Shown here one piece after another: positions 1 to 64,000 of a stretch of 64,000 bases of DNA (positions within the stretch are counted from its first letter, which is position 1; each line of letters opens with the position of its first letter). The notes below the pieces were generated by a model. The model saw nothing but the letters and a program-made list of their open reading frames with translations, was not told where the DNA came from and ran no database searches. A program made the translations under genes and the position numbers. Source of the stretch: Sphingobium sp. TKS (GTDB taxonomy: Bacteria > Pseudomonadota > Alphaproteobacteria > Sphingomonadales > Sphingomonadaceae); the NCBI RefSeq assembly GCF_001563265.1, contig NZ_CP005083.1:1367001-1431000 (forward strand). The letters run 5' to 3'.

Positions 1-1145
1 TGACCGATTTCGATTTCGCTCCGGGCGAAAATGCGGAGATGATCCGCGAAACGACGGCGCGCTTCGCCGCTGACCGCATCGCTCCGCTGGCGGCGGAGAT
101 CGACGCCAAGGATTGGTTCCCGCGCGATCTGTGGCCGGAAATGGGCGCTTTGGGTCTGCATGGCATCACCGTGGATGAAGCTGACGGCGGCCTTGGCCTC
201 GGCTATCTCGAACATGTGGTTGCGCAGGAAGAGGTGGCGCGGGCGTCCGCCTCCATAGGTCTCAGCTATGGCGCGCATTCCAATCTTTGCGTCAATCAGA
301 TTCGCCGTTGGGCCACGCCGGAGCAGAAGGCGCGCTATCTGCCCAAGCTGATTTCCGGCGAGCATGTCGGATCGCTCGCCATGTCGGAAGCGGGGGCGGG
401 GTCCGACGTCGTCTCGATGAAGCTGCGCGCCGAAAAGCGCGGCGACCGCTATGTCCTCAACGGCACGAAATTCTGGATCACCAACGCCACCTATGCCGAC
501 ACGCTGGTCGTCTATGCCAAGACCGGCGAGGGCAGCCGGGGCATCACCGCTTTCCTGATCGAGAAGGATTTTGCCGGCTTCTCCATCGGCCAGAAGATCG
601 ACAAGGTCGGCATGCGCGGTTCCCCCACCGCCGAGCTGGTCTTCGACGATTGCGAGGTGCCGGAAGAAAATGTGATGGGGCCGCTCAATGGCGGCGTCGG
701 CGTGCTGATGTCGGGCCTCGACTATGAGCGGGCGGTGCTGTCGGGCATCCAGCTTGGCATCATGCAGGCCTGTCTCGACGTGGTGCTGCCCTATGTGCGG
801 GAGCGCAAGCAGTTCGGCCAGCCGATCGGCGCCTTTCAGCTCATGCAGGCCAAGGTCGCGGACATGTATGTCGCGCTCAATTCGGCGCGGGCCTATGTCT
901 ATGCGGTGGCGCGGGCCTGCGACATGGGCAAGACCACCCGTTTCGACGCCGCGGGCGCGATCCTGCTGGCGAGCGAAAATGCGATGAAGGTTTCGCTGGA
1001 GGCGGTGCAGGCGCTGGGCGGGGCGGGCTATACCAAGGACTGGCCGGTCGAGCGCTATATGCGCGACGCCAAGCTGCTCGACATCGGCGCGGGGACCAAT
1101 GAAATCCGCCGCATGTTGATCGGCCGCGAACTGATCGGGGTTTAA
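1..1145 (+). CDS. liuA: Isovaleryl-CoA dehydrogenase (first base outside the window)
   Basis: FAD-dependent acyl-CoA dehydrogenase that oxidises isovaleryl-CoA to 3-methylcrotonyl-CoA in leucine breakdown. The window opens with TG followed in frame by ACC GAT TTC, so the start is almost certainly an ATG whose A lies one base before the window, giving about 381 residues, normal for the family. Seen directly: the substrate/FAD-loop stretch [10 protein letters not shown], the WITNA motif, the DYERAVLSG segment carrying the Glu used as base in isovaleryl-CoA dehydrogenases, and the C-terminal GAGTNEIRR, which lacks the C-terminal catalytic Glu of medium-chain enzymes. The genes for the next enzyme, methylcrotonyl-CoA carboxylase, follow on the same strand. 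Another short/branched-chain acyl-CoA dehydrogenase is possible but less likely. Confidence 0.93.
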
Positions 1146-1480
1146 GTGCGTCCCACGAACAGGAAGCCGACGGCGGCCATGATGCAGAGGAAGGCGGCCA
1201 GGTGGCGCCAGTGCAGTGGCTCGCCCAGCACCGTCACCATGAAGCCGCCGAAGATCAGCAGCGCGATGGCTTCCTGCGCGATCTTGAGCTGGCCCGCGCT
1301 CCAGCCGCTGGCAAAGCCGATGCGGTTGGCGGGCACGGCGAAGCAATATTCGACGAAGGCGATGCCCCAGCTGATCAGGATGACCGTGAAAAGGGGTTTA
1401 TTCATGCCCCCCTTCAGGTGCCAATACCAGGCGGTGGTCATGAACAGGTTGGAAATGGTGAGGAGCAGGATGGTCGGCAT
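1142..1480 (-). CDS. DMT-superfamily small membrane protein (DUF486)
   Basis: A 112-residue integral membrane protein with four predicted hydrophobic helices, resembling DUF486 proteins of the drug/metabolite transporter superfamily. The start [11 protein letters not shown] was chosen because it begins directly with the first helix and gives the family's usual length; the 38 upstream codons are polar and would precede the first helix. It lies on the opposite strand between liuA and liuB, its stop overlapping that of liuA by three bases, so a liuA-liuB read-through transcript would be antisense to it. Substrate unknown. Confidence 0.8.
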
Positions 1481-1525
1481 GGATGGCCTGGGATATGTAA
1501 CCGCAAGGCAGGGGAACGCAAGGGC

Positions 1526-3127
1526 ATGAGTGCGCCGGTTCTCGACACAAAGCTGTCGGCGGAGAGCGAGGCTTTCCGCGCCAACGCCGCGCATAACCGG
1601 GTCTTAAGGGATGAACTGCACGCCAAGGTCGCGCAGGCGGCGCTTGGCGGCAGCGAGGCGGCGCGGGCCAAGCATGTGGCGCGGGGCAAGCTGCTCCCCC
1701 GCGACCGGGTGGAGCGGCTGCTCGATCCGGGCAGTCCGTTTCTGGAGGTGGGACAGCTTACCGCCAACGACATGTATCATGGCGAAGTGCCCGGCGCTGG
1801 CATGATCGCGGGCATCGGGCGAGTGTCGGGGCGGCAGGTGATGATCGTCTGCAACGATGCGACGGTGAAGGGCGGCACCTATTATCCGCTGACCGTGAAG
1901 AAGCATCTGCGCGCACAGGAAATCGCGCTGGAGAACCGGCTCCCTTGCGTCTATCTGGTCGACAGCGGCGGCGCGAACCTGCCCAATCAGGCGGAGGTCT
2001 TTCCCGACCGCGAGCATTTCGGCCGCATCTTCTACAATCAGGCGCAGATGTCGGCGCGGGGCATCCCGCAGATCGCCTGCGTCATGGGCAGCTGCACGGC
2101 GGGCGGCGCCTATGTGCCCGCCATGTCGGACGAGACGGTGATCGTGCGCAATCAGGGCACGATCTTCCTTGCTGGCCCGCCGCTGGTGCAGGCGGCGACG
2201 GGCGAAGTCATCTCCGCCGAGGATCTGGGCGGCGCGGAGGTCCACGGCCGCCGCTCCGGCGTGGTCGATCATGTCGCGGAGAATGACGAGCATGCGCTGA
2301 CCATCGTGCGGGACATCGTCTCGACCCTGCAACCCGCGCCGGGGATCGATCTCAACCTGCGAGCGCCGGTCGCCCCCAAATATGATCCGGATGAGCTTTA
2401 CGGCATTATTCCGCAGGATGTCCGCGCGCCCTATGACGTTCGCGAGGTGATTGCGCGGATCGTCGACGGCAGCGAATTTCACGAGTTCAAGGCGCTTTAC
2501 GGCACCACGCTCGTTTGCGGCTTCGCCCATATCTGGGGGATGCCGGTGGCGATCCTCGCCAATAATGGCGTGCTGTTCAGCGAGAGCGCGCAGAAGGGCG
2601 CGCATTTCATCGAACTGGCCTGTCAGCGGCGCATTCCGCTGTTGTTCCTCCAGAATATCTCCGGCTTCATGGTCGGCGGCAAATATGAATTGGAAGGCAT
2701 CGCCAAGCATGGCGCGAAGCTGGTGACGGCGGTGGCGACGGCCAGCGTGCCCAAGATTACCGTGTTGATCGGCGGCAGCTTCGGCGCGGGCAATTACGGC
2801 ATGTGCGGTCGCGCTTATGGGCCGCGCTTCCTCTTCACCTGGCCCAACAGCCGTATTTCCGTGATGGGTGGCGAGCAGGCGGCGAGCGTGCTGGCGACCG
2901 TTCACCGCGACGCGGCCAAATGGACGTCCGAGGAGGCCGAAGCCTTCAAGGCGCCGATCCGCCGGAAATATGAGGATGAGGGCAATCCCTATCATGCCAC
3001 CGCGCGGCTGTGGGACGATGGGGTGATCGACCCGGCCCAGACTCGCGATGTGCTGGGCCTCGCCTTTGCCGCGACGCTCAACGCTCCCGTCGAGGAGGCG
3101 CCCCGCTTCGGGGTGTTCCGGATGTGA
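1526..3127 (+). CDS. liuB: Methylcrotonyl-CoA carboxylase beta (carboxyltransferase) subunit
   Basis: Carboxyltransferase half of the biotin enzyme that converts 3-methylcrotonyl-CoA to 3-methylglutaconyl-CoA. The 533-residue length matches the family. N- and C-terminal crotonase-like carboxyltransferase lobes are visible, with glycine-rich oxyanion motifs [16 protein letters not shown] in the N lobe and [16 protein letters not shown] in the C lobe, and the ISGFMVG segment. The start was placed at MSAPVLDT, where the protein begins to align with the family; the in-frame region upstream is antisense to the DUF486 gene. The alpha subunit follows after 11 bases, so the two are surely co-transcribed. 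Geranyl-CoA carboxylase is an alternative specificity, less likely beside isovaleryl-CoA dehydrogenase. Confidence 0.93.
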
Positions 3128-3138
3128 GGGGAGGGACC

Positions 3139-5061
3139 ATGACGGACAGTGGGGAGGGGCTGGTGCTTAAATCGCTGCTTATAGCCAATCGCGGCGAGAT
3201 TGCCTGCCGCATCATCCGCACCGCCCGCCGTCTCGGTATCCGCACTGTGGCGGTCTATTCCGACGCCGATGCGAAAGCGCTCCATGTCCGGGAAGCCGAT
3301 GAAGCGGTGCATATCGGTCCATCCCCGGCGCGGGAATCCTATCTGATCGGTGACCGCATCATCGCCGCCGCCAAGGCTACGGGCGCGCAAGCCATCCATC
3401 CCGGTTATGGCTTCCTGTCCGAAAATGCGGCCTTCGCGCAGGCGGTGATCGACGCCGGTCTCATCTGGGTCGGTCCCAATCCCGCCAGCATCACCGCCAT
3501 GGGCCTGAAGGACGCCGCCAAGAAGCTGATGGCCGACGCAGGCGTGCCGGTCACGCCCGGCTATCTGGGCGAGGATCAGGGCGCCGAACGCCTGAAGGCC
3601 GAAGCCGACGCCATCGGCTATCCCGTGCTGATCAAGGCGGTCGCGGGCGGCGGCGGCAAGGGGATGCGGCGCGTCGACGCGCCGGAGGCCTTTGCCGACG
3701 CGCTGCTCTCCTGCCAGCGGGAGGCAGCCTCGTCCTTCGGCAATGATCAGGTGCTGATCGAGAAATATATCCTCTCGCCGCGCCATATCGAGGTGCAGGT
3801 GTTCGGGGACAGCCATGGACAGGTCGTCCATCTGTTCGAGCGCGACTGCTCGCTCCAGCGCCGCCACCAGAAGGTGATCGAGGAAGCCCCCGCCCCAGGC
3901 ATGGACGCAGCGACCCGCGAAGCCATTTGCGGCGCGGCGGTGCGCGCGGCGCAGGCGGTGGATTATGTCGGCGCAGGGACGATCGAGTTCATTGCCGACG
4001 CCAGCGAGGGTCTGCGCGCCGACCGCATCTGGTTCATGGAGATGAACACCCGCCTCCAGGTCGAGCATCCGGTGACGGAGGAGATTACCGGGCAGGATCT
4101 GGTCGAATGGCAGCTCCGCGTCGCGAGCGGCGAGCCGCTGCCGAAAAAGCAGGAAGAATTGTCGATCAACGGCTGGGCGATGGAAGCGCGCCTCTATGCC
4201 GAAGACCCGGCCAAGGGTTTCCTGCCGAGTCCGGGCCGGATCGACCGGCTGCTGTTCGACCATCGCGCCCGCGTCGAAACAGGCGTGGAGGAGGGGGACA
4301 CCGTCAGTTCCTTCTACGACCCGATGATCGCCAAGGTCATCTGCCATGGCGAGGATCGGGAAGCGGCGCGGCGCGACTTGCTCCGTTGGCTCGATAGCAG
4401 CTTTGTCGGCCCGCTCCATACCAACAAGCCATTTCTGCACGCCTGTCTCGCCATGCCGGATTTCGCCCAAGGGCGCCTCGACACCGGCCTGATCGAACGG
4501 CAGGGGGAGGCGCTGACGGCCATCGACGGTCCGTCCGACCGCGTCCTTGCGGCCGCCGGACAGCGTTTTCGCAGGGACTGGCTTGACCATGGCGATTGGG
4601 AAGGGCGACCGTTCCGCGAAGGACTGTTCGGCTTTCGCCTCAATGGGCTGCCGAAGACCAAGGTCGATCTGTTCATGGACGGCCGCCATGTCATCGCGGA
4701 TGCGAAATCCGGCGACCTGCGCACCGGGCTCTGTTCCGACATGGAACGGGACGGCACAATCATCGTCACGGAACATGGACAAAGCTGGATCTTCGGCCAG
4801 ACCCCGCCGGTCAAGGCAGGCGGGGCAGCCGCGTCCGACGGCGCGATCCTTTCCCCCATGCCGGGACGGATCATCGCGGTTTCCGTTGCCAAGGGAGACA
4901 ATGTCGCCAAGGGCCAGAAGCTGGTCACGCTGGAGGCGATGAAGATGGAGCATAGTCTGGTCGCGCCCTTCGACGGGGTGGTGGCGGAACTGGACGCGGC
5001 CGAAGGCGGCCAGGTCAGCGAAGGCACGCTGCTGGCGCTGGTCGAGCGGGGAGAGGATTGA
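3139..5061 (+). CDS. liuD: Methylcrotonyl-CoA carboxylase alpha (biotin-containing) subunit
   Basis: Biotin carboxylase plus biotin carrier subunit, 640 residues. Domain order: biotin-carboxylase N domain from LLIANRGEIACRI (about 13-125), ATP-grasp with the glycine-rich loop AGGGGKGMR, the C-terminal biotin-carboxylase domain with NTRLQVEHPVTE, a linker that contacts the beta subunit, and a C-terminal biotinyl domain with EAMKMEH; the biotinylated lysine is K602. It follows liuB by 11 bases with an AGGGGAGGGA ribosome-binding site, and its TGA overlaps the ATG of the MaoC gene by one base. Confidence 0.94.
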   Translation: MTDSGEGLVLKSLLIANRGEIACRIIRTARRLGIRTVAVYSDADAKALHVREADEAVHIGPSPARESYLIGDRIIAAAKATGAQAIHPGYGFLSENAAFAQAVIDAGLIWVGPNPASITAMGLKDAAKKLMADAGVPVTPGYLGEDQGAERLKAEADAIGYPVLIKAVAGGGGKGMRRVDAPEAFADALLSCQREAASSFGNDQVLIEKYILSPRHIEVQVFGDSHGQVVHLFERDCSLQRRHQKVIEEAPAPGMDAATREAICGAAVRAAQAVDYVGAGTIEFIADASEGLRADRIWFMEMNTRLQVEHPVTEEITGQDLVEWQLRVASGEPLPKKQEELSINGWAMEARLYAEDPAKGFLPSPGRIDRLLFDHRARVETGVEEGDTVSSFYDPMIAKVICHGEDREAARRDLLRWLDSSFVGPLHTNKPFLHACLAMPDFAQGRLDTGLIERQGEALTAIDGPSDRVLAAAGQRFRRDWLDHGDWEGRPFREGLFGFRLNGLPKTKVDLFMDGRHVIADAKSGDLRTGLCSDMERDGTIIVTEHGQSWIFGQTPPVKAGGAAASDGAILSPMPGRIIAVSVAKGDNVAKGQKLVTLEAMKMEHSLVAPFDGVVAELDAAEGGQVSEGTLLALVERGED

Positions 5062-5513
5062 TGGCGGGCCGCTATTATGACGACTGGCGGATCGGTGACC
5101 GGATTGCCCATGAAATCCGCCGCACGGTGACCGAAACCGACAATCTTCTCTTTTCGACCATGACCCATAATCCCCAGCCGCTGCATCTGGATGCCGAAGC
5201 GGCCAAGGCGTCCGAATTCGGTCAGATTCTGGTCAACGGCACCTTCACCTTCGCGCTGATGGTGGGGTTGTCGGTGGGGGATACGACTTTGGGCACGCTG
5301 GTCGCCAACCTCGGCTATGACAAGCTGGTCATGCCAAAGCCGGTCTTCATCGGTGACACGATGCGGGCGGAGAGTGAGGTGACCGACCTCAAGGAAAGCC
5401 GTTCGCGACCCGAAGCGGGGATCGTGACATTCACGCATCGACTCACTAACCAGCGGGACGAAATCGTCTGCCAATGCCTGCGCATGGCACTGTTGAAGAA
5501 GAGGCCCGCATGA
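5061..5513 (+). CDS. MaoC-family (R)-specific hydratase/dehydratase
   Basis: A 150-residue hot-dog-fold protein of the MaoC family, which hydrates or dehydrates acyl-CoA thioesters. The hydratase-2-like segment with TMTHNPQPLHLD carries the expected Asn/His catalytic pair. The start is an ATG overlapping the liuD stop (TGATG), and its own stop overlaps the next ATG (ATGA), so it is translationally coupled at both ends. The leucine pathway needs a 3-methylglutaconyl-CoA hydratase after liuBD. No crotonase-type liuC is in the window, so this protein could serve that step; that is inference. A mesaconyl-CoA-type hydratase partner for the downstream lyase is the main alternative. Confidence 0.85.
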   Translation: MAGRYYDDWRIGDRIAHEIRRTVTETDNLLFSTMTHNPQPLHLDAEAAKASEFGQILVNGTFTFALMVGLSVGDTTLGTLVANLGYDKLVMPKPVFIGDTMRAESEVTDLKESRSRPEAGIVTFTHRLTNQRDEIVCQCLRMALLKKRPA

Positions 5514-6346
5514 AGCTCCGTTCGCTGCTTTTCGTTCCAGCCGACCGCCCCGAGCGCTTTGCCAAGGCTGCGGCCAGCGGCGCCGATGCGATCATCCTCG
5601 ACCTTGAAGATTCGGTTGCGCCGGAACGCAAGGCCTTCGGACGGGAGGCGATTGCGGAATGGCTGGCGTCGCCCCGCGATGGCGTGGCCTTCGTCCGGGT
5701 GAATCCGTTGGATGGCGATCACACCCGCGCCGATCTTGCCTCTGTGCTGCCCGCGGCGCCCGACGGGATCATGCTGCCCAAGGCGGAAGGGGCGGCTGGC
5801 ATCCAGGCGTTGATCGCTTTGGCCGATGGCGCGAATGTCCCGCCGATCCTGCCGATCGCCACGGAGACGCCCGCCGCCATTTTCGAGCTGGGGACTTTCC
5901 GCCAAGTGAGCGAAAAGCTTGCGGGCCTGACCTGGGGGGCGGAGGATCTGCCCGCATCGGTCGGTGCTTCGACTGCTCGCGAGGAGGATGGCCGTTACAC
6001 CGCGCCCTTCGAAATGGCGCGCAGCCTGACGCTGTTCGCCGCCCATGCCGCCGGCGTCCCGGCGATCGACACGGTCTTCCCCCGGATCGAGGCGATGGAT
6101 GATCTCAAGGCCTATATCGGGCGGGCGCGGCGCGACGGCTTTACCGGCATGATGGCGATTCATCCGGTGCAGGTGGCCGCCATCAACGAAGGCTTCACCC
6201 CTAGCGAGGCTGAAATCGCGCGGGCCAGGGCCGTGGTCGAGGCGTTTCAGGCCAATCCCGGCGCCGGGGTGCTGAAACTGGACGGCAAGATGATCGACCG
6301 GCCCCATCTCATCCAGGCGCAGCGCGTACTGGCAGCGGCGGAATAA
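5510..6346 (+). CDS. CitE/HpcH-family CoA-ester lyase
   Basis: A 278-residue TIM-barrel lyase of the citrate lyase beta/malyl-CoA lyase family; members split or form beta-hydroxyacyl-CoA thioesters with a divalent metal. Visible motifs are the opening RSLLFVPADRPERF, the metal/substrate segment DLEDSVAP, an LGTFR stretch, WGAEDLPASVG and the C-terminal AIHPVQVAAINEGF. The start overlaps the MaoC stop (ATGA). It is the last gene before a strong terminator, so it belongs to the leucine operon. It is not a classical HMG-CoA lyase (LiuE family); whether it acts on a leucine intermediate or on malyl/methylmalyl-CoA cannot be told from sequence. Confidence 0.85.
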   Translation: MKLRSLLFVPADRPERFAKAAASGADAIILDLEDSVAPERKAFGREAIAEWLASPRDGVAFVRVNPLDGDHTRADLASVLPAAPDGIMLPKAEGAAGIQALIALADGANVPPILPIATETPAAIFELGTFRQVSEKLAGLTWGAEDLPASVGASTAREEDGRYTAPFEMARSLTLFAAHAAGVPAIDTVFPRIEAMDDLKAYIGRARRDGFTGMMAIHPVQVAAINEGFTPSEAEIARARAVVEAFQANPGAGVLKLDGKMIDRPHLIQAQRVLAAAE

Positions 6347-6348
6347 AA

Positions 6349-6386
6349 AAAGGCCCGGCCTGGGGCCGGACCTTTCGTTGTTTTTG
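6349..6386 (+). terminator. Rho-independent terminator of the leucine-catabolism operon
   Basis: Eleven-base stem with one mismatch (arms 6349-6359 and 6365-6375, sequence AAAGGCCCGGC and its near complement), loop of five bases, followed within ten bases by a run of T. It begins two bases after the lyase stop codon. Confidence 0.85.
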
Positions 6387-6494
6387 CCGTTATCGGCTGT
6401 TTCCGCCGATTTCGCGAAACTCCGGAGCGCGCCGCCTGATCCATGCAGGTCGCGCGCTCCTGGAGATCGTCAGAGCTATCTCGACCCTGCGGGA

Positions 6495-7421
6495 TTACCG
6501 ATAGCGGCCCTTTTCATAGGTCGAAATGCTGCTGTCGCTATCATAGCGATTATCCTCCTCCTCGCGCGACCCGAACAGAGCCTGCTGATCGCGCTCGGCG
6601 CGCCAGGCCGTCTGGGCCTGGTCGGCGGTTTTCTCCAGCGTGACCTTCTGCGCATCGACCGATCGAATCCAGGATGAGGGGATCGAATGATGCACGCCGC
6701 CCGATTCCTGATCGCTCTTGGTCAGGATGATGCGGTCACCGCGCAACTTGTCCACCGTGCCGACATGCTCGCCATCGCTGCCGACGACTTCCATATGTTC
6801 GCGGACCTGCTGGACAGCCTGGCGTTGCTCGCCGCGCCGGGCGCGCCAATTGCCGAATTCATTGTTGAAACGGTCGCGATTCTCGTTCCGATATTCGGCA
6901 TAATCGCGGTCCAGTTCGTTGATCCGCTGCTGGCGCCAGGCATAATAATTGGCGTCATGATGTTCGCCATAGTCGTGGTTCACGCCGAAACCGCGCACGC
7001 GATAGCCATGATCCTCGCTGCCATAGCCGCTGCGTTCGCCGGTATAGGGCGCATAGCCCCGATTGGGCAGGTAACGGCCGGAATTGGAGGCCGAGGCATA
7101 GCCGATTCGGCTGCTCTGATCGCGCGGGTCGCCATAGGGACGGTTGTAATAATCGTCATATTCACGGCGGCGCTCCGCCTCTTCGTCTCCGAACCAGCTG
7201 CGGATTTCATCGCCGGCGCGGTCGAAAAAGCCGCGTTCGTCAGGATCATAATCGTCGGGCAGGCGCCTTGACCCCGGACCGCCGAACTGGCCGCGCGTGC
7301 CATAGCGATAGCCGCGATCGTCCCGCCAGTCGCGTTGCGCGCGGTAACGGTCGGCATCGCGATCCCGGTCCGTCCAGTTGCGATCGCCGTCACCATAGCG
7401 ACCTCCGCCTTGGTAACCCAT
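6495..7421 (-). CDS. SWFGD/DUF2171-type protein, Tyr/Arg/Asp-rich
   Basis: A 308-residue hydrophilic protein. The first ~180 residues are low-complexity, rich in Arg, Asp, Tyr and Gly, and contain the SWFGDEEA signature seen in many alphaproteobacterial stress/envelope-associated proteins. The C-terminal part (VVGSDGEHVGTVDKLRGDRI onward, about residues 208-270) looks like a DUF2171/PRC-barrel-like small beta domain. No signal peptide or membrane helix is visible. The start at 7421 is preserved by an AGGAG box seven bases upstream; a start 12 codons earlier has no such site. Function unknown; the gene stands alone. Confidence 0.75.
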   Translation of the reverse strand: MGYQGGGRYGDGDRNWTDRDRDADRYRAQRDWRDDRGYRYGTRGQFGGPGSRRLPDDYDPDERGFFDRAGDEIRSWFGDEEAERRREYDDYYNRPYGDPRDQSSRIGYASASNSGRYLPNRGYAPYTGERSGYGSEDHGYRVRGFGVNHDYGEHHDANYYAWRQQRINELDRDYAEYRNENRDRFNNEFGNWRARRGEQRQAVQQVREHMEVVGSDGEHVGTVDKLRGDRIILTKSDQESGGVHHSIPSSWIRSVDAQKVTLEKTADQAQTAWRAERDQQALFGSREEEDNRYDSDSSISTYEKGRYR

Positions 7422-7610
7422 TGTCCGTCTCCTTATCTGCTTTTTCACGGCGTCCAATAACGATCGCCGTCACGGCACCAATGAGCATGCAGCCGCATCG
7501 TTCCGGGCGTTACGCAGGAGTAATGTCCCGCCTTTGCCCCGGTAGATCGAGAGCGCCGCGTGACCGAGAAGATCGGTCGGAGGCATTGTCTTTTTTGCGC
7601 AAAAAGACCG

Positions 7611-7638
7611 TTGCATGGGCGCAATCGCTCGCTTATAG
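7611..7638 (+). promoter_or_regulatory. Probable sigma-70-type promoter of tRNA-Ala
   Basis: TTGCAT at 7611-7616 and TTATAG at 7633-7638, separated by 16 bases, place transcription start a few bases before the mature tRNA at 7654. Assigned by eye. Confidence 0.6.
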
Positions 7639-7653
7639 GCAGCGCTCCTTTTA

Positions 7654-7729
<76 letters not shown>

Positions 7730-7818
7730 ATTTTCCCAAAACCTGCGGATTTCTGCCAATCGGCGGAAATCTGCGGCTTTTCTTGCCTCTTTGCTACACC
7801 AATGTGTAACACAGGGCC

Positions 7819-9639
7819 ATGGAAGACATGCCAAAACCGCCATATGTCGTTGAACGGGCGGGCAGCCGAAATCTCTATTATCGCAGGCGCTTTCCCGATG
7901 ACGTAGCCGCGCATCTGGGCCGGTCGGATTACAACAAGTCGCTGGGGGTGTCCGCGTGGAAAGACGCCGGAGAGCCTGCGCGCCAGCATGAGCGCAAATA
8001 TCATCTCGCGGTTCAGGCCGCTGAACGTGAAATCCATGAGGGACATGAGCGGATCAGCCATTCTGCGGCGAGAGAGCAGGGGCTAATCGTCCCGTCGCGC
8101 ATTTCCGCCCCGGCTCGGCCGACCGATCCCTCTCTGCCCTTGCTGACCAATTTGGATGCCCGGCGACTGGCGCGAGATTACCTGTTGGCGGCACGGTCGG
8201 AATTGGACGCCTTGCCTCCCGATGAGGCGATGGATGCCCAGCGCCGAGATGAATATATGATGGAGATCGAAGACCGCATCGCAATGTTTCGTTCTGCCGA
8301 AGACATCGGAACAATGCGGGTGGTGCAATCAATCGAAGCTGACCTGCTGAGCAAGGCTGGGATGCGTGCTGAGTTCCTATCGCCGGAAGCGCAGTTGCTG
8401 CGGCAACTGGTTCGCCGCGCCGCTTTGCAGATTGCCCAGATGGAGCGTCGCCACTTAGACGGGGACTATTCCAAGGGGTTTGATGATGCCGCGTTTCTGG
8501 AGCCTGTTGCAGCCTCCCCAGTCTATTCGCCATCACTGCCCGCGCGGAGCGGACCTACTTTCGGCGAAGTGCAGCAGGCATATCTGGACGCCCTCTTCCG
8601 CAAGGGGCAATCTGAGAAGACCAAAGATCGCTATCGCGCGGAAATGAAGCATATATTGGCGTTCTTTGGTTCGGATACCCGATTGGCGACGTTGACCAAG
8701 GCTGCCTGCGAGGGCTTCGCCGAAGTGATCGACAAACTGCCCCCCAATTTTGAGGATTTGATCCGAGGCGGAGCCGATCTTCGTTCAATCGCTGCCAGCC
8801 GATCCCCGAACAGCCCGGTGCTGTCGTATGCAACGCAAGAGAAATATTTGAGCCAGCTATCACGCTTCTGCGGCTGGGCAAGCGGCCATGACCATATCGC
8901 CAAAAACTATGCAGACGGGTTGATGCCTAATGGCAAGAAGCCCGACGGCTCTGTCGCGAAGATGCCATTCGAGGATGATGAGCTGCAACGCATCTTTCAG
9001 CGGCCCATATATAGCGGCTGCCGTAATGATCGCCACGGGTTCAGCGAACCGGGAGACGCCATTATCCGCCGTGCCCGCTATTGGGCACCCGTAATCGGCC
9101 TCTTTTCCGGCCTTCGCTGCGGCGAAATCTTGCAGCTAACGCCGTCGCACTTCCGCGTCTCCGAGACTGGCACACCTTTCATCGTTTTGACGAAGGACAT
9201 GAAGCTGAAAAACAGGAACGCCGAGCGAGAAATTCCCGTTCATCCTGCGCTGGTGGAGATCGGTTTGCTGGACTGGGTAGAACGGCGGCGCAGTCGGGCG
9301 GAGGAAACCTTGTTCCCAGAGGTGCCGATTAACAAATATGGCGATGCAAGTTCCTGCTTCGCCAAATGGTATCGAAGTGACCTCCAGCATTTCGGATTGG
9401 GGGATAGACGACCACTGCTGTCGTTTCATTCATTTCGCCATACCTTCAAGCGCGCGTTGGACCGGGCCGATGTGCCGGAAGAGAAAAAGGATGAGTTGTG
9501 CGGTTGGACGCGGGGTAAGAAAATCGGGCGGCGCTATGGCAGCGGCCTCGACGCCGATGTCTTAGTAGACGCTGTCACGAACGTTTCTTACGACCTCGAT
9601 CTCTCGCACTTGAAGCTTCACAGGCTGCTTCACGATTGA
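7819..9639 (+). CDS. Tyrosine-type site-specific integrase
   Basis: A 606-residue phage/island integrase. The N-terminal part (about 5-80) resembles the DUF6538 arm-binding region; a SAM-like core-binding domain lies at about 247-360 and the catalytic domain at about 385-575. Catalytic residues read from the sequence are R433 in [10 protein letters not shown]537 and R540 in FHSFRHTF, W563 in the second-His position, and nucleophile Y573 in RRYGSG. Its position just after tRNA-Ala suggests it inserted the DNA that follows. No excisionase is visible. It is followed by a perfect terminator hairpin. Confidence 0.92.
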
Positions 9640-9654
9640 TGACCTCCGCAAACA

Positions 9655-9689
9655 CGAAAAACGCTTGCACCCGTTGCAAGCGTTTTTCG
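9655..9689 (+). terminator. Terminator hairpin after the integrase gene
   Basis: A perfect 15-base stem (arms 9655-9669 and 9675-9689, core AACGCTTGCA/TGCAAGCGTT) with a five-base loop. The arms carry A- and T-runs, so it could work in both directions. It separates the integrase from the reverse-transcriptase genes. Confidence 0.8.
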
Positions 9690-9886
9690 TCTCGCTCCGC
9701 CACACGGAGCTTCGATATCCCCCTATCAATTTGCCCGGTAGCGGTTTTGGAGCGCTTATAGATTTACCCTAAGAGGAAGGAAATCTGTTGCCTAGTGATC
9801 CGCGCAGCGCCAGTAAAAGCGAGTGCAGGGGACGGACAGGGAGAAGTCGCTTGCCCAAGGCTGGCGAGCGAGGGGCTATTCAGTAG
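9690..9886 (+). ncRNA. Candidate structured RNA upstream of the RT pair
   Basis: No ORF in this 197-base gap, but several hairpins: 9694-9699/9705-9710 (GCTCCG/CGGAGC) around a CCACA loop that creates ACAC at 9702-9705; 9760-9765/9781-9786 (AGATTT/AAATCT) with a purine-rich loop; and a 9-bp stem at 9847-9855/9863-9871 ending 15 bases before the drt3a start. DRT3 systems are reported to include an RNA partner; placing it here is inference. A plain leader containing promoter and ribosome-binding site is the alternative. Confidence 0.35.
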
Positions 9887-11122
9887 ATGCACGATCCGAC
9901 GATACATCCGAAGTCGATTACACGGCAATTTAGATCGGCCGATTTCATAAAAGACCCAACCTTACTGACGCCGGATACCCTCAAGCAGGTAGTGAATGAC
10001 GCGGTGAGGCTTGGCTGTTCTGGGTTCGACGGAGTTGCGATCAAATCATCCGATCTTCGCGGTAAGTCGATATATCAGATTGATGGGCTGGCTCCCCAAT
10101 TAGTCCTCCGGCACATTACGAGTAATATCCGGCGGATTACCGGCGTTAAACAAGATGACAGACAGTTTATAGTGAACTGCATAAAAAAATTAGGGTCGGA
10201 AGGGACTAGCTTCCGAGTTTATAAATTCGATGTGAAGTCATTTTATGAGACTGTCCCCATCGACGATGTTTTGAAAATGCTTGAGAGAGACCTCGCATTT
10301 TCAGGACAGTCGGTGAGGGCGTTATCGTCTCTATTCGCTGATCTGGGGAAGTTAGGGGTTGCTGGTTTACCGCGCGGCATGGCGATTAGCGCAACTTTGT
10401 CAGAGTATCTGATGCGAAAATTTGACCGCATCGCCTCAAGCACGACCGGGGTCTGGTATTATTCGCGGTTTGTGGATGACATCATTATCATCACTGATGG
10501 TCGAGAGGATGAGCAGCCATTTAAAGTGCATATCGAAGCTGCGCTTCCAAAGGGGCTGAGGTTCAACGAAAAGTCACGTTGTTATGCCTTCGGGCAATTT
10601 AACGGCGCGAAGATGCCTTCGGATGAGCATAGCTTCGATTTTCTTGGTTATCACTTCGCTGTGAGCTGCGCGTTTCGTGGCAGCGATAATAAAATCCGGC
10701 GAGAAGTGAAGTTGGATTTGGCTCCGTCGAAAGTGAATAAAATAAAAACTCGGATAGCCAAGTCTCTAATACAGTATAAAGCTGATAATAATTTTGCCGA
10801 TTTGCGAGACAGGGTTCGGCTTTTGACGAGTAATTTTAGCTTCGAAGATCGGGTAACTGGAGCTAAAAGAAATTCAGGTGTGTATTTTAATTACCCACTC
10901 ATAACGGAACCCTCGTCAGGTGGTCTTAGGGCATTAGATAAATTCCTCCGAAACTCCATAATTTCATCAACTCCGAAAAATAAACTGTTCCCAGCCCTTG
11001 GGCCGGTTCAGGAAAAAGAGGTGATCCGATTGAGCTTCGTTCATGGTCACATAAAGAAGAGGTTTTTCTCTTTTGACCCAAAAAGATTAGCTCATCTGAC
11101 TGGATGTTGGTTTTATGCGTAA
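9887..11122 (+). CDS. drt3a: Antiviral-type reverse transcriptase, Drt3a (UG3)-like
   Basis: A 411-residue group II intron-like/unknown-group reverse transcriptase with no maturase, HNH or integrase domain. RT motifs in order: YKFDVKSFYETV (first catalytic Asp D115), GLPRGMAISATLSEYLM (about 160-176), RFVDDIIII with the catalytic pair D197-D198, and FLGYHF (motif 7). Size, the FVDD rather than YADD box, and direct overlap with a second, different RT gene (8 bases, same strand) fit the DRT type 3 defence module of paired RTs. Base composition is clearly more AT-rich than in neighbouring chromosomal genes, which agrees with transfer on an island. All catalytic residues are intact. A retron or abortive-infection RT is less likely because of the RT-RT pairing. 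Confidence 0.82.
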   Translation: MHDPTIHPKSITRQFRSADFIKDPTLLTPDTLKQVVNDAVRLGCSGFDGVAIKSSDLRGKSIYQIDGLAPQLVLRHITSNIRRITGVKQDDRQFIVNCIKKLGSEGTSFRVYKFDVKSFYETVPIDDVLKMLERDLAFSGQSVRALSSLFADLGKLGVAGLPRGMAISATLSEYLMRKFDRIASSTTGVWYYSRFVDDIIIITDGREDEQPFKVHIEAALPKGLRFNEKSRCYAFGQFNGAKMPSDEHSFDFLGYHFAVSCAFRGSDNKIRREVKLDLAPSKVNKIKTRIAKSLIQYKADNNFADLRDRVRLLTSNFSFEDRVTGAKRNSGVYFNYPLITEPSSGGLRALDKFLRNSIISSTPKNKLFPALGPVQEKEVIRLSFVHGHIKKRFFSFDPKRLAHLTGCWFYA

Positions 11123-12157
11123 ATCAGTCATAGCAAAAGGCAACATTCACCCTAACGATCATGCTCGCGCTCTCGTGACTGACACGTTGCCCGGCGACGT
11201 GCCCATAGTAGTCTCGAACGATGGCTTTTATAAGAATATCAAGGCTATCCCTCATGCCAACGGTCATTATCAAGAATTTATTGACCGACTGCTCAAAAGG
11301 GCGCGGCCTTATACAATTCCGTATCGCTATAACATACTAAGACCAAACGGATCACCGAGGAAGTTGAGCCTGATGCATCCTTCCGGTCAAATAGAAGTGG
11401 CCAATTTCTATCGCGAATACGGAAATTTGATCGCCTATTTTTGTCGCAAGTCGGATGCTTCTATTCGTTCACCTCGAAAGGTGGGCAGCCTATTTTTTGT
11501 CAGAGGTCGCGGATCAGAAAAAAATAAGCTGAAAGGCGCAGGAATAGATACAACAAATCTAGAAAATACAGTCTCAAATCCGGCATCTTATTTTGCATAT
11601 TCAGGGTATGATCGAATATACAAATTTTTCAATTCAACCGATTATATGCGGTTGGAAAAGAAATATGCCGTCATGTATTTCGCTGACATCTCTAAATGCT
11701 TCAACAGCATATACACCCATACATTATTCTGGGCCACGGCGGACGTTGCAACCGCCAAGGACAACACTTCTGTCGCAGGATTTAGTAACGCGTTCGATAA
11801 ACTGATGCAGTCCGTAAATTATAATGAAACCAACGGGATTTGCGTGGGTGCGGAAGTTAGTCGTATTTTTGCTGAGCTAATTTTGAGCGAAGTAGACAAA
11901 AGAGCCATTGAGAACCTTAGAAAGGATAGCTTGAACTTTAAGATAAATTATGAATTTCGTCGATATGTTGATGACTTCATTATTTTCGCTGATGATGACG
12001 TTGTTGCTCAAAAGGTTATGTCATCTATCAAGATCGCTCTTAGTGAATTTAATCTGCTTTTAAACGACGAGAAGACTGTTAAGGTATCTCGGCCATTTAT
12101 CACCGTTAAATCGCGAATTATTAGAGACGCGAACATCGCTTTATCGAATTTTTTTGA
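11115..12157 (+). pseudogene. drt3b: Drt3b-like reverse transcriptase, 3' end removed by an IS
   Basis: The second RT of the pair, starting with an ATG inside the last codons of drt3a. Native sequence runs for about 347 codons. The IS5-family element then begins and the frame continues into it for 16 foreign residues, stopping at 12209. The retained part includes FADISKCFNSIY (catalytic D191), the NGICVGAEVSRIF motif (about 240-252), RRYVDDFIIFADD (D286-D287) and LNDEKT. The palm is present, but sequence after about residue 347, where thumb and C-terminal regions would lie, is absent. As far as I recall, complete Drt3b proteins are considerably longer. The missing end is not found on the far side of the IS (that DNA is glcF) nor beside the second IS copy. 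AT-rich like drt3a. Probably non-functional. Confidence 0.8.
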
Positions 12158-13074
12158 GAGGCTGTGTCAGAACGGTCTCGTAATGGTGGACGATCGGGTT
12201 TCGATATGATTCCGAGGGGTTGCGACACCAACCTTGGAAGCCATCATGTGGAACCCGACCGCCCGCGTGCATCATAGCCGCGCACAGCTTCGCTATGGAA
12301 GCGATCTTACCGACGCGGAATGGCATTTGATCGAGCCATATTTGCCTGCGCCGTGCCAGCGCGGACGACGGCGATGCTGGCCGATGCGCGAGATCGTCGA
12401 AGCCATTTTCTATCTGCTGCGGACAGGATGTCCCTGGCGGCTTTTGCCCGACAGCTTTCCACCATGGCGCACGGTCTACCGGTGGTTCTGCACCTTGCGT
12501 GACGATGGGGTATTCGAAAGCCTCAATCATCATCTCGTGCAGATCGATCGCATCCGGACAGGGCGAGAACCAGCACCATCGGCCGCAGTCATCGACAGCC
12601 AGAGCGTGAAGACCTCCGAAGCAGGCGGACCTCGCGGTTACGACGCAGGCAAGAAGACCATGGGACGCAAGCGCCATGCAATGGTCGATACCGATGGTCG
12701 CGCCCTTATGATGCTGGTCCATCCTGCCGATGTGCAGGACCGCGACGGCGCGGTGCCCTTGCTCCAGCAGTCTCGCCAGCGGCATCCCTTCGTCGAGCGC
12801 ACCTATGCCGACAGCGCCTACAACAGCGATCGCGTCCGGGACGCCACCTCCATTACGATCGAAATCGTCCGCAAATTCGCCGATCAGACCGGCTTTGTCG
12901 TCCATCCCAGACGATGGGTCGTCGAACGCACCTTCGCATGGATGAACCGCAATCGTCGCCTCGCCAAAGACTTCGAGCGGACTATCAAATCCGCAACCGC
13001 GCTTCTCTATGCCGCCGCTGCCATCGTCCTCATCCGACGCATCGCTCGTTACGCATGAGATTCAAGACAGGCTC
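12158..13074 (+). mobile_element. IS5-family insertion sequence, copy A (917 bp)
   Basis: Ends are imperfect inverted repeats: GAGGCTGTGTCAGAA on the left, and on the right the complement of GAGCCTGTCTTGAATC. One transposase gene fills it. A second copy of identical length and identical transposase translation lies inverted at 32439-33355. The left flank is TGA and the right flank TTA, so there is no target duplication here, whereas copy B is flanked by TTA on both sides. This suggests copy A is the product of recombination between two insertions. Confidence 0.92.
12246..13058 (+). CDS. IS5-family transposase (copy A)
   Basis: A 270-residue single-ORF DDE transposase. An N-terminal DUF4096-like segment (DLTDAEWHLIEPYLP) is followed by the DDE_Tnp_1 domain. 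The catalytic triad is readable as D117 (AVIDSQSVKT), D189 (YADSAYNS) and E227 (RRWVVERTFAWM), followed by the Y/R-rich NRRLAKDFE stretch. No frameshift is needed, unlike the two-frame members of the IS427 subgroup that it otherwise resembles. ATG at 12246 was chosen over an in-frame TTG four codons upstream. Identical in translation to the copy at 32455-33267, so both are recent and probably active. Confidence 0.93.
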   Translation: MWNPTARVHHSRAQLRYGSDLTDAEWHLIEPYLPAPCQRGRRRCWPMREIVEAIFYLLRTGCPWRLLPDSFPPWRTVYRWFCTLRDDGVFESLNHHLVQIDRIRTGREPAPSAAVIDSQSVKTSEAGGPRGYDAGKKTMGRKRHAMVDTDGRALMMLVHPADVQDRDGAVPLLQQSRQRHPFVERTYADSAYNSDRVRDATSITIEIVRKFADQTGFVVHPRRWVVERTFAWMNRNRRLAKDFERTIKSATALLYAAAAIVLIRRIARYA

Positions 13075-13087
13075 TTAAAGGACGCCT

Positions 13088-14392
13088 ATGCAGACTAGCT
13101 TCTCCCCGGCACAGTTGGCCGATCCGGCAACGGCGTCCTCAGAAGCCGTAATTCGCAGATGCGTGCGCTGTGGTTTTTGCACAGCGACTTGCCCGACCTA
13201 TGTCTTGCTGGGGAACGAACTCGATTCACCCCGCGGCCGCATCTATCTGATGAAGGACATGCTGGAAAATCAACGGCAGCCGACGCCCGAGGTGGTGAAG
13301 CATGTTGATCGGTGCCTTTCGTGCCTGTCATGTATGACGACCTGTCCATCCAGCGTGAATTATATGCACCTGGTCGATCATGCCCGGGCCTATATTGAGG
13401 CCCGATACCGGCGGCCCTTGCTCGAGCGTCTGATCCGGGGGGTGCTGGCGTCGGTGCTCCCCTATCCCCGGCGATTTCGCTTCGCTCTTGCGCTGGCTCG
13501 CGCTGCTCGTTTTGCGGCGCCGCTCCTGGGACAGGCAGAAACGCTGCGACCGTTGGCGGCGATGCTGACGATGGCGCCCGCTAAGAAGGCGCCAAAACCG
13601 CAGGACAAGCCATCGGTGGTTCCGGACGCCAAGGGTCGGGTGATCCTTCTCCAGGGGTGCGCCGAACCGGTGCTGAAGCCCGAAATCCGCGCCGCCGCCG
13701 TTCGGCTGCTCAATCGCTGCGGTTATGAGGTGGTGTTCGCGCGAGGCGAGGGTTGTTGCGGAGCATTAGTGCACCACATGGGGCGGGAACAGGCCAGCAT
13801 GGCGGCGGCACGGCGCAATATAGATGCCTGGACCCATGAACTGGAGGGGAAGGGACTGTGCGCCATCGTGGTCACCACATCTGGCTGTGGCACCACCGTC
13901 AAGGATTATGGCTTCATGCTGCGAAACGATCCAGCCTATTCGGACAAGGCTGAGCGCATATCAGCCATCGCCAAGGATATCACCGAGTTGCTGGCGGAGA
14001 CGGATTTGCCGGCCGCCACGCCGCGCGGCCTAACCGTCGCTTATCATTCTGCTTGCTCGCTTCAGCATGGGCAGCGTCTGAATGAGGCACCAAAGACCTT
14101 GCTCATCAAGGCAGGCTACAAAGTCGTTACCCCGGCTGAGGCGCATCTGTGCTGCGGATCTGCCGGAGTGTACAATATTCTTCAGCCGACGATTGCAGAT
14201 CAACTTGGGGATAGGAAGGTTTCGCACATCGAGCGGCTGGCCCCAGATATTATCGCATCCGGCAATATCGGCTGCTCCATGCAGATCGGCAACCGAACGA
14301 CGCTGTCTGTGGTACATACCGTTGAATTGCTGGATTGGGCCACTGGCGGACCTGAACCACCGTCGCTTTATCAGGGATTCAAGGGAGCATGA
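13088..14392 (+). CDS. glcF: Glycolate oxidase iron-sulfur subunit GlcF
   Basis: A 434-residue iron-sulfur/CCG-domain protein that passes electrons from the flavin subunits of glycolate oxidase to the membrane. Two 4Fe-4S motifs are visible (C25-C28-C31-C35 and C76-C79-C82-C86), then two cysteine-rich CCG domains with GEGCCGAL and HLCCGSAG. Length matches E. coli GlcF. The ribosome-binding site AAAGGA survives between the IS end (13074) and the ATG. The partner genes glcD and glcE, normally directly upstream, are absent: the IS edge lies only 13 bases before the start codon. The protein is intact but probably orphaned, and may now be transcribed only from within the IS, if at all. Confidence 0.9.
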   Translation: MQTSFSPAQLADPATASSEAVIRRCVRCGFCTATCPTYVLLGNELDSPRGRIYLMKDMLENQRQPTPEVVKHVDRCLSCLSCMTTCPSSVNYMHLVDHARAYIEARYRRPLLERLIRGVLASVLPYPRRFRFALALARAARFAAPLLGQAETLRPLAAMLTMAPAKKAPKPQDKPSVVPDAKGRVILLQGCAEPVLKPEIRAAAVRLLNRCGYEVVFARGEGCCGALVHHMGREQASMAAARRNIDAWTHELEGKGLCAIVVTTSGCGTTVKDYGFMLRNDPAYSDKAERISAIAKDITELLAETDLPAATPRGLTVAYHSACSLQHGQRLNEAPKTLLIKAGYKVVTPAEAHLCCGSAGVYNILQPTIADQLGDRKVSHIERLAPDIIASGNIGCSMQIGNRTTLSVVHTVELLDWATGGPEPPSLYQGFKGA

Positions 14393-14682
14393 TTATTACT
14401 TTCTGATAGCTCTTCTCGACTTCGTCCGACACCAGAGCGACAGCAGCGTCACTTTTTCAGATCGACCTCCTTCCATTGCATCGTCAACAGCGCGACATTG
14501 CAGAACAGCAGACGATTGATGTGCATATTGCCCCTTCCCGAAAAATCCTTGGGAGGGGGCTTAGGAACGGAGGATCGTTCGTGACCAACGCGTATTGCGC
14601 GGCGATCTATGGCTTCTGCCAAACTGTTGAGCGGCGCTTCACGATCGTCACGCCGCTCAAATAATGGCCAGCTTAATTGGAC
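14393..14682. other. Intergenic region between glcF and tas-like gene
   Basis: No convincing coding region in about 290 bases. The only clear structure is a perfect 8-bp stem GAGCGGCG/CGCCGCTC (14629-14636 and 14651-14658). It lies between two converging genes and may help end transcription, although there is no T-run. Confidence 0.5.
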
Positions 14683-15732
14683 TTAGGGGCAGGGGTCGGG
14701 CAGGTCGCGATGAATCGCTTCGATCGCGGCCAGGGCATCCTCTTCCAGTTGGATGTAGATGCTGCCGATGTCGATCTTGAGCTGATCCAGCGATGTCGCG
14801 CCGATGATCGTGGAGGTGACGAAGGGCCGGCTGTTGACGAAGGCCAGCGCCAGTTGCGCCGGATCCAGCCCATAAGCCTGCGCGACGGCGACATAACGGG
14901 CCGAGGCCGTCGCCTGGCCGGGCAGGTCGTAGCGCACGAACTGGCGGCTGACGTCGCGGCGCGATCCCTTGGGAATCCGCCCGCCCAGATATTTGCCGGT
15001 GAGATTGCCGCCCGCCAGAGGGGAATAAGCAAGCAGCGACACCTGTTCGCGCAGCGCAAATTCCGACAAGCCATATTCGAAGGTGCGGTTGAGCAGATTA
15101 TAGGCGTTCTGGATCGATGCGACGCGCGGCAGCGCCTTTTCCCGCGACAGGCGCAGATATTCCGACACGCCCCACGGCGTTTCATTGGAGACGCCGAAAT
15201 GGCGGATCTTCCCCGCCCGCACCAGATCGGCCAGCGCGCCCAGCGTTTCCTCGATCGGAACCGTTTCGGCCGTGTCGGCCAGCCGGGTCAGCCCGCGCAC
15301 CCCGAAGGCGGGCACGGGCCGGTCGGGCCAATGCACCTGATACAGATCGATATAGTCGGTGCGCAGCCGGCGCAGGCTGTCCTCCACCGCCTGCTCGATA
15401 TTGCGGCGGTCGAGCCGGTTGTTGCCGCCGCGAAACTCCCGCACCGGATCGCGCGTGGGACCGGCGACCTTCGTGGCGAGCACGATGTCATCGCGGCGTC
15501 CACGGCCAGCGATCCAGTTGCCGATATAGGTTTCGGTCAGGAACTGCGTTTCGCGGGCCACTGGCGTCACCGGATAGGCTTCGGCGGTGTCGATGAAATT
15601 GACGCCCTCGCCAAAGGCATGGTCGAGCTGCGCATGGGCCTGCGCCTCGCTATTTTGCGAGCCCCAGGTCATGGTGCCCAGGCAGATCAGGCTGACCCTG
15701 ATCCCGGTGCGCCCCAATATGCGATATTCCAT
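14683..15732 (-). CDS. tas: Tas-like NADP-dependent aldo/keto reductase
   Basis: A 349-residue aldo/keto reductase with a (beta/alpha)8 fold. The opening RTGIRVSLICLGTMTWG, the catalytic D/Y pair in NFIDTAEAYPV, the His in YQVHWPDRPVP, FGVSNETPWG and LLAYSPLAGG follow E. coli Tas closely over the whole length, including the insert GGNNRLDRRNIEQ. Tas-like enzymes reduce small carbonyl compounds with NADPH; the physiological substrate is unknown. It stands alone on its strand and converges with glcF. Confidence 0.88.
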   Translation of the reverse strand: MEYRILGRTGIRVSLICLGTMTWGSQNSEAQAHAQLDHAFGEGVNFIDTAEAYPVTPVARETQFLTETYIGNWIAGRGRRDDIVLATKVAGPTRDPVREFRGGNNRLDRRNIEQAVEDSLRRLRTDYIDLYQVHWPDRPVPAFGVRGLTRLADTAETVPIEETLGALADLVRAGKIRHFGVSNETPWGVSEYLRLSREKALPRVASIQNAYNLLNRTFEYGLSEFALREQVSLLAYSPLAGGNLTGKYLGGRIPKGSRRDVSRQFVRYDLPGQATASARYVAVAQAYGLDPAQLALAFVNSRPFVTSTIIGATSLDQLKIDIGSIYIQLEEDALAAIEAIHRDLPDPCP

Positions 15733-15852
15733 AGTCGACCCCTAACCAGATTTCGGCCCCTCCATAACGGCTGACGAAAGCGGGTCACTCAAGATAATTT
15801 GATAGAGCGTTGAGCGCGGCTGCTTTGAAGTCCGCCGACGGCGTCGGCCGGC

Positions 15853-16182
15853 TCAGTTGTCGCAATATTCCCAGCGGCCCGCATTGCAGGCGGCCACTGC
15901 GCGGCGCCAGGCCGCCATCTCGCGCGCATAATCGGCGCGGGCTTCGGCATAGGCGTCGCGGTCGCTTTGCCGCACGCGATAGCTTTGCCTGTTCCTGGCG
16001 TCGCGCTCGCGCACATAGGCGAGCTGCTGCTGGTTCATTCGCTTGATGATCGCGCTGTCGCGTGCCCGCGCCGCGGCGCTGCGCATCGTGGGATCATGCG
16101 GATCGTCAGCCAGCGCCGCACCCGGCAATAGCGACGCACCCATCATCACCGCGCAAATGAACGAACCAAGCTTCATGACCAT
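15853..16182 (-). CDS. Small secreted protein, Arg/Ala-rich
   Basis: A 109-residue protein with a clear signal peptide (FICAVMMGASLLPGAALA, cleavage before DDPHDP), then a charged, probably helical region rich in Arg, Asp, Tyr and Ala. It ends in NAGRWEYCDN with two Cys that could pair. Likely periplasmic; function unknown. The upstream sequence has AAGGGGA three bases before the first of two close ATGs (16182 and 16176); either could be used. Confidence 0.65.
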   Translation of the reverse strand: MVMKLGSFICAVMMGASLLPGAALADDPHDPTMRSAAARARDSAIIKRMNQQQLAYVRERDARNRQSYRVRQSDRDAYAEARADYAREMAAWRRAVAACNAGRWEYCDN

Positions 16183-16282
16183 GCGTCCCCTTTTTTCTTG
16201 CACCAGCTATTTGCGCGGCGGCCGGAACAAGGCAACCGATTTGCGACGAGCGGCGGTCCGGGCGCCCGCCTGCAAGCGAAAG

Positions 16283-17458
16283 TCATGGCGCGAGTGGATG
16301 GACCGCTTCCAGGTTCAGCCAATTCGCTATGTTGGCCAGTTCGGACTGCAAGGCGTCGCGGCTATGATCGGGGGCATCGGGTTCGAGGTGGACCGATTGC
16401 ACGATCAGCCTGGATGCATGGCGATCCGCCTTGAGGTCCACCCGCGCAACCAATTGGTCGCCCAGCAGGAAGGGCAGCACATAATATCCATGCAGCCGCT
16501 TCTCTGCCGGAACGTAGATTTCTATCCGGTAGCGGAAGCCGAAGAGCCGCTCGGCCCGGTCGCGCTCCCAGATCAGCGGGTCGAACGGCGCGAGCAGTGC
16601 CTGCGCCTCGATCCGCCGTGGTCGGCGGGCGTCGCGGTGCAACCAGGCATGTCTCCAGCCGGGCACCTCCACCGGGATCAGCACGCCCTCCTCGGCAAGC
16701 GCATGGATGGCGGGGCGGGCCTCCTCGGGCGATTGGCGGAAATAGTCGCGCAGCTCGCGCTCGGTCGCGATGCCGTGCGCCGCCGCCGCGCGCTCGATCA
16801 GGGCGCGGTGCGCCTCGGCCTCCGTCGGGGTCGGCAGGGCGAGGATATTGTCCGGAATGACCCGCTCGGTCAGGTCATAGACCCGCTCGAAACTGCGGCG
16901 GCGGGTGGCTGTCGTGATGTGTCCCGCCCAGAAAAGCCATTCGAGCGCCCGCTTGGTGTCGCTCCATTCCCACCAGCCCGACTGCCCCTTATGCGCTTCG
17001 AAGTCCGATGTCGCCAAAGGGCCGTCCACTCTGATCCGGTCGAGCAGCGCCATCGCCTCCGCCCGCCGCTCGGTCGCGTAGAGGCGCATCCGGCCCCACC
17101 CAGCTTCGCCGCGATCGGCCTGCGCCATGCGCCAGCGCAGGAAGGGGTGCATGGCGAAGGGCAGCAGAGATGCTTCATGCGCCCAATATTCGAACAGCTT
17201 CCGCCGCCGGCCCGCACCCCAGGCCAGAGTGTCGAGATCGGCACGGTCATAGGCGCCCAATCGCGAAAATGCCGGCAGATAGTGCGCCCGGGCCAGAATA
17301 TTGACGCTGTCGATCTGATGCAGGTGCAGCCTGTCCAGGATTCGCTGGAGATGGATGGGCCGCGGAGTTTCGCTTCGCTTGGCGCCGAAGCCTTGGGCTG
17401 AAAGGGCGATGCGCCTCGCCAGCGGCAGCCCTATACGCTCGATCTTCGTCACTGGCAC
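16283..17458 (-). CDS. ycaQ: YcaQ/AlkX-type winged-helix DNA glycosylase
   Basis: A 391-residue HTH_42 (DUF1006) protein. In this family E. coli YcaQ unhooks DNA interstrand crosslinks by cutting N-glycosidic bonds of alkylated bases. The catalytic QxD motif is visible as Q48-I-D50 in LHQIDSVNILARAHYLP, the most conserved stretch, followed by FSRLGAYD. C-terminal features LLAPFDPLIW and RLHGYYVLPFLLGDQLVARVD also match. Lone gene, about 50 bases downstream of the receiver-dehydrogenase gene on the same strand, so read-through from that operon is possible. Confidence 0.85.
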   Translation of the reverse strand: MPVTKIERIGLPLARRIALSAQGFGAKRSETPRPIHLQRILDRLHLHQIDSVNILARAHYLPAFSRLGAYDRADLDTLAWGAGRRRKLFEYWAHEASLLPFAMHPFLRWRMAQADRGEAGWGRMRLYATERRAEAMALLDRIRVDGPLATSDFEAHKGQSGWWEWSDTKRALEWLFWAGHITTATRRRSFERVYDLTERVIPDNILALPTPTEAEAHRALIERAAAAHGIATERELRDYFRQSPEEARPAIHALAEEGVLIPVEVPGWRHAWLHRDARRPRRIEAQALLAPFDPLIWERDRAERLFGFRYRIEIYVPAEKRLHGYYVLPFLLGDQLVARVDLKADRHASRLIVQSVHLEPDAPDHSRDALQSELANIANWLNLEAVHPLAP

Positions 17459-17508
17459 AGGCTAGAGGGCGCTGCCGACGGTGACAATCCCAAACCCGCT
17501 GTGGCCGC

Positions 17509-19158
17509 TCATGGGAACAGGCCGCGCAAATGATTGGCCGCACCGACACGGCTCAAGGCCTCGATCATGGCGGCGGTGCGCAGGTCGACCTTTTCCGCCT
17601 GGGCGCGGCGCTGCGTGCGGGCCAGGGCGTCGGTCAATATGTCGCGCATGCGCAGGTTGATCTCCTCCAGCGGCCAGGTCAGGTTCTGAAGCCCCTGCAC
17701 CCATTCGAAATAGGATACGATGACGCCGCCGGCATTGGCCAATATGTCGGGCAGCACGATGATGCCGCGCGCTTGCAGCATGTCGTCGGCCTCCAGCGTC
17801 GTGGGACCATTGGCGCCCTCCGCCACGATCCGGCAGTTGATCCGCGAGGAATTTTCGGCGGTGATCTGGTTCTGCAAGGCGCAAGGCGCCAATATGTCGC
17901 AATGCAGTTCCAGCAGGTCGCGGCTGGGAATGATCTCGCCATAGGGGCAGCCGAAAAGCTGCCGGTGCTGGCGGACATGGTTTTTCAGCAGATCGATCGG
18001 CAGCCCCTTGGGGTTGTGCAGCGCCACGCTGACGTCGCTGATGCCGATGATCTTCGCTCCGGCTTCGGCCAGGAAGGTGGCGGCATGCATCCCGACATTG
18101 CCGAACCCCTGCACCACCGCGGTCGCGCCGTTGAGGTCAAGACCGATCTGGCGGCATGTTTCGCTCACCAGATAGGCGAGACCGCGCCCTGTCGCTTCGT
18201 GACGGCCCAGCGATCCGCCCAGCACCACCGGCTTGCCCGTCACGACCGACGGGACGGAATAGCCGACATGCTCGCTATAAGTGTCCATGATCCAGGCCAT
18301 GACCTGCGCGTCGGTGCCCATGTCGGGCGCCGGAATGTCCTTGTCGGGGCCGATCATGCCGATGAATTCCGACGTGTAGCGGCGGGTGAGCCGTTCCAGC
18401 TCATCCTTGCTGAGCGCGGCGGGATCGACCCTGACCCCGCCCTTGGCCCCGCCGAAGGGTAGTTTCGCAAGGGCGCATTTCCAGGTCATCCACATGGAGA
18501 GGGCAGCGACTTCGCCCAGGCTGACGTCGGGATGATAGCGCAGGCCGCCCTTGGTCGGCCCCATGTTCAACACATGCTGTACCCGATAGGCGAAGACGGT
18601 TTCGACCTGATCGATGCCGTCGCGCTTGAAGGGCAGGGCGGCGATCTGCGTCCGTTCGGGAAACAGCAGGCGTTGCCGGATATTGGGGTCCAGCCCGGCG
18701 ATATGGGCGGCCTTCAGAAATTGTTGCTGGGCGAGGTGGAGCATGGCCGACGACCATTCCGCCCCGCGCGCATGGGTCCGTTCCATCGCATAGTGGATCG
18801 ATCGGATCAGCGTCGCGCTGTTGATGCCGTCCTTGAGCAGATAATCCTCCGCCCCGCCTTCCACGGCCTTGCTGGCCAGCCCCACATCGTCCATCGCGCT
18901 CTGGACGATGACGGGGATGCGCAGGTCATGCGCCCGGACGCGATAGAAGGTGTCGAGCGCCGTGCTGTCCGGCAGCATCAGGTCGAGCAGCACCACATCG
19001 ATCCCGCCGACCTCCAGCCGTTCCAGCGCCTGTCCCAGCGTGCCGGCCAGCACGGTTTCGAACACCGGATTGTCGGATCGGCCGAGCAGCTTCTCGATCA
19101 GCCGCGAATAGACCGGATTATCCTCGACCAGCAGGACGGTGATGCGTTTGTGCGTCAT
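17509..19158 (-). CDS. Response-regulator receiver fused to glutamate dehydrogenase
   Basis: A 549-residue two-domain protein. Residues 1-125 form a complete CheY-like receiver: acidic pair E12-D13, phosphoacceptor D59 in VVLLDLMLPD, S87 and K109. A linker of about 20 residues follows. From about 145 to the end is a Glu/Leu/Phe/Val dehydrogenase: PTKGGLRYHP, catalytic K239 in PFGGAKGG, D279 in PAPDMGTD, and an NAD(P)-binding GFGNVG at 351-356. Family knowledge says the enzyme domain interconverts glutamate and 2-oxoglutarate plus ammonia. All key residues of both domains are present. It is the last gene of an operon encoding a CHASE hybrid kinase and an Hpt protein, 26 bases downstream of the Hpt gene with a GAGG ribosome-binding site. 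That phosphorylation of the receiver tunes dehydrogenase activity is inference. Confidence 0.93.
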   Translation of the reverse strand: MTHKRITVLLVEDNPVYSRLIEKLLGRSDNPVFETVLAGTLGQALERLEVGGIDVVLLDLMLPDSTALDTFYRVRAHDLRIPVIVQSAMDDVGLASKAVEGGAEDYLLKDGINSATLIRSIHYAMERTHARGAEWSSAMLHLAQQQFLKAAHIAGLDPNIRQRLLFPERTQIAALPFKRDGIDQVETVFAYRVQHVLNMGPTKGGLRYHPDVSLGEVAALSMWMTWKCALAKLPFGGAKGGVRVDPAALSKDELERLTRRYTSEFIGMIGPDKDIPAPDMGTDAQVMAWIMDTYSEHVGYSVPSVVTGKPVVLGGSLGRHEATGRGLAYLVSETCRQIGLDLNGATAVVQGFGNVGMHAATFLAEAGAKIIGISDVSVALHNPKGLPIDLLKNHVRQHRQLFGCPYGEIIPSRDLLELHCDILAPCALQNQITAENSSRINCRIVAEGANGPTTLEADDMLQARGIIVLPDILANAGGVIVSYFEWVQGLQNLTWPLEEINLRMRDILTDALARTQRRAQAEKVDLRTAAMIEALSRVGAANHLRGLFP

Positions 19159-19184
19159 GGCGTTTCACCTCAACTCTTGAGACC

Positions 19185-19562
19185 TCATGAATCTTGCGTG
19201 TTCCTGGCTTGATCCGAATTGCGTCCGCCGAGCCGCGCGGCCAGTTCTGCGAGCAGCCCTTCGATTTCGAAGCGCAACAGGTTCCAGCCGTCCTCCACGT
19301 CCCGGAAATTGCTGTCCGCGCCCATTTCTTCCAGGCGGAAAGCCGCGGCCCCCGCCTCGGATGCCGCGAAGATGTGCGCCGATCCTTTCAGGCTGTGCGC
19401 GGTGCGCTGAAGCTCCTGCGCGTTCCGTCCGTCGATCGCGGCGCGAACCTGCCGCATCATCTCCGGGCATTCGTCGATGAAGACGCCTGCCAGTTCGATC
19501 AGCAACTCCTCGTCGCCGTCGGCATTCTTAAGCGCCTTGGTCCAATCAAGAAGCGTGCTCAT
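19185..19562 (-). CDS. Stand-alone histidine phosphotransfer (Hpt) protein
   Basis: A 125-residue four-helix-bundle Hpt protein. The phosphorylatable residue is H56 in [10 protein letters not shown], preceded by a canonical [13 protein letters not shown] helix. It overlaps the stop of the hybrid kinase gene (ATGA), so the two are coupled. The kinase has two receiver domains and no Hpt of its own, so this protein would carry the phosphoryl group from the kinase's receiver to the receiver-dehydrogenase encoded next. Confidence 0.92.
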
Positions 19563-22369
19563 GGCCCGGACCCTTCCTCGCTATGGGGCTTCGCCGCGCT
19601 GGCGAACCGCCCCTCCACAACCTCGTAGAAATCCTCCGCCCGCAGCGGCTTGGAGATATAGTCGTCCATCCCCGCATTCAGGCAGCGTTCGCGGTCGCCG
19701 CGCATCGCATGCGCCGTCATGGCCACGATAGGGACATGATCCCCGGTGCCGCGTTCCCGTTCGCGAATGGCGGCCGTGGCCTGGAACCCGTCCATCACCG
19801 GCATCTGCACGTCCATCAGCACCACGTCGAAACGATCCTGCGCCAGCGCCTCGACCGCCTGCGCACCGTCCCCGACGATTTTCACCCAGTGCCCACGCTT
19901 TTCCAGCAGGCGGAGCGCGAGGCGCTGGTTGACGGCATTGTCCTCCGCGACCAGCACATGCAGCGACGGGCGGTCGTGAGGCGCCGGCTCGGGCAGAACC
20001 GTTTCCTCGCTCACCGTCACCTTCAGCACGGCGAATATGGCCTCCAGCAGTTCGGACTGGCGTATGGGCTTCAGCAGGAAGGCGGCAATGCCGGTCGCCC
20101 AGGTGCGGCGGGCCATCTCGTCCTTCTGCGCGGAAGAGAGCATGATCACCGCCGGACGGTCGGCCTCGCTGCCTCGCGCAATTTCCTTTGCGACGGCAAA
20201 ACCGTCCATGCCCGGCATCATCATGTCGAGCAGCACCAGCCGCAAGGGACGGCCTATCCCGGCCGCGTTGCGCAGCGCGGTCAGCGCCTTCGGACCGCTC
20301 TCGACCACCAGCGGCTTCATGCCCCAGCCGCGGATCATCTCGTCCAATATGCGGCGGTTGGTCGCATTGTCGTCGACGATCAGCACCGGCAGGCCGTGCA
20401 GCGAGGGCGGTTCGGCTGGCTGGCTGGCCGGTTCGCCCTGCGCCAGCGCGAAGGGGATGGTGAAGTGAAAGACGCTGCCCCGGCCGATGGTGCTATCCAG
20501 TTCCAGCCGTCCGCCCATCAACTGCACCAGTTGCGAGGCGATGGTGAGGCCAAGGCCCGTGCCGCCGAAGCGGCGGGTGAAGGAGGTGTCGGCCTGGGAA
20601 AAGGCTTCGAAGATCAGTTTCTGCTTGTCCGCCGCTATGCCGGGGCCGGTGTCGCTGACCGCGAAGTGCAGCCGGGCCTGCTGCCCCTCCATCCATTCGA
20701 CCGCCACATCCATCACCACCTCCCCCCGTTCGGTGAAGCGCAGCGCGTTGCCGACGAGGTTGATCACCACCTGCCGCAGCCGGTGCGGGTCGCCTTCCAG
20801 CGCATCGGGCACGCCGAGCGCGACATGGCAGGCGAGTTCGATCCCCTTTTCGGTGGCGCGTCCGGCAAAGGCCTGCAAGGTGTCGGCCAGCTCGTCGCGC
20901 AGGCTGAAGGCCACATGCTCCAGTTCCAGCCGCCCCGCCTCGATCTTCGAAAAGTCGAGAATGTCGTTGATGAGATGGAGCAGCGCGTCCGCCGATTGCG
21001 TGATCATGGTGAGATATTCGCGCTGCGATGCGGACAGCCTGGTATCGCTCAGCAGTTCCGACGCGCCGATGACGCCGTTCATGGGGGTGCGGATCTCATG
21101 ACTCATATTGGCGAGGAACTGGCTCTTGGCGCGGGTCGCGTCCTCCGCCCTGTTCTTGGCCGCGCGCAATTCGGTTTCGGATTCCTCCAGCTGGATCGTC
21201 CGTTCTTCCAGCCGCATGTTGACGCCGCGCAGCTCCGCCGTGCGCTGGGCCACCACCTGTTCGGTGCGCGCCCGCTGGTTGGCCAGCGAAATGAGATAGA
21301 TGAAGAGGATCAGGGTGACGGCCAGACCGCCGGCCAGCGCGATGGTGGGCGTGGTTGCCGCCCGCTTGTCGCCATAGGCGCCGGTCGCCGCGGTATAGAT
21401 GGTGAAGACGCTGTTGCCGATGACCAGGGAGCTGGAATGGAACAGGTCCGAATCCATGGCCGGACCGGCGCCGGGCCGCCGCTTCGTCTTGCTTCCGGGC
21501 GCCATGATCGACAGCAGCACCCGCTGCGCCGCCGGGGCGGAGGAATCGAGCAGATAGAGGTCCACGCCCTTCCTGGGCATCAGATCGATCGCGCCCTGGA
21601 TCACGTCACCGATGCGCAGCACGGCAACCACAAAGCCGGTGAGATGCGCGCGCCGCTGATCGACGGCGATCTGCTCCCCGCCGTCATAGACCGGCGCGAA
21701 GACGGCGATGCGGGGCGTATCGTCGCCCATTTGCGGCATGCGGATATGGGCGGCGGCGGCGATTTCGCCGCTGTCGCGGGCGGCCAGCATCGCCGCGTGC
21801 GCGAACGGGTCAGATCCCCAGTCGAAGCCCAGCATCTCCGGTGCGCCGCCCAGTGCGGATTCCGCGTAGAATATCGGGAAATAGGCGTCGCGCCGCTCCG
21901 CTCCGACGGTTGCCCCATGGGCATTGAGCTGGGTGAACCGGAAAGTCCCGCCATTCGCGCTTGCGCCCTTATCCTCCCACGCCTTGCGCTCGCCGCTGGG
22001 GACATAGGGCACCCATTGGACGGAATCGAGGCTGGACAGCCCGGTCAGATAGACGCTGGCAAAGGCCTTGAACTCGTCCGGGCCGACATCCTCCGATGCC
22101 TGATAATAGCCCAGCAGAGCCCTGATCACGCTGGTTTCCGAGAAGAATTGCCGCTTGATGCCTTCAGCGCGCTGCTCGGCCTCCAGGGTGAATTCGGTTT
22201 CCGTGGACCGGCCCTGTTCAATGACAAGCCATTGCCATACGCCCACCGTCAGCAGCAGGCTGACGATCCCGACCATCAGGGCGAACCAATATTTCACGCC
22301 ACCTTTCAACCAGTTCCCGGAACCGGTTGCCGTTGGCGCGGCGGAGGGAAGGGGGGCAGGTTCGTTCAT
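19559..22369 (-). CDS. CHASE-domain hybrid histidine kinase with two receivers
   Basis: A 936-residue membrane sensor kinase. Order: first membrane helix (about 27-50), periplasmic CHASE sensor domain (about 70-265, including [16 protein letters not shown] and VQWVPYVP), second helix (about 344-363), coiled coil, HisKA with H424 in [12 protein letters not shown], HATPase with [14 protein letters not shown] and GGTGLGL, then receiver 1 (D715 in [10 protein letters not shown]) and receiver 2 (D853 in [10 protein letters not shown]). CHASE domains sense small extracellular ligands; the ligand is unknown. The start at 22369 was chosen because its ATG overlaps the stop of the Sel1 gene (ATGA), matching the coupling of the next gene; the longer frame reads into Sel1 coding sequence. 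Confidence 0.93.
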
Positions 22370-23151
22370 GACTGACCGCCCCTTGCAGGAACGGGCTGCC
22401 ATTCGCGGACCTGACGCTGCGCCTCCGCAATTTGCGCGGGCGTCATGCTGCGCGACAGACGGTCGATATTCTGGCTTGCCTTGGTGCGGAGCGATGGCGC
22501 GCGGGCGTTGGCCTGGCCCAGCGCGAACCATTTATACGCCGCTACCGGATCTCGGGGCACTCCCTGGCCGCCGCCGTAGATAATGCCGAGCTGCACTTGC
22601 GCGTCGGCATTGCCCTGGGATGCGGCGCGTTCGAACCAATAGACGGCCTTTAGCTGATTCCTGGTGACGCCCCGGCCGATCATGTAAAGGACCGCCAGCG
22701 TGAATTGCGCGCCGATATGCCCTTGTTCGGCCGCTCTGGTGTACCATCGCGCGGCCTCCACCAGATCCTGCTCGACGCCGAATTCGCGCAGATAGATTTC
22801 GCCCAGATTGAACTGGGCGTCCGCCACCCCCAGCGCCGCGGCGCGGCGAAACCATTTCATCGCTTCCTTATAATCCTGCCCCGCGCCCTGACCGCGAAGA
22901 TACATGCGGCCAAGGCTGTTCTGCGCGCGCGGATCGCCATTATCCGCCAGCGACTGAAACAGGCGCATGGCATTGGCATAGTCGCCGCGCCTGTAGGCGG
23001 CGGCGGCGTCCTCGAAGGGCCCCGCCAGGCATGGAAGGGAGAAAAGGAGCAGGCCAACCAGCGACGCTCGCCAGACACAAAAAGGGGCCAAGGCGACAAA
23101 CGCGCTTCCCCCCTTTCTTCGGGGTTCCGTTTTTCCGCTCCGGCCCCACAT
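22366..23151 (-). CDS. Sel1-repeat (TPR-like) secreted protein
   Basis: A 261-residue protein with an N-terminal hydrophobic segment ([15 protein letters not shown], probably a signal peptide or anchor) followed by four or more Sel1 repeats of about 36 residues (for example [56 protein letters not shown]). Sel1 proteins are scaffolds for protein-protein contact and often accompany signalling systems. The start at 23151 has GAAAGG six bases upstream. It is the first gene of the kinase/Hpt/receiver-dehydrogenase operon and may act on the periplasmic sensor; that role is inference. An IS110 element sits immediately upstream. Confidence 0.85.
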
Positions 23152-23229
23152 GACGGCACCTTTCCGGCATATCGTGCCGGATCGAGTCCAGAATGGACGA
23201 GCAGGGACCATATTAACGCAGATAGGGCG

Positions 23230-23395
23230 GGAAGGCTCGATCTTTCAGAGGGCTGGTGCGGCTATGCGTCCAAAGGCGCATTTCCAAACAGATGGGGTGA
23301 TTGGGGCTCACCACCGAGTCGGTGGGGTGGCTGCTCCTCGCAGATGGTAAGACGTGGTCCGTATCGAGCGGCCACAACCATGAGGAGGAGCAACC
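23230..23395 (+). ncRNA. Candidate IS110 bridge-RNA region (5' side)
   Basis: Non-coding sequence before the transposase with successive hairpins: ATGCG/CGCAT (23264-23268 and 23277-23281) and CCACCG/CGGTGG with a three-base loop (23311-23316 and 23320-23325). IS110-group elements encode a guide (bridge) RNA upstream of the transposase, the IS1111 group downstream. Which side carries it here is not resolved; the 3' side is at least as structured. Confidence 0.3.
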
Positions 23396-24433
23396 ATGCG
23401 CCATTATGCCGGACTGGATGTATCGTTGGAAGAGACGGCGATCTGCATTGTCGATGACACGGGCAAAGTGATCCGTGAGCTTCGTGCCGCCAGTGACCCC
23501 GATGCACTGGTCGAGACGTTGACCGCTACCGGTCTGAGCTTCGAGCGCGTTGGTCTGGAGGCATGCTCGCTGTCATCGTGGCTGCATCAGGGTCTGACGC
23601 GCGCGGGCCTCCCGGCACTGTGCATCGAAACGCGAGCGGCCAAAGCGGCAATGGGTGCGATGCCCAACAAGACCGACCGTAACGACGCCCGTGGTCTGGC
23701 TCAGATCATCCGCACTGGTTGGTATCGCGTGGTCCACGTGAAGAGCATGCCGTGCCGATCGGCCCGCGCGCTGCTCGGTGCACGCCGGACGATGTTGAAT
23801 AAGCAGCGCGACATCGAGAACGCGGTGAGGGCCGTACTCCGCGAGGTCGGACTCAAGCTGGGAACACCGCCGCGCAAGCTCTTCGCCGGCCTGGTCCGCG
23901 AACTCGCGTCAGTCGACCCTGCCATCTCCGACATCATCGAGCCGCTGCTTGCGGTGCTCGATGTGATGGTGCGCCAGATCGAGCATTTGACGAAGCGCGT
24001 GCTGGAAGCGGTCAGGGTTGAGCCGATATGCCGACGGCTGATGACGGTGCCAGGTGTGGGGCCGCTGACCGCGCTCACCTTCCGGGCGACGGTCGATCTG
24101 CCCGAGCGCTTCCGACGATCCCGCGACGTCGGCGCTCATCTCGGGCTCACGCCCCGTCGCTACCAGTCTGGCGAAACGGATGTCCAAGGCCGCATCAGCC
24201 GATGTGGCGACGAACTCGCCCGTACCGCGTTGTACGAGGCGGCGCATACTCTGCTGACGCGCTGCCAGAAATGGTCGACGCTAAAGGCGTGGGGTATGCG
24301 CCTTGCCCAGCGGCGCGGCATGGCTAAAGCCCGCGTCGCCGTGGCTCGCAAGCTTGCCGTCATCTTGCACCGTATGTGGAGCGATGAGGCCGAGTTCCGC
24401 TGGGGTAAGTCACCGACGTTCACAGCAGCATGA
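23396..24433 (+). CDS. IS110-family transposase
   Basis: A 345-residue DEDD recombinase. The N-terminal RuvC-like domain has D8 in YAGLDVSLEET, the Glu in VGLEACSLSSWL and the Asp pair in NKTDRNDARGLAQ. A helical linker leads to the C-terminal transposase_20 domain with LMTVPGVGPLTAL, DVGAHLGLTPRR and QSGETDVQGRISRCGD, where the family's serine nucleophile is expected. No frameshift or stop. Ribosome-binding site GAGGAGGAG upstream. Full length, so probably active with its guide RNA. Confidence 0.93.
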   Translation: MRHYAGLDVSLEETAICIVDDTGKVIRELRAASDPDALVETLTATGLSFERVGLEACSLSSWLHQGLTRAGLPALCIETRAAKAAMGAMPNKTDRNDARGLAQIIRTGWYRVVHVKSMPCRSARALLGARRTMLNKQRDIENAVRAVLREVGLKLGTPPRKLFAGLVRELASVDPAISDIIEPLLAVLDVMVRQIEHLTKRVLEAVRVEPICRRLMTVPGVGPLTALTFRATVDLPERFRRSRDVGAHLGLTPRRYQSGETDVQGRISRCGDELARTALYEAAHTLLTRCQKWSTLKAWGMRLAQRRGMAKARVAVARKLAVILHRMWSDEAEFRWGKSPTFTAA

Positions 24434-24475
24434 GGAGACACAAACCAGTTCCCGCCTGAAGAGACGGGTAGCGGT

Positions 24476-24660
24476 CGTTCCCATGGGGACGATGGGCGGA
24501 ATGACCTCGTTGAGAGTCCGGATTCTCGGCTTTGCCGAAGGTCGCGAAACAGCTTGAGGCATCCCGCTCTCCTGACCCCATTATGCGGCAGCCCAGCGCT
24601 GACCGCGGAGAGAAGCGAGTGATCCATGGGAACGGTCACGAATACGAGGAAACAGCTTGA
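24476..24660 (+). repeat. Structured repeats downstream of the IS110 transposase
   Basis: Inverted repeat CGTTCCCATGG (24476-24486) and CCATGGGAACG (24624-24634), plus a 12-base direct repeat GAAACAGCTTGA at 24546-24557 and 24649-24660. Local hairpins such as CGGC-TTT-GCCG lie between them. These could be part of the IS right end, an IS1111-type guide RNA, or junction sequence from an older insertion. No gene is seen between 24434 and 24688. Confidence 0.55.
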
Positions 24661-24688
24661 CCCAAAACGCCCCAATCAGAGAAAACTC

Positions 24689-27004
24689 TTAGGGCAGAAG
24701 CTTGTCGAGCGTGATCGGCAGGTCGCGCACGCGCTTGCCGGTCGCATTGAAGACGGCATTGGCGACAGCCGCGGCAACGCCCGCCACACCGATTTCTCCA
24801 ATGCCGCGGGCGCCCATCGGCGCGCGTGGATCGGGGATGTCGGTCCACAGCACGTCGATCTCCGGCACGTCGAGATGAACCGGGACATGATAGTCGGCAA
24901 GCGAACCGCTCATGATCCGCCCGGTGCGTTCGTCGAGCAGCGTTTCCTCGGTCAATGCAAGGCCCAGGCCCATGATGATGCCGCCGCGAAACTGGCTGGC
25001 GGCCGTCTGCGGGTTGAGGATACGGCCGCAATCGAAGGCGCCGACGATCCGCGACACCCGTACCTCGCCCGTCACCTGGCTGACCTTGACCTCGCAGAAA
25101 ATCGCGGAGGTGCTGTGCATCGCGAATTTCAGCATTTCCAGCGGTGGTCCGCTCTGGCCGGTGGCGCTCACGCTTTTGCGTCCGGCGCGTTTCAGGATCG
25201 AGGCGTAGCTTTCGTGACGCGAGGGGTCTCCGATTTTCCGGAGGCCGCCATTGGCCGTTTCGACCTCGCCCGCACGGAGACCGGCAAGCGGGGTATCGTT
25301 GCCGGCCAACCGGATCAGTTCCGGGATGAGTTTCGCGCTCGCGGCGGTAATGGCCGCGCCGAGCGATGCCGTCTGGGAAGAACCGCCCGCCATGCTGCCG
25401 AAAGGCAGGCTGGAATCGCCGATCTCCACGGTGACGTTTTCCAGCGGCAGGCCCAGCCGGTCGGCGGCATGCTGGCGCTGCACGGTCGTCGTGCCCATTC
25501 CCATTTCATGGGCGGCGCTGGCGACCGTGGCATGGCCGCTCTCGTCGATCGTGATCCGTGCCGCCATGCCGGGCATGCGCGCATAGGGAAAGGTGCCGCT
25601 GGCGCAGCCCATGCCGATCAGCCATTCGCCGTCGCGTTTCATCCCCGGTTCGGCCGATCGCCGGTCCCATCCGAAGCGTTCGGCGCCCATGGCATAGGCC
25701 TGCATCAGGTCGCTCTGGGAATGAGGGGCGCCGGATAGGGGCGCGCAATGCGCGACATTGCGGCGGCGCAGTTCGATGGGATCGAGGCCGATGGCATGGG
25801 CCAGTTCGTCCATCGCACTTTCCAGCGCGAAGGTGCCCACGGCTTCTCCCGGCGCGCGCATGAAGCTGTTGGCGAGCAGGTCCAGGTCGATATGGCGCTG
25901 CTCGATCTTGAAGGTTTCGGCGGCGTAGAGCGTGCGGCCGGTCATGCTGAACTGCTCGTCGCAGACGCTGTGCAGGGGTTTTACGGAATAGCCGGTATGG
26001 ATGAGCGCCTTCAGCCGGCCCTCACCATCGGCGCCCAGTGCGAAGCGTTGTTCCGTCGCTGAGCGTCCGCCGATGAGGCGGTGTATGGACTTGCGCGACA
26101 GCACGATCCTGACCGGACGCCCGGCGAGCCGCGCCGCCGCTATCGCCAATATCTGGTGATCCCATAATCCCTTGCTGCCAAAGCCGCCGCCCACGAAGGG
26201 AGACAACACCCGCACCTGATCTTCCTTGAGGCCGAAAATCTTGGCCAGGGACCCGGCCGTCGCATGGATCATCTGCGTCGCGTCATGGACCAGAAGCCGG
26301 TCGCCGTTCCACTGGACCGTGGCTGCATTCGGCTCGATCGGATTGTGATTCTGCCAGGGCGTGCGATAGACCGCATCGACCTGATGGGCTGCCCCGGCCA
26401 GCGCCGCTTCGGCGTCCCCGATGGTGACGGGATTTTTCTCGATCAGGATGGAAGGCGGGGTCCGCGCCCCGGCCTTGCCGTCCTCGAATCGCGTGCGGGC
26501 GGAGGCGCGCTGATAGGTGATCGCGATCAGGCTGGCCGCGTGATCCGCCTCTTCCTGCGTGTCGGCCAGCACGACCGCGACGACTTGCCCGTTCCAGCGG
26601 ATAGTGGCGTCCTGCATGACGGGCAGGATATTGTTGCCAGCCGCTTTCAGGTTGGAAATGCCGATTGCCGGCGGCACCGCCATTTTCGGCGCATTATGGT
26701 GCGTCATCACGAGCCGGACGCCGGGCGCGGCCTCGGCGGCCGCCACGTCCAGCCGCTCGATCGTGCCCCTGGCGATCGTGGAATGAACGAAGGCTGCGAA
26801 CAGCAAGCCGTCCAGCGGAATCTCCGCGGCAAAGCGCGCCGCGCCCCGCACCTTTTCGGGACCGTCCAGGCGCGGCTGTTGCGTCCCCAGCGTCACGCGC
26901 TTCTCGATCAGCGGATCGGGCCTGCCGCCTGGCAGCCAGCCGGCGGGAACCTGGCCCAGCACCGCGCGGACGCCGCCGACGATGGCATTTTGCAGCTTGC
27001 TCAT
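24689..27004 (-). CDS. Molybdenum hydroxylase, molybdopterin-binding large subunit
   Basis: A 771-residue large subunit of the xanthine oxidase family (PaoC/YagR-like aldehyde oxidoreductase). Visible are the entry domain (VRGAARFAAEIPLDGLLFAAFVHS), the molybdopterin-contacting FVGGGFGSKGLWD and MRAPGEAVGTFALE, and the catalytic Glu E737 in GARGIGEIG. The start was set at MSKLQNAIV because its ATG overlaps the stop of the FAD-subunit gene (ATGA). It is the third gene of a three-subunit operon. Substrate probably an aromatic or aliphatic aldehyde by similarity of architecture to PaoABC; not proven. No molybdenum-cofactor chaperone gene (PaoD type) is in the window. Confidence 0.88.
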   Translation of the reverse strand: MSKLQNAIVGGVRAVLGQVPAGWLPGGRPDPLIEKRVTLGTQQPRLDGPEKVRGAARFAAEIPLDGLLFAAFVHSTIARGTIERLDVAAAEAAPGVRLVMTHHNAPKMAVPPAIGISNLKAAGNNILPVMQDATIRWNGQVVAVVLADTQEEADHAASLIAITYQRASARTRFEDGKAGARTPPSILIEKNPVTIGDAEAALAGAAHQVDAVYRTPWQNHNPIEPNAATVQWNGDRLLVHDATQMIHATAGSLAKIFGLKEDQVRVLSPFVGGGFGSKGLWDHQILAIAAARLAGRPVRIVLSRKSIHRLIGGRSATEQRFALGADGEGRLKALIHTGYSVKPLHSVCDEQFSMTGRTLYAAETFKIEQRHIDLDLLANSFMRAPGEAVGTFALESAMDELAHAIGLDPIELRRRNVAHCAPLSGAPHSQSDLMQAYAMGAERFGWDRRSAEPGMKRDGEWLIGMGCASGTFPYARMPGMAARITIDESGHATVASAAHEMGMGTTTVQRQHAADRLGLPLENVTVEIGDSSLPFGSMAGGSSQTASLGAAITAASAKLIPELIRLAGNDTPLAGLRAGEVETANGGLRKIGDPSRHESYASILKRAGRKSVSATGQSGPPLEMLKFAMHSTSAIFCEVKVSQVTGEVRVSRIVGAFDCGRILNPQTAASQFRGGIIMGLGLALTEETLLDERTGRIMSGSLADYHVPVHLDVPEIDVLWTDIPDPRAPMGARGIGEIGVAGVAAAVANAVFNATGKRVRDLPITLDKLLP

Positions 27005-27987
27005 GCCCGCTTCTCCGCCAATTCGCCAAGGACGGCGGTCAATGTGCGGCGGAGAAGGTCGGGCTTGAAGCCATTGCCCGCCAATGTCCGGGCCTCGACG
27101 AGTTCGGCGTCGGCCGCCTCGCGAAATACCGCTTCGGATGGAGCGCGCCCGCGCAAGACCGCTTCGGCCCTGAGGGCGCGCCATGGCTTGGGCGCCACGC
27201 CGCCAAATGCCACACGAATACTATCGATGAAGCCATCCTTCACGTCGAGAATGGCGGCAACCGATATCAACGCAAAAGCGTAACTCGAACGGTCCCGCAC
27301 TTTGCGATAGGTCGAATGGATCGCGGCCGGCAAGGGCGGCAGGCGGATGGCGGTGATGAGGTCGCCCGGTTCCATCACGGTTTCCAGATCGGGGCGATCG
27401 CCGGGCAAGCGGTGAAAATCCACGATGGGGATCGTTCTTTCACCGCTGGTGCCCATGACCTGCACATCCGCGCCAATCGCCGCCAGCGCCACGCACATGT
27501 CCGACGGATGGGTCGCCACGCATTGGCCGGAGCCGCCCAGGATCGCGTGATAACGGGTGAAGCCCTCTATCGCATCGCATCCGCTGCCGGGCTGGCGCTT
27601 GTTGCAGCGGGCGCCCTCCGGATCGTAGAAATAGGCGCAGCGCGTGCGTTGCAGGATATTGCCGCCGACCGTCGCCATGTTGCGGATCTGGCTCGATGCG
27701 CCCGACAGCAACGCGCGCGATAGAAGGGGGTAGCGCGTCCGTACCGCCGGATGCGCGGCCAGCGTGCCGTTGCGTACCGACGCCCCGATCAGCATCCCGC
27801 CATCCTGCGCCTCTTCAATGGCGGCTGGCAAGCCGGTCAGATCGACCAGGGCGCTCGGTTTCTCCACATTCTGCCGCATCAGGTCGACCAGATTGGTGCC
27901 GCCGCCAAGAAAACGCCCGGCGCCGTTCGCGCCCTGGCGCATCGCGTCCACGACATCCTCGGCGCGCCCATAGGAAAAGGGGTTCAT
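27001..27987 (-). CDS. Molybdenum hydroxylase, FAD-binding subunit with 4Fe-4S motif
   Basis: A 328-residue medium subunit. FAD-binding motifs RFLGGGTNLVDLM and ATVGGNILQRTRC are typical. An extra insertion carries four Cys (C117, C128, C137, C156, including CNKRQPGSGC), the arrangement that binds a 4Fe-4S cluster in E. coli PaoB and in 4-hydroxybenzoyl-CoA reductase-type subunits. Translationally coupled to both neighbours by ATGA overlaps. The additional cluster suggests the PaoABC type rather than classical xanthine dehydrogenase. Confidence 0.9.
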   Translation of the reverse strand: MNPFSYGRAEDVVDAMRQGANGAGRFLGGGTNLVDLMRQNVEKPSALVDLTGLPAAIEEAQDGGMLIGASVRNGTLAAHPAVRTRYPLLSRALLSGASSQIRNMATVGGNILQRTRCAYFYDPEGARCNKRQPGSGCDAIEGFTRYHAILGGSGQCVATHPSDMCVALAAIGADVQVMGTSGERTIPIVDFHRLPGDRPDLETVMEPGDLITAIRLPPLPAAIHSTYRKVRDRSSYAFALISVAAILDVKDGFIDSIRVAFGGVAPKPWRALRAEAVLRGRAPSEAVFREAADAELVEARTLAGNGFKPDLLRRTLTAVLGELAEKRA

Positions 27988-28490
27988 GCATCCGCTCCCG
28001 CCATATAGTCTTCGATCGCCTCGACGATCCCGTTATGCGCGCCGCAACGGCAGAGATTGCCGCTCATGCGCTCCCGGATTTCTTCGCGCGTCAGGAGGGG
28101 GGCCGCCGAAAGATCTGCCGTCACATGACTGGGATCTCCGCGTCCGGCTTCCTCAAGCATGGCCAGGGCCGAACAAATCTGGCCCGGCGTGCAATAGCCG
28201 CACTGCAATCCATCATGCCGGATGAAGGCTTCCTGCAAGGGATGGAGCCCGCCATCCTCCTGCCCCAGCCCCTCGATCGTGCGGACCTCCCGGCCATCGA
28301 CCTGCACCGCCAGGGTCAGACAGGATAATATGCGCTGACCGTCGACCAGCACCGTGCAAGCGCCGCAAGCGCCCTGGTTGCACCCCAGCTTCGTTCCGGT
28401 GAGGCCAAGGCGGTCGCGCAGCAAGTCGAGCAGGGAAACCCGCGGGTCCGCGGGCACGGCATAATCGGAACCGTTGATTATTATCGCCAT
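27984..28490 (-). CDS. Molybdenum hydroxylase, 2x(2Fe-2S) small subunit
   Basis: A 168-residue small subunit with a plant-ferredoxin-type cluster (C37, C42, C45, C57, in GCNQGACGACTVLVDG) and a second helical 2Fe-2S domain (C97, C100, C147, C149). No twin-arginine signal is visible at the N terminus, unlike periplasmic PaoA, so the complex is probably cytoplasmic. First structural gene of the operon; a perfect short palindrome lies just upstream, between it and the marR gene. The start at 28490 has GGAG eight bases before it. Confidence 0.9.
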   Translation of the reverse strand: MAIIINGSDYAVPADPRVSLLDLLRDRLGLTGTKLGCNQGACGACTVLVDGQRILSCLTLAVQVDGREVRTIEGLGQEDGGLHPLQEAFIRHDGLQCGYCTPGQICSALAMLEEAGRGDPSHVTADLSAAPLLTREEIRERMSGNLCRCGAHNGIVEAIEDYMAGADA

Positions 28491-28526
28491 CGCGCATCTC
28501 CGATCGTTTTCGGCGCCCACGCAGAG

Positions 28527-28547
28527 ATATTACGAATTTCGTAGTAT
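28527..28547. promoter_or_regulatory. Probable MarR operator before the molybdenum hydroxylase operon
   Basis: Inverted repeat TACGAA-T-TTCGTA (28531-28543) that extends outward to ATA...TAT with a single mismatch, giving a 21-base palindrome. It fills the 57-base gap between the marR stop and the small-subunit start, the position expected for a repressor site governing the operon from within. Which protein binds is inference. Confidence 0.6.
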
Positions 28548-28988
28548 TCAAGGTTCGCTCGACGCAATTTTTCCCGTCAGGCGGATCAATTGCTCCCGTT
28601 CCTCCCTGTCCAATGCCCGGAGCATCCAGCGAGAAGTTTCCCGATAGGCCGCGATATGATCGTCGACCACATTCCCGCCCTTCTCGGTCGCGCTGAGGGC
28701 GACTGAGCGGCGATCGTCAGCGGGACGGCGGCGTTCGATCAACGCCTTGCGGACCAATCGGGTGGTAGCCGACGACATGGTCGTGATCGCCACGTTGAGA
28801 TAACGCGCGACATCGCTCAGGCCGCAGCCGGGATGGTCCCGGACATAGATCAGCGTCTGCGCATCGAGCGGATTGAGCGCATTCTCTGCCGCTGCCGCCG
28901 CCTCCGCGACCTTGAAGCGCCGCGTGAATGTGCCGAACGCCTGCGTTAACTGGTCGACTTGGGACTGGGTAGGTTCGGTCATGGGCAT
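28548..28988 (-). CDS. MarR-family transcriptional regulator
   Basis: A winged-helix regulator of about 146 residues. The helix-turn-helix region is GLSDVARYLNVAITTMSSATTRLVRKALIERR, followed by the wing with PADDRRSVALSATEKG, both characteristic of MarR repressors. It is encoded directly upstream of, and in the same direction as, the molybdenum hydroxylase genes and probably senses a phenolic or aldehyde compound related to their substrate (inference). Two ATGs (28988 and 28982) are possible and neither has a clear ribosome-binding site; the upstream extension to 29195 looks non-coding. Confidence 0.85.
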   Translation of the reverse strand: MPMTEPTQSQVDQLTQAFGTFTRRFKVAEAAAAAENALNPLDAQTLIYVRDHPGCGLSDVARYLNVAITTMSSATTRLVRKALIERRRPADDRRSVALSATEKGGNVVDDHIAAYRETSRWMLRALDREEREQLIRLTGKIASSEP

Positions 28989-29298
28989 GCGATCACAATT
29001 GAGAGAACTGCGCCTATCATAGCGCCGACCATATCTCCATGTCATAGAACCGAAAGGGCGGGATCTTTTCGGCGGACATGGCGTTCCCGAGCTTCTGGCA
29101 TCGCCGATTTTACAAGGAAGGTGAAGCGCAGCTTTAGCCTGAATAAGGGGAATATTCGTCCGGCGGGCGAGGCATGCTGACACTGAACAGCGCATGTCAT
29201 GGCATCTCGACAGCTAAACGGAACACAGTTGCAGACTGGTTCGTTTTAGAGGTCCGAAAACAAATAGAGGAGAGTATCTGCGTGAGATCAGCCTTTCC
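28989..29298. other. Intergenic region upstream of marR
   Basis: About 310 bases between divergent genes. I see no convincing coding sequence or repeat; promoters for both genes should lie here but cannot be assigned with confidence. Confidence 0.4.
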
Positions 29299-29889
29299 AT
29301 GCGCGCTTTCGCTGCTGCATCGGCCTTGTTCCTGGCGACCGCTCCCGCGCTTGCCGGAGATGAGGAGCGCGCTCTTGCCGCGATCGCGCAAGCTCAAGGG
29401 AAAATCGATGCCGCCGCCAAGCTGAAGGCCGGCGACTTCGATCCGGCCGTGCTGGCCAAAGCGCAGGCATCGTTGCGGCTTGCGCAGGAACAGCTCAAGA
29501 GCGGCAAGGAGCAGGCCGCCATCCGCGCCGCCGTCGACGCGCAGCAATTCGCGGACACGGCGATCGGTGAAAGCCAGGCGCGCACCGATGCCGACGCGCA
29601 TATGCACGCGGCAACGGCCACGGCCGCGCAGCAGGATGCCGCCGCCGCGAATGCGCGGGCCGACGCCGCCGAACGCGCAGCGGCTTCCGCTGCGGCCGAT
29701 GCGCGGGCCGCTCGCGCCGCCGCTATCCCGGCGCCCGCAACCACCACGGTGACGACCGAAACCGTCAAGACCGCGCCCGTCACCGTGCGCAAGGCCGCTC
29801 CGGTCAAGCGCAAGGTCGTGCGCAAGTCGACGAGCCCGGTCCGCGCTTCCGTTGTCGAAAAGACCACGACGACCGTCACGCAGCGATGA
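29299..29889 (+). CDS. Secreted Ala-rich coiled-coil protein (DUF4398-like)
   Basis: A 196-residue protein with a signal peptide (FAAASALFLATAPALAG). The helical repeat region with A-x-A-x-x-I periodicity (ALAAIAQAQGKIDAAAKLKAG and later segments) resembles DUF4398 periplasmic proteins. An alanine-rich coiled coil (about 100-145) follows, then a Thr/Val/Lys-rich, basic tail. Probably an exported envelope protein; function unknown. Followed by a hairpin. Confidence 0.6.
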   Translation: MRAFAAASALFLATAPALAGDEERALAAIAQAQGKIDAAAKLKAGDFDPAVLAKAQASLRLAQEQLKSGKEQAAIRAAVDAQQFADTAIGESQARTDADAHMHAATATAAQQDAAAANARADAAERAAASAAADARAARAAAIPAPATTTVTTETVKTAPVTVRKAAPVKRKVVRKSTSPVRASVVEKTTTTVTQR

Positions 29890-29895
29890 TCGCAG

Positions 29896-29929
29896 GACAG
29901 GACGGTCTCGGCATCGATGCCGTCCTGTC
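29896..29929 (+). terminator. Hairpin after the DUF4398-like gene
   Basis: Perfect 10-bp stem GACAGGACGG/CCGTCCTGTC (29896-29905 and 29920-29929), seven bases after the stop codon. The T-run is weak (CTTCCTG), so termination efficiency is uncertain. Confidence 0.6.
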
Positions 29930-30018
29930 TTCCTGCGTGTAAGACTGCAGGCGCGGGACCGGAACTATTATATCGTGAAGCGATTGCGCTGATACGATCA
30001 TTCAGAGGCGAGACGACC

Positions 30019-30168
30019 ATGTTGTGGACGATCCTTATCATCATCCTTGTTCTTTGGGCACTTGGCGCATTTATCGTGCCGGTGGGCGGAGGACTTATCC
30101 ACCTGCTGCTGGTGCTGGCGCTGATCGTCCTTGTCTATCAGCTTGTCACTGGCCGCCGTGTCCCATGA
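30019..30168 (+). CDS. Small two-helix membrane protein (Lmo0937/DUF5670-like)
   Basis: A 49-residue protein made of two hydrophobic helices (LWTILIIILVLWALGAFIV and LIHLLLVLALIVLVYQLV) joined by a PVGGG turn and ending in a short basic tail. Length and pattern match the Lmo0937 family, of unknown function but often stress-induced. The ATG at 30019 was chosen because it starts at the first helix with an upstream GAGG; the longer frame begins in the preceding terminator. Confidence 0.75.
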   Translation: MLWTILIIILVLWALGAFIVPVGGGLIHLLLVLALIVLVYQLVTGRRVP

Positions 30169-30310
30169 CCAATTTGGATCAATATTCGTGACCAGCATCG
30201 TTGAAATTGATCCGGATCGGTAAGTTTCAGGGACGTCTGGGAAGGTGACGATCGTGAGGTGGACGGACCCTATATCAGCCTGACGGATAGGTAGAGCTTT
30301 GTGACCGCTG

Positions 30311-30727
30311 TCAGCTACGGCCGCGGATCGAGAATTCCGACATCATCTGAATGAGCGCTTCGATCCCTTCATCGCCCTTTTCCAGGGCGTCATTCAGGGA
30401 CCGTTCCACTATATCCGCGACGAAATGGGAGGGGCCGGCATAAGCGAGCGACCAGGTGACGAAGTGACGATGGGGCGTTTTTCCCGATGCGATCGTCCTG
30501 ACGTCGCTGTGTCGCGAGTCTCGCAGGATGCTCGCCTTGAGTTCTTCGATCGCGGCTGGCGCACCTTCCAGATATTGCGCGAAGCGGCGGCCAGAGAACA
30601 GGAGGGTGCCCGTCACATTCAGCGAACGATTGCGCGGGACCGAGACATGGACGATTTCCCGAATGCGTTCTTCGGCGTCGATCGTGTCCAACTTGCTGGA
30701 GCTGATATAGGACCATCGTGCAAGCAT
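30311..30727 (-). CDS. BLUF-domain blue-light sensor
   Basis: A 138-residue single-domain flavin photoreceptor. The three residues of the BLUF light cycle are present with normal spacing: Y7 (WSYISS), N33 (PRNRS) and Q51 (FAQYLEG), with the conserved NVTGTLLFSGRRF between. There is no attached output domain, so it must signal through partner proteins. Divergent from a PilZ-domain gene, which raises the possibility of a light and cyclic-di-GMP link (inference). The start at 30727 begins the domain at its normal first strand. Confidence 0.85.
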   Translation of the reverse strand: MLARWSYISSSKLDTIDAEERIREIVHVSVPRNRSLNVTGTLLFSGRRFAQYLEGAPAAIEELKASILRDSRHSDVRTIASGKTPHRHFVTWSLAYAGPSHFVADIVERSLNDALEKGDEGIEALIQMMSEFSIRGRS

Positions 30728-30760
30728 GTGCTGATGATGCCATTTGCCTGAGAAAAGTAA

Positions 30761-30798
30761 AGGCGAGGCGCATGGTGGGACTGGATTGCGCCTCGCCT
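30761..30798. repeat. 12-bp perfect inverted repeat upstream of the BLUF gene
   Basis: AGGCGAGGCGCA (30761-30772) and its exact complement (30787-30798) around a 14-base loop. On the minus strand it is followed by a T-rich stretch, so within a transcript toward the BLUF gene it would form a terminator-like hairpin about 34 bases before the start codon. Confidence 0.7.
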
Positions 30799-30997
30799 GT
30801 TTCATGGGCCTGCCTCGGAGAGTACGGCGCCCAACAGTCTAAAGGGATGAAGGTTAATGCCGGCCTTCCAGGGATTACCGTAGAACTACCTGGCGCATGA
30901 ACACGCGTGGGTAAGGCGCTGCTTTTATCGGATTCTCGAATCTGCGGGAACCTATATGGCCAAAGAAATAGAACAATCGTCCAATAAGGAGAGCGCG

Positions 30998-31537
30998 ATG
31001 ATGGAGAAACGCCGTCATCCGCGACAAACCGTATTCAAGACGGCGCTGCTCTATCCCGTTGTGGAGGAAGCCAACCTTTCCGTCGAGAATGTGTCGCACG
31101 CCGGATTGAGCGGACGATGCGCCTTGTCGCTGGGCTTGCATCAGCAGGTTCATGTGAGTTTCGACGAGACCAGCTTTCGTACGGCCGAGGTTCGTTGGAT
31201 CAATGGTTCCAGATGCGGTCTTCTGCTTGAGGAGACATTGCCCTGGGTTCCCGGCGAGGAGCCTGATGCGAACATCGCATCACAGAAATATGAACCTCGC
31301 AGTCAGCGTTTGACGGTGAATTTTTCGGCAACCTTGGTAACGTCGACGCCCGTATTGATCGGGACGATCCGCAATCTGTCGGTTGAAGGGATGATGGTCG
31401 AAGTGGGGGGCGTGAGCGAGGGAACGCGATTGCTTGTGAAGACCCGGGGCCTGGATGTACGCATGGGGCGGGTGCAATGGTCGAGCGGCGGGATGATCGG
31501 GATATTCTTCGAACCTCGCCGCATGGCGACGAACTGA
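30998..31537 (+). CDS. Tandem PilZ-domain protein
   Basis: A 179-residue protein with two PilZ-like beta-barrel halves. The first has a full cyclic-di-GMP signature: R5-x3-R9 (EKRRHPRQ) and N31-x-S33-x2-G36. The second keeps NLSVEG (126-131) but has only RSQR in place of the R-x3-R motif, so it may not bind nucleotide. No output domain, membrane helix or signal. The start at 30998 was chosen for AAGGAGA five bases upstream. Likely a cytoplasmic cyclic-di-GMP receptor acting on motility, cellulose or polysaccharide synthesis; target unknown. Confidence 0.85.
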   Translation: MMEKRRHPRQTVFKTALLYPVVEEANLSVENVSHAGLSGRCALSLGLHQQVHVSFDETSFRTAEVRWINGSRCGLLLEETLPWVPGEEPDANIASQKYEPRSQRLTVNFSATLVTSTPVLIGTIRNLSVEGMMVEVGGVSEGTRLLVKTRGLDVRMGRVQWSSGGMIGIFFEPRRMATN

Positions 31538-31620
31538 CGCTGATAAAAAGAAAGGATCGGAGCCGAAACCATAGAGAGCTTCGCGCGTTGGCGGGAAGAT
31601 GATGGTTTAGGCAATTGGCT

Positions 31621-32232
31621 ATGAACCCTGGATGTCCAGTCTATATCGTGGACCACGACAGCAAGACGCGCCAATATCTGGTGCGCGTTTTGCGGCCGGA
31701 GGGGTTTGAGCCCATGCCCTTTTCCTGCGGCGCCGACTTTATCGAAGCGCTTGATTTCCTGGCCCCCGGCATTGCCCTTGTGGAATTGCACCTTGCGGAT
31801 ATGGATGGCGGGGCCGTTCAGGAGGAGCTTCTGTCCCGGCGGCTGGACATGCCCCTGATCGTGATGACGGAGTCACCCGACATTCCGACGGCGGTGGACG
31901 CCATCAAGCGGGGAGCGGCGGATTTTCTGGAAAAGCCCTTTGCCGACAGCCTGCTTTTCAAGATGCTTGCCGAGGTCCGGCCGATGTTGGAGCGGCGCGC
32001 CGAAATCCAGCGACGGAGGGAAAGTGCCGCGGCTCATCTGGAGAGCCTGACGAAAAGGGAATTGGACATCGTGCGGGCGCTTGGTTCCAGCAGCAGCAAT
32101 AGGGACGTGGCCGATGCGCTCCAAATCAGCGTCAGAACGGTCGAAATGCATCGCGCCAGCATCATGAAAAAATTCGGCGTAAAGAGGTTCTCGGAAATAA
32201 TCCTCGATCTTTCTGATTCAACTTTACCGTGA
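31621..32232 (+). CDS. FixJ/NarL-type response regulator with Glu at the phosphosite
   Basis: A 203-residue protein: receiver domain (about 5-120) followed by a LuxR-type helix-turn-helix (about 138-195, with LTKRELDIVRALGSSSSNRDVADAL and SVRTVEMHRASIMKKFG). In the receiver the phosphoacceptor Asp is replaced by E55 (ALVELHLADMDG), and the Pro after the loop is Ala. The acidic D11/D13, the Thr of VMTES and the Lys of LEKPF remain. Glu here often mimics phosphorylation, so the protein may bind DNA without a kinase. No kinase gene is adjacent. Start: ATG 31621; a TTG two codons earlier is unlikely. Confidence 0.85.
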   Translation: MNPGCPVYIVDHDSKTRQYLVRVLRPEGFEPMPFSCGADFIEALDFLAPGIALVELHLADMDGGAVQEELLSRRLDMPLIVMTESPDIPTAVDAIKRGAADFLEKPFADSLLFKMLAEVRPMLERRAEIQRRRESAAAHLESLTKRELDIVRALGSSSSNRDVADALQISVRTVEMHRASIMKKFGVKRFSEIILDLSDSTLP

Positions 32233-32438
32233 TCGTAAGATAATGTGAATTTTCGGTCTACCATCATTCAATATAAATTGGATTGGTAATGACAAAATAT
32301 GATGTTCCTGGCCCATCATTTGGGTTCGGAATTGTCAGAAAAAAGTGGACGGACCTCAGAGATTCATCTGACAATGAAACATCGCCTATATTCAGGCCAT
32401 GGTTAACATCGAAAAAACCAGATAAAGATATTGCATTA

Positions 32439-33355
32439 GAGCCTGTCTTGAATCTCATGCGTAACGAGCGATGCGTCGGATGAGGACGATGGCAGCGGCG
32501 GCATAGAGAAGCGCGGTTGCGGATTTGATAGTCCGCTCGAAGTCTTTGGCGAGGCGACGATTGCGGTTCATCCATGCGAAGGTGCGTTCGACGACCCATC
32601 GTCTGGGATGGACGACAAAGCCGGTCTGATCGGCGAATTTGCGGACGATTTCGATCGTAATGGAGGTGGCGTCCCGGACGCGATCGCTGTTGTAGGCGCT
32701 GTCGGCATAGGTGCGCTCGACGAAGGGATGCCGCTGGCGAGACTGCTGGAGCAAGGGCACCGCGCCGTCGCGGTCCTGCACATCGGCAGGATGGACCAGC
32801 ATCATAAGGGCGCGACCATCGGTATCGACCATTGCATGGCGCTTGCGTCCCATGGTCTTCTTGCCTGCGTCGTAACCGCGAGGTCCGCCTGCTTCGGAGG
32901 TCTTCACGCTCTGGCTGTCGATGACTGCGGCCGATGGTGCTGGTTCTCGCCCTGTCCGGATGCGATCGATCTGCACGAGATGATGATTGAGGCTTTCGAA
33001 TACCCCATCGTCACGCAAGGTGCAGAACCACCGGTAGACCGTGCGCCATGGTGGAAAGCTGTCGGGCAAAAGCCGCCAGGGACATCCTGTCCGCAGCAGA
33101 TAGAAAATGGCTTCGACGATCTCGCGCATCGGCCAGCATCGCCGTCGTCCGCGCTGGCACGGCGCAGGCAAATATGGCTCGATCAAATGCCATTCCGCGT
33201 CGGTAAGATCGCTTCCATAGCGAAGCTGTGCGCGGCTATGATGCACGCGGGCGGTCGGGTTCCACATGATGGCTTCCAAGGTTGGTGTCGCAACCCCTCG
33301 GAATCATATCGAAACCCGATCGTCCACCATTACGAGACCGTTCTGACACAGCCTC
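32439..33355 (-). mobile_element. IS5-family insertion sequence, copy B (917 bp)
   Basis: Same length, ends and transposase translation as the copy at 12158-13074, in the opposite orientation. Flanked by the 3-base direct repeat TTA (32436-32438 and 33356-33358), showing a simple insertion with a 3-bp target duplication of the TNA type. Confidence 0.93.
32455..33267 (-). CDS. IS5-family transposase (copy B)
   Basis: A 270-residue DDE transposase whose translation is identical to that of copy A (triad D117, D189, E227). The ATG at 33267 corresponds to 12246 in copy A. Intact frame; recent duplication within the genome. Confidence 0.93.
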   Translation of the reverse strand: MWNPTARVHHSRAQLRYGSDLTDAEWHLIEPYLPAPCQRGRRRCWPMREIVEAIFYLLRTGCPWRLLPDSFPPWRTVYRWFCTLRDDGVFESLNHHLVQIDRIRTGREPAPSAAVIDSQSVKTSEAGGPRGYDAGKKTMGRKRHAMVDTDGRALMMLVHPADVQDRDGAVPLLQQSRQRHPFVERTYADSAYNSDRVRDATSITIEIVRKFADQTGFVVHPRRWVVERTFAWMNRNRRLAKDFERTIKSATALLYAAAAIVLIRRIARYA

Positions 33356-33613
33356 TTATATGACGATGATTATGGTGAATATTTCAAATCGAAGGAGGAA
33401 TGCGAAAAAATAATAGACCGATATAAGAAGATACAGCAGGCCATAGCTGCTTCTGAGAATAAGGGTAGGGTAGATCGCTTATGCTGAACGCATGCTCCCC
33501 GCGCCATCGATAATGGGTCGGTGCGCCGTGCCTTGTTAAATCTTCACCGTTTTTTCGCCAGCCCCAAACCCCCGCGACAGGAATCTCTTGTCTTTCGTCG
33601 GGAGAGCGTGCGA

Positions 33614-34519
33614 GTGCCTGCACCCATGCCAAGGCGAAAGGATATATGGCGATGCGGCCTCGTCAAGCAGCCGGTCGCGGCGGTCATCGCGGCGGGCGGC
33701 ATCGGCGGGCCGGTGAGCTGGATCGGGGAGGAGCCGGATTTCCAGTTCCTGGCGGACCCTTTCGGCTGGCAGGGCGAGGATGGGCGGCTGCATATTTTTG
33801 CCGAACATTATGATTATCGCACCCGCCATGGGACGATCGAGCGGTTGCTGTTCGATGAGGCGATGCGGCTGCTCGACCGCCGCCCCTGCCTGGTCGAGCC
33901 GTGGCATCTTTCCTATCCGCAGGTCTTTGCCGGGGAAGGGGCGATATGGATGCTGCCGGAGGCGCATCGGTCGGGCGCGCTGACGCTCTATCGCGATCAT
34001 GGCGGGCTTGTCGACTGGCGGGCGGAATGCCGGATCGCGCTGGATTGCGTGCCGGTCGATGCCAGCATCCTGCGGCATGAGGGACGCTGGTGGCTCTTCT
34101 ATTCGCCCGCCACGGACAAGCGGACGAAGATCGCGCATCTGCATGTCGCTTGGGCCGACCGGCTGTGCGGGCCATGGACGGCGCATCATGGCAATCCGGT
34201 GCGGATCGACCGGCGTTCGGCCCGGCCCGGCGGCACGCCGATGGTGATCGATGGGCGGATCATGCTGCCGGTGCAGGATTGCGCGGACACCTATGGCGGG
34301 GCGATCCGGCCGCTGTGGATCGATCGGCTGGATGAGGCGACCTTTATGGCTGAGGCAGGGGATGCCCTGGCGTTGCCGGATTCAGCGGGGGTCTATCGGG
34401 ACGGGATGCACACGCTGACCGCCTGTGGCGACATGACCTTGTTCGATGTGAAGCGGGTCGATCGGTCGCTGCGCGGGCTGATGCTGGATGTCAGGCGCGG
34501 GCTTGGCGGATATGGTTAA
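33614..34519 (+). CDS. Glucosamine-inositolphosphorylceramide-transferase-like beta-propeller protein
   Basis: About 301 residues. Sequence such as QFLADPFGWQGEDGRLHIFAEH and WWLFYSPATD resembles the five-bladed, GH43-like domain found at the N terminus of plant GINT1 and in many bacterial polysaccharide clusters. Its reaction is unclear; a sugar-binding or transferase-accessory role in surface glycan synthesis is inferred from its neighbours. The GTG at 33614 was preferred because GGAGA lies eight bases upstream; ATG 33626 is the alternative. Its 3' end overlaps the convergent glycosyltransferase gene by 29 bases. Confidence 0.65.
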   Translation: MPAPMPRRKDIWRCGLVKQPVAAVIAAGGIGGPVSWIGEEPDFQFLADPFGWQGEDGRLHIFAEHYDYRTRHGTIERLLFDEAMRLLDRRPCLVEPWHLSYPQVFAGEGAIWMLPEAHRSGALTLYRDHGGLVDWRAECRIALDCVPVDASILRHEGRWWLFYSPATDKRTKIAHLHVAWADRLCGPWTAHHGNPVRIDRRSARPGGTPMVIDGRIMLPVQDCADTYGGAIRPLWIDRLDEATFMAEAGDALALPDSAGVYRDGMHTLTACGDMTLFDVKRVDRSLRGLMLDVRRGLGGYG

Positions 34520-35558
34520 GGATTGCCGCGCCGGTGGTAGCGAAGCGATCCTGCGAGAAGCGGTCAAGCATGTCCCGGCGGGCCGCCTCGCCCATGATGT
34601 GCAGCCGAGCGGGATCGGTCAGCATCGTTCCTAGAGCCTGAGCCAGCCCATCCGGATCGCCGGGGGGCACGGTGAGGCCGGTGACGCCCTGCCGGATCGA
34701 GAAGGGCAGTTCACCCACCGCCGAAGCGACGACCGGCAGGCCCGCCGTCAGCGCCTCATGCGCGGCGATGCAGAAGCCTTCGGAGCGCGAGGGTTGGACA
34801 TAGAGGTGCAGGCCCGACAGGAACGCGCGGGGATCGTCGATATAGCCGGTGAATAGCACCTCCACGCCCGCCTCCCGCGCAAGGCTTTCGAGCCGCTCCC
34901 GCTCCGCGCCGTCGCCCGCGATGGAAAGGGTGAAGCTTGCGCCCTTCAACCGGGCGAGCGCGGCGATCAGCACGTCATAGCCCTTGACCGGATGGAGGCG
35001 GCCTAGCGTGCCGATGCGGACCGGCTCGCCGGGCTGCCAGGCGCGCGCCTGCGGCATGGCGGGATCGGCGGCGAAGATCGGCCAGCAGAGCAGCCGGTCC
35101 TGCGGCACACCCAGCCGCTCCGCCGTCAACGCCGTGACGGATTGCGAATCCCCGATCCAGAACAAGGCGCGGGATGCGAGCAGGCGCATCAGCCGCCGGT
35201 TCCAGGGCTTCAGAAACGCCGCGTGCTGCCAGCTCACCACCGGCAGGCCCAGCATCGGGCCAAGGATCAGGCCCAATATCGTCGCCCGGCTGAGCGAGGT
35301 CCAGATATGGGTGGCGCGCCAGTCCAGCAACTGCCGCCGCAGCCATAAGGCGGCGGCCAGATGATCGGTCAGCCCGCCCTCGCGCACGACCGGGTCAAGC
35401 CCGGCCTCCACCATGGCGGACAGACCCCGCCGGTCACGGGGGGTTAGGGCGAAGACGCGCACTTCCGCGCCCGCATCGCGCAGGACGCGGGTGATGGCCG
35501 GCACCGGCTGCGCCGCGCCGCCGCCCTCGACCGAGTTGATGACATAGGCGATCCTCAA
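34491..35558 (-). CDS. GT4-family glycosyltransferase
   Basis: A 355-residue GT-B fold enzyme. The N-terminal acceptor domain opens with LRIAYVINSVEGGGAAQ; the nucleotide-sugar domain has GTLGRLHPVKGYDVLI and the retaining-GT4 E-x7-E motif in SRSEGFCIAAHEALTAGLPVV. The start is an unusual TTG at 35558 overlapping the stop of the flippase gene (TTGA); the ATG far upstream would lie inside the flippase. Last gene of a coupled four-gene polysaccharide operon. Confidence 0.85.
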   Translation of the reverse strand: MRIAYVINSVEGGGAAQPVPAITRVLRDAGAEVRVFALTPRDRRGLSAMVEAGLDPVVREGGLTDHLAAALWLRRQLLDWRATHIWTSLSRATILGLILGPMLGLPVVSWQHAAFLKPWNRRLMRLLASRALFWIGDSQSVTALTAERLGVPQDRLLCWPIFAADPAMPQARAWQPGEPVRIGTLGRLHPVKGYDVLIAALARLKGASFTLSIAGDGAERERLESLAREAGVEVLFTGYIDDPRAFLSGLHLYVQPSRSEGFCIAAHEALTAGLPVVASAVGELPFSIRQGVTGLTVPPGDPDGLAQALGTMLTDPARLHIMGEAARRDMLDRFSQDRFATTGAAILNHIRQARA

Positions 35559-36856
35559 TGGGCGAGGCTCCTGCGCCAGACCAGGCCAGCCAGCAACGCG
35601 CTGGCCAGCAGCGCCTGTCCCACGGCCTGCACCCCCGCGCCCATCAGGCCCATATGGTGGAGCAGCGGCGGCAGCAGCGGCAGGAAGATCAGGCTGGCGA
35701 AGAGATTGGCGCTCATCGACAGCGCGGGGAAGCCCATGGCGGAGAGGGCGGAACTGCACGGCGGCCCGATCACCGCGATCATCCGCGCCGCGATCAGCAC
35801 GACCATGACGCTGCCTGCCGCCTTGAACGCGGGGCCGGCCAGCAGCGTGACGATGGGTGTGGGAAAGATCGCGGCGATGACCACCACGGGCGCGGCTGCG
35901 GCGAGCGCGATGCCGATCACCCGGCGCAATGTCCGGCGCAGCGGCGCGCCGCCTTGTCCGGCGGCGACCATGCGGGCGAGTTCGGCATAGGCGGTGTTAC
36001 CCAATATCTGCGCGGGCTGGGCGATGATGACGGTGGCGCGTTGGGCGACCGCGAACAGGCCCGCCATGGCTGGTCCCAGCACCCAGCCGACGATCAGCGG
36101 TGCGATCCGGCCCGCCAGTTCGCTCAAGGTGACATCGGCGTTGCTCGCCACCAGGAAGCGCCAGATGCCCGGATTGTCCTGCACTGCGCTGCCGCGTTCG
36201 GGGTGGCGCAGGATCGTGCCGAGCCTGTTGAGGGCGCAGATGAGGCCCATGCCCCAGAGCACGGCGAATTCCGCCAGCGCGGCGGCGAGCCATGCGCAGA
36301 GAAAACCCTTCAACCCCCAGCCCAGCAGCCAGGCCAATGTCGCGCCGATCAGGCGCACCAGCGGCTGCACCATATTGTGCAGGCCGATCAGGTCGAAACG
36401 GCCAATCAATTGCAGATAACCCGCCGGAGCCGATCGCACCGATCCCAGTACCGCGAAGCTGTATGGAATGGCGAAAGCGACGGTTTCCGGCGGCCAGCCC
36501 AGATGTGGCCCGACCAGTGGCGCCAGCGCCATGGCCGCGACGATCGCTGCCGCTCCGCCCAGCAGTTCGACCGTCGTGCCGAAGCGCAGCAGCCGGGCCA
36601 GCCGATGCGGCGCATCCTCGGCACTCGCCTCCGCGCCATAGCGGACGATCGCCTGCCAGGCGGGAAATTCAACGATGCCGACCACCGCCGTCACATAGCC
36701 ATGGACCAGCACCAATATGCCATAATCGCGCGGCCCCAATGCCCGTGCCGCGATGATGAGGTAGACAAGGCTGATCAGCCCGGCGCCGGCCTTTCCGCCC
36801 AGCACCAGTCCCAGCCCCTTGAAGATTCGCCCTGTGATTCCGGCCCGTTCCGTCAT
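35555..36856 (-). CDS. Wzx-type polysaccharide flippase
   Basis: A 433-residue protein with about 12 hydrophobic helices of the MATE-like/polysaccharide-export family (for example GKAGAGLISLVYLIIAARALGP at the start, ALGPRDYGILVLVHG, and a second half repeating the pattern). Wzx proteins move lipid-linked oligosaccharide units across the inner membrane. The start overlaps the GT2 stop (ATGA); 49 upstream codons in the same frame are GT2 sequence read out of frame. Confidence 0.85.
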   Translation of the reverse strand: MTERAGITGRIFKGLGLVLGGKAGAGLISLVYLIIAARALGPRDYGILVLVHGYVTAVVGIVEFPAWQAIVRYGAEASAEDAPHRLARLLRFGTTVELLGGAAAIVAAMALAPLVGPHLGWPPETVAFAIPYSFAVLGSVRSAPAGYLQLIGRFDLIGLHNMVQPLVRLIGATLAWLLGWGLKGFLCAWLAAALAEFAVLWGMGLICALNRLGTILRHPERGSAVQDNPGIWRFLVASNADVTLSELAGRIAPLIVGWVLGPAMAGLFAVAQRATVIIAQPAQILGNTAYAELARMVAAGQGGAPLRRTLRRVIGIALAAAAPVVVIAAIFPTPIVTLLAGPAFKAAGSVMVVLIAARMIAVIGPPCSSALSAMGFPALSMSANLFASLIFLPLLPPLLHHMGLMGAGVQAVGQALLASALLAGLVWRRSLAH

Positions 36857-37641
36857 GCGATAGTGGAAGACCAGTCTTTCCGGCGCAAGGCAATGCCCAA
36901 GCTGTTGCGGGCAGCCAGGCGGCGCCCAAGGAAACGGTAGAAATACCAGTTCATCGCGGCGCGTGGGGCATAGCGGTAGAGCAGCCGCTCGCCCCGCGTC
37001 CAACTGACGGCCTTGCGCGAGGCGCGCCGGTCGGAGGGAAAGCAGACATGGCCGGGATGATAGACGGTCCGGCCATGCGCCATCACGCGATGGACGATCT
37101 CATGATCCTCCAGCACATAGGGCCAGCGTGTCGCATCGAACCCGCCCGCTGCGCGCAGGGCGCTGGCGCGGAAGGCCTGGGCATAGCCGCCCGCATGGCA
37201 TTTGGCGGCGAAGCGGCGGCTCTTGCGCAGGATGAAGGCGATGCGTTGCTGCGAGTCCGCCGTGTCCTGGGGGGCGTAGAGATCGATGGCCATGACGGCG
37301 GCGGCCCTTGGGTCGCTGTCGAACAGGGCGATGACGCGCTTCACATAATCTGGGGGATAGTGGGTGTCGGCATCGCAGATGGCGACCAGCGGCGTGTCGA
37401 CCCAGCTTAGCCCCATGGCCATGGCGTGGATCTTGCCCGGCGTCGGGCAGGGGAGGATGGTGGCGCGCTGGCCCAATGGCGCGGCGTGGATGGCGGCCTC
37501 CGCCGTCCCGCTGTCGGTCGATCCATTGTCGATCAGCAGCAGGCGGAAGCGCTGGTCGCTTTGCGCGGCCAGACTGTCGATGGTGGTGCCGATCCACCCT
37601 TCTTCATTGAAGAAGGGCAGGATGATGGTGAGCAGCGGCAT
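36853..37641 (-). CDS. GT2-family glycosyltransferase
   Basis: A 262-residue GT-A fold enzyme: TIILPFFNEEGWIGTTIDSL, LLIDNGSTDSGT, the metal-binding ICDADTHYPPDYV (DxD) and VLEDHEIVHRV (the E/D-x-D base region). No membrane helix beyond a short C-terminal patch. Overlaps the stop of the upstream gene by one base (TGATG). Likely adds a sugar to the lipid-linked repeat unit exported by the adjacent flippase. Confidence 0.87.
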   Translation of the reverse strand: MPLLTIILPFFNEEGWIGTTIDSLAAQSDQRFRLLLIDNGSTDSGTAEAAIHAAPLGQRATILPCPTPGKIHAMAMGLSWVDTPLVAICDADTHYPPDYVKRVIALFDSDPRAAAVMAIDLYAPQDTADSQQRIAFILRKSRRFAAKCHAGGYAQAFRASALRAAGGFDATRWPYVLEDHEIVHRVMAHGRTVYHPGHVCFPSDRRASRKAVSWTRGERLLYRYAPRAAMNWYFYRFLGRRLAARNSLGIALRRKDWSSTIA

Positions 37642-38837
37642 CAGGCGGCTCGGACCGATGACAGGGGGATCACCTTGTCGCGCCGACGATGGGCGAGTTC
37701 AGCGATCACCGCCGCGGCGCGCTCCGACGAGGGGCGGCCGTCCAGGTCGAAGCTCTCCGCGAACAATCTTTCCTGGATCGGGCGGTAATGGCTTTCGTGC
37801 AGCGCCTTCGCTCGATCCAGCGCCGGGCCGAGTTCGTGCGGGCTGGAAATCACTTCTCCCGCCTGCCAGTGCGCGAAATTGGGATCGCCCTGCCAGTCGA
37901 TGCCGTGGCTGTTGAGGAAGATGCAGGGCCGGGGCCGCAGGAGGAATTCATAGACCTGGCTGCTGGCGTCCCCCAGATAGAGGTCGGCCAGCAAGGTATA
38001 GCTCATGTCGGTTGAGGCGCGGCTGCCAAGGTCGATATGGATATTGTCGCCGTGCAGATAGCGCTTGTCGATCATGCCCGCCCGGTTGACCGTCAGCTTG
38101 TCGATGGTGACGATGAAGGGCCGCTCGAACAGCATGACATGGGGGGCGAAGATCAGTTCCTGCTCGTCATGCCGCAGAAAATGGTCCAGCACCTGTCGGC
38201 CATGGCTGTACCATGAGGACAGATGCGGCGAGCAATGCGGGTTGTAGAGGGTGATCGGCCGTTCGCGGAAGAAGCTTTGGCTGCGTCCGGCCTGACGGAC
38301 CATGTCGAACTTGGGATAGCCGACGATGCTGATCGCTTGAGGATCGACCCCCGCTTCGGCAATCAGGCGGCGGCGGATCTTCTCGCCGGAACAGAGGACA
38401 TGGTCGAAACCGGCGCTGGCCTTGTCGAAGCCGATGGCCCGGTCCCCGGCGCCGTGGCGGGTGTGCACCATGAAGAGATTGTCGAGGCCATAGCGCGTCT
38501 TGAGCAGCAGCGAGGTCTTTTCCGCGACGATCAGCATGTCGAGGCTGCGGAAAAAATCCAGATTGTCGCGATAGAAGAGCAGCTTGGCCGCAGGGAGCAG
38601 CTTGCCCAGCAGCCCCGCAATGCGTTCCGAACGGGGCGTCAGGGACAGCCGGACATGCTGGATCGACGAACCCAGCATCGGTCCGGCCAGCCGCTGCACC
38701 TCCGCCGCCAGCCGGTCGTTGGTGGTGGCGACGATGATCTCGCCGGGAAAGCCGCCGCTCGCCAGAGCCATGGCGATCGGCAAGCTATGGGCGACCTGAT
38801 GAATCTGGTCGTGGTTGAACAGAAATCCAATGCGCAT
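37641..38837 (-). CDS. CDP-glycerol glycerophosphotransferase-like protein
   Basis: A 398-residue protein with the GT-B-like architecture of TagB/TagF proteins. Typical elements are HTRHGAGDRAIGFDKASAGFDHVLCSG, NPHCSPHLSSWYSHG, FAPHVML and the C-terminal YLGDASSQVYEFLL with CIFLNSHG. Members transfer polyol phosphate or unknown groups in surface polymer synthesis. First gene of the polysaccharide operon; ATG at 38837 (MRIGFLFNHDQ) begins at the first predicted strand. Confidence 0.75.
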   Translation of the reverse strand: MRIGFLFNHDQIHQVAHSLPIAMALASGGFPGEIIVATTNDRLAAEVQRLAGPMLGSSIQHVRLSLTPRSERIAGLLGKLLPAAKLLFYRDNLDFFRSLDMLIVAEKTSLLLKTRYGLDNLFMVHTRHGAGDRAIGFDKASAGFDHVLCSGEKIRRRLIAEAGVDPQAISIVGYPKFDMVRQAGRSQSFFRERPITLYNPHCSPHLSSWYSHGRQVLDHFLRHDEQELIFAPHVMLFERPFIVTIDKLTVNRAGMIDKRYLHGDNIHIDLGSRASTDMSYTLLADLYLGDASSQVYEFLLRPRPCIFLNSHGIDWQGDPNFAHWQAGEVISSPHELGPALDRAKALHESHYRPIQERLFAESFDLDGRPSSERAAAVIAELAHRRRDKVIPLSSVRAA

Positions 38838-38902
38838 GGGACGACGACGCCACGCCCCGGCCACCACCGCAGTTGCAATTTGTCGTGCGCGAAATTTTTT
38901 TG

Positions 38903-40408
38903 TCAGGCGGCTGCGTCGCGGCACCGCAACGTTGCGACGGAGGCGAGCATCATCACGCCGGCAGCGAAAGCCATGGTCCAGATCGGCTCGGTCGGGAAGA
39001 AATGCCGCATGATCGTGCCCATGACGGTCGCGACCAGCAGTTGCGGGATCACCACGAAGGCGTTGAACAGGCCCATATAGATGCCGAGCTTCGCCTGCGG
39101 CACGCTGGAGGCGAGCATCGCATAGGGCATGGCGAGGGTGGAGGCCCAGGCGATGCCGATGGCGACTTCCGACAGCAGCAAGGCTTGCGCATCACGCAGG
39201 AACAGGAAGGAGAGGAAGCCCAGCGCGCCGAGCATCAGAGCGATCGCATGGGTCTGCGCCTGGCCGATGCGGCGGGCGAGCGGTTGGAGCAGGAAGGGCG
39301 CGGCGAAGGCGGCGACGCCATTATAGGTGGCGAAGAGGATGCCGACCCAGTTTCCGCCTTCATTATAGGCTGCGCTCGCCGGATCTGCGGAGCCGAAGAC
39401 ATATTGGGCGACGACCGGCGTGGTGTATATCCACATGATGAACAGCGCCGACCAGGTGAAGAACTGGACGAGCGCGAGGCGCTTCATCATGTCGGGCATG
39501 GCCGCGAAATTGCCGACGACATGGGTGAGCAGATTATCGCTGCGGCCTTGCCTTTGCAGCCAGCGCGCCGCCATCCGCGCCGCGCCATAGGTGGCGAGCA
39601 GGCCGCCGAGCAGATAGAGTTCCTTCTCCAGCGCCCAGAGACGGACGAACGCGATGACCGCCAGTCCGGCGAAGATCCAGAGCGGGCCGCCTGCGGGAAT
39701 GGGCGGCGCAGTGACCGCTCCTGATTCTTCTTCTATTGGCTCGAAGCGGGCCATCTGTTCGGGCGAATATTCGCGGGTTGTTAGAACGGTCCACAGCACG
39801 GCGAGAAACAGTGCCGCGCCGCCGATATAAAAGCTGATCCTGACCGTATCGGGAATGCCCGAACCGACCGCGACATTGGCGACGCCCAGCCGGTCCAGCA
39901 GCCATGGCGTGGACGAGCCGATGACCGCCCCCGCACCGATGAAGGCGGTCTGGAGCGCATAGCCTGCCATATGCTGCTCCTTCGCCAGCATGTCCCCGAC
40001 AAAGGCGCGGAACGGCTCCATCGAAACGTTGAGCGAGGCGTCCAGCACCCAAAGCATCATCGCGGCGGCCAGCAGGCTCGGCGCATTGGGCATGCCGAAC
40101 AGCGCCAGCGCCGCGAACAGCGCACCCGCGAAGAAATAAGGCCGCCGCCGCCCGAAGCGGCACCATGTCCTGTCGCTATAATGGCCGATGATCGGCTGGA
40201 CGAGCAGCCCGGTCAGCGGCGCCGCGATCCACAGCAGCGCCAGATCGTCCAGACTCTCGCCCAGCGACTGGAAGATGCGGCTCATATTGGCGTTTTGCAG
40301 GGCAAAGCCGATCTGGATGCCGAAAAAGCCGAAGCTGATGTTCCACAGGCCCCAGAAGCCTTGGCGGGGGCGGCTAAGGGGAGGCGGGCTGTTATTAGTT
40401 TGATCCAT
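38903..40408 (-). CDS. MFS sugar transporter, MalY-like
   Basis: A 501-residue major facilitator with 12 hydrophobic segments, of the SLC45/GPH-like type that carries maltose or other alpha-glucosides in Caulobacter and sphingomonads (MalY). Signature segments are WIAAPLTGLLVQPIIGHYSDRTW and GRRRPYFFAGAL. It is the last gene of the maltose operon (amylase, alpha-glucosidase, GH97, transporter), separated from GH97 by a 150-base gap with a palindromic repeat. It would import maltodextrins brought through the outer membrane by the TonB receptor encoded at 47.4-50.2 kb. Confidence 0.87.
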   Translation of the reverse strand: MDQTNNSPPPLSRPRQGFWGLWNISFGFFGIQIGFALQNANMSRIFQSLGESLDDLALLWIAAPLTGLLVQPIIGHYSDRTWCRFGRRRPYFFAGALFAALALFGMPNAPSLLAAAMMLWVLDASLNVSMEPFRAFVGDMLAKEQHMAGYALQTAFIGAGAVIGSSTPWLLDRLGVANVAVGSGIPDTVRISFYIGGAALFLAVLWTVLTTREYSPEQMARFEPIEEESGAVTAPPIPAGGPLWIFAGLAVIAFVRLWALEKELYLLGGLLATYGAARMAARWLQRQGRSDNLLTHVVGNFAAMPDMMKRLALVQFFTWSALFIMWIYTTPVVAQYVFGSADPASAAYNEGGNWVGILFATYNGVAAFAAPFLLQPLARRIGQAQTHAIALMLGALGFLSFLFLRDAQALLLSEVAIGIAWASTLAMPYAMLASSVPQAKLGIYMGLFNAFVVIPQLLVATVMGTIMRHFFPTEPIWTMAFAAGVMMLASVATLRCRDAAA

Positions 40409-40453
40409 ACATCCTCAGCCTGTTTACGCAGCTAGCTTTCCTTGAAGAACTCC

Positions 40454-40543
40454 GTGCTCCTGCGAAGGCAGGAGCCCAGCTCTGCCGTCTGAACTGGGTT
40501 CTCACGAGCCACTCGTCTCGTTCGAATGCCTACGCAGGAACAC
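40454..40543. repeat. Dispersed palindromic repeat, diverged copy
   Basis: Begins GTGCTCCTGCGAAGGCAGGA and ends with the decayed complement TACGCAGGAACAC. The left arm is shared almost exactly with the intact element at 47231-47296. Lies between malY-like and GH97 genes, where it could form a hairpin in the operon mRNA. Confidence 0.7.
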
Positions 40544-40557
40544 GGCGCGTCCAGAAT

Positions 40558-42615
40558 TTACCGTTTGCCCTTCCCACCGCTCGCCACGAAGCGGATCGCC
40601 TGACCGCCCCCCGGCGCCAGATCGATGCTCAGCACGTCGCCCTTCTTCACAGCCTTCTTCTCGATCACGATGGCATGGCGCGCCTCGGTGCGATAGTCCG
40701 CCCCCGGCCCGTCCCGATAAATCTCCGCCACATAAGACCGCCCGGCATCCAGAAAGTCGAGCTTCACCTGACTTGACCGCGCTTCCTCATCCCCGATCGC
40801 GCCCAGATACCAGTCATTGCTGCCCTTGGCCTTGCGCGCGATGGTGACATAATCGCCCACCTCGCCATTCAGCACGCGGGTATCGGACCAGTCGGTCGGC
40901 ACATCCTTGATGAACTGGAAGGGGCCGGGATATTTGGCGTAGTTCTCCGGCGTATCGGCCGCCATTACGAAGGGCGAATAGAGCACCACATAGAGTGCCA
41001 ATTGCTTCGCAACCGTCGACTGGATCGCGCTCCCCTCGGAACCGGAGAGGCTGAGTACGCCCGGCGTGAAGTCCATCGGCCCGCCCAGCAACTGGGTGAA
41101 GACGAGGTTCGCTTCATGCTCGGGTGGGTTCTTGCCGCCGATCCAGGCATTATATTCCATGCCGCGCCCGCCTTCACGCGTCACCCAATTGGGGTAGGTG
41201 CGGCGCAGGCCCGTATCCTTCACTGGCTCATGGCTGTCGATGCTGACCTTGTACTTGGCGGCAGTCTGCACGACGCGGAGATAGTGGTTCACCATCCACT
41301 GACCCTCATGCCATTCGCGATGCTGGGAGCCGTCGGGATCGATCCGCTCGATCTGCCCGGCATCGGTGACATAGCCGGTCTTCACCACCTGTTCGCCATG
41401 CTTGGCTGCCCACGCAAACGCGCTGTCCAATTGGCCGTCATAATGGCTGGCGGAGCCGCCCGTCTCATGATGGCCGATCAAGGTAACACTCTTCGACTTA
41501 GCATAAGCGGCCAGCCCATCGGCGTCGAAATCCTCGGTTGGCTGGGAGAAGTTCATATCCTTGCCATTGCCGAACCAGTTGCCGTCCCAGCCGATATTCC
41601 ATCCCTCGACCAGCACGGCGGGGATGCCGCTGGCAGCTGCGAAGTCGATGTAACGGCGGACATTGGCCGTGGCCGCGCCATGTTTCGGCCCCCGCGCCCA
41701 GCTCCAGTCGCCTTTGATCATGTTCCACCACACGCCGACGAACTTGCCCGGCTTGATCCAGCCCGACACGTCGCCCAGCTTATTGGGTTCGTTGAGGTTC
41801 AGGATCATGTGGTTCATGTAAAGCCCCGCCGCATCGTCCGCGATGGCGATGGTGCGCCATGGCGTCGAGAAACCGGCGTCGCGTGACACCTTGGGAGCGC
41901 CGGAGCCGGGCGTCAGCGTAGCGCGGAAAGTGTTGCCCTGCGCACGGGCGAGGTTCATCCCGGCATAGTCGACCAGAGCCGCCTCATGCAGTGCGACATG
42001 GGTGCCGCTGGCGAGCTTCACCGTCATCACCGTCTGCGCGGTGCCGACCGCGTCGAGCGGCGTCCTGTTATAGAGATATTCCTCCCGGTTCCACTCGAAG
42101 GCGGGCTTCCACCAGGCGGTGCCGCCCTCCGCGAAGGCAAACTGTGTCAGTTCCTCCGCGATATTGGCGTGATGCAGATGGAGCTGATCCGGCAGCGTGT
42201 AGCGGAAGGCCACGCCATCGTCGAACAGGCGGAAGGTCACATCCATCTCGCGCTGAAGATCGCTCTTCTCGCGGAAGGAGAGGCGGATTTCATTGTGATG
42301 GTCGCGGATACTGGACCATTCGCCCCAGGGTTGGGTCCATGTCGTGTCGTTCTTGCCCGTCTTGCTGTCGGCCAGCGTCAGGTTGCGCTCGATCTTCGGC
42401 GCGTCGGTGAACAGGAAACCGAGGCGGCTGTCCGCGATCAGCGCCTTCCCATCGCGCTGCACGGCGTAGCTGGGGCGGCCTTCATTATCGAGGCTGACGG
42501 TCAGCGTGATGCGGCCATCGGGGGAGGCGGCCTTGGCTACCACATCAGCACGGGCGATGGCCGGGGCGAGCGAGAGCGCAAAAAGGGGCAGCGCGAGCGC
42601 GGTCAGTTTGTTCAT
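40558..42615 (-). CDS. GH97 alpha-glucosidase (SusB-like)
   Basis: A 685-residue exported glycoside hydrolase. Signal peptide at 1-23 (ALALPLFALSLAPAIARA). The N-terminal super-beta-sandwich (about 25-270) contains PDGRITLTVSLDNEG. The central TIM barrel has WNIGWDGNWFG, IGHHETGG, SHEPVKDTGLRRTYPNW and REGGRGMEYNAW, whose acidic residues match those conserved in SusB-type enzymes. A C-terminal beta domain follows. Expected to release glucose from maltodextrins in the periplasm. Start at 42615 has AAAAGGA seven bases upstream and sits 11 bases after the GH13 stop. Confidence 0.88.
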   Translation of the reverse strand: MNKLTALALPLFALSLAPAIARADVVAKAASPDGRITLTVSLDNEGRPSYAVQRDGKALIADSRLGFLFTDAPKIERNLTLADSKTGKNDTTWTQPWGEWSSIRDHHNEIRLSFREKSDLQREMDVTFRLFDDGVAFRYTLPDQLHLHHANIAEELTQFAFAEGGTAWWKPAFEWNREEYLYNRTPLDAVGTAQTVMTVKLASGTHVALHEAALVDYAGMNLARAQGNTFRATLTPGSGAPKVSRDAGFSTPWRTIAIADDAAGLYMNHMILNLNEPNKLGDVSGWIKPGKFVGVWWNMIKGDWSWARGPKHGAATANVRRYIDFAAASGIPAVLVEGWNIGWDGNWFGNGKDMNFSQPTEDFDADGLAAYAKSKSVTLIGHHETGGSASHYDGQLDSAFAWAAKHGEQVVKTGYVTDAGQIERIDPDGSQHREWHEGQWMVNHYLRVVQTAAKYKVSIDSHEPVKDTGLRRTYPNWVTREGGRGMEYNAWIGGKNPPEHEANLVFTQLLGGPMDFTPGVLSLSGSEGSAIQSTVAKQLALYVVLYSPFVMAADTPENYAKYPGPFQFIKDVPTDWSDTRVLNGEVGDYVTIARKAKGSNDWYLGAIGDEEARSSQVKLDFLDAGRSYVAEIYRDGPGADYRTEARHAIVIEKKAVKKGDVLSIDLAPGGGQAIRFVASGGKGKR

Positions 42616-42626
42616 GAGAATTCCTT

Positions 42627-44216
42627 TTAGGCGTGCGCGACAAGACCGGAGGCTGGGGGGAAATGCCATGCTTCGATCCCGCCGGTGGACAGCAGCACCT
42701 GCCAATGTCCCTGCGGCGTCCATGTCACGGGCTTGTCGCCAAGGTTGAAGACGCAAAGCATCCGTTTGCCCTCATGAGCACGCTCGAACGCCAGCAGTTC
42801 ATCAGACGCGTCGAGGAAATCGATGGTCCCGATACGCAAGGCCAGCGATCCGTTGCGCAGGGCAAGAACCCGCCGCGTCCAGTGCAGCAGGGAATCCGGC
42901 TGCGCTTCCTGCACATCGACGGCCAGCGCCCGATGGGCTTCCCCGACCGGAAGCCAGGGCTTGGCGTCGGAAAAGCCCAGATATTTCGCATCCGCCTGCC
43001 AAGGCATCGGCGTGCGCGCACCGTCGCGGGAGAGAGTCAGCGGCCAGTTGGCGATGGCTTCAGGATCCTGCAAATCCTCGAAAGCGATGTCGACCTGCGG
43101 CAGCCCCAATTCCTCGCCATAATAAAGGAAGATATTGCCGCGCAGGCAGGCGAGCAGCAGCATCTTCATCCGGCAATAGGCGTCCGGCTCCACCCCCTTG
43201 GCCCAGCGCGACACGGCACGCGGCGCGTCATGATTTTCGAACGCCCAGCTCGGCCAGCCGCTGTGGGTTTCAGCCGGCCATTTGACGAGCGCCGTCCTGA
43301 GGAATTCGGCGGTCAGCTCCGGCGCATAGAGGAAGTCGAAACCATAGGCCGTATTCAGCCTGCCATCGCCCTGCGTGAAGGTCTTCATCTCTATATCGCT
43401 GTCATCGCCGCCGACTTCGGCCACGGTGAAACGGTCCGCATATTCGTCGAAGACTTGACGAACCTTTTCCAGAAACAGCGGAATATTGGGATGGCTCTGG
43501 CTGTACTTCTTGATCTGGAAGTCGAAGGGACGCGTGCGTATCTTGCCATTATCGGGGGCGGGTGGATTGTCGCGCAGTTTCGGATCGTGCATCGAATGGT
43601 TGATCGCGTCGATGCGGAAGCCATCCACGCCCCGGTCCAGCCAGAAACGGATGATGTTGAACACGCTGTCCTGCACTTCGGGATGATGCAGGTGCAATTG
43701 CGGCTGCTGCGCCAGGAACTGGTGCATATAATATTGGCCGCGCCGCGCATCCCAGGTCCAGGCCGGGCCGCCGAACACCGACTGCCAGTTGTTGGGTGGC
43801 GATCCGTCCGGCTTGGGATCGGCCCAGACATACCAGTCAGCCTTGGGATTGTCGCGGCTGGAGCGGCTCTCGATGAACCAGTCATGCTCTTCGGATGTAT
43901 GCGCCCAGACCTGATCGACGATGATGCGCAGGCCGAGTTCATGCGCCCGCGCCACCAGCGCGTCGAAATCCGCCAGCGTGCCGAAGATCGGATCGACATC
44001 GCAATAATCCGACACGTCATAGCCGAAATCGCGCATCGGGCTCTTGAAGAAGGGGGACAGCCAGATCGCGTCCACGCCCAGCGACGCCACATAGGGCAGA
44101 TGGGCGGTGATGCCCTTGAGGTCGCCAATGCCGTCGCCATTGGAATCGGCAAAGCTGCGCGGATAGATCTGGTAGATGGCGGCGCCGCGCCACCAGGGGA
44201 GGTTTTGGTCGGTCAT
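42627..44216 (-). CDS. GH13 alpha-glucosidase (oligo-1,6/maltase type)
   Basis: A 529-residue cytoplasmic GH13 enzyme without a signal peptide. The GH13 regions are clear: QVWAHTSEEH, nucleophile D203 in GFRIDAINH, acid/base E267 in TVAEVGG and stabiliser D330 in FENHDAPR; the HTSEEH and QPQLHLHHPEVQ segments are typical of GH13_23/alpha-glucosidases. It hydrolyses imported maltose or short maltodextrins. Start overlaps the amylase stop (ATGA). Confidence 0.9.
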   Translation of the reverse strand: MTDQNLPWWRGAAIYQIYPRSFADSNGDGIGDLKGITAHLPYVASLGVDAIWLSPFFKSPMRDFGYDVSDYCDVDPIFGTLADFDALVARAHELGLRIIVDQVWAHTSEEHDWFIESRSSRDNPKADWYVWADPKPDGSPPNNWQSVFGGPAWTWDARRGQYYMHQFLAQQPQLHLHHPEVQDSVFNIIRFWLDRGVDGFRIDAINHSMHDPKLRDNPPAPDNGKIRTRPFDFQIKKYSQSHPNIPLFLEKVRQVFDEYADRFTVAEVGGDDSDIEMKTFTQGDGRLNTAYGFDFLYAPELTAEFLRTALVKWPAETHSGWPSWAFENHDAPRAVSRWAKGVEPDAYCRMKMLLLACLRGNIFLYYGEELGLPQVDIAFEDLQDPEAIANWPLTLSRDGARTPMPWQADAKYLGFSDAKPWLPVGEAHRALAVDVQEAQPDSLLHWTRRVLALRNGSLALRIGTIDFLDASDELLAFERAHEGKRMLCVFNLGDKPVTWTPQGHWQVLLSTGGIEAWHFPPASGLVAHA

Positions 44217-46045
44217 TGGGGAGAGGCACTCCGGGCAACGCAGATGCTGTAGCTGAGAGGGGGAAGGGAGACGGCGATGCTGCCGGGGGCGGAGGCGCTG
44301 GCGGCGCATTCGGTTCCGGCCAAAGTAGCGAAACGGTCGGAACGGACATCGACCTCGACCTGCGCCTTGATCGGCGCGGTCGATGTGTTGAAGGCGATCA
44401 GCGTTTCCGCGCCGCTCTCGGGATCGAAGCGGGACAGCGCGAAAAGGCCCGGCTGGTCGCCCCGCGCCCGGATGACCTCCTTACCGCGCCGCAAGGCCGG
44501 GTGGGCGGTACGCAGGCGGGCGAGCACGGCGATCTCCCGATAGAGCGGATGGCCAATGTCGAAGCGCGGCGTCGCCATGGTGGCATCGGTGCCGATCAGG
44601 CGATTGTCATTATAGTTCGCGACTTGGCTGCCGAACATATCCTCCCGAGCGTCCTGATCGCCGCCGTCGCCCACAAAACCCTGCTCGTCGCCATAATAGA
44701 TGGTCGGCACGCCGCGCATCGTCAGCAGCATGGCGTTGGCCAGCATCACCCGGCGCAGCACTTCATCCTCGCTCGCCTGCGGAAAGGCGCGCCGCACGAA
44801 AGTCGAAAAACGCCCCGCATCATGGTTGCTGACGAAGGTCGGCAAGGTCCGCGCCGTTGCCTCGCCATCGCGATAAAGCGCATCGCCCGCCAGCATCCGC
44901 TCCCATGTCGCGGTCGCGCCGCTGCCCGCGACCGTCTCCAGCGCCGCCTGCCGGAAAGCGAAGTCCAGCACTGCCGGAAAGCCGCCTTCCTTGGTATGCC
45001 AGGCGAGCGGCCCCGCATCGACCGTCTCGACATAGACCTCCCCGAAAATATGGAAATTGGGGATGCCTTTCGCCCTGGCGCGGGCCTGCATGGCGGGAAC
45101 GAACATCTGCCAGAAATGCGGATCGACATGCTTGGCCGTGTCCACCCGGAAGCCGTCTATGCCGAAGCGGTCGATCCAGCCGCCGAAAATCTCGATCATG
45201 CCCGCAATCACGCGGGGGTTCTCGGTCATCAGATCGTCCAGCCCGGCAAAGTCCCCCATGGTCGCGCTCTCGCCCGAATAGGTCGTTTCCCCGCGATTAT
45301 GATAATGAAGCGGATCGTTGAGCCAAGCCGGAACTTTCATCCGCTCCTCGCCCCTGGGGATAGTGGGCGTATAGGCGTAGGATGGATCGGTCAGCTTCGC
45401 GAAATTCGCTTCGCCATGGTCCTGATCGCCCGCGAAACCGGCATTGATCGCTTTCCCCCCGACACCACCCTGCCGCTGATAGGGATAATCGGCGCGCGAA
45501 CGATAGGGGCAGGGCTTGCCCGCGCACTCCCGATACTGGATCACATCAGCCGTGTGGTTGGCAATGATGTCCATATAGACCTTCATCCCCCGGCGATGCG
45601 CGGCTTCTACCAGAGCGGCGAAATCGGCGTCGGTGCCGAAATGCGGGTCGACATGGGTGAAGTCGGTGATCCAATAGCCATGATAGCCCGCGCTTTCCTG
45701 ACCCTTCGGCCCCTGCACCGGCTTGTTGCGGAAGATCGGTCCGACCCAGATGGCGGTGGCGCCTAGCCCCTGAATATAGTCGAGGCGGCGGATCAGCCCT
45801 TTCAGGTCGCCGCCATGATAAAAGCCCTTGGAGGTGGGATCATAGCCGGTGACCAGCCGGTCCCCCTTCATGCCTCCCTTGTCGTTGGACTTGTCGCCAT
45901 TGTCGAAGCGGTCGGGCAGGAGGAAATAGATGACCTCATCCTCCGGCAGCCGCGCCTGGAAATCGGATGGCTCGGCGGCGAGCAATGAGGCAGGGGCAGC
46001 CAAAGCGGCCAGCGCGGCAAACAGCGATGCTTTCCTTCCGCGCAT
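44213..46045 (-). CDS. Exported GH13 alpha-amylase/neopullulanase
   Basis: A 610-residue enzyme with a signal peptide (LFAALAALAAPASLLAAE). GH13 motifs: DIIANHTAD, GFRVDTAKHVD, HIFGEVYVE and FVSNHDAGR; a small C-terminal beta domain ends in SVSLPPLSYSICV. Acts outside the cytoplasm on starch or maltodextrins. First gene of the maltose operon. The start at 46045 has GGGGAGG eight bases upstream; a motif shared with the TonB receptor lies about 90 bases upstream, and the lacI-type gene is divergent. Confidence 0.88.
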   Translation of the reverse strand: MRGRKASLFAALAALAAPASLLAAEPSDFQARLPEDEVIYFLLPDRFDNGDKSNDKGGMKGDRLVTGYDPTSKGFYHGGDLKGLIRRLDYIQGLGATAIWVGPIFRNKPVQGPKGQESAGYHGYWITDFTHVDPHFGTDADFAALVEAAHRRGMKVYMDIIANHTADVIQYRECAGKPCPYRSRADYPYQRQGGVGGKAINAGFAGDQDHGEANFAKLTDPSYAYTPTIPRGEERMKVPAWLNDPLHYHNRGETTYSGESATMGDFAGLDDLMTENPRVIAGMIEIFGGWIDRFGIDGFRVDTAKHVDPHFWQMFVPAMQARARAKGIPNFHIFGEVYVETVDAGPLAWHTKEGGFPAVLDFAFRQAALETVAGSGATATWERMLAGDALYRDGEATARTLPTFVSNHDAGRFSTFVRRAFPQASEDEVLRRVMLANAMLLTMRGVPTIYYGDEQGFVGDGGDQDAREDMFGSQVANYNDNRLIGTDATMATPRFDIGHPLYREIAVLARLRTAHPALRRGKEVIRARGDQPGLFALSRFDPESGAETLIAFNTSTAPIKAQVEVDVRSDRFATLAGTECAASASAPGSIAVSLPPLSYSICVARSASPQ

Positions 46046-46134
46046 GGAACGTGCCTCCCCTACCGCTTCTGGCTTGATTGCAGCGGCTTTCATAGGGGTC
46101 TTAGTCGGTTCGCACCCACCGGGCCAAGCAGCCG

Positions 46135-46148
46135 ACATACGTATTCAG
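46135..46148. promoter_or_regulatory. Shared maltose-regulon operator, site 1
   Basis: ACATACGTATTCAG, identical to 50257-50270 upstream of the TonB receptor. Read on the minus strand it is CTGAATACGTATGT, close to the perfect palindrome TGAATACGTATTCA with the central CG typical of LacI-family operators. It lies about 90 bases before the amylase start and 46 bases before the lacI-type start. Confidence 0.7.
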
Positions 46149-46193
46149 AGCGGCTGTCTTTCCAATGACGAAGGGCAGGCGTAAGATAAGGCG

Positions 46194-47216
46194 ATGGCCG
46201 TCAACGAAAAACCAACGTCCTTCGACATCGCCACGCTCGCAGGGGTTTCCCAGCCGACCGTGTCCAGGGCTTTGCGCGGCGACCGCACCGTCAGCGAAGG
46301 CACCCGCAAGCGGATAGAGGCCATCGCCCGGCAGCTCAACTATACCGTGGACAAGAACGCGTCCTCGCTGCGCCGGGGCAAGAGCAACACGCTGGCGCTG
46401 CTGTTTTTCGAGGATCTGTTGCCCGACGAAAGCTATATCAACCCCTTCTTCCTCTCGATGCTGGGACCGATCCTGCAAACCTGCGCCAAGCGTGGCTATG
46501 ACCTGCTGACCTCCTTCCAGCAACTTTCGACCGACTGGCATGTCGATTATGAGGACAGCCGCAAGGCCGACGGGATCATCCTGCTCGGCTATGGCGATTA
46601 TGAAACCTACCGCGCCCGGCTGGAGCAACTGGTGGCGCAGGGCACGCATTTCGTGCGCTGGGGATCGGTCGACCCCAATGCGCTGGGCATGACCATCGGC
46701 TGCGACAACCGGCAGGGCGGGCGCGACGCGGGGCGCCACCTGATCGAACGGGGACGCCGGAACATCGCCTTTCTGGGCGATGCGTCGAGCCGCTATCCCG
46801 AATTTCGCGACCGCTATGCTGGCCTCACGGAGGTGATGCGAGAGGCGGCCTTGCCGGTCGACCTTGGCCTGCATGTCGATGCGCTCTCGACCGAGCAGTC
46901 GGGGTATGAGGCCGCCAGGCGCCTGATCGCACGTGGCCTTTCCTTCGACGCGATCTTCGCGGGTTCGGACCTGATCGCCATCGGCGCGATGCGGGCGCTG
47001 GACGAAGCGGGCATGAGCGTGCCGCAGGATGTCGCGCTGATCGGCTTCGACGACATCCCCGCCGCCAGCCTCACAAGACCGCCGCTGACGACCATCGCAC
47101 AGGACTATCTGCACGCGGGCGAGGTGCTTGTGGATGCGCTTATCGGGCAGATCGACCGCAAGCCGCTGGAGCCTACGTTGCTCGTGCCAAGGCTGGTCAC
47201 GCGCATGACGGCATAG
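46194..47216 (+). CDS. malI: LacI-family regulator (MalI-like)
   Basis: A 340-residue repressor: N-terminal HTH SFDIATLAGVSQPTVSRAL with hinge NYTVDKNASSLR, then a periplasmic-binding-protein-like effector domain (LALLFFEDLLPD, ADGIILLGYGD, CDNRQGGRDAGRHLIERG, GSDLIAIGAMRALDEAG, IGFDDIPAA). Divergent from the amylase operon and located between it and the TonB receptor gene, with the same motif in front of both, so it probably represses both in the absence of maltodextrin. Confidence 0.9.
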   Translation: MAVNEKPTSFDIATLAGVSQPTVSRALRGDRTVSEGTRKRIEAIARQLNYTVDKNASSLRRGKSNTLALLFFEDLLPDESYINPFFLSMLGPILQTCAKRGYDLLTSFQQLSTDWHVDYEDSRKADGIILLGYGDYETYRARLEQLVAQGTHFVRWGSVDPNALGMTIGCDNRQGGRDAGRHLIERGRRNIAFLGDASSRYPEFRDRYAGLTEVMREAALPVDLGLHVDALSTEQSGYEAARRLIARGLSFDAIFAGSDLIAIGAMRALDEAGMSVPQDVALIGFDDIPAASLTRPPLTTIAQDYLHAGEVLVDALIGQIDRKPLEPTLLVPRLVTRMTA

Positions 47217-47230
47217 TTTGCGTAGTTAAC

Positions 47231-47296
47231 GTGCTCCTGCGAAGGCAGGAGCCCAGTCCCGCCGTTTGAACTGGGCTCCTGCCTTCGCAGGAGCAC
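47231..47296. repeat. Long perfect palindrome (dispersed repeat)
   Basis: Two exact 27-base complementary arms (47231-47257 and 47270-47296; arm begins GTGCTCCTGCGAAGGCAGGA) with a 12-base loop, followed by TTTTT. Located 15 bases after the lacI-type stop, so it can act as terminator. Related to the decayed copy at 40454-40543. Confidence 0.9.
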
Positions 47297-47311
47297 ATCA
47301 TTTTTGCAGGT

Positions 47312-47353
47312 ACAAAAAGGGAGGACCGCCACCCCTGAAAGGGGCGGCGGTCC
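47312..47353 (-). terminator. Terminator of the TonB-receptor gene
   Basis: On the minus strand GGACCGCC (complement of 47346-47353) pairs with GGCGGTCC (complement of 47323-47330), with an inner CCCC/GGGG stem, followed by CTCCCTTTTTG. It lies 42 bases beyond the receptor stop codon. Confidence 0.8.
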
Positions 47354-47394
47354 GGGGGAGAACTGCCTGCGTGCAGTCAGGCAGATCGGGGACT

Positions 47395-50175
47395 TTAGAA
47401 CTTGTACGTTAGGCCCAGATAATAGTCCCGGCCATAGCGCTGATAGTCGATCACCTGCCGGGGGTCGTCATTCTGATAGGTGACAAAGGGCTGATCGGTC
47501 AGGTTCTTGCCCTGCAACAGGATCGATAGTCCCTGAAGCGGCCCCGACTGGAACTCATAGCCGATCTGCGCATCGAGAATCCCTTCCGCCTTGGCTGTGC
47601 GGAAGGTCGGCGCCGCAGACAGCCCCGCCACTTCGCCCAGGAAGGAGGAACGATAGCGATAGCTCACCCGCGCCTGAAAACCGTTCTTCTCGAAATAGGC
47701 GGTGCCGCTGGCGACCCATTTCGACAGGCCGGGCAAGGTAACGCTTTCGGTCGGATTGCTGCCATATTCGACCTCGCTATGCGTATAGGAACCGCTGGCG
47801 AAGATGCCGAAGCCGTCGAGCGCCGGGCTGAACAGCTTGAAGGGCAGCGACGCGGTCGCCTCGACGCCCATGATCGTGCCCTTGCCGGTGTTGGCGGGCG
47901 CCTTGAGCAAGCCGATAGTGCTGCCCTGCTGCTGCACGATGGCCTGAGCCGCAGGCGGCAGCGTCGAAAGCGCGCCCGAGAAGTCATAGGCGATATTGTT
48001 GTTCGGATCGACGAAGTCGGTCAGGTTCTTGAAGTAACCCGACACCGACACATAGCCGCCGCCCCGGAAATATTTCTCCAGCGACAGATCGATATTGGTC
48101 GACTGATAGGGCCGCAGCATGATGTTGCCGCCGTTCGAGCTGAACGGGCTATATTGAGGGTCCGATCCCAGGCCGACCTTCGACAGGTCGACGCTGAATT
48201 CCTGATTGACGCGTTCCTGGTCCAGACGCGGACGCACCATGGTCTGCGCCGCGCCCAGCTTGACGAAGAAGCTCGGCTCCAGCTCGACGGAAATCTGCGC
48301 GCTCGGCAGGACGTTGGTGTAGCTGTCCTTGCCCGACACCGGCAGTACGGTCACGACGCCGTTGGCGAAGTTGGAAATCGTGCCGGTTGATGCCTGCCGC
48401 GAATGGATCACCTGCACGCCGATCGCGCCCTTCAGCGGCTTGCCGCCCAGTTCCCCGTCCATGCTGAGCTTCGCATAGCCGGTGAACACGTCTTCCTTCA
48501 CCACATTGTCGCGGACCAGCGAGCCGGGGCGGTTGTCATACACCGCATCCAGCACATTGTCGTACAGATAGAGCGGGTTCAGCGTCAGCATCGCAGGCAC
48601 GCCGAGATAGTCGAGCGAGACGTTCGATCCCAGCAGCGCTTCGCTCGGCACGGCCACCGATCCCGGCGTCCCGCCGGAGACGGTGCAGTTCGTGCCGCCC
48701 GGCGGGCAAAGGAAATAGGACGTATAGGCGCTGGTCTTCTTGCGGCGGCTATAGTTGCCGCCGACTTCCCACTTGGAAAAGATGCTGCCTGAAATGTCCC
48801 CGACCAGGTTCGCGCGGAACGACTTCATGTCGTCGATGAATTTGGGCCGGTTGAGGAAGCCCGCCTGTACCACCGCCGTCGTGCCGTTGTAGCCCCAGCC
48901 ATTGGGATCGGTCAGGCTGATGATGTTGGTATCGGTATAGTCCAGCGTCGGCATAATCCGGAACAGACCGTTCGACTGTCGCTCGACCCGGACAGTATCC
49001 GGCACACCCGAACGCAGATAGCCGGTGCCCGAATAAGTCTCCAGCAGGAAGTCGGTACGCTTGGCCCGCGACCAGCTTGCATCGACATTGAGCTTCAGCG
49101 TGTTGTTGAGGCGGATATCATTGTTCCAGCCCAGCGAGATCGTATCCGCCTTGCGCTTGTTATAGTCGTTGCGCTGCACACCATAGACATTGCTGAAGGT
49201 GGCGCCAGTAACGAAACCGTTTTCGACCGTCTCGTCGCTGACGCCGACATTGCTGCCCCAGACCAGCGGGAACTCGATGCCGCGCAGCCGCTGCTCCTCC
49301 TCGAAATGGGAAGCCAGCACGTCGAAGGTCGAATGGAAATTGTCGCTCGGTTGCCATTCCAGCGTGCCGACCGCGCCATAGCGCTTCAACAGGTTCGACT
49401 GCACATAGGGCTTGGCGCCGCCGATGATGAGGTTGCCGCTGGCATCGGTCGGATAGCCCCAGGCATTGAACCGTTCATCCTGCGAAGGCGTCTGCGAGGC
49501 GGAAAAGCCCAGCGACAGGCCCAACGTGTCGTCCGCAAACTGGTCGATATAGGTGGCTGAGGCGCGATAGCCGTAGCGCTTGCCGTCGGGATTGAGCTTG
49601 TCCATCCCGTTCATCTGACCGCGCAGCGACAGGGCGACGACCCGGTCCTTCTTGTCCAGCGGGCGCAGCATGCGCAGGTCGACCGTACCCGAAATGCCCG
49701 CCGCGATCAGCGCCGCGTCGGCGCTCTTGTAGACATTGACGTTCTGGAAGAATTCGGACGGATATTGGTCATATTCGACGCCGCGATTGTCGCCCACCGT
49801 CACCTGCTCGCGCCCGTTGAGCAGCGTGGTCGAGAAGTCGGGGCCAAGCCCGCGGATCGAGAGCCTCTGGTCGCGACCCTCCAGCCTCTGGGCCGTCACG
49901 CCGGGCAGGCGCGCCAGCGAGTCCGCTATCGATACGTCCGGCAGCTTGCCGACGTCTTCGGCGGAGATCGAATCCACGATCAGCACCGAATCCCGCTTCA
50001 TCTTCGCGGCGGAGGCCAGCGAGGCGCGGATGCCGGTGACGACGATCGCATCCCCCTGCGGCTCGGCCGGCGCGGCGGTTTCAGCCGTGGTCTGCGCGGA
50101 GGCAACCGCCGCGACCGACAGCGAAGCGCCAGCCAGAAGGGTGGCCCGCAGGATGGAATGATGGAATTTGTGCAT
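47395..50175 (-). CDS. TonB-dependent receptor, probable maltodextrin transporter (MalA-like)
   Basis: A 926-residue outer-membrane receptor. Signal peptide ATLLAGASLSVAAVASA, short TonB-box region, plug domain opening with DAIVVTGIRASLASAAKMK and SISAEDVGKLPDVSIADSL, and a 22-stranded barrel ending in the aromatic DYYLGLTYKF. The plug resembles the large sphingomonad/Caulobacter receptors for carbohydrates. Its place in the maltose locus and the shared operator suggest maltodextrin uptake. ATG 50175 has GGGAGG seven bases upstream. Confidence 0.9.
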   Translation of the reverse strand: MHKFHHSILRATLLAGASLSVAAVASAQTTAETAAPAEPQGDAIVVTGIRASLASAAKMKRDSVLIVDSISAEDVGKLPDVSIADSLARLPGVTAQRLEGRDQRLSIRGLGPDFSTTLLNGREQVTVGDNRGVEYDQYPSEFFQNVNVYKSADAALIAAGISGTVDLRMLRPLDKKDRVVALSLRGQMNGMDKLNPDGKRYGYRASATYIDQFADDTLGLSLGFSASQTPSQDERFNAWGYPTDASGNLIIGGAKPYVQSNLLKRYGAVGTLEWQPSDNFHSTFDVLASHFEEEQRLRGIEFPLVWGSNVGVSDETVENGFVTGATFSNVYGVQRNDYNKRKADTISLGWNNDIRLNNTLKLNVDASWSRAKRTDFLLETYSGTGYLRSGVPDTVRVERQSNGLFRIMPTLDYTDTNIISLTDPNGWGYNGTTAVVQAGFLNRPKFIDDMKSFRANLVGDISGSIFSKWEVGGNYSRRKKTSAYTSYFLCPPGGTNCTVSGGTPGSVAVPSEALLGSNVSLDYLGVPAMLTLNPLYLYDNVLDAVYDNRPGSLVRDNVVKEDVFTGYAKLSMDGELGGKPLKGAIGVQVIHSRQASTGTISNFANGVVTVLPVSGKDSYTNVLPSAQISVELEPSFFVKLGAAQTMVRPRLDQERVNQEFSVDLSKVGLGSDPQYSPFSSNGGNIMLRPYQSTNIDLSLEKYFRGGGYVSVSGYFKNLTDFVDPNNNIAYDFSGALSTLPPAAQAIVQQQGSTIGLLKAPANTGKGTIMGVEATASLPFKLFSPALDGFGIFASGSYTHSEVEYGSNPTESVTLPGLSKWVASGTAYFEKNGFQARVSYRYRSSFLGEVAGLSAAPTFRTAKAEGILDAQIGYEFQSGPLQGLSILLQGKNLTDQPFVTYQNDDPRQVIDYQRYGRDYYLGLTYKF

Positions 50176-50485
50176 ATGTGGACCCTCCCCAAGACGTATT
50201 GCTTGTGTTTCTCGCCGCATCGATAGCCGCCCGGCCCATGGTCTGCACAGAATCCCACATACGTATTCAGTGGAACAAATTATCCTATTGAAAATATTTG
50301 GTAATCATGAAATCCGCATCGGTAGTCGACGGTCGACGTCCCTGTTTTCGACATGATTTTCGGGGAATTCCGTAGGGTCAAGGCCGCCCTCTTGAAACTG
50401 TCGGCGTGGCTGGCATTTTCGTCGTCGGCCGAAAGGATTTTCATGTCATATGGGCCACGACACGGAACCGGCGGGGGAAGGCCTT
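50176..50485. other. Divergent intergenic region, TonB receptor / antiporter
   Basis: Holds the receptor leader and operator on one side and presumably the antiporter promoter on the other. The 50281-50350 part is AT-richer with TCGAC repeats. No ORF is convincing. Confidence 0.5.
50257..50270. promoter_or_regulatory. Shared maltose-regulon operator, site 2
   Basis: Exact 14-base match to 46135-46148, about 82-95 bases upstream of the receptor start, the same spacing as for the amylase. Probably bound by the LacI-type protein encoded at 46.2-47.2 kb. Confidence 0.7.
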
Positions 50486-52069
50486 ATGCACCCAATGCAG
50501 TTGTTCGAATTGGTGATCGTCATGCTGCTGGCGATCATCGTCCTGCATTATGCCGCGAACAAGCTGGGCCTGCCGCCTGCGGTCGCCCTGCTGGCGGGGG
50601 GCGCGCTGTTCGCCTTCCTGCCCGGCCTGCCGGTGATCTCGCTCGACCCGCAACTGGTGCTGGTGATCTTCCTGCCGCCGCTGCTGATGGACGGCGCCCG
50701 GTTCATCGCGCTACGGCACCTTCAAAGGCATATGTTCGGCATTGTCGCGCTGGCCGTGGGCGCGGTGATCTTCACCACGGCGGTCGTCGCGGCGGTGGCG
50801 CACTGGCTGGTGCCCGGCCTTCCCTGGGCAGCCTGCGCGGCGCTCGGCGCCATCGTCTCGCCGCCCGACGCCGTGTCGGCCCGCGCGGTGTTGCAGCGGG
50901 TCCATCTGCCGCGCCGTCTGTCGATCCTGCTGGAAGGGGAGAGCCTGTTCAACGACGCCAGCGGCCTTGTCCTCTTCCGCTTCGCCATAACGGCGGGCGT
51001 GACCGGCGCGTTCAGTATGGTCGATGCGCTGCAAAGCTTCGTCATGCTGGCGGCGGGCGGCGCATTGATCGGTGCCGTCATCGGCGCGCTCTGGGTGCTG
51101 ACGGTCAAGCGGCTGGACGACAAATATCTGATGATCGCCTCATCGCTGCTGGCGCCTTGGGCATCCTATCTCCTGGCCGAATCCGTCCATGTTTCCGGCG
51201 TGATTGCGACGGTCACGACCGGCCTCATCTGCGGCTGGTATCAGCATGTCGTCTTCCCCGCGATGGTGCGGATGAACGGCACGGCCTTTTGGGCGGTGAT
51301 GATCTTCCTGATGGAGGCGTTCGTGTTCCTCCTCATCGGATCGTCGCTGCGCGGCGTGATCGAGCGTGTGGGCGGCTTGGGCGTGGTGCTGGACGAAATG
51401 ACGCTGCCCATCCTCGCGATCCTCGCCACGCTCATCGTTGCGCGGTTCGTCTGGGTATTCGGTTCGGATGCCGTGATCGCTGGGCTGAGGGCGATGGGCA
51501 TATGCGGCTACAAACCGCTCGGTCCGCGTTCGGCCACGGTGCTGGGCTGGGCCGGGATGCGCGGCGTGGTGACGCTGGCGGTGGCGCTCAGCGTGCCGGA
51601 GGGTTTTCCCGGCCGCGACTTCATCCTGACCACGGCCTTCGCCGTCATCATCGGCACTGTCCTGCTGCAAGGCACGACATTGGGCGCGGTGATCCGCATG
51701 GTGAAGCTGCCCGAATCGGAAAGCGATCGCCCGCGCATGACCATGAGCGAGGCCGAAGCCGCTATGGCCCAGGCGCAGGTCCGCATCGTCGAAGTCCACG
51801 CCTATGATGCGGAAGGTACGCTGCTCCACCCGCGTCTGCTCGAACGCTATCAGCGTCACGCCGAACTCTCGGTCAGCTATGCGGGGCAGGAGGAGGAGTT
51901 TTCGGACAGGCTCCACGCCCATTTCGACCTGGTGCTGAAAGCCATCGCCGCCGGGCGGGCGGAGTTGCTGCGCCTTCACCGCACGGGAGAGATTGACGAA
52001 CATACGCTTCAGGAACTGGAACGCGATCTCGATCTGGAGGAATTGAGCGCCCTGTCAGCCAAGGCCTGA
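50486..52069 (+). CDS. CPA1-type Na+/H+ antiporter
   Basis: A 527-residue cation/proton antiporter with about 12 helices. Diagnostic segments are VSPPDAVSARAVL, GESLFNDASGLVLF with the ND pair of the CPA1 ion site, and GWAGMRGVVTLAVALSVPEGFP. A cytoplasmic C-terminal tail of about 110 residues (EAEAAMAQAQVRIVE to the end) is helical and charged. The start at 50486 has GGAAGG four bases upstream. Contributes to Na+ and pH homeostasis. Stands alone. Confidence 0.9.
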   Translation: MHPMQLFELVIVMLLAIIVLHYAANKLGLPPAVALLAGGALFAFLPGLPVISLDPQLVLVIFLPPLLMDGARFIALRHLQRHMFGIVALAVGAVIFTTAVVAAVAHWLVPGLPWAACAALGAIVSPPDAVSARAVLQRVHLPRRLSILLEGESLFNDASGLVLFRFAITAGVTGAFSMVDALQSFVMLAAGGALIGAVIGALWVLTVKRLDDKYLMIASSLLAPWASYLLAESVHVSGVIATVTTGLICGWYQHVVFPAMVRMNGTAFWAVMIFLMEAFVFLLIGSSLRGVIERVGGLGVVLDEMTLPILAILATLIVARFVWVFGSDAVIAGLRAMGICGYKPLGPRSATVLGWAGMRGVVTLAVALSVPEGFPGRDFILTTAFAVIIGTVLLQGTTLGAVIRMVKLPESESDRPRMTMSEAEAAMAQAQVRIVEVHAYDAEGTLLHPRLLERYQRHAELSVSYAGQEEEFSDRLHAHFDLVLKAIAAGRAELLRLHRTGEIDEHTLQELERDLDLEELSALSAKA

Positions 52070-52171
52070 TGCTCGAACTTTCTGCGTTGGTTTAGGTCGT
52101 CCTCTGGGTCGGCGCGATATTTATGTCAGGCGCTGTTTTTGCCTCCACTTCGCTCTATGCTTCGCGCGCTC

Positions 52172-52870
52172 ATGACGAACCGACCCACTCCCCGTAAACG
52201 TCACTCCGTCCCCGCCGCTTCACGGCTGATCCAGGCGGCCGAAGCGCTGTTCGCGGAGCGCGGCATCGACGCCGTCTCGATGCGCGAAATCGCCGCTGCC
52301 GCCCAATGCGGCGACACCAATGCCGTGACCTATTATTTCGGATCGAAGGACGGGCTGCTCGCCGCCATCTTCGCCGCCCGGGCCGAACAGATGGACGGCA
52401 CGCGCGGCGAGATGCTGGACAGGCTGGAGGGACAGGGCAGGATCGACGATCCGCTGGCGCTGCTCGGCATATTGTTCCTGCCGCAGTTGCGCCTGATCGA
52501 TGATCGCGGGCGTCATCCCTATGCCGCCTTCATGCTGCACTATGCGACGCAATATTGGTCGCTCACTCCGGCGTTGTTTGCCCAGACCCGCGACAGGGCG
52601 CCGAACCTGCTGCGTCTGATGGGGCATCTGACGGCGCTGGCCGGGCATGTGCATCCCGACATTGCCCGCAACCGCATCCTGTTGTGCAACATGATGCTGC
52701 AATGCGTGCTGGTCCGCTGGGACCATGGCGCGCTGGAGGATCGATCGGTGCCGCTGGCGCAACATGTGCGTGACGTGATGATGACGGCGCGCGCCAATCT
52801 GCTTGCTCCCTCGGGGGAAGGAGAGGGCGTACCCGCTTCGGTGGAAGATTGGTTCGCCGGATCAAGCTAG
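52172..52870 (+). CDS. TetR-family transcriptional regulator
   Basis: A 232-residue regulator: N-terminal HTH (RLIQAAEALFAERGIDAVSMREIAAAA with NAVTYYFGSKDGLLAAIF) and an all-helical ligand domain without recognisable family. Converges with the arylsulfatase gene, stops 53 bases apart; a regulatory link is possible but unproven. ATG 52157 is an alternative start; neither has a clear ribosome-binding site. Confidence 0.87.
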   Translation: MTNRPTPRKRHSVPAASRLIQAAEALFAERGIDAVSMREIAAAAQCGDTNAVTYYFGSKDGLLAAIFAARAEQMDGTRGEMLDRLEGQGRIDDPLALLGILFLPQLRLIDDRGRHPYAAFMLHYATQYWSLTPALFAQTRDRAPNLLRLMGHLTALAGHVHPDIARNRILLCNMMLQCVLVRWDHGALEDRSVPLAQHVRDVMMTARANLLAPSGEGEGVPASVEDWFAGSS

Positions 52871-52923
52871 AAAAGGCATCTCCCAAGCTCAGCCCGAACG
52901 GAGGAGAGGGGAGATTAAGCACA

Positions 52924-55254
52924 TTATCTCACCCTCACTTCAACCCTTTCCAACGCCCCATTGAACCGGCTTCCCGCACTGTCATAAGCTGCAGGATCGA
53001 CCGGGCTCACCAGGTCCATCCCCACATCGAAATCTTCGGTATGCGACACCACCTGCGCAAAGGTGCGCTCGACCCGTCCCTGCGCCACCGCCTTGCCATC
53101 GACCGTCAGCGTCACATCGGCTCCACTGGTCGGCACATTCTTGTCCATCGTAAAGTCCAGCCCGACCACATGCGCGCCAGCCGCCACCGCAGAGGGGGCC
53201 ACGATCCGCGTCATATGCGCCGGCGTCAGATTATAGGTAAACGCGATCCGCCCCCGATCGAAGAACAGGCTATACCCGCCAAAACGCCCGCCCTGCGCCA
53301 CAAGGACGCCTTTGCCCCGCTCCGCCGGTAGGTTGATCTTGGCCGTCACCGCAAAGGACCGCCCCACCAAGGCGGGCGCTGCGCTCTCCGGAACATGACC
53401 GACCGGCGCGCTATAGCTAAACAGCGTCCGCCCCTCATTGGGATCGGGCCGTCCCTTCTGTCCACCCTCGCTGCCATGGATCGGCAGCATGTTGGACAGC
53501 GCAGCCTCCGCCCAGAACTGCTCCTTCAAGGCCTCCAGCTTTTGAGGATTCTCCGCCGCAACATCATGTGCCTCGCTGAAATCGCTGCGGACATCGTAAA
53601 GCTGCCAGGTCCGCTCATCCAGCGGCACGGGCTTGGGCGGGGTCCGCTCCCAGGGCGTCACCATCGGCGCGGTCGCGGCGACCCAACCATCCTTGTAGAT
53701 GCTCAAATTCTGCGCCATCGCGGACACCTGCATCGTACGATGGGAGGGCGCGTCCTTGGCCCGAAAGCTATAGCCCATGCTGATCCCGGTGATCGGCTGC
53801 TGCGGCACGCCGTCCAATATCTCCGGCGCCTTCACGCCCGCCGCTTCCAGCACGGTCGGCATGATGTCGCTGACATGATGGAACTGGCTGCGCAGGCCAC
53901 CCGCATCCTTGATATGCCCCGGCCAGGCCATCACCATGCCGTTGCGCGTGCCGCCGAAATGCGATCCATAGCGCTTGGCCCAGGGGAAGGGCGCGTTCAT
54001 CGCCCAGCCCCAGCCGCCCGGCATCAGATTATAAGCGGTCTTCGTGCCGATCTCGTCAATATGGGCGAGCGCATAGGCCGGGTCTTCCTTGACTCCGCTC
54101 AGTGCCGATTGCTCGAACAGCTTGCCGTCGAAACTGCCCTCCGCGCTCGCGCCATTGTCGCCCTGAATGTAGAAGATGAGCGTATTGTCCAACTCGCCAT
54201 TGTCGCGCAGTTTCTGGATCACCCGTCCGATTTGCGCATCCGCATAGGCAAGCGAAGCCGCATAAGCCTCCATATAACGGGCATAAAGCCGCTTCTGATC
54301 GGGCGTCAGGCTATCCCAGCGCGGCAGCGTGCCCGGATGCGGCGCGTCGTCGGTGCCCGGCGGAATGACGCCCAGCCTCTTTTGCCGCGCCACAGTTTCG
54401 GCGCGCAGCACATCCCAGCCGGCATCGAACTTGCCCCGGAATTTCGCCAGCCAATCGGCGGGCGGCTGGTTGGGCGCATGGGCGGTGCCGGTGGCATAAT
54501 AGAGCAGGAAGGGCTTGTCGGGCGCGGCGGCGTGCTGGCTGTCGATCCAATCCATGGCATGATCGGCCAAGTCCCGCTCCAGATGATAATCGGGTTCGGC
54601 GGGCGGGGAGACGGGACTCGTATTTTCGACCAGATTGGGCTCCGCCATGCTGCTGTCGGCGCCAAGGAAACCGTAGAAATATTCAAAGCCCAGCCCCGTC
54701 GGCCAGCGATCGAACGGCCCCGCGCGGCTCATTTCCCATTCGGGGGTGATGTGCCCCTTGCCGATCATCGCGGTATTATAGCCATTTTCCTTCAATATCT
54801 GCGCCACCGTCCCGGCGCTCTTGGGAATGACGCTGTTATAACCGTCATAGCCCGTAGCCCAATTGGCGACATAGCCCATGCCAACCGCCTGCGGATTGCG
54901 TCCCGTCAGCAGAGAGGCCCGCGTGGGCGAGCAGATGGCGGTGGTATTGAACTGGTTGTAGCGCAGCCCGGCCTTCGCCAGCGCGTCGAAGGTCGGCGTC
55001 GGTACTGGCCCGCCGAAGGTGCTGCTGGACCCGAAGCCCACATCGTCGGTCATGATCAGCAGGATATTGGGCGCGCCCTTGGCCGCGCGCACCGGCTGCG
55101 GCCAGACGGGCGGGGAGGATTCGGCGGGCGTCCGGCCATAGATCTTCTGCGCAGGCGTATCCTGCGCGGCGGCGGGCAGCGGGGTGAGCGCCAGCAGGGG
55201 CAGCGCGGAGATCGCCGTCCGGAAAAGTGCGGCCGATGAGCGGGCGTACGGCAT
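52924..55254 (-). CDS. Exported arylsulfatase
   Basis: A 776-residue type I sulfatase with a signal peptide (AISALPLLALTPLPAAA). The metal-binding LLIMTDDVGFG and the formylglycine motif CSPTRASLLTGR (modified Cys C108) are intact; GDNGASAEGSFDGK, GGTRNGMVMAWP and a C-terminal beta domain of about 150 residues match the long PAS/AtsA-like group. Hydrolyses sulfate esters in the periplasm; the substrate is unknown. No formylglycine-generating enzyme is encoded nearby. ATG 55254 has AAGGAG six bases upstream. Confidence 0.9.
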   Translation of the reverse strand: MPYARSSAALFRTAISALPLLALTPLPAAAQDTPAQKIYGRTPAESSPPVWPQPVRAAKGAPNILLIMTDDVGFGSSSTFGGPVPTPTFDALAKAGLRYNQFNTTAICSPTRASLLTGRNPQAVGMGYVANWATGYDGYNSVIPKSAGTVAQILKENGYNTAMIGKGHITPEWEMSRAGPFDRWPTGLGFEYFYGFLGADSSMAEPNLVENTSPVSPPAEPDYHLERDLADHAMDWIDSQHAAAPDKPFLLYYATGTAHAPNQPPADWLAKFRGKFDAGWDVLRAETVARQKRLGVIPPGTDDAPHPGTLPRWDSLTPDQKRLYARYMEAYAASLAYADAQIGRVIQKLRDNGELDNTLIFYIQGDNGASAEGSFDGKLFEQSALSGVKEDPAYALAHIDEIGTKTAYNLMPGGWGWAMNAPFPWAKRYGSHFGGTRNGMVMAWPGHIKDAGGLRSQFHHVSDIMPTVLEAAGVKAPEILDGVPQQPITGISMGYSFRAKDAPSHRTMQVSAMAQNLSIYKDGWVAATAPMVTPWERTPPKPVPLDERTWQLYDVRSDFSEAHDVAAENPQKLEALKEQFWAEAALSNMLPIHGSEGGQKGRPDPNEGRTLFSYSAPVGHVPESAAPALVGRSFAVTAKINLPAERGKGVLVAQGGRFGGYSLFFDRGRIAFTYNLTPAHMTRIVAPSAVAAGAHVVGLDFTMDKNVPTSGADVTLTVDGKAVAQGRVERTFAQVVSHTEDFDVGMDLVSPVDPAAYDSAGSRFNGALERVEVRVR

Positions 55255-55419
55255 GGCCACTCCTTGTCGCGGCTGGGCGCAAAAATATTTCACAGCAGTG
55301 CATATTTTATATTAACGCAGGTGATTGAAGTCAAGCGTCATGCGCAGAGATTGCCCTTGTCGCAAGCCGCCCGCGACACCATATTCCGGGGTGCAATATG
55401 TTGCGCAGCGAGGCGAGCC

Positions 55420-55656
55420 ATGGAAAAGCGGCTACTCCAGATCGAGAAAGCCTGGGAGCAGGCGCTCGGAGATATTTTTCAGCCCTATGTCGACCTGAAA
55501 CGCGAACCCACGGCCAAGGCCATGGACGCCTTTCGCGCCGTCTTGGGGTCGTCCAGCGACAATGACATCCGTCGACATATCGCCAGGACGGCGGCCCGGC
55601 AGGGATCGACATTTCTCAGCCGCTATCTGGTCGAGGAAGACTGGCGGCGGTCTTGA
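55420..55656 (+). CDS. Small hypothetical protein
   Basis: A 78-residue, charged, probably helical protein (MEKRLLQIEKAWEQALGDIF, then DNDIRRHIARTAARQGSTF). No signal, no membrane segment, no family recognised. GAGGCGAG precedes the ATG. Coding character is plausible but unsupported by context; it is divergent from the arylsulfatase gene. Confidence 0.45.
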   Translation: MEKRLLQIEKAWEQALGDIFQPYVDLKREPTAKAMDAFRAVLGSSSDNDIRRHIARTAARQGSTFLSRYLVEEDWRRS

Positions 55657-55689
55657 GCTGATTGGGGGAAAGCCAATTCTATCCCCAAC

Positions 55690-55717
55690 CGTCACCCTGA
55701 ACTTGTTTCAGTATGAC
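55690..55717. repeat. Half-copy of a dispersed repeat
   Basis: CGTCACCCTGAACTTGTTTC is the stereotyped arm of a palindromic repeat common in sphingomonad intergenic DNA; the complementary arm is largely missing here (only GTATGAC). Lies after the cytochrome gene's stop. Confidence 0.35.
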
Positions 55718-55749
55718 GAGGAGAAATATACTGCGGTTCCTTGCTCTTA

Positions 55750-56424
55750 TCATCGGGCCGCGATCGCCTTGGGCTGAGGCAAAGGCGGCGCGCCCGATCC
55801 CAAAGTGGCAAGATATTTGATCACCGCCGCCCGATCTTCCGGCTTGCGCAGCCCGGCGAAGCTCATCTTCGTCCCCGGCACGTCCCGCCCCGGCGAGGCT
55901 AGGAAGGCGAACAGATTCTCGTAACTCCAATTGCCCTTATGCGCCTGCATGGCGGGCGAATAGGCAAAGCCCCCATGGCTTGCCACTGGCCGCCCGACCA
56001 CGCCCCACAGGTTCGGCCCGATGCGATTGGGGCCGCCCTGGGTGAAGTCATGACAACTCATGCATAGTTGCACCTTCTGCTTCCCCGCGCCCGCATCCGC
56101 ACCGGCGAGCAAGGCGCCCAGATCGGGCGGCGGAGCCACCGTCGCACCGCCGCTGCCCTCCACAGGCGCCGGCGTCTTGCCCCGCATGTCCCGGTGATAG
56201 GCGATCACCCGGCTGCCTTCGCCAGCTTCCGTAAAGCTGGCGGGCCAGTCGCGCTGGATCGAGGCCATGTCGACGCGCGGGGGCATGTCGTCCGTCGGTT
56301 TGTAGGCCAGTGCCCCCGGCCTGCTTTGGGTGTAGAGCTTGTCGCTGAACCATCCCAGCCCCAGCAGCGTCACCGCCGCCCCCGCGACGCACAGCCCCAC
56401 CGCCATCCCGCGCATCCGGCCCAT
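55750..56424 (-). CDS. Membrane-anchored cytochrome c of the oxidase operon
   Basis: A 224-residue protein with one N-terminal membrane helix (MAVGLCVAGAAVTLLGLGWF) and a class I cytochrome c domain: heme motif C121-M-S-C124-H125 and axial Met M187 in GTKMSFAG. Last gene of the terminal oxidase operon, three bases after the subunit IV stop. Probably donates electrons to the CuA site of subunit II, as the fused cytochrome does in caa3 oxidases. Confidence 0.88.
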   Translation of the reverse strand: MGRMRGMAVGLCVAGAAVTLLGLGWFSDKLYTQSRPGALAYKPTDDMPPRVDMASIQRDWPASFTEAGEGSRVIAYHRDMRGKTPAPVEGSGGATVAPPPDLGALLAGADAGAGKQKVQLCMSCHDFTQGGPNRIGPNLWGVVGRPVASHGGFAYSPAMQAHKGNWSYENLFAFLASPGRDVPGTKMSFAGLRKPEDRAAVIKYLATLGSGAPPLPQPKAIAAR

Positions 56425-56427
56425 GGC

Positions 56428-56769
56428 TCAACCCCCTCCGCCCATGAAGATCGCGCGCGTCCAGAAGGCGTAGTTCGCCTCGATCGTCATGATCCGCACC
56501 AGCACCAGCAGCACCAGCGGCGGCACCAATATCGCATAGATCAGCGACAGCCGCTCCCATGCCATGTGCATGAAGATCGACACGATCAGCCCGGCCTTCA
56601 GCAACATGAAGATAATGATCAGCGTCCAGCGGACGATCCCCTGCACATGCAGATAATCGACCAGATAGGACATGGCGCTCAGCAGGAACAGCAGACCCCA
56701 CACTTTGAGGTACAGGCTGATCGGATGCTGCTGGCCTTCATGGGCGGCTGACGACGGATTGTCCTGCAT
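56428..56769 (-). CDS. Cytochrome c oxidase subunit IV-like protein
   Basis: A 113-residue protein with three hydrophobic helices (LYLKVWGLLFLLSAMSYLV, TLIIIFMLLKAGLIVSIFMH, LIYAILVPPLVLLVLV) of the COX4_pro/CyoD type. Supports assembly of subunit I with its metal centres in related oxidases. Nine bases downstream of subunit III. Confidence 0.82.
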   Translation of the reverse strand: MQDNPSSAAHEGQQHPISLYLKVWGLLFLLSAMSYLVDYLHVQGIVRWTLIIIFMLLKAGLIVSIFMHMAWERLSLIYAILVPPLVLLVLVRIMTIEANYAFWTRAIFMGGGG

Positions 56770-56778
56770 GGATTTGCC

Positions 56779-57495
56779 TCACCACAGATAGAAAAAGGCG
56801 AAGATGAACACCCAGACGAGATCGACGAAATGCCAGTAAAGCCCGGCGATCTCGACCGCCGAATAATCGCCCGACTTTTCATAATGGCCCCGCGCCACCT
56901 TGGACGCGATGATCAGCAGCAATATGACGCCGCAGGTCACGTGCAGGCCATGAAAGCCGGTGATCATGAAGAAACTGGCGCCAAATTGCGGCGCGCCCAT
57001 TGGGTTGCCCCAGGGGCGGACGCCTTCCTCGAAGATCAGCTTGGTCCATTCGAAGGCCTGCATCCCCACGAAGGTCGCGCCGAACAAAGCGGTCAGGACC
57101 ATAAGAGCCGCCGTTTTCCGCCGGTCGCGGCGATAGCCGAAATTGACCGCCATCGCCATGGTGCCGCTGGAACTGATCAGCACGAAGGTCATGATCGCGA
57201 TCAGGATCAGCGGGATGTCCTGCCCGCCGATATTGAGCGCGAACACTTCTGCTGTATTGGGCCAGGGCAGCACGGCGGACGAACGCATCGTCATATAGCT
57301 GGTCAGGAAGCAGGAGAAGATGAAGGTGTCGCTGAGCAAGAAGATCCACATCATCGCCTTGCCCCAATGGGTATGGCGGAAGACTTCCTGATCGGCGGAC
57401 CAGTCGGCCGCGATCTCCCGCAGGGCAGGGGCGATGACTTCTCTGTCCGATAGTGTTTGGGCCGATAGTGTTTGGGCCGATATGCCTTGAACCAT
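56779..57495 (-). CDS. Heme-copper oxidase subunit III (first copy)
   Basis: A 238-residue subunit III with about five to six membrane helices: MMWIFLLSDTFIFSCFLTSYM, GMQAFEWTKLIFEEG, FFMITGFHGLHVTCGVILLL and YWHFVDLVWVFIFAFFYLW. The acidic residues in QAFEW and HFVD are conserved. The N terminus contains a tandem 15-base duplication encoding AQTLS twice. Twelve bases downstream of the second subunit III-like gene. Confidence 0.87.
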   Translation of the reverse strand: MVQGISAQTLSAQTLSDREVIAPALREIAADWSADQEVFRHTHWGKAMMWIFLLSDTFIFSCFLTSYMTMRSSAVLPWPNTAEVFALNIGGQDIPLILIAIMTFVLISSSGTMAMAVNFGYRRDRRKTAALMVLTALFGATFVGMQAFEWTKLIFEEGVRPWGNPMGAPQFGASFFMITGFHGLHVTCGVILLLIIASKVARGHYEKSGDYSAVEIAGLYWHFVDLVWVFIFAFFYLW

Positions 57496-57507
57496 GGCGA
57501 TACATCC

Positions 57508-58080
57508 TCAAGTCGACAGCAGCAAAGCGACCAGAACCAACCAGATGATCAGCAGAAAATGCCAATAGAAGGCGCATAGGGCGATATTGCGCATATTCGC
57601 CGCCGCCAGTGCGCGCCCGGCGGCAATCAGCCCGCCCACTATGTGGAGGCCATGTAGCGCCGTCAGCAGGTAGAAAAAGGCATTGGCCGGATTGGCGGAC
57701 AGATAATAGCCCGCCGCCTGATAATGTTTCCACAGCAGCAACTGCCCGGCGAGGAACAGGAATCCCAGCGCGGCCCCCATCATCGCGGCGCGGAGCATCC
57801 TTTCCCGTCGCGCCATCTCCCACGCGATGCTGCTCGCCACCAGCACCAGAGTATTGATCCAGAGCAATGGCGGATCGGGCATCGGCTTCCAGTCGCTGCC
57901 ATGCCCCATCCCGCCATGCAGGCCCATGCGCATCAGATAGGTCGCCACCAGCAGCGAAAACATCACCATGGCCACGGCGAAATAGGCCAGCATCCCGACC
58001 GTTCCCGCAGAGGGGCGATCCCGCTCGACCGGTTGACCCGTCTCCCAGCTTTTCTCGGCAAGGCGCGCAAGAATGCTCAT
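57508..58080 (-). CDS. Heme-copper oxidase subunit III-like protein (second)
   Basis: A 190-residue, shorter subunit III relative with five helices; conserved features include GMLAYFAVAMVMFSLLVATYLM, NTLVLVASSIAWEMARR and the C-terminal ALHGLHIVGGLI and FYWHFLLIIWLVLVALL. Two subunit III genes in one operon is a known but less common layout, in some A2-type oxidases. Start overlaps the subunit I stop (ATGA). Confidence 0.85.
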   Translation of the reverse strand: MSILARLAEKSWETGQPVERDRPSAGTVGMLAYFAVAMVMFSLLVATYLMRMGLHGGMGHGSDWKPMPDPPLLWINTLVLVASSIAWEMARRERMLRAAMMGAALGFLFLAGQLLLWKHYQAAGYYLSANPANAFFYLLTALHGLHIVGGLIAAGRALAAANMRNIALCAFYWHFLLIIWLVLVALLLST

Positions 58081-59795
58081 GCGCGTGGTTCCGTCTGGGG
58101 AATGAAGTCGCGTTCCGCTCCCGGTACGCTGTAATCATAGGCCCAGCGATAGACGACCGGCAGATTCGGTCCCCAATTGCCATGGGCAGGCGGCGTGTCG
58201 GGGGTCAGCCATTCCAGACTGGCCGCACCCCATGGATTGGGATCGGCCTTCGGTCCCCGGAACAGGCTCCAGATCATATTGAAGAAGAACAGCCCCTGCG
58301 CGGCGAACACCACCAGCGCCGCTATGCTGATCCATTCATTGGCCAGGTGCACGGACGGCGGGATGAAGGCGGTCTCGCCCAACGCATAATAACGGCGCGG
58401 CACGCCCAAAATGCCGAGATAATGCATCGGCAGGAAAATCGCATAGACGCCCAGGAAAGTGATCCAGAAATGGAGTTTCCCCAAAGTGTCATTCCACATC
58501 CGTCCGAAAATCTTGGGATACCAGTGATAGATGGCGCCGAAGATCACCAGCACCGGCGACACCCCCATCACCATATGGAAATGCGCGACGACGAAGAAAG
58601 TGTCGGACAACGGCACGTCGACACTGACATTGCCCAGGAACAGTCCCGACAACCCGCCATGGATGAAGGTGAAGATGAAGGCGATGGCGAACAGCATCGG
58701 CACGCGCAGATGGATGTCGCCGCGCCACAGGGTCAGCAGCCAGTTATAGACCTTGATCGCGGTCGGAATGGCGATGATCAGCGTCGACGTGGCGAAGAAG
58801 AACCCGAAATAGGGGTTCATGCCGCTCACATACATATGATGCGCCCAGACGAGGAAACTCAATGCCCCGATGATGACGATAGCCCAGACCATCATGCGGT
58901 ATCCGAAGATGTTGCGCCGCGCATGGACGCTGATCAGGTCCGACACGATGCCGAAGGCGGGCAGGGCGACGATATAGACTTCGGGATGGCCGAAGAACCA
59001 GAAGAGATGCTGGAAAAGGAGCGGACTTCCGCCTTGCGTGTCGGTGATCGTCCCCATGGACTGCATGGTGGGCATGAAGAAGCTGGTGCCGGCGAAATGG
59101 TCGAACAGCATCATGATGGCTGCGACGAACAACGCCGGGAAGGCGAGCAGGCCCATGACGGACGCGGTGAAAATCCCCCATACCGACAGCGGCATCCGCA
59201 TCAGCGTCATGCCCTTGGTCCGCGCCTGCAACACCGTGGTCACATAATTAAGCCCGCCCATGGTGAAGGCCGCGACGAAGATGGCGAGGCTCACCAACAT
59301 GGTCGCGATGCCCCATTGATGCCCCGGCGTCCCCTCGCTGATCGCCTGCGGCGGATAGAGCGTCCAGCCCGCGCCCGTAGGCCCGCCCGGTACGAAGAAC
59401 CCCGCCACCAGCACGATCACCGACAGCAGATAGAACCAGTAGCTCAGCATGTTGACGAAGGGGAACACCATGTCCCGCGCCCCGACCATCAGCGGGATCA
59501 GATAATTGCCAAAGCCCCCCAGCAACAGCGCGGTCAGCAGATAGACGACCATGATCATGCCGTGCATTGACACGAATTGCAGATAATTGTCGGGCTGGAT
59601 CGCTGGAAAAGCGCCGGGAAAGCCCAGTTGCAACCGCATCAGCGCCGACAGCAACAGCGCCACCAGCCCGATGGAGATGGCGGTCACGCTATATTGGATG
59701 GCGATGACCTTGTGATCCTGGCTCCAGACATATTTGGTGACCCAGCTATGCGGATGATGCAGCGGGCGCAGGTCGTCAGCCAAAGTGGTAGCCAT
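58077..59795 (-). CDS. ctaD: Cytochrome c oxidase subunit I
   Basis: A 572-residue catalytic subunit with 12 helices. The heme/CuB motifs WFFGHPEVYIVALPAFG, HHMYVSGMNP and HFHMVMGVSPV contain the His ligands, and GHPEVY indicates an A1-type D-channel Glu. The C terminus has the RRYYA-type ending common to aa3 oxidases. It reduces O2 to water and pumps protons. Coupled to subunit II by a one-base overlap. Confidence 0.94.
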   Translation of the reverse strand: MATTLADDLRPLHHPHSWVTKYVWSQDHKVIAIQYSVTAISIGLVALLLSALMRLQLGFPGAFPAIQPDNYLQFVSMHGMIMVVYLLTALLLGGFGNYLIPLMVGARDMVFPFVNMLSYWFYLLSVIVLVAGFFVPGGPTGAGWTLYPPQAISEGTPGHQWGIATMLVSLAIFVAAFTMGGLNYVTTVLQARTKGMTLMRMPLSVWGIFTASVMGLLAFPALFVAAIMMLFDHFAGTSFFMPTMQSMGTITDTQGGSPLLFQHLFWFFGHPEVYIVALPAFGIVSDLISVHARRNIFGYRMMVWAIVIIGALSFLVWAHHMYVSGMNPYFGFFFATSTLIIAIPTAIKVYNWLLTLWRGDIHLRVPMLFAIAFIFTFIHGGLSGLFLGNVSVDVPLSDTFFVVAHFHMVMGVSPVLVIFGAIYHWYPKIFGRMWNDTLGKLHFWITFLGVYAIFLPMHYLGILGVPRRYYALGETAFIPPSVHLANEWISIAALVVFAAQGLFFFNMIWSLFRGPKADPNPWGAASLEWLTPDTPPAHGNWGPNLPVVYRWAYDYSVPGAERDFIPQTEPRA

Positions 59796-60706
59796 CAGCG
59801 AATGCTCCAGGAGGCGGGCACGATACAGGCGTTAGCCTTGATGATCAGGATCGACATGGCCGCAGGCGGCGCGTCGGCCAGAATTTGCGCGAAACTCGTC
59901 TGCTGGGCCTGCCACGCCGCAAAGGCCTTGGGCGACTCCACGACCACCTTGCCGCGCATCGCATGATGCCCCGTGCCGCACAGCTCAGCGCAGAGAATGT
60001 CGAACGTGCCGGTCTTGGTCGGGGTCAGCCAGAAATAGGTGACGATGCCTGGCACCAGGTCCATCTTGGCGCGGAATTCCGGCACATAGAAATCGTGCAA
60101 CACATCCTTAGACCGCAGCACGATCTTCACCGGCTTGCCGACGGGCAGATGTAGGTCGCCGCTTTCCACCAATATATCGTCACGCCCATAGGGATCGAGC
60201 GGGTCGAGTCCCAAGCCATTGTCGGGCGTGATATATTTGACCCCCGCAGCGCCCAGCACTCCATCCGGCCCCGGATAGCGGAATGACCATTGCCATTGCT
60301 GTCCGACCGCTTCGATGACGGTGGCTTCCTTGGGCACGGACACATATTTGCCCCAAGCGGCCAGCCCCGGCGCCAGCATTCCGGCAATGCCGATGGCGGT
60401 CCAGATCGTCAGCCGCTTTTCGAGCGAACTGTTCTCCGGCTCATAATGCGCCCGATGCCCCGCGCGATGGCGATATTTCACGATCGCCCAGGCCAGGAAC
60501 AGGTTCAACCCGACAAAAGCCGCAGCGCAAATCCACAGCGTCACGTCGAGCGCGGAATCGATCGATCCCCAATTGGATGCGATGGGGGTGCGCCACCAGG
60601 GACTGAACAGGTGAAAGGCAACCGACCCGACCACAAGCATGGCGATGGCTACCGCAACCGGCACAAGCCCTCTCCCCACATAGGACGCTCGCCGCCGTTC
60701 CGGCAT
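59795..60706 (-). CDS. ctaC: Cytochrome c oxidase subunit II
   Basis: A 303-residue CuA subunit: N-terminal helix (AVAIAMLVVGSVAFHLF), second helix (DVTLWICAAAFVGLNLFLAW), third hydrophobic stretch (IWTAIGIAGMLAPGLAAW), then a cupredoxin domain with CuA ligands H204, C239, E241, C243, H247 and M250 and the aromatic patch WQWSFRYPG. CuA shows that the donor is cytochrome c, not quinol. The start at 60706 (MPERRRAS) was chosen because the upstream frame is non-coding in character. Confidence 0.92.
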   Translation of the reverse strand: MPERRRASYVGRGLVPVAVAIAMLVVGSVAFHLFSPWWRTPIASNWGSIDSALDVTLWICAAAFVGLNLFLAWAIVKYRHRAGHRAHYEPENSSLEKRLTIWTAIGIAGMLAPGLAAWGKYVSVPKEATVIEAVGQQWQWSFRYPGPDGVLGAAGVKYITPDNGLGLDPLDPYGRDDILVESGDLHLPVGKPVKIVLRSKDVLHDFYVPEFRAKMDLVPGIVTYFWLTPTKTGTFDILCAELCGTGHHAMRGKVVVESPKAFAAWQAQQTSFAQILADAPPAAMSILIIKANACIVPASWSIR

Positions 60707-60859
60707 TTTCGAGTCGTCTCGGTAATGACCGCAGGCACAACCTATAGAAAAAATGTCGATGGGGGAAGCGGTTGAGAGAAGGGAGGACGTGGCAGGCCGC
60801 TTTGCGGATATGGGGCGGGCGCAATTGGCAGGGGCGGACCTTGATAATCCCGATAATAT

Positions 60860-60940
60860 CGTCATCCCAGAGAAAGCTGGGTTCTCGTGAGGTCAAGCTG
60901 TGCGCTATCGCCTGATATCCCAGCTTTCGCCGGGATGACG
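60860..60940. repeat. Dispersed inverted repeat
   Basis: Arms of 22 bases with two mismatches (60860-60881 and 60919-60940; arm begins CGTCATCCCAGAGAAAGCTG). The CGTCATCCC-GAAAGCTGGG pattern is typical of repeats scattered in sphingomonad intergenic regions. Confidence 0.75.
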
Positions 60941-60999
60941 GAAATGAGATCAACTCACCATCCATTTCTCTTCGCGAGATCGAACCTTCACATGCAGTA

Positions 61000-61195
61000 A
61001 GCTGGAATCCCTCGTTGCAATATCACTTTTGGCTATTTTTCATTTTACTTGAAAAATTCCCAAATATATTCAAATATCTTCTTCGATATCGAAGTGTCAT
61101 AATAAATAATGCTGATATATCTAAAGTTATATACTTTAAAGTATAGCTAATTTATGTTAGATAATAATATTTCATTAACCCACAATATTTAAAAT
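61000..61195. promoter_or_regulatory. AT-rich regulatory region with two palindromes
   Basis: About 195 bases, mostly A and T, in GC-rich surroundings. Contains CTTCGATATCGAAG (61081-61094) and TATACTTTAAAGTATA (61130-61145), both perfect palindromes, and many TATAAT-like words. Sited directly upstream of the Tad-type operon; probably its promoter and regulator or silencer binding region. Confidence 0.5.
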
Positions 61196-61243
61196 CCCGC
61201 CTGTGATCCGGGCTGTTGCCCCGCGCGCAGGAAGGGAATGGAA

Positions 61244-62500
61244 ATGTTCGGCAGATCGATCGGGCGTTTGCTGCGGGACAGGACGGGCAATGTCCTGATG
61301 ATGGCGGCTGCCTCCATGCCCATATTGGTCGGCGCGGCGGGCCTGGCGACTGACACGGTGCAATGGACCCTGTGGAAGCGGCAGGTTCAGCGTCAGGCGG
61401 ATAGCGCCGCGCTTGCCGGAGCCTATGCGGTGGCGCAGGGCTTCAGCGCTTCGGACAGCGCGACCTCCGACATCAGCCGTTTGTCGCTGATTACCCTGTC
61501 GCAAACGCCGACGATCGAAAACGCGCCCACCGCTGGTGCTTTCGCCGGAGATGCCCGAGCGGTGCGGGTGGTGCTGCAAACCTCGGCGGAGCTGCCCTTT
61601 TCGAAGATATTGAGGGTAAGGACACCGGTCATCTATGGCGAAGCGACTGCGGCCGTCGTGGGCAGCGGCAACTATTGCGTCGTTTCGCTAGAAAAGACGA
61701 GTGCGGTCGGCATCACGCTCCAAGGCAACGCCACGGTCAATCTGGGCTGCGGCATGGCCACCAATTCGCGCGCGTCGAACGCCGTCACGGCAGGCGGCAG
61801 CAGCACGGTGACGGCCACCCCGGTCGCGGCGGTGGGTGGGCTGTCGTCCAGTTCCAACTATGTCTCGCCGACCACGTTGCTGCCCTACAGCATACCGGTG
61901 CAGGATCCCTATGCGTCGCTGCCCACGCCCACTGCGTCGGATTTGTCAGGCTGCAATGGCAATGCCAATGTTCAGCCCAACAACAGCAAGTCCATCACGC
62001 CAGGTTGCTTCAAGAATTTCGACGTCAAGGGCACGCTCAACATGGCGCCCGGCACCTATTTCATCGACAGCACGACCTTCGACATCGGGTCGCAGGCGGT
62101 GGTCAATGGCACCGGCGTCACCATCATCCTGACCAGCGGCAACGCGGCCAACAACCCCAGCCAGATTTCGACTGTCAACATCAATGGCGGCGCAACGCTC
62201 AATCTGACGGCGCCGACGGACACGACCAACCCCTATCATGGCGTCCTCTTCTACCAAGACCGGCGCGCGCTGGATTCGGGAACCAACACGATCAACGGCA
62301 ATGCGAGTTCCGTCCTGCAAGGCGCCTTCTATTTTCCCGGCCAGGCGATGTCGTTCAGCGGCACGTCGGGCATGACCACCACCTGTGTGAAGATGGTCAG
62401 CAAGCGTGTCACCTTCATCGGCAACAGCAATATCGTCAACCAATGCACCAACACGGGAGTCGATCCAATCACCGCGACAATGGTGAGGCTGGTGGGATGA
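61244..62500 (+). CDS. TadG-like Flp-pilus assembly protein
   Basis: A 418-residue protein with an N-terminal TadE/TadG-type segment: a short basic leader (LLRDRTGNVLMMAAASMPILVGAAGLATD) with one membrane helix, then AADSA-type helix (QRQADSAALAGAYAVAQG). The long remainder is Asn/Thr/Gly-rich and predicted beta-structured (INGGATLNLTAP), probably extracellular. Pseudopilin-like role in the Tad secretion/pilus system by family. Start 61244 is eight bases from AGGAAGG; ATG 61238 is too close. Coupled to the next gene by an overlapping ATGATG. Confidence 0.8.
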   Translation: MFGRSIGRLLRDRTGNVLMMAAASMPILVGAAGLATDTVQWTLWKRQVQRQADSAALAGAYAVAQGFSASDSATSDISRLSLITLSQTPTIENAPTAGAFAGDARAVRVVLQTSAELPFSKILRVRTPVIYGEATAAVVGSGNYCVVSLEKTSAVGITLQGNATVNLGCGMATNSRASNAVTAGGSSTVTATPVAAVGGLSSSSNYVSPTTLLPYSIPVQDPYASLPTPTASDLSGCNGNANVQPNNSKSITPGCFKNFDVKGTLNMAPGTYFIDSTTFDIGSQAVVNGTGVTIILTSGNAANNPSQISTVNINGGATLNLTAPTDTTNPYHGVLFYQDRRALDSGTNTINGNASSVLQGAFYFPGQAMSFSGTSGMTTTCVKMVSKRVTFIGNSNIVNQCTNTGVDPITATMVRLVG

Positions 62501-62955
62501 TGAAGCCGCTTTTCACCGATCCAACCGCCAACAGTACGGTCGAACTGGCGATCATCATGCCCGTTCTCGTCCTGCTGACCTTCATGGCGGGGGATGTCGC
62601 CATGGCGTTCAAGGCGAAGATCACGCTCCAGCGTGCGGCCGAGCGTGCGGCGCAGATGGCGACTGCGGGCGGATACAGCACCACATCCTCCAACAATTAT
62701 AGCAATTTAAAGGCGGATGCCGCTTCAGCCGCCGGTGTTTCGACGAATAACGTCACCGTCACACCCACGCTGATTTGCGACAGCACGGCGCAAACCACGC
62801 CGGATTACTGCACCGCGACTCAGCAGATGAAGCGCTATGTAGCGATCACCATTTCAGGGACCTATACGCCGATGTTCGCCAAACTCGCACCCAGCAGCAA
62901 TTGGTCGGCCCAGGGAATCGCGCTCACCGGTTCGGCATCGGTGCGCCTGCAATGA
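62497..62955 (+). CDS. TadE-like pseudopilin
   Basis: A 152-residue protein with a typical TadE N terminus: NSTVELAIIMPVLVLLTFMAGDVAMAF as the processing-site helix, followed by ITLQRAAERAAQMA and a Thr/Asn/Ser-rich body with two Cys (LICDST, DYCTAT) that may pair. Overlaps its neighbours at both ends. Likely a minor pilin of the same apparatus. Confidence 0.8.
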   Translation: MMKPLFTDPTANSTVELAIIMPVLVLLTFMAGDVAMAFKAKITLQRAAERAAQMATAGGYSTTSSNNYSNLKADAASAAGVSTNNVTVTPTLICDSTAQTTPDYCTATQQMKRYVAITISGTYTPMFAKLAPSSNWSAQGIALTGSASVRLQ

Positions 62956-63332
62956 TCCGGCTGGCGCGAGACGAGCGCGGGGCGGCGGCGATCGAATTCG
63001 TCCTTGCCGTGCCTCCTTTCATCATGCTGTTGATGGGCGCGCTCCAGCTCGGCATTATCGCCTGCGCGCGCACCGGCTTGCAACATGCGGTGGATGAGGG
63101 CGCGCGCTTTGCCAGCATCTTTCCCACGCCTTCCGACACCGACATCATCGCCAAGGTGAAGAGCCGCGAATTCGGGCTGGATCCGGCCTATACCAACGAT
63201 CCGACCATTGTAACCGGGACTCAATATGGCGTTCCCTATAAGGAAATCACCATGACCTATTCCCGGCCGCTGAATTTCATCGTATACCAGACGCCGTCAC
63301 TGTCGATCAGCTATACCCGCCGATCCTATTAA
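62952..63332 (+). CDS. TadE-family pseudopilin
   Basis: A 126-residue TadE protein: basic start, DERGAAAIEFVLAVPPFIMLLMGALQLGI with the conserved Glu of the prepilin-type site, then ARTGLQHAVDEGARFASI. The short C-terminal part is beta-rich. Start overlaps the previous stop (ATGA). The pilus motor genes (tadA, tadB, tadC, rcpA) are not in the window. Confidence 0.87.
   Translation: MIRLARDERGAAAIEFVLAVPPFIMLLMGALQLGIIACARTGLQHAVDEGARFASIFPTPSDTDIIAKVKSREFGLDPAYTNDPTIVTGTQYGVPYKEITMTYSRPLNFIVYQTPSLSISYTRRSY

Positions 63333-64000
<668 letters not shown>

Follow-up and report, generated by a model that had tools for sequence, protein, structure and literature searches.

Gene content and domain anatomy of the locus

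The window, a stretch of 64,000 nucleotides from Sphingobium sp. TKS (contig NZ_CP005083.1), carries at positions 17509-23211 of its minus strand a set of four genes coding, in this order, for a Sel1-repeat protein, a CHASE hybrid histidine kinase, an Hpt protein and a receiver domain fused to a glutamate dehydrogenase (REC-GDH). The open reading frames and Pfam searches bear out the four-gene operon proposed by the initial annotation, including a kinase in which Pfam finds no Hpt domain; the Sel1 gene starts at 23211 in the longest ORF and at 23151 in that annotation. For the kinase, the longest ORF is 19559-22531(-), and the likelier start is the ATG at 22369, which overlaps the stop codon of Sel1. 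Hpt likewise starts with an ATG (19562) that overlaps the kinase stop, and a gap of 26 nt separates Hpt from REC-GDH. Given these start/stop overlaps and the 26-nt gap, the genes look translationally coupled, in an operon-like layout.

REC-GDH (549 aa; 17509..19158, minus strand) consists of a receiver (residues about 1-125), a short helix-to-helix junction (about 126-138) and a hexameric-type glutamate dehydrogenase (139-549). Pfam recognized Response_reg at 8-111 (8e-16), ELFV_dehydrog_N at 167-295 (1.2e-50) and ELFV_dehydrog at 314-546 (2e-74), both ELFV domains scoring above the Pfam cut-off; the NCBIfam equivalog cut-offs for GDH were missed (GluDhGdhB_Halo, 465.1 of 620 bits; GdhA_Arch, 410.6 of 750 bits). 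The top solved relative was the GDH structure PDB 1b26, which aligns end-to-end over residues 139-549 (E 6e-125). This structure and 1b3b, which we take to come from T. maritima, are hexameric small GDHs that share the active-site lysines, aspartate and serine with residues 139-549 of the window protein but have no receiver. PDB 3aoe, presumably a Thermus GdhA/GdhB-type GDH, was also among the structure matches; in Thermus GdhA/GdhB, a regulatory GDH subunit stands beside a catalytic one, with no receiver domain.

The receiver residues E12, D13, D59, S87 and K109 are all there. The GDH active-site residues K203, K227, K239, D279 and S482 are intact together with the GxGxxG motif, which confirms the K239, D279 and GxGxxG reported initially; their roles (substrate lysines, catalytic Lys and Asp, glutamate-pocket Ser) are presumably those known from C. 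symbiosum GDH. This intact active site and the low dN/dS of the GDH part (0.016 in comparison with one Sphingobium relative and 0.047 with another) rule out that the enzyme is a degenerate remnant. In an AlphaFold model of the fusion (mean pLDDT 66.8), helices span 114-134 and 138-154, with pLDDT below 50 at 130-137. GDH domain I is mostly below 50 as well, and the model is thus too weak there to support a statement on contact between receiver and enzyme.

According to Pfam, the kinase (19559..22369, minus strand) contains CHASE, HisKA and HATPase_c domains and two Response_reg stretches. The phospho-residues put forward for the relay were all confirmed, namely H424, D715 and D853 of the kinase, numbered from the likelier start at 22369, which is residue 55 in the longest ORF, H56 of the stand-alone Hpt protein (125 aa; 19185..19562, minus strand; Pfam Hpt, 6e-14) and D59 of the receiver. 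The HisKA histidine, both kinase receiver aspartates and the Hpt histidine are kept in 15/15 systems aligned. The kinase and Hpt both had BarA as their top NCBIfam match, at 485 and 30 of 890 bits, respectively, below the cut-off in each case. Hydrophobic segments at 78-105 and 391-421 (numbering of the 990-aa ORF) lie on either side of CHASE, and this sensor is probably periplasmic in the window genome.

The Sel1-repeat protein (22366..23211, minus strand; Pfam Sel1 repeats, 2.2e-41) has a hydrophobic segment at its N-terminus (residues 37-64). A phmmer match to Sel1 adjoins the kinase in four Sphingobium loci and in 0 of the other 16 loci scanned (L036-L038 lay outside the scan); this restriction to Sphingobium among the loci scanned rules out Sel1 as a core part of the relay. 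A possible role is that of an extracytoplasmic (periplasmic) partner of the CHASE sensor. ExoR, which controls the ExoS kinase, is also a Sel1-repeat protein found beside a kinase with an extracytoplasmic sensor, an analogy only, its NCBIfam score (48.6 of 450 bits) being far under the cut-off.

Distribution of the fusion and conservation of its partners

Counting the window genome wherever it was sampled, the full-length fusion occurs in 4/61 genomes of the relatives sample, 8/94 genomes from the genus (the own genome among them), 5/151 genomes of the family of G787, 2/398 genomes of the phylum sample (own genome included) and 1/385 genomes of the class sample, the one being the own genome. 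Nine Sinorhizobium/Ensifer plasmid records are also listed with the fusion. A scan of contigs returned at least 80 loci, with REC-GDH in at least 12, and 68 of the loci listed have no GDH. Among the matches listed, REC-GDH hosts are Sphingobium, Microbulbifer, Sinorhizobium (two), Aestuariicella, Ruegeria, Zobellella and Halomonas, along with metagenome-assembled genomes (MAGs) labelled Gammaproteobacteria, Gemmatimonadota, Myxococcales or 'bacterium'; L069, L071, L076 and L079 are MAG contigs, L079 being a single sequence on a 5.2-kb contig. The fusion is rare yet found across several phyla. The initial annotation had raised the possibility that the receiver-GDH junction was an assembly frameshift or absent from relatives; neither is the case, since the same full-length frame recurs in other genomes of the genus, in Alpha- and Gammaproteobacteria and in a Gemmatimonadota MAG.

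The acidic pair, D59, S/T87 and K109 are kept in 22/22 fusions aligned and also in L079. Length is 549 aa in 19/22 fusions, starts having been set partly by alignment; L076 has 547 aa, and L156 and L157 have 542. This near-fixed length indicates that the last receiver helix joins the first GDH helix almost directly.

We compared the neighbours of 23 fusion loci (the window, L068-L079, L036-L038 and L153-L159), after dropping L007-L009 as shorter copies of L068, L158 and L159; the comparison leaves out the Sphingobium fusions L182-L185 and the plasmid matches H3-H7 and H9. A hybrid kinase adjoins the fusion in 22/23 loci, and the full HisKA-HATPase-REC-REC and Hpt set is present in 21/23. Hpt is fused at the C-terminus of the kinase in 16 of these 21 and separate in five (Microbulbifer L070 and the four Sphingobium loci). 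The L079 contig breaks off within the kinase, past its first receiver, and in L069 the kinase is convergent with the fusion gene; L076 has no kinase beside the fusion. The sensor regions vary, comprising CHASE, CHASE with GAF and PAS, PAS_7 pairs, PAS_3, GAF, a YfiR-like DUF4154 or no Pfam match, and hydrophobic segments are strong in some partner kinases and absent from others. The sensor parts are thus variable and the relay core is constant.

As controls, we used 20 stand-alone GDH loci chosen from the matches in the relatives and class samples, with flanks of about 5 kb on each side (less for L166). Kinases were sought with the core of the window kinase as query, so that other kinase families could have been missed in these controls. 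A relay-type kinase is adjacent to the stand-alone GDH in 0/20 control loci, and a kinase of any kind in 1/20 (L169, where the hybrid kinase 55 nt away is of another type); at L160 and L163, fragments of kinases lie some 4 kb off, at the end of the stretch. The co-occurrence of kinase and Hpt with REC-ELFV_dehydrog architectures, which the initial annotation had singled out for checking, is therefore pronounced (Fisher p 5e-10 for 22/23 vs 1/20 and 3e-10 for 21/23 vs 0/20), bearing in mind that the loci are not independent, several coming from one genus (four from Sphingobium, five from Sinorhizobium/Ensifer). In genome G949, which is outside the control set, an unfused GDH of 487 aa lies 1.65 kb downstream of a HisKA-REC-REC-Hpt kinase of 1270 aa, and hence the control rate is not strictly zero. 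The pairing of kinase and fusion is conserved.

These data also bear on the possibility that the fusion is vestigial or arose by chance, with no functional coupling between its parts. The patchy spread in the class and phylum samples, both of which include the own genome, would fit such an origin, but the recurrent length, the intact receiver residues in all fusions, the adjacent kinase and purifying selection speak against it, and we consider it highly improbable. Selection is apparent from dN/dS values well below 1 for REC and GDH in six pairs, with GDH at 0.016-0.148 in the five pairs of fusions that have a full active site.

Kinase and fusion also appear to share their history. With the window kinase core as query, the fusion-adjacent kinase is the top match in 13/14 genomes, mostly far above the next paralogue (G787, 1.9e-172 then 2.5e-94; G945 shows a narrower margin, 1e-162 then 6e-135). 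The one genome that deviates, G949, holds the orphan fusion L076 and has kinases on other contigs at 1.3e-162 and 2e-159. In the kinase tree, most partner kinases fall together with no strict single clade (20 partner rows, 3 changes), the intruders being two paralogues from a Microbulbifer genome and the G949 kinases. The 22 fused GDH domains (L079 left out) form one clade against the 20 stand-alone GDHs, with support 100/98. Furthermore, REC distances correlate with those of Hpt (r 0.81) and of the kinase core (r 0.86; Mantel p 1e-4, n=15); such correlated distances speak of joint descent rather than contact and may reflect joint inheritance only.

The neighbourhoods are also relevant to a different role for REC-GDH, that of a phosphate sink or feedback sensor in which the state of the GDH (with substrate or cofactor bound) alters dephosphorylation of the receiver and so reports metabolic status to the kinase, whose true output lies elsewhere. 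Two receivers in the kinase and one on the GDH would permit a branched relay, and some versions have PAS/GAF sensors and lack a strong hydrophobic stretch. Against this role, no other receiver gene recurs by the kinase in the loci scanned with a REC query, and among these loci just one response regulator gene of its own was found, in L070 at about 2 kb from the kinase; we consider such a sink or sensor function improbable.

Fusions without the GDH active site and other GDHs per genome

The GDH active site is complete in 20/23 fusions. The three others (L156, L157 and L079) belong to two lineages and have kept the receiver and kinase. L156 and L157, which represent two congeneric species in the family of G787, carry K203L, K227Q, D279G and S482A, with the receiver residues and K239 unchanged; both ELFV domains of L156 remain recognizable (3e-45 and 9e-36). 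Between these two loci, dN/dS is 0.135 for the dead GDH part, 0.06 for REC and 0.16 for the kinase, a GDH value which indicates that the dead domain is maintained by purifying selection. L079, from a Myxococcales MAG, is shortened to 477 aa in one open frame, carries K203L, K227Q and K239Q, is missing the D279 region and neighbours a CHASE kinase. A tree of receiver and linker groups L156 and L157 with five catalytic relatives in a set of seven rows (96/96) and forces two separate changes, with the caveat that L079, known from one MAG sequence, sits on a long branch. As judged from predicted active sites, these cases show that the relay can persist once catalysis is gone. The three fusions that lost the active site with receiver and kinase kept argue against catalysis as the universal output.

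Both the L156 and L157 genomes have a separate 457-aa GDH, and the L079 genome has two further strong GDH matches. Among 22 genome handles, of which G944 and G026 are probably one genome, 11 have no second small GDH (E <1e-50), their other ELFV matches being weaker or of the large type, which makes the fusion likely to be the working GDH there. The L069 genome has no other strong GDH match, and that of L073 has a 331-aa partial match at 2e-49. The window genome has a second GDH of 484 aa; a 1577-aa frame that matches weakly is taken as the large NAD-GDH.

Taken from this side, the GDH fold could be a signalling scaffold or metabolite sensor, its catalysis retained in most lineages without being the point; a hexamer would read the phosphorylated receiver and pocket ligands (glutamate, 2-oxoglutarate, NAD(P)H), and act on other proteins or mix with catalytic GDH. 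The two pseudoenzyme lineages, the constraint on their GDH part and the additional GDHs in their genomes all favour this. GdhZ, of the large NAD-GDH type and with no receiver domain, offers an analogy from Caulobacter. In that bacterium, citrate synthase CitA acts in cell-cycle control independently of its catalysis, and GdhZ is described as a moonlighting enzyme (PMC7083601), a GDH polypeptide in regulation as would be the case here. Conversely, the preponderance of full active sites, the low dN/dS of the GDH part where these are full, and the genome handles in which the fusion is the one strong small GDH weigh against this scaffold or sensor function, and the pseudoenzyme branch may be a late re-use; we rank it second among the readings and regard it as doubtful for the fusions as a whole. 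A narrower proposal is that a captured metabolic enzyme turned pseudoenzyme in some lineages, where phospho-receiver and GDH pocket would integrate metabolite and signal without catalysis, possibly by joining catalytic GDH in mixed hexamers. This is possible, and we put it forward tentatively.

A putative phosphorelay to GDH and its relation to known systems

We favour, with somewhat more confidence than doubt, a conserved His-Asp-His-Asp relay dedicated to a receiver-fused GDH, with allosteric control of the hexamer and catalysis as the usual but not the sole output. Read from the domains, residues, gene coupling, conserved pairing and co-inheritance observed in the sequences, a chain from kinase to Hpt to D59 is the simplest reading; it is well supported by this anatomy, and the kinase-Hpt-receiver topology proposed initially thus gains strong support from the conserved partners and phospho-residues. 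Phosphotransfer and its order, the hexamer, any effect on the enzyme and the signal are what we infer from it. On a sensor signal, the kinase would autophosphorylate at H424 and pass the phosphoryl group to D715 and/or D853 in its own receivers, from where H56 of Hpt would carry it to D59 of the receiver on GDH. Phosphorylation of D59 would shift the packing of the receiver on or around the GDH hexamer and thereby switch the activity of the GDH, its ligand affinity or its assembly.

In most lineages, the interconversion of glutamate and 2-oxoglutarate would thus be tuned without transcription. The direct control of nitrogen/carbon flux that had been suggested as the output fits the intact active sites of 20/23 fusions and does not fit the three losses. 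In the two lineages concerned, the GDH part would be a pseudoenzyme and the switched GDH fold itself the output, as a scaffold, a metabolite sensor or a subunit mixing with catalytic GDH. The relay may therefore act on the GDH fold as a regulated scaffold or sensor as well as an enzyme. If the proposed relay is correct, an extracellular or cytoplasmic signal would be wired onto the glutamate/2-oxoglutarate node by aspartate phosphorylation of an enzyme, bypassing transcription, and the fusion would offer a ready receiver-enzyme chassis. The natural variants, with swapped sensors, fused or free Hpt and live or dead GDH, make this reading testable, the live and dead versions separating a catalytic from a regulatory role.

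The system resembles phosphorelays of the BarA/TorS/ArcB type in its kinase core, receiver layout and kinds of phospho-residues, but its final receiver bears a metabolic dehydrogenase instead of a DNA-binding or second-messenger domain. Like CheB, PleD/GGDEF and HD-GYP regulators, it joins a receiver to an enzyme; the enzymatic outputs of those regulators act on signalling molecules or chemoreceptors. The actinobacterial PknG-GarA/OdhI pathway also leads from a kinase to the same 2-oxoglutarate/glutamate node post-translationally. GDH is a target of GarA, and PknG-GarA consists of a Ser/Thr kinase and a separate FHA protein, unlike the His-Asp relay and covalent fusion proposed here.

No functional study of a receiver-GDH protein was found in the literature searched, preprints and most subscription papers lying outside it, and the accessible parts of PMC2864759 and PMC1183210 contain nothing on the fusion. 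The claim that no such system has been characterized agrees with this search, but the P2CS catalogue of 2009 lists 'glutamate dehydrogenase, EC 1.4.1.3, probable' among two-component enzymes (PMC2716373), which suggests that the receiver-GDH combination was foreseen then; the database section on that entry names neither a GDH protein nor a kinase partner and gives no function. Another report describes a gdhB-hp-pleD cluster in Ehrlichia and Wolbachia in which, as here, a GDH gene is predicted to share an operon with a response regulator, but as separate genes with no fusion and with GGDEF on the regulator (PMC4426382).

No metabolic neighbourhood shared across loci emerged from the ten flanking proteins scanned with Pfam. 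Flanking genes include TRAP DctM in L153, L155 and L075, TctA in L070 and methylaspartate genes in L038. Elsewhere in the window, the ORFs at 9887-12209 encode reverse transcriptases.

Insertion sequences around the REC-GDH operon

The REC-GDH operon lies inside a region of approximately 19 kb bounded by the two copies of an exact 919-nt inverted repeat (window positions 12157-13075 and 32438-33356), with IS4/5-type transposases at both ends. Judging from the sequence, this IS4/5-flanked region is composite-transposon-like in layout. Furthermore, an IS110-type transposase gene (23396-24433, + strand) is located directly upstream of the operon, and a gene approximately 8 kb from the operon (31615-32232, + strand) encodes a response regulator whose DNA-binding domain is of the LuxR type.

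DRT3 genes and a putative tRNA-anchored island

Two neighbouring reverse transcriptase genes (9887-12209) encode proteins that match those of the anti-phage DRT3 system. The first one (9887-11122, + strand) matches Drt3a over nearly its full length (6e-123). The second one (11115-12209, + strand) matches Drt3b (9e-134) at profile positions 4-349 of 651 only, and the match stops directly ahead of an IS copy; Drt3b therefore looks interrupted. A tRNA-Ala(CGC) gene followed by an integrase-like ORF (7654-9639; ORF at 7819-9639, weak Phage_integrase match) suggests that the DRT3 genes sit in a tRNA-anchored island.

GDH and kinase neighbourhoods in other genomes

At the control locus L169 (6249-8789, - strand), a PAS-type hybrid kinase gene is convergent with a stand-alone GDH gene 55 nt away. 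No Hpt match was found at this pair, and the adjacency is possibly due to chance. Genome G949 holds both an orphan REC-GDH gene (L076) and a second locus (L246, 841-7768). At the latter, a hybrid kinase of 1270 aa, matching REC-REC and Hpt, is encoded 1.65 kb upstream of an unfused 487-aa GDH. Methylaspartate/glutamate mutase genes, which represent a glutamate breakdown route, are found at L038 (388-5727), approximately 4 kb from the Ensifer plasmid REC-GDH gene.
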